From: Caldifarciminota bacterium
GTDB taxonomy: Bacteria; Hydrothermota; Hydrothermia; S141-80
Direction: 5' to 3'
Assembly: GCA_015490255.1 (NCBI GenBank)
Contig: WFYF01000288.1
Location: 1 to 9,342 of the forward strand
DNA length: 9,342 nucleotides
Part shown: piece after piece, positions 1 through 9,342 of the stretch
Layout of the letters: the number at the start of each line of letters is the position of its first letter
Numbering within the stretch: position 1 is the stretch's first letter
Translations under genes and position numbers: made by a program
Notes under the pieces: model-generated
Database searches by the model: none
The model's input: the letters and a program-made list of their open reading frames with translations, nothing else
What the model was told of the DNA's origin: nothing

Positions 1-27
1 GGGCTCGGAGATGTGTATAAGAGACAG
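1..27 (+). other. Nextera/Tn5 adapter remnant (sequencing artefact)
   Basis: The first 27 bases match the 3' end of the Illumina Nextera read-2 transposase adapter. They include the complete 19-bp Tn5 mosaic end AGATGTGTATAAGAGACAG at 9-27, preceded by the adapter-specific GGGCTCGG. This is untrimmed library sequence, not a mobile element of the organism, and genomic sequence begins at 28. Apparent reading frames starting at 11 or 13 are translations of the adapter. Confidence 0.97.
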
Positions 28-442
28 GTCATGGAGGTGGAGACCTTCTCCAGGGGGGGATCTCCCGCATCACCCGCTCCATGGCCTCCACACTCCAGAC
101 GGACACGCCCACCTTGCCCACCTCCCCTTCCGCCATGGGGTGATCCGGATCGTAGCCCAGCTGGGTGGGAAGGTCAAAGGCGATGGACAGACCGGTCTGT
201 CCCTGGGAGAGGAGATAATGAAAGCGCTGGTTGGTTTCCTCAGCGGTCCCGAAACCGGCATACTGCCGCATGGTCCACAGCCGCCCCCGGTACATGGTGG
301 GATAAACCCCCCGGGTGTAGGGGGGCTTCCCCGGATCGTTGAGATCCCGGGCATAGTCCAGGTCCTGGACGTCCTCCGGGCGATAAAAGACCTTCAGGGG
401 GATCCCCGAAAGGGTGGTCCGTTCCTCAGGCTTCCGGCTCAT
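28..442 (-). pseudogene. Methylmalonyl-CoA mutase-type large subunit, N-terminal fragment, frameshifted at the contig edge
   Basis: N-terminal fragment of a B12-dependent acyl-CoA mutase, the family that interconverts methylmalonyl-CoA and succinyl-CoA in propionate metabolism. From the ATG at 440-442 about 125 residues match the family strongly: [22 protein letters not shown], then [36 protein letters not shown] and [11 protein letters not shown]. The Tyr in RQYAGF corresponds to the active-site Tyr of the family. The frame then reads [11 protein letters not shown] and stops at 29-31. With one base fewer in the 7-G run at 53-59 it reads [12 protein letters not shown], the usual family continuation, so this is a one-base insertion, most likely an assembly or sequencing error beside the adapter-contaminated edge. 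The start is supported by GGAGGG (complement of 448-453) 5 nt upstream. A possible -10 (TACAAT, complement of 470-475) lacks a convincing -35. It could also be a related mutase such as ethylmalonyl- or isobutyryl-CoA mutase, because the discriminating residues are off the contig. Confidence 0.9.
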
Positions 443-499
443 CCCAGCCCTCCCGTGCGGTTTTTGAAAATTGTACAGGTCCGCGCGTGAAAAAACACT

Positions 500-528
500 T
501 TGACAATCTGACGGCCCGTCCCCATAAT
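500..528 (+). promoter_or_regulatory. Sigma70-like promoter of the TIGR04255/HEPN/SDR operon
   Basis: A perfect TTGACA (500-505) is followed by a 17-nt spacer and CATAAT (523-528, 5 of 6 matches to TATAAT). It lies about 48 nt upstream of the ATG at 576, in the gap between the divergent mutase and TIGR04255 genes. This is the strongest promoter match in the window. Confidence 0.75.
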
Positions 529-575
529 AGAACCGGTCGCCCTCACACGCTGACACGTCCGCACGGAGAGACATC

Positions 576-1319
576 ATGGACAGGCGAAAATACCGGAACC
601 CTCCCATCGTGGAGGTTGTTGCGGAGTTCCGATTCGTCCCTTCCGGGAAATGGGGAGACCATCTTGTTGATGCGCTCCACAGGAAACTGCAACCGCGTTT
701 CCCTCTGCGCCGGTCCATGTCCGAAATGAACACTGCACCCGCTGCCCGGGAAAATCCTTCTCTCTTCGTTGAAATCCAGCACGGGGTCCGCTTTTTTCGG
801 AAAGACGAACGGGCGTTTGTGCAGGTCTACCCCTATCGTATTTCCATCCACCATCTGGCGCCTTATCCCCACTGGGAAGGCTTTCGTCCCCTGATTCTCG
901 ACGTGTTTGCGGCCATCCGTGATCTGGTTCCCGGTCTCTCCATTGAGCGTCTGGGCCTCCGGTATATCAACCGGATCACCATCCCCCGGGATCCCCTGAA
1001 GTTCCCGGACTATTTCACCCTCTATCCCCACATTGGTTCCTCTCTCCCCCGGACCCATAAAGCATTCGCCGTTTATCTGCTTTTCCCTTTTGAGGGGAAT
1101 CGGGACGCCCTGCACCTCCGCCTGGGGAGCGGTGAAATATCAGAAGGGAAACAGGCCGACGTTTTGCTGGATCTGGACTATTTTCTTGCTCACCCGGAGA
1201 GTTTGACCGAAGATCGTATTCCCGACTGGATGGACACCGCCCACAGGCATATTGTGAAAGTGTTTGAAGGGGTGATCACGGATCGTTTGCGGGCCCAGTT
1301 TGAGGAGGTGGAGCGATGA
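576..1319 (+). CDS. TIGR04255 family protein
   Basis: A 247-aa protein recognised by the N-terminal signature [15 protein letters not shown] (residues 6-20), typical of the sporadically distributed TIGR04255 family. The family's middle block [12 protein letters not shown] (126-137) and a C-terminal pattern [20 protein letters not shown] (223-242) are also present, and the length is normal. The biochemical function of the family is not known to me. No signal peptide or membrane segment is visible, so it is probably cytoplasmic. The ATG is supported by GGAG at 565-568, 7 nt upstream. It is the first gene of a four-gene run and its TGA overlaps the next ATG (ATGA, 1316-1319), which implies translational coupling. 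The patchy distribution of the family and the HEPN gene two positions downstream suggest an accessory, defence or toxin-antitoxin role, but that is inference. Confidence 0.85.
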
Positions 1320-1771
1320 ACACCCTCGCCATTCTGACGTGGCCCTGGCCTGGTATATTCTCTTCAGGAAGTCCTTCCGCCACCGAAGAACAGATGCCCG
1401 AACCCACCCTCACAGAATCGCACACGGACCAGGTGGAACGCCGTCTCTCCGCAATCCTTGCCCGCTATTCCGTTCGGGACCCGGGAGTGATCTCTTTCCT
1501 CCGCACCCACGAACCGCTGCTTGACATCGTACTGGAAGCATCAGAACGCTTGAGGAGGCTTTTCGGCCATGCCACCCCTCTGGAACTTCACCTGTTTCGT
1601 GACCCGGAAACGGGAAACCGGGAGCTTTTCGCCCTGATCCATGTCCCCCCGGATATGCCTGTTGAAGAAATCCTGGCAACGCTTGACGCCTTTGACCGTT
1701 CTTGGTTTGTGACCGTGCAGGATCGTGTTGGGAATCTCTTCAACGTGGATGTGGTGTTTGATGAAGTTTGA
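1316..1771 (+). CDS. Conserved-looking hypothetical protein between TIGR04255 and HEPN genes
   Basis: A 151-aa protein that I cannot assign to a named family. The first ~26 residues (IFSSGSP, rich in Ser/Pro) look unstructured, and a second in-frame ATG at 1394 (residue 27) is a possible alternative start. Residues ~38-80 look helical (VERRLSAILARY, LDIVLEASERLRRLF). Residues ~88-150 alternate strand and helix, with LELHLFRDPETGNRELFALIHV, MPVEEILATLDAFDRSWF and a C-terminal NVDVVFDEV. The acidic C-terminal part vaguely recalls small proteins encoded just upstream of HEPN proteins, which suggests it is the partner or antitoxin of the next gene. The ATG at 1316 overlaps the previous stop by 4 nt, and its end overlaps the HEPN start by 11 nt, so the three are probably made together. 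It is real by context and frame, but its function is unknown. Confidence 0.75.
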   Translation: MNTLAILTWPWPGIFSSGSPSATEEQMPEPTLTESHTDQVERRLSAILARYSVRDPGVISFLRTHEPLLDIVLEASERLRRLFGHATPLELHLFRDPETGNRELFALIHVPPDMPVEEILATLDAFDRSWFVTVQDRVGNLFNVDVVFDEV

Positions 1772-2156
1772 CTGGAAAGACTTTATTGCACTGGCTGAGA
1801 CGCTGTATCACCAGGCAAACCACCTCGGACAGGAAGAAGCATGTCTCCGATCTGCGATCAGCCGGGCCTACTACGGGGCTTACGGGCTTGCCCGTGAAGT
1901 CGCGCGCCGAAAAGGGGTGCCTTTGAGCGGAACCCCTCAAGATCATGCAGTGGTTACACGTCATTTTCGCCGCGCGCCGGAACCTCTGTTTCGGAAAGTG
2001 GGGCTTGAACTTGGACGCCTGCGTAGAATGCGGAATCAGGCTGACTATGACGATCATTTTCCGCGCGTGGAAAAGGAAACCCTCCTCGCATTGAAACGGG
2101 CCAGGCAGATCCAGAAGGTCCTTTCCCACCCGGAGCAGGGGGAGACTTCCCCATGA
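1761..2156 (+). CDS. HEPN domain protein (UPF0332-like), putative RNase toxin
   Basis: A 131-aa all-helical protein. The block LRSAISRAYYGAYGLAREV (residues 29-47) and the later LRRMRNQADYDDH (87-99) are the two hallmark helices of the UPF0332-type HEPN family. The RN at 91-92 begins the HEPN motif. The usual histidine of RX4H is replaced, giving R91-N-Q-A-D-Y96, the RNxADYD form common in this subgroup. Many HEPN proteins are RNases of toxin-antitoxin or abortive-infection systems, usually paired with a MNT nucleotidyltransferase. No nucleotidyltransferase lies in this operon; the neighbours are an unknown protein and a TIGR04255 protein. I chose the ATG at 1761 (MKFDWKDF), which overlaps the upstream gene by 11 nt, over an in-frame start at 1725 because the family starts close to this point. 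The stop overlaps the SDR start (ATGA, 2153-2156). Whether it is catalytically active is uncertain. Confidence 0.85.
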   Translation: MKFDWKDFIALAETLYHQANHLGQEEACLRSAISRAYYGAYGLAREVARRKGVPLSGTPQDHAVVTRHFRRAPEPLFRKVGLELGRLRRMRNQADYDDHFPRVEKETLLALKRARQIQKVLSHPEQGETSP

Positions 2157-2890
2157 ACCGTCTTGCCGTGCTGTTCGGAGCCTCCAGAGGCATGGGATTC
2201 GCGGTGGCCCGGCGGATGGGCCAGGAAGGGTTTGATCTGATCCTGGCAAGCCGGGACCCCGAACCGGCGGCTTCCCGGCTGAAGGAAGAAGGCCATGCCG
2301 TTCGGGCGCTGGCTGCGGACATCGGAGACCCCGCCACCCCCTCGCGGCTTCTGGAGATGCTCGGCGACACACCGAAGGTGGACGCCCTTCTGCTCAACGC
2401 CGGCGGTCCGCCGGTGCTGGCCTTCCGGGAGGTGGACGACACGCTGTGGCGCACGTGGTTTGAGACCATGGTGGCAGGACCGCTTCGCATCCTCCGGGCC
2501 CTCCTTCCCCTGCTGGAACAGGCCCGTCCCGGCCGGGTGGTGGCCATCACGTCCTTCACCGTCCGGAACCCCCTCGCTGGCATGGCCCTGTCCAACGCCC
2601 TCCGGGCCGCCCTCACCAACGCCCTGTTCACCGCCGCCCGGGAGCATCCCGGCGTGCTCATCAATACCGTGGCCCCCGGGTTCATCCAGACGGAGCGTCT
2701 CGCGGCCTTTCAGGAAGCCCAGGCCCCTCTGCAGGGGAAAGCCGTGGAGGCCCTCCGGCGGGAACTCGCCGAAAAGACAGCCCTGAAACGCATCGGCACC
2801 CCGGAGGAAATCGCGGAGGTGATCGCCTTTCTTCTCTCCCGGAACACGTACATCACCGGCCGGGAAATTCCGGTGGATGGGGGACTTTAA
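2153..2890 (+). CDS. Atypical SDR-family oxidoreductase lacking the YxxxK pair
   Basis: A 245-aa Rossmann-fold protein of normal SDR length. The nucleotide-binding glycine motif is GASRGMG (residues 9-15), followed by D56 (AADIGDP), the NAGG motif (82-85), the expected serine in AITSF (S134), NTVAPGFIQTERL (171-183) and the C-terminal VDGG (241-244). The catalytic YxxxK is replaced by S147-N-A-L-R151 in LSNALRAAL. This matches a known atypical subgroup annotated as 3-oxoacyl-ACP reductase-like (BKR-like SDR) with NAGGPP and SNAxR, so substrate and even activity are unclear. It is expected to be cytoplasmic and to bind NAD(P). The ATG overlaps the HEPN stop by 4 nt, with GGGGAG about 9 nt upstream, making it the last gene of the operon. 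By eye its codon use is more GC-rich than the three genes before it, so it may be the resident gene to which an accessory cassette was joined. Confidence 0.9.
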   Translation: MNRLAVLFGASRGMGFAVARRMGQEGFDLILASRDPEPAASRLKEEGHAVRALAADIGDPATPSRLLEMLGDTPKVDALLLNAGGPPVLAFREVDDTLWRTWFETMVAGPLRILRALLPLLEQARPGRVVAITSFTVRNPLAGMALSNALRAALTNALFTAAREHPGVLINTVAPGFIQTERLAAFQEAQAPLQGKAVEALRRELAEKTALKRIGTPEEIAEVIAFLLSRNTYITGREIPVDGGL

Positions 2891-2895
2891 AGACA

Positions 2896-2927
2896 CCCCA
2901 CGTGATTCCTCGCGGAATCACGTGGGG
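2896..2927 (+). repeat. Palindromic unit 1
   Basis: Perfect 14-bp stem: CCCCACGTGATTCC (2896-2909) pairs with 2914-2927 across a TCGC loop. The tail ACCCCGGAAATAAACAC follows. It begins 6 nt after the SDR stop codon and could protect or terminate that transcript. Confidence 0.85.
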
Positions 2928-2945
2928 ACCCCGGAAATAAACACT

Positions 2946-2972
2946 CCATGAAATTCCGAGGGAATTTCATGG
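2946..2972 (+). repeat. Palindromic unit 2
   Basis: Perfect 12-bp stem: CCATGAAATTCC (2946-2957) pairs with 2961-2972 across a GAG loop. The tail GGACCCGGAAAAACATA then CCCCGGAAAGAACA follows. The inner stem differs from unit 1 on both arms in a matching way. Confidence 0.82.
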
Positions 2973-3003
2973 GGACCCGGAAAAACATACCCCGGAAAGA
3001 ACA

Positions 3004-3037
3004 CCCCGCGACGTTTCCGTACGGAAACGTCGCGGGG
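3004..3037 (+). repeat. Palindromic unit 3
   Basis: Perfect 34-nt palindrome: CCCCGCGACGTTTCCGT (3004-3020) followed directly by its reverse complement (3021-3037), foldable as a 15-bp stem with a GTAC loop. The tail GCCCCGGGAAACATAT follows. Thirteen bases of its left arm (GCGACGTTTCCGT) recur exactly in the copy at 6104-6116. Confidence 0.87.
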
Positions 3038-3052
3038 GCCCCGGGAAACATA

Positions 3053-3086
3053 TCCCACGGGGTTTTCTCAGGAAAACGCCGTGGGA
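3053..3086 (+). repeat. Palindromic unit 4
   Basis: TCCCACGG (3053-3060) pairs with CCGTGGGA (3079-3086), and GTTTTC (3062-3067) pairs with GAAAAC (3072-3077), with a single G/G mismatch between the two helices. The tail ACCCAAAAATATCCCGG is a diverged version of the family tail. Confidence 0.78.
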
Positions 3087-3116
3087 ACCCAAAAATATCC
3101 CGGTTACATCGCCCCT

Positions 3117-3153
3117 ATCCGGAAACACTGTGGAGGCCCTGGAAAATATACCC
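3117..3153 (+). repeat. Decayed palindromic unit 5
   Basis: TCCGGAAACACTGTGGAGG, then CCCTGGAAAATATACCCTG, aligns by eye with the right arm and tail of the unit at 4088-4117 (GGAAACACCGCGGGGG, then CCCCGAAAACATACCCCG). A matching left arm is not recognisable, so this is probably a half-unit next to the HepT 3' end. Confidence 0.55.
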
Positions 3154-3166
3154 TGCTGAGGCCGGA

Positions 3167-3565
3167 TTACGTGATTCGCGGGGCGATCTGGCGGAGGAAA
3201 GCCCGGAAATCCTCAAGATGGTCCAGAAACGCGTAAAGCCGGGAGACGTCCACGAAGGCATATTCGTGCACGAGGCGGTTGCGCAGGCCGACCATGCCCC
3301 TGAGGCGCGCGGCAAGGTCCGGCGTCACGTACCCTGCGTGTTCCAGAAGGTCCACACAGGAGGCATAGGTTTCCGGCGTCCCGATCCTGTCCCGAACAAT
3401 CAGGTGGCAGCTGATGTCCACCACCATCTGGACGGCTTCAAGGAGCCCATAGCGCAGCGCCCATTCAAGATAGGGATTGCTCCGGACATCCTCCAGGGTA
3501 TACCGCTTCCGGAATTGTTCCAGCTGGACAAGGTGTGTTTCCAGACGCTGGAGTTTTTGCCTCAC
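3167..3565 (-). CDS. hepT: HepT-like RNase toxin (HEPN, DUF86)
   Basis: A 132-aa all-helical HEPN protein of usual length. The catalytic RX4HXY motif is intact: R95-N-R-L-V-H100-E-Y102 inside MVGLRNRLVHEYAFVD. Other family positions are visible at YLEWALRYGLLEAVQMVVDIS (32-52) and the conserved Gly/Asp region. In characterised systems HepT cleaves RNA (tRNA has been shown as a target) and is inactivated when the partner MntA adds AMP to the Tyr of RX4HXY, here Y102. The start is the GTG at 3563-3565, which overlaps the mntA TGA (GTGA) and has GGAGGG about 7 nt upstream. It is therefore co-translated with the antitoxin gene before it. All key residues are present, so the toxin looks functional. 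The TAA stop lies about 14 nt from the decayed repeat unit, and the gene is convergent with the SDR operon. Confidence 0.93.
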   Translation of the reverse strand: MRQKLQRLETHLVQLEQFRKRYTLEDVRSNPYLEWALRYGLLEAVQMVVDISCHLIVRDRIGTPETYASCVDLLEHAGYVTPDLAARLRGMVGLRNRLVHEYAFVDVSRLYAFLDHLEDFRAFLRQIAPRIT

Positions 3566-3993
3566 GGGCTATCCCTCCGGAGGCCCAGGCGCCGGTGAAA
3601 GGCTTCATCAATCCAGCGCCGCAGGGGGGCGGTGTCCAGATAGTGGAGGATGGTGCGGTGCTGAAAGGTCTCCAGGGCTTTCGGGTTGTGACACACCACC
3701 AGCATCCCGGAGGAAAGGATCTCAAACGCCAGGCGGGGGCGGGTCTCGGGAAGGCGGTTGAGTTCCACGAGGTCCACGGGTCTTCCGGTGTGCTGTTCCA
3801 CCGCGGCGCTGATGCGCCCCTGCTCCAGGAGATCCACAGGTGTTGCGAAATGGATGGCCAGATCCAGATCGCTCCAGGGGAAGAGGGTTCCCCGGGCGGC
3901 CGAACCAAACAGGAACGCAAAATCCACGACATCTCCCCACGGGTCCAGAGACCTCCGGATGACCTGAATGATTTCGGTTTGCGGTGCAGTCAC
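3562..3993 (-). CDS. mntA: MntA-like nucleotidyltransferase antitoxin
   Basis: A 143-aa minimal nucleotidyltransferase. The canonical GSX10DXD motif is G30-S31 to D42-L-D44 (FGSAARG, then SDLDLAI), and a third acidic residue is D74 in VDLVEL. In known MntA-HepT systems this enzyme adds AMP to the HepT tyrosine and so neutralises it. I place the start at the GTG 3991-3993, preceded by GGAAGGA 5-6 nt upstream. The longer GTG at 4072-4074 is rejected because it lies inside a repeat hairpin and upstream of the promoter's -10, and its extra 27 residues do not resemble the family. The gene stops on TGA 3562-3564, overlapping the hepT start. C-terminal residues 107-140 (ALETFQHRTILHYLD, RWIDEAF) form the usual helical tail. 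It is likely active. Confidence 0.92.
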   Translation of the reverse strand: MTAPQTEIIQVIRRSLDPWGDVVDFAFLFGSAARGTLFPWSDLDLAIHFATPVDLLEQGRISAAVEQHTGRPVDLVELNRLPETRPRLAFEILSSGMLVVCHNPKALETFQHRTILHYLDTAPLRRWIDEAFHRRLGLRRDSP

Positions 3994-4035
3994 GATTCTT
4001 CCTTCCCCGGGCGCTTGAACAGGTGCTCCGGATGA

Positions 4036-4063
4036 ATTATACGGCACAGATGGCGAATGAAAA
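4036..4063 (-). promoter_or_regulatory. Promoter of the mntA-hepT operon
   Basis: On the minus strand TTTTCA (4063-4058) is followed by a 16-nt spacer and a perfect TATAAT (4041-4036). Transcription would begin near 4029, giving a ~35-nt leader before the GTG at 3993 and excluding the upstream GTG at 4074. The -35 abuts the palindromic element at 4069-4102. Confidence 0.65.
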
Positions 4064-4068
4064 TTATG

Positions 4069-4126
4069 CCCCACGCTGTTTCCTTACGGAAACACCGCGG
4101 GGGCCCCGAAAACATACCCCGAAAAA
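4069..4126 (+). repeat. Palindromic unit 6 with full tail
   Basis: CCCC-x-CG-x-TGTTTCC (4069-4083) pairs with GGAAACA-x-CG-x-GGGG (4088-4102) with two mismatches and a TTAC loop. The complete conserved tail GCCCCGAAAACATACCCCG follows, then AAAAAC. It is in the same orientation as the 2896-3153 array and lies just upstream of mntA, so the toxin-antitoxin pair is bracketed by copies of the element. Confidence 0.78.
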
Positions 4127-4215
4127 CTCACAATTCACGATTTCTCTCTTGCCGGGGTCTGGGGTCCCTGCGGAGCTTGCAGAACTTCTAAAGCGTTCTG
4201 CTGGCGTGGTTAGCT

Positions 4216-4276
4216 CCCCAAGAGATTGCCTTCGGAAATCCCTTGGGGTAGAACCCTCCCCCGTCAAGGGGGAGGG
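4216..4276. repeat. Double hairpin, second palindrome family
   Basis: The first hairpin pairs CCCCAAG (4216-4222) with CTTGGGG (4242-4248) and GATT (4224-4227) with AATC (4237-4240), with one mismatch. The second is a perfect 9-bp stem, CCCTCCCCC (4254-4262) with GGGGGAGGG (4268-4276), and a GTCAA loop. The sequence and tail differ from the units above. This type of CCCTCCCCC/GGGGGAGGG palindrome is common in bacterial intergenic DNA. No T-run follows. Confidence 0.65.
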
Positions 4277-4361
4277 GGCAACCGCCCTGATCAGGGAGCT
4301 TGTTATACCGCAAAACCTGCAGGGTTTTCCCAGAGTTCGGATTTTTACAAGCCCGTCTGGC

Positions 4362-4390
4362 TTGAACGGTCCGCTCATGCTGTGTATCTT
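4362..4390 (+). promoter_or_regulatory. Candidate promoter of the DUF4268-lipoprotein pair
   Basis: TTGAAC (4362-4367), a 17-nt spacer and TATCTT (4385-4390). It would leave a leader of about 100 nt before the ATG at 4496. The match is moderate. Confidence 0.4.
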
Positions 4391-4495
4391 TTAGCCATGC
4401 GTTTGTCAGCGGTCGTGGTGTCGTTGCGGGCATCATGGACTCGATCATCGGAATCCCTAGAATGAACCCTGAACAGTGGCACCTGGAGAAAAGTC

Positions 4496-5440
4496 ATGAT
4501 CGGCCGGTTGAAAAAGGTTCCTCTCCGGGAGGTCTGGGCCCATGAAGCCCGGGATTTCACCTCCTGGCTTGCCGATAATCTGGACTATCTGGAAGATGTG
4601 CTGGGGTTCCCTCTGAACCTGGTCGCCCAGGAGTCTCCCGTCGGTCCCTTTTCGGCAGACATCCTGGCGGAAGACCCCGCAGGAAACCTGGTGGTGATTG
4701 AAAATCAACTTGCGGCCACAGATCACGACCATCTCGGTAAAATTCTCACATATATGAGCAATCTGGAGGCAAAAACCGCGCTGTGGATCGTTGCCCGGGT
4801 CCGGCCCGAACATGAGCGGGCGGTGCAGTGGCTCAACGAATTCCTTCCCGCAGGCGTATCACTTTATCTCATTCAGGTGGAGGCTGTACGGATTGGCGAT
4901 TCTCCACCGGCTCCCCTTTTCACCATTGTGGCCGGTCCAAGCGAGGAAACCCGGGCCATCGGCGGACAAAAGAAAGAACTTGCGGAACGTCACAAACGCA
5001 GACGCGAATTCTGGGCATTACTTCTGGAGAAAGCCCGGAAGCGGACTCGTCTTCACGCGAACCGCTCCCCCACCACCGATCACTGGATCTCCACAGGGGC
5101 CGGCAAAAGCGGGCTGAAGTGGACCTATGTGATTCTGAAAGATCATGCCCGTGTGGAACTGTATATCGACACCCCGGATCAGGCTGCCAACAAGGCGATT
5201 TTTGACCATCTCCATCACCACCGTGAGGCCATTGAACAGGCCTTCGGAGCCCCCCTGGAATGGCTGCGTCTGGATTTCCGACGTGCTTCCCGGATCGCGT
5301 ATACCCTTCGGGGAAAAGGCGGGTTGCAGGATAGAGACCGATGGGATGAGCTTCAGGAAGCCATGATTGACGCTATGATCCGAATGGAAAAGGCATTTCG
5401 CCCCTATTTGAAATCCCTGCCCGACTCACCTGCGCCATGA
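4496..5440 (+). CDS. DUF4268-type protein with PD-(D/E)XK nuclease-like N-terminus
   Basis: A 314-aa protein. The N-terminal ~130 residues carry a restriction-endonuclease-like core: QESPVGPFSADILAED (residues 45-60, with D55), VVIENQL (66-72, E69-x-Q71 in the ExK position), then TDHDHLGKILTYMSNL (75-90) and a strand block TALWIVARVRPEHERAVQWLNE (94-115). This DIL/IENQ/DHDHLG combination is typical of DUF4268-containing nuclease-like proteins. A basic helical linker follows (about 158-190), then a C-terminal DUF4268 region (about 170-305: FWALLLEK, ELYIDTPDQAANKAIFDHLHHHREAIEQAFG). The family is thought to act on DNA in accessory or defence contexts, but a specific activity is not known to me. 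The ATG at 4496 has GGAG about 8 nt upstream. Its stop overlaps the next ATG (ATGA, 5437-5440). Gln in place of Lys in ExK occurs in active nucleases, so it need not be dead. Confidence 0.85.
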   Translation: MIGRLKKVPLREVWAHEARDFTSWLADNLDYLEDVLGFPLNLVAQESPVGPFSADILAEDPAGNLVVIENQLAATDHDHLGKILTYMSNLEAKTALWIVARVRPEHERAVQWLNEFLPAGVSLYLIQVEAVRIGDSPPAPLFTIVAGPSEETRAIGGQKKELAERHKRRREFWALLLEKARKRTRLHANRSPTTDHWISTGAGKSGLKWTYVILKDHARVELYIDTPDQAANKAIFDHLHHHREAIEQAFGAPLEWLRLDFRRASRIAYTLRGKGGLQDRDRWDELQEAMIDAMIRMEKAFRPYLKSLPDSPAP

Positions 5441-6099
5441 CCCACCGGATATGCAGGACACTGGTTTTCGCCCTCGCAGGGGCGGGAGGGTGTGCCCTCC
5501 CTCCGGTGGTTCTTCCTCCCGCCCCCATCTCTTCGTCAGCTCCCTCACATACCTTCGCTGTCCAGCACTACACCTCGGAACGGCTGGATCCGGACTGCCG
5601 GCCGGGTCCCCGGAACTTCGTGGATCTCTGGTGGAGCCTGAACTTTCCATCCCGGAAACAAGGGGAAAACCGGCGAACCTTCTCCTTTCATCTCTTCCAC
5701 GTCGTTTTTGCCGGCAGCTCGGGCGTCATGCTTCCCGGATTTTCCGTCCATGAAGATTTCGCCGGCTCCCTTCCCGTGGGGGTTGAACTCTCTGGAGGCC
5801 TCCAGCCCGGCGTTCTGCTTTACGGAAGGGTCCTGCCCCAGACGTCGGTCCTGGCCACCCTGCCCGGATGGATCACCCTCGCCCCCTATCTCCAGACCGG
5901 CCCTCTCCGTTTTGTTTTTCGGGCCTTTCCGCCGGGGATCAGCTTCATCTGGACAGGCACCACCTGGGGGCTTCTCGGCGGCCTCCACGACGCCATGGAG
6001 ATCGGCTATACCCGGCCCTTCGTGCTGGACGCCCCCTGTCCCAAACCGCCCATCCGGGAAACCCCCGTCCTCACTCTGGGCCTCTGGTTCCGCCGGTAA
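5437..6099 (+). CDS. Putative lipoprotein, unknown function
   Basis: A 220-aa protein. The N-terminus has a short basic region (HRICR), a hydrophobic stretch (TLVFALAGA) and a cysteine at residue 19 in AGGC, a loose lipobox (Ala instead of Leu at -3). A Pro-rich linker LPPVVLPPAP (21-30) follows. The body is Gly/aromatic-rich with alternating hydrophobic stretches (DLWWSLNF, FSFHLFHVVFAG, FVFRAFPPGISFIWTGTTWGLLGGLHDAMEIGY) and ends in LTLGLWFRR, which suggests beta structure anchored in or near an outer membrane. I do not recognise a family. It starts by a 4-nt overlap with the nuclease-like gene, so the two are probably translated together, an odd pairing of cytoplasmic and envelope proteins. 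Its 3' end overlaps the convergent small gene at 6071-6331 by 29 nt. Confidence 0.7.
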   Translation: MTHRICRTLVFALAGAGGCALPPVVLPPAPISSSAPSHTFAVQHYTSERLDPDCRPGPRNFVDLWWSLNFPSRKQGENRRTFSFHLFHVVFAGSSGVMLPGFSVHEDFAGSLPVGVELSGGLQPGVLLYGRVLPQTSVLATLPGWITLAPYLQTGPLRFVFRAFPPGISFIWTGTTWGLLGGLHDAMEIGYTRPFVLDAPCPKPPIRETPVLTLGLWFRR

Positions 6100-6331
6100 C
6101 CCTGCGACGTTTCCGTGGGGAAACAGGGTCACGTCGCCTCCGGGGGCCCCGTTCAGGAATTTTCCCGTCCGCGGCGTGTTCTCCCCGGGACCCGGTCTCC
6201 TCCCGCCGGACTTCCAGGAGAAGCCGGGCCATGGTCTCCACGAAACGAAGACGGGCCTCCACCGGGAGGCGGGAAAAGGCCCGGATCTGCTCCGGACTCA
6301 CCGCATAGGGAAGATATTCACGACGCTTCAT
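6071..6331 (-). CDS. Small partner protein of the nucleotidyltransferase; C-terminus altered by a repeat
   Basis: An 86-aa protein starting at the ATG 6329-6331, overlapping the nucleotidyltransferase end by 14 nt. Residues 1-44 (MKRREYLPYAVSPEQIRAFSR, then LPVEARLRFVETMARLLLEVRR) look like a short helical protein of the kind found beside nucleotidyltransferases in toxin-antitoxin-like loci. Residues ~45-86 are low-complexity and Arg-rich (RGPRRRRDPVSPRKRRR). They are encoded by the antisense of a palindromic repeat copy (6099-6150, roughly residues 61-78) and by the 3' end of the convergent lipoprotein gene. The native C-terminus has probably been replaced. Its role as antitoxin, chaperone or toxin cannot be told from sequence. 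Confidence 0.55.
   Translation of the reverse strand: MKRREYLPYAVSPEQIRAFSRLPVEARLRFVETMARLLLEVRREETGSRGEHAADGKIPERGPRRRRDPVSPRKRRRVTGGTRGPE
6099..6150 (+). repeat. Palindromic unit 7 (rearranged)
   Basis: The left arm GCGACGT (6104-6110) pairs with ACGTCGC (6131-6137), and the inner TTTCC (6110-6114) pairs with GGAAA (6119-6123) around GTGG. About 7 extra bases (CAGGGTC) sit in the right arm. An alternative pairing is ACCCTG (6099-6104) with CAGGGT (6124-6129). The family tail GGGGGCCCCG ends it (6142-6150 region). It lies at the junction of two convergent genes. Confidence 0.68.
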
Positions 6332-6806
6332 GGTCCTCCAGCATGCGCAGCGCCTGGATGTCCGAGACATCCACGGGACGACCGGAACGTGTTTTCAGCA
6401 CAATCAGATCCGGAACAGACGCGACCGGAATGCCGAAAGACGCCGCCCGGAACACCTTCCGCCGGGCATGCAGTTCCTCAAAGGGCACAACCTCTTCCAG
6501 CAGAACGTCCACCACTTCCAGGGGATCGTCCGGGTTTTCAAACGTCAGCACCCGCATGCCCTTTTCCCGGACCAGGCGTGCACGCCTCATGCAATCCTTG
6601 ATGACTTCAAGTCCCACCGGCTGGCGAGGGCGCAGGCCCAGGGTTTCCAGGCATTGCCATAACTTTTCCAGATTTTCGGGAGTGAGGCGAACGGCCACAT
6701 CCAGATCCACCGTGGTGCGGGGAATACCCCACAGAGCCACAGCCACGCCTCCGATCACCACATAATCCACCCCGCACGCCCAGAGCGCCTGAAGAATCCG
6801 CTGCAT
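6318..6806 (-). CDS. Nucleotidyltransferase (MNT/AbiEii-like, DUF6036-type)
   Basis: A 162-aa nucleotidyltransferase-fold protein. The motif GGVAVALWG (residues 19-27) followed by T32-x-D34-L-D36 is the GG...TxDLD form seen in AbiEii-like and DUF6036 proteins, distinct from the GSX10DXD of mntA in this window. A third acidic position is D100 in EVVDVLL. The C-terminal block SVPDLIVLKTRSGRPVDVSDIQAL (130-152) with K138 and D146/D149 matches the family. Such enzymes transfer nucleotides to proteins or tRNA in toxin-antitoxin and abortive-infection systems; the direction here is unknown. It begins at the ATG 6804-6806, preceded by an in-frame stop about 11 codons upstream with no other start, and its promoter's -10 ends only 8 nt before the ATG. 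It overlaps the small downstream gene by 14 nt. It appears intact. Confidence 0.87.
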   Translation of the reverse strand: MQRILQALWACGVDYVVIGGVAVALWGIPRTTVDLDVAVRLTPENLEKLWQCLETLGLRPRQPVGLEVIKDCMRRARLVREKGMRVLTFENPDDPLEVVDVLLEEVVPFEELHARRKVFRAASFGIPVASVPDLIVLKTRSGRPVDVSDIQALRMLEDHEAS

Positions 6807-6814
6807 CGTCCTGA

Positions 6815-6843
6815 AGGATACGGGAAAACCATCCCTCCGTCAA
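6815..6843 (-). promoter_or_regulatory. Promoter of the second nucleotidyltransferase operon, nearly leaderless
   Basis: On the minus strand TTGACG (6843-6838) is followed by a 17-nt spacer and TATCCT (6820-6815). The -10 ends 8 nt before the ATG at 6806, so the transcript would begin within one or two bases of the start codon. Confidence 0.5.
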
Positions 6844-6867
6844 GGCCTGATCCACATACTCCACCCC

Positions 6868-6910
6868 GGTATATGGTTCGTGGGGTTTGTGCTATACTAA
6901 AACATATACC
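6868..6910. promoter_or_regulatory. 8-bp inverted repeat flanking a promoter, candidate operator
   Basis: GGTATATG (6868-6875) and its exact reverse complement CATATACC (6903-6910) lie 27 nt apart, one half upstream and one half just downstream of the extended -10 at 6890-6898. The half-sites are about 35 bp centre to centre. The position, between the divergent nucleotidyltransferase and secreted-protein genes, suits a regulator binding site, but no regulator is encoded in view. Confidence 0.4.
6890..6898 (+). promoter_or_regulatory. Extended -10 promoter of the secreted-protein gene
   Basis: TGC directly precedes TATACT (6893-6898), an extended -10 (TGnTATAAT type) that can work with a poor -35. 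The ATG at 6934 follows after a leader containing AGGAGGT (6921-6927), 6 nt from the start codon. Confidence 0.6.
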
Positions 6911-6933
6911 ATTGCGACACAGGAGGTCTCACG

Positions 6934-8715
6934 ATGGGAAGCGTGAGCGGGATGGTGCTGTGGTTGTTGGCCTTTGCCGGTCAGGTGGTGGGAGAAGGTC
7001 CAGGATGGCGGGCGGTGGCCTGGCCGGTGAAGCGTGCGGTGGCCCCGGTGATAGAAAACGAACATCGTGTTTCCCTCCTTCAGGAACGTTCCCTGTCCCC
7101 GGAGGGCTCTGACCCTGCCCTTCAGGTCCTCCCCGGCCAGTGGTACCGGTATCACAGCATCACGACAAACATCAACTATTATACCAACATTCCTCTCTGG
7201 ATCGCCACACGGTTTCAGATTTCTCTGGCCCCAGGGGAAAATCTGCCCCTATGGGTGGATTCCATTGAGGTGTATTTCGTGGCCGAGAACCAGGACCCCA
7301 ATCTCACGGACACCATCTTCATCTGGAACGGCACCACCACCCAGCCCACCACCCTCATAGACGCCTTCCCCTTCAACGTGCCCACAGGTCCCGGCGTGCA
7401 GGGCTGGCGGCTGGTCGTCTATTTTGACGACCCTTATCCCATTCAGCAAACCCTCTTCTGGCTGGGTTACCGGTCCTTAGCCACTCCCTCCGACACGGTC
7501 TGGGTGGCTGCGGAAGCCTGCAGCAACTGTGCCAACCCCGCCACCCGAAACGTGTTTTCTTTTGACAACGTTAACTGGATCGGACCTTTCACCCGGGACT
7601 GGGGGGTGGGGCTGTATGGGCGCAAGTCTCACGCTGTGGACGAGGGTGTGTGGTCTTTTGTGTTTCCCAACTGGCCCTTCATCACCACCCAGCTGGATGG
7701 GGACACCCTGGCGGTGGTCCACCGGAACTGGGGCGGGAACAATCTCACCACCATGGGCGGGCGCCTGGTTGTGACCTTCCGGGGCTCCTCCGACACCACG
7801 GTCTATACCCTCACCGCCGGACCCTATGCCCCCACCGTCCAGGATACCTTTCGCCAGAGCATGGCCAGTTATGTGGGACAGGGGTATGAAGGCGTGATCA
7901 CCTTTGAGGCCTGGTCGGAACAGTCCGGCGATCAGGACCTTTCCAACGACACCCTGCGGTTTTCCGACTACGTGTTCCCCAACTATACCACCTGGGCCCA
8001 GGGGTTTGAGTTTGACCTCACGGGATGGGCCGCCTATGACCTGGACGGCAACGGCGAGACGTGGGCAGTGTATGCCCCCACCGGCCACACCGGCTATCGG
8101 GCGGCCGGCGACACCGCGCGGGCCGGGGAGAACAACGTCCTGGTGGGGCCGGCCTGGACGCTGGGAGGCACGGCAGGTGATGCCACCTATGGCAACGTGC
8201 TCGCGGGGTTCATCAACATTCCCGCGGGGGTTTCCGTCACCCTGACGGTCCAGGCCCTCAGCGGTCCGGATCCCGGCACCGCCACCGTCCTCTGGCAGAA
8301 CAGCCACACCCTCACCGGCCTCCTCAAGGCGGGATGGGTGAAGATCCAGGACACGCTGGATCCGGCCCTGAACGGCAGCACCATCTATCCCGCCTGGCGC
8401 CTGTCCACAACCAGCGCCACCCCTTCCCTGATTCTGCTGGACAACCTCTACGGTCAGTCAGCCCCCATGGCTCTGGATGTGGAAGAGTCCGTCCGTAGCG
8501 AATCCGTTCGCCTGGTCATGAAAGGTCCCCGGGAGCTGCGGGTTCTGGGCGGACCGGTGCGGAAAGTTCTGGTGGTGGACCCGCTGGGCCGACGGATCCT
8601 TCGGGCGGGTCCGGAGACAAAGCGCCTGGTGCTCCGGGGATTGCCGGCAGGGGTTTACACGCTGATCGTGGAAGGAACCCACCGCACACAGCGTTTCCGG
8701 GTAGTCCTGCCCTGA
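6934..8715 (+). CDS. Secreted protein with choice-of-anchor-like domain and T9SS type A-like sorting domain
   Basis: A 593-aa exported protein. Residues 1-20 form a hydrophobic signal-like segment (GMVLWLLAFAGQVVG). The body is beta-rich, with many Gly, Thr and aromatic residues. Residues ~318-346 (EGVITFEAWSEQSGDQDLSNDTLRF) have the gDxxxSNDT pattern of extracellular Ig-like/CARDB-type domains. Residues ~355-507 resemble a choice-of-anchor J/cleaved-adhesin domain: FEFDLTGWAAYDLDGNGETWAVY, with a DxDGNGxxW metal-like loop, then NNVLVGPAWTL and a closing LILLDNLYG. Residues ~518-593 fit a T9SS type A C-terminal sorting domain: RELRVLGGPVRKVLVVDPLGRRI, then LVLRGLPAGVYTLIVEG and RFRVVLP. In T9SS bacteria this tail directs export and surface attachment. 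No protease or glycosidase motif is seen, so an adhesin or surface role is plausible but unproven. The start is set by a strong AGGAGGT. Confidence 0.85.
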   Translation: MGSVSGMVLWLLAFAGQVVGEGPGWRAVAWPVKRAVAPVIENEHRVSLLQERSLSPEGSDPALQVLPGQWYRYHSITTNINYYTNIPLWIATRFQISLAPGENLPLWVDSIEVYFVAENQDPNLTDTIFIWNGTTTQPTTLIDAFPFNVPTGPGVQGWRLVVYFDDPYPIQQTLFWLGYRSLATPSDTVWVAAEACSNCANPATRNVFSFDNVNWIGPFTRDWGVGLYGRKSHAVDEGVWSFVFPNWPFITTQLDGDTLAVVHRNWGGNNLTTMGGRLVVTFRGSSDTTVYTLTAGPYAPTVQDTFRQSMASYVGQGYEGVITFEAWSEQSGDQDLSNDTLRFSDYVFPNYTTWAQGFEFDLTGWAAYDLDGNGETWAVYAPTGHTGYRAAGDTARAGENNVLVGPAWTLGGTAGDATYGNVLAGFINIPAGVSVTLTVQALSGPDPGTATVLWQNSHTLTGLLKAGWVKIQDTLDPALNGSTIYPAWRLSTTSATPSLILLDNLYGQSAPMALDVEESVRSESVRLVMKGPRELRVLGGPVRKVLVVDPLGRRILRAGPETKRLVLRGLPAGVYTLIVEGTHRTQRFRVVLP

Positions 8716-8799
8716 GGGTTCCGGGCCCCCGGGGAGACCCGGTCCGGGGAAAACGAGGTGTAACTCCTTTTCCGTGTATGCTCACGGCAGGAGGTGCAT

Positions 8800-8842
8800 T
8801 TTTTCGGGGCCCCCACGAAATTTCGCGAGAAATTTCGTGGGG
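8800..8842 (-). repeat. Palindromic unit 8, inverted orientation
   Basis: Perfect 14-bp stem: CCCCACGAAATTTC (8811-8824) pairs with 8829-8842 around GCGA, which reads TCGC on the minus strand, the same loop as unit 1. On the minus strand the family tail GGGGGCCCCGAAAAAATGC follows, so this copy is reversed relative to the others. It lies between the secreted-protein stop and the cyclase promoter. Confidence 0.8.
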
Positions 8843-8853
8843 TGAAACAGGTG

Positions 8854-8882
8854 TGGACGGTTCCGTTTCCGGTGGCTAAACT
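8854..8882 (+). promoter_or_regulatory. Candidate promoter of the cyclase gene, leaderless geometry
   Basis: TGGACG (8854-8859), a 17-nt spacer and TAAACT (8877-8882); each hexamer has 4 of 6 consensus matches. The GTG start at 8889 is 7 nt after the -10, where transcription would normally begin, and there is no well-placed ribosome binding site. Confidence 0.4.
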
Positions 8883-8888
8883 TTCCCC

Positions 8889-9342
8889 GTGACGTTGCAT
8901 CAGGGAACGGCCTGGGTGCTTCTCCAGGACATCGGAGCCTTCACCGCCCTCACCGAACGGCTGGAAGGGGAAGGGCCAGAAGGTGTGGAGCGCCTCGGGC
9001 GCATCATCCGGGGCTTTTTCCGGGACGCCGAGGCACTGCTCCGTCCCCACGGCGGCCGGGTGATGAGCCTGGTGGGGGACGCCTACTGGGCCCTTCTTCC
9101 CCCAGAACACCCCCGCACCGCCCTGGAGACCCTGGCCGCCCGTCTCCTGGAACTCCCCGTTTTTCGGCGCCATCGCCTGGCCTCTCGCGTGATCGCCGTG
9201 CGGGGACCGGTGCGGGTGTCCCGGGCCGTCGCAGCAGGCGGCCTATCCTGGGATCTCGCGGGACTCGCGGTGGAGGCGGCCTATACGCTTGAGGAGAAGC
9301 TGGAGGCCGGCCGCACAGCCGTCCGGGAGTTGCCCGCCACCC
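8889..9342 (+). CDS. Class III adenylate/guanylate cyclase domain protein, N-terminal part
   Basis: An open frame of at least 151 residues that runs off the window. VLLQDIGAFTALTERLEGEG (residues 10-29) is the class III cyclase opening motif with the metal-binding D14. GGRVMSLVGDAYWALLPPE (55-73) holds the second metal-binding D64 in GDA. These domains make cAMP or cGMP from ATP or GTP. The form with an N-terminal DIxxFTxLTERL is common in large proteins that carry a cyclase followed by an ATPase/TPR region, so a long C-terminal extension is likely but unseen. The frame opens after a TAA at 8878. The first possible starts are GTG 8889 and TTG 8895, and there is no ATG near the motif. I chose GTG. 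The only GGTGG upstream is 13 nt away, so a leaderless start is possible. GC-rich codon use is like that of the secreted-protein gene. Confidence 0.85.
   Translation, partial: MTLHQGTAWVLLQDIGAFTALTERLEGEGPEGVERLGRIIRGFFRDAEALLRPHGGRVMSLVGDAYWALLPPEHPRTALETLAARLLELPVFRRHRLASRVIAVRGPVRVSRAVAAGGLSWDLAGLAVEAAYTLEEKLEAGRTAVRELPAT

Follow-up and report, generated by a model that had tools for sequence, protein, structure and literature searches.

A tandem hairpin array at a gene end belongs to a dispersed family of fixed-end hairpins with copy-specific stems

The array in the window and its relatives in the same genome

The window, by which we mean the whole 9342-bp stretch of DNA that was analysed, is a contig (C288) of a 1.70-Mb draft genome that consists of 353 contigs and is 77.9% complete. 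Its positions 1-27, at the contig start, resemble the Nextera transposase adapter and presumably are untrimmed adapter. Between 2896 and 3086, four hairpins follow each other head-to-tail, a fifth, decayed one is found at about 3110-3150, and the array occupies the convergent gap between a short-chain dehydrogenase gene and a HepT-like gene. Further copies, clear or weak, lie elsewhere in the window.

2153-2890, + strand: short-chain dehydrogenase gene, immediately upstream of the array and in the same orientation
2896-2927, + strand: hairpin unit 1, with a stem of 14 bp, a loop of 4 and the tail ACCCCGG, 5 nt past the stop codon at 2888-2890
2944-2974, + strand: hairpin unit 2, with a stem of 14 bp that includes a T.G near its base, a loop of 3 and the tail ACCCGG
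3004-3037, + strand: hairpin unit 3, 15-16-bp stem, tail GCCCCGG
3053-3086, + strand: hairpin unit 4, 15-bp stem including one G.G, tail ACCCAA
3110-3150, + strand: decayed fifth unit, of which mostly the tail GGAGGCCCTGGAAAATATA remains (10 bits with the covariance model; E value within the window, 0.13)
3167-3565, - strand: HepT-like gene, downstream of the array and convergent with it
4069-4102, + strand: further clear copy, in a divergent gap upstream of a nucleotidyltransferase gene
4216-4248, - strand: weak diverged copy, 15.9 bits
6084-6131, - strand: weak diverged copy, 14.6 bits
8811-8842, - strand: further clear copy, oriented opposite to both flanking genes

The HepT-like gene adjoins the nucleotidyltransferase gene (window 3167-4074), with hairpins on either side, and the two genes probably form a toxin-antitoxin pair of the HepT/MntA type. 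Also, CCCTCCCCCGTCAAGGGGGAGGG at 4254-4276 is a second dispersed palindrome, present at eight places of the genome with at most two mismatches, at six of them exactly.

RNA folding of the segment 2885-3165 gave -134.9 kcal/mol, compared to -90.5 ± 5.1 kcal/mol for 200 shuffled sequences, none of which reached so low a value (z = -8.8). The tail pattern GGGGNCCCCGGAAAACATA, with up to three mismatches allowed, is matched four times in the window when 0.02 matches would be expected, and none of 200 shuffles reached four. Given these two results, the array is not accounted for by chance. An earlier sequence-only reading of this DNA had described a tandem array of eight hairpins with fixed flanks and with inner stems that are matched exactly by their partner arms. 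The array is real and the inner stems that were named are correct; however, the segment in question contains four intact units instead of eight. Pairing is inexact in some units, because unit 2 carries the T.G and unit 4 the G.G, and the tails are not fixed and differ between the four units (ACCCCGGAAATAAACA, ACCCGGAAAAACATA, GCCCCGGGAAACATA, ACCCAAAAATA).

The array units belong to a dispersed hairpin family of their own genome, in which about 50 more copies are present. A covariance model built from three copies yielded 101 matches at E ≤ 10 in this genome, where both strands of one hairpin are counted if both match. Alignment of 53 oriented copies, hand-picked for carrying the tail (tail-less hairpins and the L058 copies resembling L053 were left out), gave the consensus (C)ACCCC-stem-GGGG(A/G)CCCCG, with stems of 12-17 bp, loops of 2-7 and 49 distinct left arms. 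In the stretches of this genome that were read, a script recovered 52 oriented copies, none of them inside genes called by our own codon-usage script, and 743 of their 759 arm pairs are Watson-Crick, the hairpin score of the copy-finding script being more tolerant of G.T than of other mismatches. A comparison with Rfam, for the window and 15 loci, gave no match above the gathering score at any hairpin.

Once the copies are aligned, covariation is strong. Neither of the two outcomes that would have overturned the sequence-only reading, a lack of more copies or of covariation, was observed. In the set of 21 copies that have a 34-nt hairpin, 96.5% of the cells are paired, compared to 80.8 ± 1.2% after shuffling, 11 pairs instead of 5.7 are changed on both sides, such cells number 61 instead of 18.6, and the covariation score amounts to 0.502 instead of 0.177. 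None of 500 shuffles reached any of these four values, and a fifth measure, further pair types, was reached by 157 of the 500. Many readers would see in covariation the proof that an RNA is functional, and it speaks for the possibility that the hairpins serve as functional RNA elements where mRNAs end, be it as a stabiliser, a processing site or a modulator of terminating ribosomes, with selection on the transcript maintaining the pairing. In the same direction point the imperfect pairs at stem positions 6-11 in this genome, which among 44 distinct stems comprise five G.T and no A.C.

Fixed-end hairpins in other genomes and phyla

A search of 41 genomes gave 105 matches in the own genome, two in the sole genome of the same family and eight in genome G022. 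Within the phylum, the fixed-end pattern was found in 12 of 147 genomes, namely G000, G001, G022, G018 (a single match) and eight genomes of one other family, in which up to 106 matches per genome occur. In a collection of named genomes, the pattern is present in at least 118 stretches from many groups. When matches were counted in 28 genomes, 16 of them, including WOR-3/Stahlbacteria, Acidobacteria, Firmicutes and the actinobacterium Leekyejoonella, had 20-170 matches, compared to 0-2 for a reversed-pattern control. Seven genomes had 1-16 matches (control 0-1), and counts in the remaining five, two Thermus among them, were not above the control. The counts for the 28 genomes refer to matches and not to exact copy numbers, because some matches are nested. 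Shared record lengths and positions show that G043, G049 and G051 occur a second time as G144, G142 and G140, respectively, and are therefore not independent of them; two G140 stretches share 2 kb, an overlap that was left in, and L106 and L107 lie outside the studied loci.

It might be argued that palindromes from different phyla are unrelated and resemble each other only through a G+C-rich composition and the search pattern. Inner stems and loop lengths do vary by lineage, the ends are fixed by the pattern itself, and the five genomes at control level would fit such a view. However, the 16 genomes whose counts stand far above their controls would not, the same CACCCC and GGGGACCCCG ends are found in G022, whose stretches read are A+T-richer, and a CA before and a G after the hairpin, both outside the counting pattern, recur in G059 and G044. 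We consider it improbable, then, that the palindromes are unrelated, and infer that the matches in distant phyla form one family, be it by descent or by a common recognised end.

One 134-kb IMG/VR contig (L227, L229, L231, L232) is matched by the fixed-end hairpin pattern at five places. Look-ups of plasmids and phages were without result.

Gain, replacement and rewriting of hairpins

At the nuoD-nuoE junction of Nocardioides-type genomes, a hairpin is present in 2 of 19 readable junctions and missing from the other 17 (58 of 59 genomes were matched and 30 loci fetched, of which 19 were read and 11 lacked the nuoD end), and L174 adds a third one that is filled. Each of the three junctions has a different hairpin, and the ATGA stop/start overlap is found on both sides of each hairpin, being doubled at all three sites. 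As a general property, target-site duplication was not upheld by a control with re-paired flanks: in four sets, flanking direct repeats numbered 16 (control mean 10.95), 5 (3.91), 21 (16.98) and 3 (2.95), in no set beating the control, and we therefore do not claim target duplication as a rule.

In the WOR-3-type family, queries with 98 clusters from four genomes led to 21 rows, which were reduced by hand to 14 orthologous sites. The other genome is empty at four of these sites, and both genomes are occupied at ten. Doubly occupied sites carry identical hairpins in three cases, hairpins with one or two base differences in the shared unit in another three, and unrelated stems in four; in addition, the array has grown at two of the ten, where one genome possesses extra units. 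Furthermore, one open hypF gene (L409) contains two in-frame hairpin insertions, at 471-502 and 960-1020, and in a relative one of these sites is empty and the other differently filled. A precedent for the replacement of stems may be the inverted-repeat-replacing transposition of IS1272, in which a hairpin site is targeted and replaced as well; according to PMC5678879 it is an insertion sequence that replaces the hairpin there, and we take this only as a lead. Sites that are empty in relatives, interiors that are replaced or inverted, and units in frame inside hypF all argue against an RNA element preserved by selection at mRNA ends.

When arms were re-paired between copies, pairing at positions 5-12 dropped from 0.786 to a mean of 0.392 in the WOR-3-type set (500 shuffles, maximum 0.450); in G059 it dropped from 0.875 to 0.720 (maximum 0.780), and in G044 from 0.703 to 0.664 (maximum 0.694). 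Duplicated stretches of the own genome contain six arm pairs that changed on both sides, one between L036 and L040, two between L041 and L044 and three between L035 and L037, and one further L036/L040 hairpin has three one-sided changes. Between L035 and L046, two loops are reverse-complemented with unchanged arms, and at one orthologous WOR-3-type site an interior of 23 nt is exactly inverted. A copying mechanism that generates palindromes had been among the suggestions of the sequence-only reading. It now gains direct support from loops that are flipped, from the inverted interior and from arms that changed in pairs between close copies; selection on structure, the other cause suggested there, may also apply.

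Template switching at inverted repeats is reported to cause arm homogenisation and spacer inversion (PMC8604942), and it has also been put forward as a process by which hairpin stems arise and are maintained (PMC8794818). Because the both-side arm changes and the flips match this published signature, we prefer template switching, and not slow compensatory selection, as the process that would keep the pairing. The quasipalindromes treated in these reports (PMC8604942, PMC8794818) share arm homogenisation and spacer inversion with the present hairpins; they are scattered mutation sites, whereas here a dispersed family of fixed-end repeats displays the signature.

Position 5 of the stem is A.C in 30 of 32 distinct stems of G044, in 65 of 111 of the WOR-3-type set and in 16 of 30 of G059. 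Arm homogenisation alone would erase this mismatch, and therefore something else must hold position 5. Such a fixed A.C in several sets, together with fixed ends that include the odd palindrome GGGGACCCC and with the occurrence of arrays, would be compatible with a candidate array of binding sites that a sequence-specific protein needs and that is retained for this reason. This proposal appears very unlikely to us, for the inner stem, which makes up the larger part of the unit, is not conserved and single copies are common. At positions 6-11, imperfect pairs read on the sense strand were G.T versus A.C in the ratios 8 vs 22 (WOR-3-type set), 2 vs 8 (G044), 0 vs 2 (G059) and 16 vs 14 (Acidobacteria). 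The predominance of A.C over G.T in the first two of these sets (22 vs 8 and 8 vs 2), which is not found in Acidobacteria (14 vs 16), speaks against an RNA element. Strand bias of imperfect pairs was discarded as a proof of folding at the DNA level, the results being mixed between genomes.

Position at gene ends and mobilisation

Twenty copies of the own genome have called genes on both sides, eight of them in convergent, seven in divergent and five in same-direction gaps, the latter with two in sense and three in antisense orientation; the other 32 of the 52 copies have no called gene on one side and mostly lie near contig ends. Three of the convergent cases begin 4-5 nt past a stop codon. 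Convergent gaps account for 35 of the 290 gaps between called genes in G059, a clostridial genome, and hold 17 of its 36 placed clusters. Clusters were counted as sense if the upstream neighbour is on the same strand, a definition for which convergent gaps qualify by construction, and among sense clusters the first hairpin lies at most 15 nt from the stop codon in 12 of 27 (G059), 13 of 20 (G044) and 22 of 50 cases (WOR-3-type set). In the last set, none of the 22 begins farther away than 6 nt, one even overlaps the called gene end, and the next cluster follows at 49 nt. If only same-direction gaps and clusters of uniform orientation are considered, 10 of 14 (G059), 19 of 21 (G044) and 34 of 49 clusters (WOR-3-type set) are in sense. 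In Acidobacteria, 13 of 41 loci were called inside genes, which may be an artefact of the simple gene caller, and these calls were left aside.

Proximity to stop codons and the mostly sense orientation in same-direction gaps of these three sets are what one would expect from RNA elements at mRNA ends; the two sense and three antisense copies of the own genome are not. Intrinsic terminators likewise form a hairpin shortly past the stop codon, but the consensus tail read from our alignment is ACCCCG and contains no T-run. In a few WOR-3-type cases, judged by eye, the unit comes after a G+C-rich hairpin with a T-run of its own, which disfavours a terminator role of the unit in those cases, and units past such an apparent terminator also count against the RNA element. 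Of the transcript-end stabiliser proposed from the sequence alone, the location at gene ends has held, but a function at transcript ends is not borne out by this tail and by these copies. Altogether, we regard an RNA element as rather unlikely, while leaving it more weight than any other alternative discussed here.

The RAYT domain (PF01797) was not detected in the own genome, where its absence is weak evidence because only 77.9% of the genome is covered, nor in 16 of 27 other hairpin-bearing genomes searched; among the latter are G042, G043, G044 and G059 with 79, 126, 57 and 170 pattern matches. The mobilisation by a RAYT that the sequence-only reading had considered is thus not supported, and as a whole its interpretation is supported in part. 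Two other candidates for a universal mover were rejected: a reverse transcriptase (PF00078) occurs in four of ten hairpin-rich genomes and is absent from six, and IS110 (PF01548) occurs in three and is absent from seven, the own genome being among those lacking each.

Like REPs, the hairpins are high-copy, short and mainly intergenic palindromes. With GTAG-tagged REPs, BIMEs and REPINs that depend on a RAYT, as presented in PMC3733652 and PMC6006769, they share that they are short and dispersed, occur singly, paired or clustered near gene ends, and have an unpaired tag at one foot. In contrast to those REPs, the tag here is ACCCCG (CGGGGT on the other strand), with no GTAG at the foot of the 53 aligned copies, in which (C)A precedes and (A/G)CCCCG follows the hairpin, and stems within a genome are almost all different, as seen in the WOR-3-type sets. 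Classical REPs moved by a RAYT, an IS200-like tyrosine transposase, would account for size, dispersion, gene-end location and the fixed unpaired tag, and 11 of the 27 genomes do have PF01797 matches; nevertheless, the missing GTAG tag and the lack of the domain in the own genome and in the 16 others, hairpin-rich ones included, make this explanation the least credible of all. A second type of REP, tagged CGTC, has been reported without a dedicated transposase, its mover being unknown (PMC3733652). According to the same paper, these REPs also are tagged palindromes from several phyla that sometimes lie inside genes, and have stems of 8-9 bp and loops of 4-5; the hairpins studied here have stems of about 9-17 bp (12-17 bp with loops of 2-7 in the own genome), and neither a CGTC tag nor a CCA tail occurs in the 53 aligned copies. 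By their tags, then, the hairpins fall outside both the GTAG and the CGTC superfamilies, and among the literature matches listed, in which subscription journals are thinly covered, no ACCCCG-tagged hairpin family is described.

On balance, we lean towards the interpretation that the array consists of dispersed REP-like hairpins whose ends are fixed (CACCCC...GGGGACCCCG) and whose stems vary by copy. These hairpins are patchy between relatives and often situated within 15 nt of a stop codon; they are likely non-autonomous mobile DNA spread without a RAYT transposase, and their arms are likely kept complementary by template switching during replication. The fixed ends would be what the mobilising activity recognises, gene ends may be frequent because insertion there is tolerated, and the different stems of the window array could result from repeated insertion at one gene end. 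Against this interpretation stand the mobilising gene that was not found, the negative direct-repeat test, the A.C at position 5, the five G.T and no A.C of the own genome, the sense orientation that is not favoured there, and the one-sided changes between L036 and L040. More tentatively, and as a proposal that falls somewhat short of probable, the ACCCCG hairpins could form a large superfamily of their own, the third among tagged palindromes of bacteria, present in at least four phyla and moved to gene ends by an activity other than RAYT. Template switching would continually rewrite and flip their stems and match them again, and strong covariation would arise without selection on RNA. A dispersed family that combines strong covariation with flipped loops would lend itself to measuring the amount of covariation that replication error alone makes, and it poses the question of what moves a RAYT-less palindrome and why its copies are so frequently positioned right past stop codons.

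Some other repeats were encountered near the hairpins. In G022, two CRISPR-like repeat arrays (L100 1035-2544 and L101 3502-5137) have hairpins at their outer ends, and some of these hairpins adjoin truncated repeats. A link between hairpins and CRISPR was dismissed, since the repeated block suspected in the own genome instead precedes RNase P RNA and tRNA genes. The conserved block TTTCGTGCAGATTTTTGATGAGGCAAGGCG occurs in L035 (741-800), L041 (318-350), L044 (1940-1970), L045 (542) and L046 (1252), in three loci upstream of RNase P RNA, tRNA-Lys and tRNA-Arg, and is perhaps a promoter element of stable RNAs. A second hairpin repeat, GCTCCTTT...AAAGATCGCAG, is absent from the own-genome loci scanned and has 36 matches in L364-L423, 19 of them with a CCCC tail at most 25 nt upstream.
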